Positions 1 through 6,542 of a DNA stretch of 6,542 nucleotides are shown here, piece after piece. This DNA comes from Actinomycetota bacterium (lineage in GTDB: Bacteria > Actinomycetota > Acidimicrobiia > Acidimicrobiales > Ilumatobacteraceae), in the NCBI GenBank assembly GCA_009701105.1, contig WLKU01000076.1:1-6542 (forward strand). Direction: 5' to 3'. The number at the start of each line of letters is the position of its first letter. The first letter of the stretch is position 1. The notes under the pieces were generated by a model. It had not been told where the DNA came from, did no database searches, and saw nothing but the letters and a program-made list of their open reading frames with translations. Made by a program: the position numbers and the translations under genes.

Positions 1-326
1 ATGAGTACGCCAAGCGAAAGCATGCCCACAAACAACAGGCCAATTGCAGTGTCTCCCGAGAGTCTGAGTCGGCGATTGACGATGCCAACACCCGACATCA
101 TGATCACTGCACTGACTGTGGCACCAAGCATTCCTGAAACACCAAGTAATAGCGCAACAGCAATGCCTGGCAGCACGCCGTGGGCGAGAGCGTCACCGAT
201 AAATGAGAGGCCTCGAAGTACGACGAATGTTCCGGTGACTGCACACGTAAGCGCCACAAGCAACCCTGCAATCAACTCGAGACGCAGTTGGTGATCGTCT
301 ACAAATACGCCAAAGAGAAAGTTCAC
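1..326 (-). CDS. znuB: ABC-3 family metal permease, ZnuB-like (partial, 3' end outside window)
   Basis: This is the N-terminal part (108 codons) of an integral membrane permease of a zinc or manganese ABC importer (ABC-3 family). The family moves metal delivered by an extracytoplasmic binding protein across the membrane, powered by a ZnuC-type ATPase. Seen: a hydrophobic helix at residues 17-38, then SFIGDALAHGVLPGIA at about 41-56, which is the family signature, another hydrophobic stretch at 55-80, and LSGDTAIGLLFVGM at about 89-102. The start is GTG at 326-324. An in-frame stop lies 15 bp upstream and no other plausible start exists between them; a weak GAGAA ribosome site precedes it by about 10 bp. 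It lies directly downstream of a promoter flanked by two Zur-like boxes, so it probably heads a metal-regulated unit continuing leftward. The open frame on the opposite strand (1-294) is its shadow. The family call is firm; zinc rather than manganese is inferred from the operator. Confidence 0.9.
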   Translation of the reverse strand, partial: MNFLFGVFVDDHQLRLELIAGLLVALTCAVTGTFVVLRGLSFIGDALAHGVLPGIAVALLLGVSGMLGATVSAVIMMSGVGIVNRRLRLSGDTAIGLLFVGMLSLGVL

Positions 327-345
327 GATTGCAAGTTCTCAGTTT

Positions 346-360
346 TGGGAATGATTCTCA
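346..360. promoter_or_regulatory. Zur/Fur-like operator box 1
   Basis: TGGGAATGATTCTCA is a 7-1-7 near-palindrome (reverse complement TGAGAATCATTCCCA). It covers the predicted transcription start and first transcribed bases of the znuB-like gene. The AAT-N-ATT core matches what is known of Zur and Fur sites in Gram-positive bacteria. It is a partner of the box at 381-395 in inverted orientation, with centres 35 bp apart. The metal cannot be decided from the box alone; the ABC-3 permease next to it favours Zur. Confidence 0.75.
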
Positions 361-367
361 CAACGTG

Positions 368-396
368 AATGTATCACTATTGAGAATGATTCCCAA
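368..396 (-). promoter_or_regulatory. Predicted promoter of the znuB-like gene
   Basis: On the minus strand, TTGGGA (396-391) serves as a -35 element and TACATT (373-368) as a -10, with a 17-bp spacer, giving a start near 361. Each hexamer matches 4 of 6 consensus bases. The -35 is embedded in the right operator box and the start site in the left box, so repressor binding would block both ends of the RNA polymerase footprint. Confidence 0.6.
381..395. promoter_or_regulatory. Zur/Fur-like operator box 2
   Basis: TGAGAATGATTCCCA is a 7-1-7 near-palindrome that overlaps the predicted -35 of the znuB-like promoter. It runs into a further 11-bp palindrome, CCCAA-C-TTGGG at 392-402, which may extend the protein contact or be incidental. 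It lies only 9 bp past the stop codon of the thioredoxin-like gene, so control of the metal permease has been fitted into a very short gap. Confidence 0.75.
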
Positions 397-404
397 CTTG
401 GGTT

Positions 405-1061
405 TTAGGCTCCTGTGAGCGCGAGAATTGTGGCGGTCAGTTCGTCCATCGGGATTTCGCCGCTCATACGAACTAGTACTTTGCCGTCGCCACCAACAAG
501 CACGAAGTATGGGTATCCAGCAAGACCGAAAGCGTTACCGCCAACTTTGTCGACTGAGTCTGCCAAGACTGGCCAGGTGGCTGGAAAGTTTTCGCGAGCC
601 AACCATTCGGATGGCGGAAAGTTGGGGTTAGCAGTATCGGTGCCAGTGGCTACTGCGAGGATGTCGATGCCCGCTGGCATATTGCCCGACTTTTCCCACT
701 CAACGAGCAACGGCACTTCACGTTGGCAGTGAGGACACCAATGTGCAAGAAACACGAGCAACGTTGGCGTGCCAGTTGATTCGGTTGTCACAACGTTGCC
801 GGTGAAACCTTTGCCCGACAACACGGGTGCGAGCATTCCGACAGCAGGGTCTGGTTTTGCCGCTTCATCAAATGCTGGAAGCACGTCACCAGTCACCGTG
901 ACTTCACTAAATTCTTGTAATGATCCAACTGCGGCTGAGTCTTTTTTGCTGGACGCACTAATTGCAACAATTGCTGCAATTGCGATGACAGCGGCGATCA
1001 CACCACCAACGATCCAAGCGTTGCGATTACCCGAGTTTGATTTGTTCTTTGACGTGTTCAT
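405..1061 (-). CDS. Membrane-anchored thioredoxin-like (TlpA/DsbA-type) disulfide oxidoreductase
   Basis: A 218-residue extracytoplasmic thiol-disulfide exchange protein. A short basic N-terminus is followed by one membrane helix at about 15-36, a Ser/Lys-rich linker, and a thioredoxin fold. The active site is WCPHC at 108-112 (catalytic Cys109 and Cys112), preceded by the strand TLLVFLA, and the cis-proline expected in the fold is in GYP at 182-184. CPHC is the motif of DsbA-type oxidants, while the overall plan (anchor plus single thioredoxin domain) is more TlpA-like; either direction of electron flow is possible. The ATG at 1061 is chosen although the frame stays open to 1169, because the upstream extension lies inside dsbB and because ATG overlaps the dsbB stop as TAATG, typical of translational coupling. 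Pairing with DsbB argues for an oxidative role in folding exported proteins. Confidence 0.9.
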   Translation of the reverse strand: MNTSKNKSNSGNRNAWIVGGVIAAVIAIAAIVAISASSKKDSAAVGSLQEFSEVTVTGDVLPAFDEAAKPDPAVGMLAPVLSGKGFTGNVVTTESTGTPTLLVFLAHWCPHCQREVPLLVEWEKSGNMPAGIDILAVATGTDTANPNFPPSEWLARENFPATWPVLADSVDKVGGNAFGLAGYPYFVLVGGDGKVLVRMSGEIPMDELTATILALTGA

Positions 1062-1600
1062 TATTGCTCCGTTTGCTGTGAGGTTGGAAGGGTGGTAAAG
1101 ACAATGACTGCAAGAAAACCCGTGAAAGCCATGAATGGCAACGTTACAAAACCAAAGAGTTCGAACCAAACAAACTCACATGGCACTTTGACATCGCACA
1201 CGCCAGCGTCGAGGTTTGGAAAACGCTCCAAAAACCAATGGTAAGCCGAAATTCCGCAACCGATTGTGGCGAGTGGAACAGTAATTTTCCAGATGCTTTT
1301 GGTGCGGCGGATCAACGTGATGATCAGAACGATTGCGAGCGGATACATCATGAAACGCTGAAACCAGCACAAGCGACACGGCTTGTAGTTGACGATTTCC
1401 GAAAAGTACAAACTGCCGAGCATGCAAGTGGTTGCAACAGCGGCGGCGAGTGGTCGTGCAAATGGAGAAAAGGCCGTGAGGGTGTTTTGAGCCCACGATT
1501 GTGAACCAGCCAACAAACGAGCGACGAGCACGACAACTGTTCCCACAAGGAGTGCCACGCTGAGCATGGCAAAAAACATTTCAAATGTCTCGTTATTCAT
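1061..1600 (-). CDS. dsbB: DsbB/BdbC-family disulfide bond formation protein
   Basis: A 179-residue polytopic membrane protein that would reoxidise a DsbA-like partner and pass electrons to quinone. Hydrophobic segments lie at about 6-30, 52-70, 83-98, 106-122 and 148-170. The first redox pair is PCRLCWFQR with Cys75 and Cys78 just after a helix, followed by the conserved Trp-Phe-Gln-Arg. The second pair, Cys135 and Cys141, sits in the following outer loop (VCDVKVPC). These four cysteines are the defining DsbB features. One more N-terminal helix than the four of E. coli DsbB is predicted. The start at ATG 1600 (MNNETFEMFF) is preferred over the open extension to 1723, which would run back through the yqeY start region. 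The stop overlaps the thioredoxin gene start by one base, so the two form an operon. A TAGACT -10-like element at 1615-1610 lies 9 bp before the ATG. Confidence 0.92.
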   Translation of the reverse strand: MNNETFEMFFAMLSVALLVGTVVVLVARLLAGSQSWAQNTLTAFSPFARPLAAAVATTCMLGSLYFSEIVNYKPCRLCWFQRFMMYPLAIVLIITLIRRTKSIWKITVPLATIGCGISAYHWFLERFPNLDAGVCDVKVPCEFVWFELFGFVTLPFMAFTGFLAVIVFTTLPTSQQTEQ

Positions 1601-1625
1601 GGCTCGTAACAGTCTAGAGATCGGG

Positions 1626-1631
1626 CAGAAT
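1626..1631 (+). promoter_or_regulatory. Possible -10 element for leaderless yqeY
   Basis: CAGAAT (4 of 6 matches to TATAAT; fits the actinobacterial A-N-N-N-T core) ends 6 bp before the GTG at 1638, so transcription would begin at or next to the start codon. No good -35 is visible. The assignment leans on the same geometry recurring at 4829, 5899 and 6325. Confidence 0.4.
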
Positions 1632-1637
1632 AGAAGG

Positions 1638-2102
1638 GTGACAACATTTAAAGAACGCATTAAAGCCGATATCAGCGAAGCAATGAAGGCGCGTGACGAG
1701 TTGAGACTTTCGACACTGCGCATGGTGTTGTCGGCAATTCAAAATGCCGAGGTAGCTGGCGACGAGGCGATTGTGTTGAGCGATGATCAAGCACTTGCGG
1801 TTTTACGCGCTGAATCAAAAAAGCGCGCTGAAAGCGCGCAGATCTATGCAGACGCCGGTCGTACGGATGCAGCAACAAAAGAGCGCGCTGAATGTGCAGT
1901 GATCGAGGCATACCTGCCGGCAGCGATGTCGGATGACGATGTTGCAAAGATCGTTGCAGAGGAAGTTGCCAATGCTGCAGCCGCTGGTGCAACTGGTGGC
2001 AAAGCCATGGGTGCAGTGGTGAAAGCGGTGCGCGAACGAGTTGGGTCTGGTGCCGACGGCCAAAAAATTGCTGCACTTGTCAAATCGGCACTCGGTTCTT
2101 GA
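1638..2102 (+). CDS. yqeY: GatB/YqeY domain-containing protein
   Basis: A 154-residue soluble, helical protein of the YqeY family, related to the C-terminal tRNA-binding-like domain of GatB (amidotransferase subunit). The family function as a stand-alone protein is not settled; a tRNA-linked role is presumed. Seen: the opening FKERIKADISEAMKARDELR followed by STLRMVLSAIQNAE, the central EAYLPAAMSDDDV, and the glycine-rich GATGGKAMGAVVKAV near residues 120-135, all typical of the family. The GTG at 1638 gives the usual family length of about 150 residues. The longer ATG options at 1566 and 1599 add sequence unlike the family and invade dsbB. The purine run AGAAGG sits directly against the GTG, too close to be a ribosome site, which supports leaderless initiation. 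It is divergent from dsbB with 37 bp between starts and is followed after 49 bp by the glycosyltransferase-methyltransferase gene. Confidence 0.92.
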   Translation: MTTFKERIKADISEAMKARDELRLSTLRMVLSAIQNAEVAGDEAIVLSDDQALAVLRAESKKRAESAQIYADAGRTDAATKERAECAVIEAYLPAAMSDDDVAKIVAEEVANAAAAGATGGKAMGAVVKAVRERVGSGADGQKIAALVKSALGS

Positions 2103-2151
2103 GACGACTCACCAACAAATGGATATAGATCAACAGCTGAGTGAAGACCAC

Positions 2152-3666
2152 ATGGGCAAGAAGGGCATAATTCTTCTTGCGACTCTTGGCGAGCGCCAAA
2201 CAATTCGTTATGTACTAGAAGAAGTCGCAGAAAGCATTCGCACACTAGGCGCATCACAACATCAACTTGATGTGCTGATAGTCGATGACTCGCGAGATAC
2301 AGAATTTAATGAGCACGTGGCAGAAGTGTTCGGTACTCTCGGAATTCGCGGAAAGGTCATTGATGGCCCACACCGAGGACTCGGCGCCGCAATTTTGCAT
2401 GGCTTTGATGCTGCACTTCAAGATCAAGATGTTTCATATGTTGTCAATCTGGATGCCGATGGACAGCACGACGCGCGACAGATGCCAGACCTTGTGCGAT
2501 CACATTTTGTAACCAAGAGTTTGATCACGATCGGTTCGCGCTGGACGAAAGGTGGGTCGGCTCCGGGGCTGACATGGCAGCGAAAAATCCTTTCTCGTGT
2601 TTCAGCGATCATGTTGCACCGTGTTGGTGTTCCGTCTGCGATCAAAGATCCAACAACAAGTTTCCGTGTCTACAGCAGGCAGGCCTTGGAGTTGTCGTGT
2701 CGTGAAGTGATTGATTTCAGTGGCTATGCATTCTTTGGCGGAATCATCGCAGTCGCGGCAAGTCAAGGTCTCAAAATCACTGAAGTTCCAATTCACTTTC
2801 GTCCACGATTGGGCGGGGAATCGAAAATGCAATTGACTCGCATCGCAGAGACAGCTGGTCAGTTGTGGTCGATCTCATCGCGTGCTGAAATGTTGCGACG
2901 TCGTCGATCCATCGCCTTGAAGTTTGGTGGAAGCGGTCATACCGATGCATCTGGTGTAATCAAAGATCATGATGTGATGGTTTGTGCAGAAGCAAAAACT
3001 GCGAAACACTTGGTCACTCACCTCAGCAGTTATTTGACAGGTGACGTGCTCGATGTAGGAGCCGGATCTGGGTCTTTTAGCGGACACATTGCCGATGTTG
3101 CACACGAATTGACCTGTATCGAACCTGTCGAGACATATTTTGTAGAGCTAAAACAGAAGATTTCCGGACTGTCCAATGCGCAGGTTTTCTTCGGAACTCT
3201 CCAAGATTTTTCTCAGCAGCAGAGCTCACCATCGGGTACCAAAAAATTTGATGCCGTCTTTTATGCGCATGTTGTCGAACACATCCATAGTGATGTTGAA
3301 GAATTGGTGCGAGCACGCAAGCAGTTAAAGCATGATGGTCGAGCGATCATCGTGGTGCCGAGTTTGCCAAGGCTGTACGGATCGGTCGATTCGTTGTCTG
3401 GTCACTTCCGACGCTTCACTCGGCGCGAATTGATTGCGGTGGCCAATGCAGCAGGTTTTGAAGTCGAGTCCATTCGTTACTTCAACCCACTCGCAATTTT
3501 GCCGTATTGGTTGTTGTACCGAGTTGTGGGCGTTAAGTCGGTGAGTTCTGGCCAACTCGGGTTTTATGACCGCGCGATTGTGCCGTTGGCTTACAAAATT
3601 ATTGGTCTTTTTGGCGGAAAAATTCCTGGCATTAACTTGATCGCGATTCTAAAAAACCCACAATAG
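2152..3666 (+). CDS. Bifunctional GT2 glycosyltransferase / class I SAM-dependent methyltransferase
   Basis: A 504-residue two-domain protein. Residues 1-250 form a GT-A glycosyltransferase resembling dolichol/polyprenol-phosphate mannose synthase: VLIVDDS (41-47), the metal-binding DAD with GQHD (101-107), IGSRWTKGG (127-135), and DPTTSFRVYSRQ (166-177). Residues about 285-504 form a Rossmann methyltransferase: SAM-binding VLDVGAGSGSF (299-309), acidic CIEP (322-325), FDAVFYAHVVEHI (367-378 region), and the hydrophobic C-terminal region common in these enzymes. The GT domain lacks multi-pass membrane helices, so it is probably cytoplasmic or membrane-associated. It likely transfers a sugar from a nucleotide donor to polyprenol phosphate or an envelope acceptor and methylates a product, but neither substrate is evident. 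The opening is TLGER where family members usually have TYNER. ATG 2152 is chosen because TGAAG lies 5 bp upstream and the GT strand begins at once; ATG 2119 would add 11 residues and has no ribosome site. The downstream GNAT gene follows after 8 bp. Confidence 0.9.
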   Translation: MGKKGIILLATLGERQTIRYVLEEVAESIRTLGASQHQLDVLIVDDSRDTEFNEHVAEVFGTLGIRGKVIDGPHRGLGAAILHGFDAALQDQDVSYVVNLDADGQHDARQMPDLVRSHFVTKSLITIGSRWTKGGSAPGLTWQRKILSRVSAIMLHRVGVPSAIKDPTTSFRVYSRQALELSCREVIDFSGYAFFGGIIAVAASQGLKITEVPIHFRPRLGGESKMQLTRIAETAGQLWSISSRAEMLRRRRSIALKFGGSGHTDASGVIKDHDVMVCAEAKTAKHLVTHLSSYLTGDVLDVGAGSGSFSGHIADVAHELTCIEPVETYFVELKQKISGLSNAQVFFGTLQDFSQQQSSPSGTKKFDAVFYAHVVEHIHSDVEELVRARKQLKHDGRAIIVVPSLPRLYGSVDSLSGHFRRFTRRELIAVANAAGFEVESIRYFNPLAILPYWLLYRVVGVKSVSSGQLGFYDRAIVPLAYKIIGLFGGKIPGINLIAILKNPQ

Positions 3667-3674
3667 TTTTCACA

Positions 3675-4649
3675 ATGGATTCGTTCAACATGCGCGCTGC
3701 GCAATCAGCCGACATAGCGAATATCGCTGGTCTCCTCAACGAAGTTTTCGCCTATGACGGAATTCCAATTGTGCAAACGGTTGTGGAGCTAGAAGAAGAA
3801 TTTGTTGCACCATGCTGCACCATTGAGAACGACGTAATGGTGGTGCAATTGGATGAAAAACTAATTGGTGTTACCTGGACCTACTTTCTTCCTTCGGAAT
3901 CCAAAGAAGAGCGTTGCTACATTTTTGGAGGAGTGTTGCCTGAGTTTCGCCAACAAGGTGTTGGCACAGAATTAATGACGTGGGCGGTGCAGCACGGTGA
4001 ATCGTTGTTGCGGTCAACTGGTCGCACGCTTCCCAAATATTTGCGAGCGAGTGTAAGCCAGCAAAATGAATCCGCCTCACGGTTATTTGGGCATTTTGAA
4101 ATGAAGCCGGTCCGTTTTGAAGAAGACCTAATTCGCAATCTCGCAAATCTTCCAGAAGAAAACAAGAATCCAAAATATTCGATCGTTCCTTGGGATTCGG
4201 CTCGCAATGAAGAAGCACGAAGCGTGAAAAATCTCGCATTTCAAGATCACTGGGGCTCGACACCGAACAGTAGCGAGCTATGGCTTCAGATGGTCAATGG
4301 TTCAACTGCTCGACTGGATCATTCGTTTTTTGCAGTTAACCAGCAACAGGAAATTGTCGGACTGTTATTGACGCATCGGTACGAGTCGGACGACGAACTA
4401 TTGGGTAAGAGAATCGGTTGGATCGACAAGCTGGCGACTTTGGCCGAACACCGAAAGCAATCGATTGCAAAAAATTTGATTGCTCATGCACTGCATTCGT
4501 ATAAGAAAGATGGCCTCACGCATGCTGCGTTGAGTGTTGATACCCAAAATCCAACTGGTGCTTACGGACTTTATGCATCCCTGGGATTTGAGTTGTATAG
4601 AGGAACCGTTACGTACGAACGGCAGATCAATCCAGTGCCCTCGGCATGA
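3675..4649 (+). CDS. Tandem GNAT-family N-acetyltransferase (MshD-like architecture)
   Basis: A 324-residue protein with two GNAT domains. Domain 1 (about 5-155) carries the acetyl-CoA loop RQQGVG at 92-97 in GGVLPEFRQQGVGTELMTWA, then ASVSQQNESASRLFGHFEM. Domain 2 (about 168-315) has the strand-loop LATLAEHRKQSIAKNL at 253-268, where the usual glycines of R-x-x-G-x-G/A are replaced by Ser and Ala, and ends in SVDTQNPTGAYGLYASLGFELYRG, typical of GNAT C-termini. Length and double-domain plan recall mycothiol synthase MshD and its relatives, but specific identity is not secure, so no symbol is given. Only domain 1 looks fully equipped for CoA binding. The ATG lies 8 bp after the previous stop, so it is probably cotranscribed with it; no clear Shine-Dalgarno is seen. 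The last five residues (PVPSA) and the stop codon are written by the first copy of the tRNA-derived repeat starting at 4632, so the native C-terminus has probably been replaced. Confidence 0.88.
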   Translation: MDSFNMRAAQSADIANIAGLLNEVFAYDGIPIVQTVVELEEEFVAPCCTIENDVMVVQLDEKLIGVTWTYFLPSESKEERCYIFGGVLPEFRQQGVGTELMTWAVQHGESLLRSTGRTLPKYLRASVSQQNESASRLFGHFEMKPVRFEEDLIRNLANLPEENKNPKYSIVPWDSARNEEARSVKNLAFQDHWGSTPNSSELWLQMVNGSTARLDHSFFAVNQQQEIVGLLLTHRYESDDELLGKRIGWIDKLATLAEHRKQSIAKNLIAHALHSYKKDGLTHAALSVDTQNPTGAYGLYASLGFELYRGTVTYERQINPVPSA

Positions 4650-4687
4650 CCCAGTGCCCTCGGCATGACCCAGTGCCCTCGGCATGA
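4632..4687. repeat. Tandem direct repeat made of the tRNA-Arg 3' end (three copies, 19-bp period)
   Basis: The 18-bp unit CCAGTGCCCTCGGCATGA occurs at 4632-4649, 4651-4668 and 4670-4687, the first two each followed by one extra C. Read on the minus strand, the unit is the end of the T loop, the 3' strand of the T stem, the acceptor 3' strand CGAGGGC, the discriminator A and the flank CTGG. The third copy is inside the intact tRNA; the other two are extra. Such 3'-end duplicates are the usual footprint left by site-specific integration into tRNA genes, though replication slippage could also produce a perfect short tandem array. Confidence 0.95.
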
Positions 4688-4746
4688 ATCGAACATGCGA
4701 CCTGCGGTTCCGGAAACCGATGCTCTATCCACTGAGCTACGAGGGC
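4674..4746 (-). tRNA. tRNA-Arg (anticodon CCG)
   Basis: A full 73-nt cloverleaf on the minus strand. The acceptor stem GCCCTCG pairs perfectly with CGAGGGC, with discriminator A. The D stem is GCTC/GAGC with loop AGTGGATA. The anticodon arm is TCGGT-TTCCGGA-ACCGC, putting CCG at positions 34-36 (window 4713-4711), which reads CGG arginine codons. The variable loop is AGGTC, and the T stem GCATG/CATGC carries loop TTCGATT. The outermost anticodon-stem pair 27-43 is a U-C mismatch. CCA is not encoded (CTG follows the discriminator). The gene is convergent with the acetyltransferase gene and its 3' end is duplicated in tandem just downstream. Confidence 0.97.
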
Positions 4747-4756
4747 AGTAGTTGAG

Positions 4757-4786
4757 AGGGTATCTTGAATTCGCCGTAGCTTTCAA
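4757..4786 (-). promoter_or_regulatory. Predicted promoter of tRNA-Arg
   Basis: On the minus strand, TTGAAA (4786-4781; 5 of 6 to TTGACA) is followed after 18 bp by TACCCT (4762-4757; fits TANNNT). A start near 4750 would leave a 5' leader of only a few bases before the tRNA. Confidence 0.55.
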
Positions 4787-4813
4787 ACTGTACTCGGCTC
4801 TCGTTGAAAGTTG

Positions 4814-4822
4814 TGCTAGAAC
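4814..4822 (+). promoter_or_regulatory. Extended -10 promoter of the YHYH gene
   Basis: TGCTAGAAC combines the extended TGn motif with a -10-like TAGAAC (4817-4822). The hexamer ends 6 bp before the GTG at 4829, so the mRNA is predicted to be leaderless. No Shine-Dalgarno is present in the preceding 20 bp. It sits back to back with the tRNA promoter in an 82-bp gap. Confidence 0.5.
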
Positions 4823-4828
4823 TTTGTA

Positions 4829-5872
4829 GTGAAGAATCGCCTGTGGTTAATCGCTCTCGCATTGATTGGGACGATTGTGGTACCACCACAGAATGTGTCG
4901 GCAAAACCACAGGCGCTTCCGAAGTGCCCTTCGGTGAATTTTTTGAATCTATCGAAGTCGGTTGGTGCCGGCTCGGGTTATGCAAAACCATCTCAGAAAA
5001 TTGTGTGTTCTACTGGTGAAGTTGTTGTCACAACAAACAACATGATTAGTTTTCCATTCACTCAATTGACACCGCATCCGTTGAGTCCACAAACCTTGAC
5101 CATAAAGTTTCCACGCTCGCCGAAGGTTGCTGCCACACCGACCAATGTTGTGAATATGCTTGGCACGGCCGGTGTGTCGGTGTCTGGTCTCTTGATCTAT
5201 CCGATTACTGAAGGAGCAATTCCGGTCGAATCTGCATTTGGTGATCCGTACTACAACAAGATGTTGGATACCTGTGGTGGACACACTGGCCCCGCAAGCG
5301 AATATCACTATCACGTGCTTATGACTATTGCGATTTGTAATTTGAAAAACACTTCTATCCTCGGATATGCGATTGACGGATTTCCTATCTATGGTCCAAC
5401 TGGCTGTCTCAATGTGAAGTGCACGAAGAAAGCGGCCATGAAGTCTGGATATGTGCAGATTGGTAATCCTCAAAAGAACGTGTGGAATGCTTACAAATAC
5501 AGTGCAACACCAAGCACAACTGTGCTGGACGAATGCAACGGACGAGTACAGCCCGATGGAACATATGGCTATCACGCGACACTTTCTTTTCCTTACATAT
5601 TTGGTTGCTTTAAAGGCACACCAACCACGCAAACTGGCGGGGCAGCTGCGCCGATGACGATGGGTGGAAGCAGTGGTCAGCCTCCAGCCGGTAGTTCGCC
5701 TCCAGCAGGTAGTTCGCCTCCAGCAGGTAGTCAGCCTCCAGCAGGAGGTGCACCGCCAGTAGGTGGTCCACCACCTTCCACGACGATAAAGGCCAGCTGG
5801 ATCGAACCGTTATCGATACAAGACGTCACGTCGTTGTATTGCAACCTGTCGCTCAGTTACCAAGTTCGTTAA
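4829..5872 (+). CDS. Secreted YHYH-domain protein with Pro-rich repeat tail
   Basis: A 347-residue exported protein. The start MKNRLWLIALALIGTIVV is a signal peptide, with probable cleavage after VSA at 23-25. The body is a YHYH domain, shown by YNKMLDTCGGHTG (142-154), the name-giving YHYH at 159-162, GYAIDGFPIYG (179-189), LDECNGR (233-239) and YGYHATLSFPYIFGCFKG (246-263). The biochemical role of the domain is not established; members are extracytoplasmic and often occur beside other secreted proteins. Residues 285-317 are about 5.5 copies of a PPAGSS-like hexapeptide. The last 30 residues resemble nothing I recognise. The mature protein has nine cysteines: eight in the domain body and one (Cys338) in that tail. 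An even set fits disulfide bonding, perhaps by the DsbB/thioredoxin-like pair encoded nearby. GTG 4829 is chosen because the signal peptide begins there and no upstream in-frame start fits. Confidence 0.88.
   Translation: MKNRLWLIALALIGTIVVPPQNVSAKPQALPKCPSVNFLNLSKSVGAGSGYAKPSQKIVCSTGEVVVTTNNMISFPFTQLTPHPLSPQTLTIKFPRSPKVAATPTNVVNMLGTAGVSVSGLLIYPITEGAIPVESAFGDPYYNKMLDTCGGHTGPASEYHYHVLMTIAICNLKNTSILGYAIDGFPIYGPTGCLNVKCTKKAAMKSGYVQIGNPQKNVWNAYKYSATPSTTVLDECNGRVQPDGTYGYHATLSFPYIFGCFKGTPTTQTGGAAAPMTMGGSSGQPPAGSSPPAGSSPPAGSQPPAGGAPPVGGPPPSTTIKASWIEPLSIQDVTSLYCNLSLSYQVR
5681..5779 (+). repeat. 18-bp coding repeat (PPAGSS-type hexapeptide)
   Basis: About 5.5 in-frame units of 18 bp, the first four beginning CCTCCAGC and the last two diverged (CCGCCAGTAGGT, CCACCACCT). 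They encode PPAGSS, PPAGSS, PPAGSQ, PPAGGA, PPVGGP and PPS. The graded divergence from left to right suggests growth by slippage at the left end. It forms a flexible linker after the YHYH domain. Confidence 0.85.
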
Positions 5873-5874
5873 GA

Positions 5875-5897
5875 CGCCAACTGTCGTAGTGTTGGCG
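5875..5897. promoter_or_regulatory. Inverted repeat between YHYH gene and yjdM (operator or weak terminator)
   Basis: CGCCAAC (5875-5881) and GTTGGCG (5891-5897) form a perfect 7-bp inverted repeat with a 9-base loop, beginning 2 bp after the YHYH stop codon and ending 1 bp before the yjdM ATG. No T-run follows, so it is not a standard intrinsic terminator. The right arm overlaps the predicted yjdM -10, so a dimeric regulator or simple transcript end processing are both possible. Confidence 0.45.
5887..5892 (+). promoter_or_regulatory. Predicted -10 element of yjdM
   Basis: TAGTGT fits TANNNT and ends 6 bp before the ATG at 5899. No convincing -35 or Shine-Dalgarno is visible. It lies in the loop and right arm of the inverted repeat at 5875-5897. 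Confidence 0.45.
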
Positions 5898-5898
5898 A

Positions 5899-6261
5899 AT
5901 GAGTGAACTTTCGCCGTGTCCGAAATGTGCGTGTGTCTATACATATGAATTAGGCAACATGCTCGCGTGTCCAGAATGTGGGCATGAGTGGGCTGCTATT
6001 TCGACTGACCAAGAAGCGCCAGAGGGGGCGAGTGACGAACTCTCGGTAATTAAAGACACCGCGGGCAACATCTTGCAAGATGGTGACACGGTCACTGTGG
6101 TCAAAGATCTCAAGGTCAAGGGCAGACCAGTGTCGATCAAGGTGGGCACCAAAGTACGCAATATTCGCTTGGTGCGCGACAACGGAGATCATGACATTGA
6201 CTGCAAAGTAGACGGCTTTGGTGCGATGTACCTCAAATCAAGCGTTGTTAGGAAGGTCTAA
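5899..6261 (+). CDS. yjdM: PhnA/YjdM family zinc-ribbon protein
   Basis: A complete 120-residue cytoplasmic protein, close to the roughly 111 residues of E. coli YjdM (formerly PhnA). The N-terminal zinc ribbon has Cys7-x2-Cys10 and Cys24-x2-Cys27 (CPKC ... CPEC), with the family's VYTYELG between and GHEW after. The C-terminal SH3-like half carries the highly conserved [20 protein letters not shown] (about 51-70), LKVKG (71-75), [12 protein letters not shown] (81-92), [17 protein letters not shown] (98-114). The name refers to the phosphonate operon where it was first seen; no phosphonate genes are present here and the molecular function is unclear. The ATG at 5899 gives the family N-terminus. 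It starts 26 bp after the YHYH gene and appears to have its own promoter. Confidence 0.95.
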
Positions 6262-6309
6262 CTCCAAGCGAGTAATGCTCAAACAACTGAATTTGCCGTG
6301 CGCTGTACC

Positions 6310-6318
6310 TGTTACGGT
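6310..6318 (+). promoter_or_regulatory. Extended -10 promoter of the last gene
   Basis: TGTTACGGT holds an extended TGn plus TACGGT (6313-6318; TANNNT). The hexamer ends 6 bp before the ATG at 6325, again implying a leaderless transcript. No Shine-Dalgarno is seen in the 63-bp intergenic gap (6262-6324), which otherwise shows nothing I can name. Confidence 0.5.
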
Positions 6319-6324
6319 TCGTCA

Positions 6325-6542
6325 ATGCGCACCGTTGCTTTCCCTCACACACGTATTTTAAGTGTCCTCGTCGTTATTGCTCTTGCGATTGTTTCAAGTG
6401 CACCAGCCTTCGCGCAGCGTGTCAACGGAGTTGGTGGAGCGTGCACTAAAGCCGGTGCCACATCAAAGGTGGGCACCACCATGCTCAAGTGCGACAAAGT
6501 GAATAAAAAGTTGGTGTGGGTGTCCATGGGTGGAACCACAAA
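6325..6542 (+). CDS. Exported protein with a small two-cysteine 'C..KLVW' module (partial, 3' end outside window)
   Basis: The first 72 codons of a secreted protein. It has a basic N-terminus, a hydrophobic core ILSVLVVIALAIVSSAPAFA and a probable cleavage after AFA at residue 30. It then shows GGACTKAGATSKVG (38-51) followed by MLKCDKVNKKLVWV (53-66). The pattern of Cys40 and Cys56 in a short strand-rich module ending in KLVW recurs, from general recollection, in exported proteins of actinobacteria, usually ahead of a variable domain; its function is unknown to me. What follows is outside the window, so the main domain cannot be named. The ATG is supported by the signal peptide directly after it and by the promoter geometry. 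The minus-strand open frame over the same bases is a shadow. The window ends in the middle of a codon. Confidence 0.8.
   Translation, partial: MRTVAFPHTRILSVLVVIALAIVSSAPAFAQRVNGVGGACTKAGATSKVGTTMLKCDKVNKKLVWVSMGGTT

What the first reader, a model, noticed from the sequence alone, without database searches (positions are those of the whole stretch)
4632..4746. tRNA-Arg(CCG) 3' end present in three tandem copies: attachment-site scar or slippage array
Seen directly: three perfect 18-bp copies with 19-bp period, the innermost being the real T-stem/acceptor 3' end of the tRNA. Known: tyrosine-recombinase elements use tRNA 3' ends as attB and restore the gene with a duplicated end, leaving direct repeats. 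Here the repeats are head to tail with only 1 bp between them, with no integrase or cargo. That may be the remnant of repeated integration/excision, an array of att half-sites, or slippage. The copies could also let the 5' acceptor strand pair with the wrong CGAGGGC in the pre-tRNA, affecting 3' processing.
Basis: partly seen in the sequence, partly recalled or inferred. Interest (0 to 1): 0.72.

Follow-up and report, generated by a model that had tools for sequence, protein, structure and literature searches.

The report
Tandem tRNA tail at insertion hotspot
Next to an arginine tRNA gene of a probable freshwater actinobacterium, the last 18 letters of the tRNA gene occur three times in a row, most likely through copying slippage, at a spot where related bacteria gain and lose small sets of genes; it is a neat local example of known processes rather than a new system.

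Summary
In detail: three perfect 18-bp copies, period 19 (4632-4687), the innermost being the 3' end of tRNA-Arg(CCG). Two processes are layered. (1) The tRNA 3' end is a real insertion site: 7 of 13 loci laid out carry extra genes between yqeY and the tRNA. L001 has a displaced 47-nt tRNA 3' half, a 2.03-kb one-gene insert and a regenerated tRNA; L135 and L136, 97-99% identical in flanking DNA, differ by a 2,028-bp insert with a homologous gene. (2) The array itself is best explained by tandem duplication: single-copy relative L134 has TGA at both unit ends, and tripling its unit in silico matches the window at 69 of 70 positions; the copies lack the anticodon region to which the L001 repeat extends. 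Copies: 1 (L134), 2 plus the displaced half (L001), 2 plus a stub (L133), 3 (window). The adjacent GNAT gene takes its stop codon from the outermost copy; in L134 that stop lies inside the tRNA, so duplication un-overlaps the genes. Analogues are in print (tRNA cassettes in Ca. Actinomarinales, tRNA-Lys 3'-end repeats in Methylophilaceae, E. coli tRNA-linked repeats). New member of a known kind; modest interest.

The parts
4632..4650 (-). outermost copy of the tRNA 3' end; holds the GNAT stop codon (4647-4649, plus strand)
4651..4669 (-). middle copy, identical over 19 bp
4670..4687 (-). innermost copy: 3' end of the real tRNA plus 3 bp of flank
4673..4746 (-). tRNA-Arg(CCG), no encoded CCA
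   Evidence: ARAGORN; Rfam; sequence
3675..4649 (+). GNAT acetyltransferase gene, 324 aa, ending PVPSA* inside the outermost copy; absent from this site in relatives without insert
2149..3666 (+). glycosyltransferase family 2 / methyltransferase fusion gene, inserted with GNAT between yqeY and the tRNA
1566..2102 (+). yqeY: ancestral left neighbour of the tRNA 3' end in relatives without insert (the start is mechanical; a later start is possible)
4829..5872 (+). YHYH-domain gene between the tRNA 5' end and the PhnA/YjdM gene; lies between the tRNA and phnA also in L001, not in L134
5899..6261 (+). PhnA/YjdM gene; present in L134, L001; argS follows directly in most other relatives

Best explanation
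The 3' end of tRNA-Arg(CCG) is an insertion hotspot of small gene cassettes in this bacterial family, and the three-copy array is a secondary local change at that hotspot. Inferred order: genes (GNAT, then a glycosyltransferase/methyltransferase) settled between yqeY and the tRNA; the GNAT reading frame came to end inside the tRNA gene, using its antisense strand for the last codons and stop (state seen in L134). A 19-bp stretch bounded by TGA at both ends then duplicated in tandem by replication slippage or unequal exchange, once and then again. This left the GNAT stop in an outer copy that no longer has to be tRNA, so both genes can change freely. Later events acted beside it: in L001 an element entered the real tRNA and displaced its 3' half; in L133 the two genes were lost up to the array. 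Shown: copies, copy-number differences, stop positions, TGA at both ends of the unit, the L001 displaced half, the L135/L136 presence/absence. Inferred: the order of events, slippage as the mechanism, and relief of overlap as a consequence (not shown to be selected).
For: Single-copy relative L134 reads TTGACCCAGTGCCCTCGGCATGAATC; tripling its 19-bp unit reproduces the window at 69 of 70 positions. Same junction in L133 and, with changes, in L001. Tree of YqeY+DsbB+TlpA: window with L133 (0.897), L134 next (0.987); L001 could not be placed, its contig lacks these genes. GNAT stop: inside the tRNA in L134, inside the outermost copy in the window. 73 of the 120 listed GNAT relatives (of 387 found) end in the same reading, 64 unchanged ([VL]PSA*) and 9 changed (VSSA*/VRSA*); a changed reading would not fit a functional acceptor stem, so it suggests a copy apart from the tRNA (DNA not seen except L001). 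Hotspot: 7 of 13 loci with an insert, six different gene sets; L135/L136. Displaced tRNA-Arg 3' pieces within 1.5 kb: 4 of 63 loci on the 3' side in the same orientation, 0 of 63 in each of three control placements.
Against: No reads, no strain series and no experiment: slippage is inferred from sequence. The window's own copy 1 no longer has the left TGA (it reads CAATCC), so the progenitor is assumed to have been like L134. No displaced tRNA piece was found at the yqeY end of the GT2/MT-GNAT segment in the window or L134, so how those genes came in is unknown. Of the 4 hits two are the array itself (window, L111) and one (L115) follows an NN gap in its contig.
Confidence: 0.7

Rival explanations
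1. The copies are real attachment-site remnants of the T-loop or T/acceptor-junction type: successive elements integrated at the tRNA 3' end, each leaving an 18-bp displaced piece, and their cargo was lost.
For: Insertion at this tRNA is real in relatives. Islander reports 1836 of 3919 islands with T-region crossovers (PMC4383910, passages), for which an 18-bp piece is the expected length. Methylophilaceae fGI-2 is preceded by repeats of the last 20 nt of tRNA-Lys in varying number (PMC10872708, passages).
Against: Two independent cargo losses would have to leave the same exact junction and 19-bp period; one duplication unit with TGA at both ends explains both. The one clear displaced piece at this tRNA is 47 nt and reaches the anticodon loop. 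No genome with cargo between 18-bp copies was found.
Confidence: 0.17
2. The array is a functional tRNA-linked repeat: the copies in the tRNA's 3' trailer act in 3' processing or give a small RNA.
For: E. coli tRNA-linked repeats share 18-19 bp with the 3' end of the upstream tRNA or rRNA, and three 5S-linked ones are processed RNAs (PMC8144298, passages). The 5' acceptor strand can pair with each copy in the thermodynamic ensemble (about 0.7, 0.1, 0.2).
Against: The array is not conserved: relatives have one copy, and 2 of 397 genomes matched the tandem pattern. Folding is no better than shuffles (z -0.77). No spacer RNA as in E. coli repeats, whose units are far longer (unit length recalled).
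Confidence: 0.08
3. Assembly artefact of a short repeat.
For: Short tandem repeats can be mis-assembled; the window is of unknown origin and no whole genome is held.
Against: Tandem copies with the same junction in two other assemblies, one with a changed base.
Confidence: 0.03

Closest known systems
Gene cassettes inserted at tRNAs (additive flexible genomic islands) of 'Ca. Actinomarinales', mSystems 2020, PMC7771536 (passages seen)
   Same: Actinobacteria with small genomes; [quoted passage not shown] same picture in L001.
   Different: There the repeats bound cassettes inside envelope-sugar islands; here the copies are head to tail, 19 bp apart, with nothing between them, and hold a protein stop codon.
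fGI-2 of Methylophilaceae with repeats of the last 20 nt of tRNA-Lys, ISME J 2024, PMC10872708 (passages seen)
   Same: Repeats of the tRNA 3' end, about 20 bp, in varying number, at an additive island of 330 bp to 42 kb.
   Different: Different phylum and tRNA; the passages do not say that the repeats are contiguous or how they arose.
E. coli tRNA-linked repeats (TLR), as described in PMC8144298 (passages seen)
   Same: 18-19 bp identical to the 3' end of the upstream tRNA, located downstream of it.
   Different: TLRs repeat a longer unit in operons and some give small RNAs; here the unit is 19 bp. Rfam found no TLR/RtT match in the window (E up to 1).
tRNA-targeted genomic islands as mapped by Islander, PMC4383910 (passages seen)
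   Same: L001: regenerated tRNA and displaced fragment in the same orientation mark the ends.
   Different: No integrase was found in the L001 insert, whose single long ORF matched no Pfam family; Islander requires one.

Membership tests
tRNA-targeted genomic island (Islander definition) | displaced fragment of the tRNA 3' part, same orientation, beyond the intact tRNA | tested here: inconclusive
   Window: two 18-bp pieces in the right orientation, but contiguous, so no island lies between. L001: met with a 47-nt piece.
tRNA-targeted genomic island (Islander definition) | integrase gene in the island | tested here: not met
   None among 15 of 24 window ORFs scanned; L001 insert ORF no Pfam family. 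A truncated Phage_integrase ORF lies beside a different tRNA-Arg, in L144.
tRNA gene cassette / additive flexible island | variable small gene sets at one tRNA in related genomes | tested here: met
   7 of 13 loci with insert, six gene sets; L135 against L136.
[quoted passage not shown]
   Not found at the yqeY side of the window, L134, L003, L135, L139 or L141 inserts; met only in L001 among the CCG loci.
E. coli-type tRNA-linked repeat (TLR) | 18-19 bp identical to the tRNA 3' end, downstream of it | tested here: met
E. coli-type tRNA-linked repeat (TLR) | longer transcribed repeat unit / match to known RNA family | tested here: not met
   Period 19; Rfam gave only tRNA and one sub-threshold plastid match. 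Transcription not testable.
slippage tandem duplication | unit bounded by a short direct repeat in a single-copy relative, identical junctions, varying copy number | tested here: met
   TGA at both ends in L134; 69 of 70; copies 1 to 3.

The most novel reading that the evidence does not exclude
A protein gene that settled at a tRNA captured the antisense strand of the tRNA 3' end as its own last codons and stop, was thereby locked to the tRNA, and was released when that tRNA end duplicated in tandem. Tandem tRNA-end copies would then be a recurrent route by which genes gained at tRNA hotspots become independent of the tRNA, kept by selection rather than by chance.
Probability: 0.2. Interest if true: 0.5.

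Novelty: new member of a known kind. Interest (0 to 1): 0.36.

Why it matters
Insertion of genes at tRNA 3' ends is known; what happens at the junction afterwards is seldom seen step by step. Here relatives show one, two and three copies, loss of the cargo, and a fresh insertion with a displaced tRNA half. The locus also shows a coding gene that ends inside a tRNA gene on the other strand and then loses that overlap through duplication. It gives a small, testable case of how cargo is domesticated at tRNA hotspots in streamlined aquatic actinobacteria.

Tried and rejected
Exact matches of the tandem unit or of the tRNA 3' half in viral contigs: 0 stretches each, so no phage attP was found there. 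GNAT relatives in viral contigs: none. Consensus promoters and terminators at 4500-4900: none found, as expected by chance. RNA structure of tRNA plus array: no better than shuffles. A displaced tRNA piece at the yqeY side of the window: only 9-13-nt chance-level matches. The Rfam hit RF04354 antisense to the tRNA is below its gathering score (26.5 against 65.7) and was dropped. Integrase search in 20 relatives: all 20 have PF00589 matches, 1 to 5 each, which by itself says nothing, as chromosomes normally carry Xer recombinases (recalled). Literature: search for 'stop codon' + 'overlaps the tRNA' + 'convergent' found 0 papers; a second search on overlap phrases found 25, of which I saw the listing of 15 and none described this case. 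I do not claim that none exists. More distant CCG loci (L146-L158, L173, L174), where yqeY was not found beside the tRNA, were not classified.

Full report
What is there. The window holds 2.9 perfect copies of CCAGTGCCCTCGGCATGAC at 4632-4687. The innermost copy is the 3' end of tRNA-Arg(CCG), 4673-4746 on the minus strand. The first and second copies are identical over 19 bp, the third over 18. The finding's description is correct.

What it sits in. The GNAT acetyltransferase gene (3675-4649, plus) ends ...PVPSA* with its stop TGA at 4647-4649, inside the outermost copy. Homologues were sought in the protein database: 387 found, 120 listed. Of the 120, 64 end [VL]PSA*, 9 end VSSA* or VRSA*, 47 end otherwise, some of them because the contig stops. 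Record titles of the nearest genome loci name Acidimicrobium sp., Ilumatobacteraceae and acIV bacteria; that the window is a freshwater acidimicrobiial genome is inferred from these.

Relatives at the same locus. I laid out 13 loci in which tRNA-Arg(CCG) is seen together with window genes: the window, L001, L003 and L133-L142. In six (L133, L136, L137, L138, L140, L142) yqeY and the tRNA are neighbours, and argS follows the tRNA on its 5' side; this is taken as ancestral. In seven there are extra genes at the tRNA 3' end: GT2/MT fusion plus GNAT (window, L134), GNAT alone (L003), GT2/MT plus GNAT plus a 662-aa predicted secreted protein (L001; its contig begins inside GT2/MT, so yqeY is not seen), the 662-aa homologue alone (L135), an FAD-dependent oxidoreductase (L139, 1,408 bp), and two ORFs without Pfam match (L141, 1,044 bp). 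A further contig, L179, has yqeY followed by the 662-aa homologue and ends there. The 662-aa protein is 89-90% identical between L001 and L135 while YqeY, DsbB and TlpA of L135 are 67-76% identical to those of the window, which points to transfer of that gene.

Proof of insertion. In L001 a 47-nt piece of the tRNA 3' half (1823-1869) lies 2,030 bp from its 96% identical match in the intact tRNA (3900-3946). The insert has one long ORF, no Pfam family. At the first variable base, the displaced half agrees with the tRNA of L134, L133 and the window, while the intact L001 tRNA differs, as expected if the element supplied the new half. Against this, the displaced half has also gained one change of its own. 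L135 and L136 are 98.5% identical over 1,709 bp to the left and 97.4% over 1,917 bp to the right, and differ by 2,028 bp exactly at the tRNA 3' end; identity on the left already breaks within the last bases of yqeY, which suggests that the allele moved by homologous recombination.

How general. In 63 distinct tRNA-Arg loci at hand, with up to 1.5 kb of flank (less where contigs end), a local match of score 13 or more to the tRNA's own 3' part occurs on the 3' side in the same orientation in 4 (window, L111, L095, L115) and in none of the three control placements. L001 lies beyond that range. L095, which is the G002 locus also held as L145, has a decayed piece about 240 bp from tRNA-Arg(CCT) with a small ORF between. 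L115 has one after about 820 bp, but directly behind an NN gap. L144 has a second, degenerate tRNA-Arg(CCT) 2.1 kb from the first, with a truncated Phage_integrase ORF between.

How the array arose. L134 has one copy, and its GNAT stop lies inside the tRNA (9570-9572 against tRNA 9558-9631). Its sequence has TGA on both sides of a 16-bp stretch. Repeating the 19-bp unit three times gives the window at 69 of 70 positions. The other tandem loci share the junction: L133 has two copies and a stub next to yqeY, without the GNAT and GT2/MT genes; L001 has a changed copy, then the displaced half. The tandem pattern matched only G185 (L133) and G001 (L001) among 397 genomes of the order. In the tree of YqeY, DsbB and TlpA the window groups with L133 (0.897) and L134 is next (0.987), so the array most simply arose after L134 branched off, and L133 then lost the two genes; no GNAT match was found in G185, whose completeness is not given. 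The window has lost the left TGA, so this rests on L134 standing for the ancestor.

Why attachment sites are less likely. The clear displaced piece at this tRNA is 47 nt long and ends at the anticodon loop. The 18-bp copies lack that part. Crossovers in the T region are common elsewhere (PMC4383910, passages), so this is an argument, not an exclusion.

Function. Nothing indicates a product: the fold is ordinary, the array is not conserved, no promoter or terminator consensus was seen. The 5' acceptor strand prefers the innermost copy in a simple model. The plausible consequence is that GNAT and the tRNA no longer share bases.

Known relatives. Ca. [quoted passage not shown] Methylophilaceae fGI-2 is preceded by repeats of the last 20 nt of tRNA-Lys in varying number (PMC10872708, passages). 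E. coli tRNA-linked repeats share 18-19 bp with the tRNA end (PMC8144298, passages). The present case belongs with these in kind. What it adds is the contiguous 19-bp array, the captured stop codon and the series of states among relatives.

Noticed in passing
L001 1905-3893; L135 1826-3727; L179: 662-aa predicted secreted protein, no Pfam family, with an HEIFH stretch that looks by eye like a zinc-protease HExxH motif (recalled motif); carried at the tRNA-Arg(CCG)/yqeY site in three genomes.
   Followed up: partly
L145 about 5771-6120 (same locus as L095): Decayed tRNA-Arg(CCT) 3' piece, a small ORF with MTCDHC (looks by eye like a metal-binding HMA protein), then the intact tRNA-Arg(CCT): a cassette of about 0.25 kb.
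   Followed up: partly
L144 730-2901: Two tRNA-Arg(CCT) genes 2.1 kb apart, the second with a mismatched 5' half, with a truncated Phage_integrase ORF and a 329-aa predicted secreted protein between them.
   Followed up: partly
window 5680-5772: 18-bp tandem repeats encoding a Pro/Gly/Ser-rich tail of the YHYH protein.
   Followed up: no
L133 around 6984-7020: Beside the two full copies, the stub could be a third copy missing seven bases of the acceptor part, directly after the yqeY stop.
   Followed up: no
L135 1690-1709 against L136: The last bases of yqeY differ between nearly identical genomes exactly where the insert allele differs, as if the cassette travelled with a piece of yqeY.
   Followed up: partly
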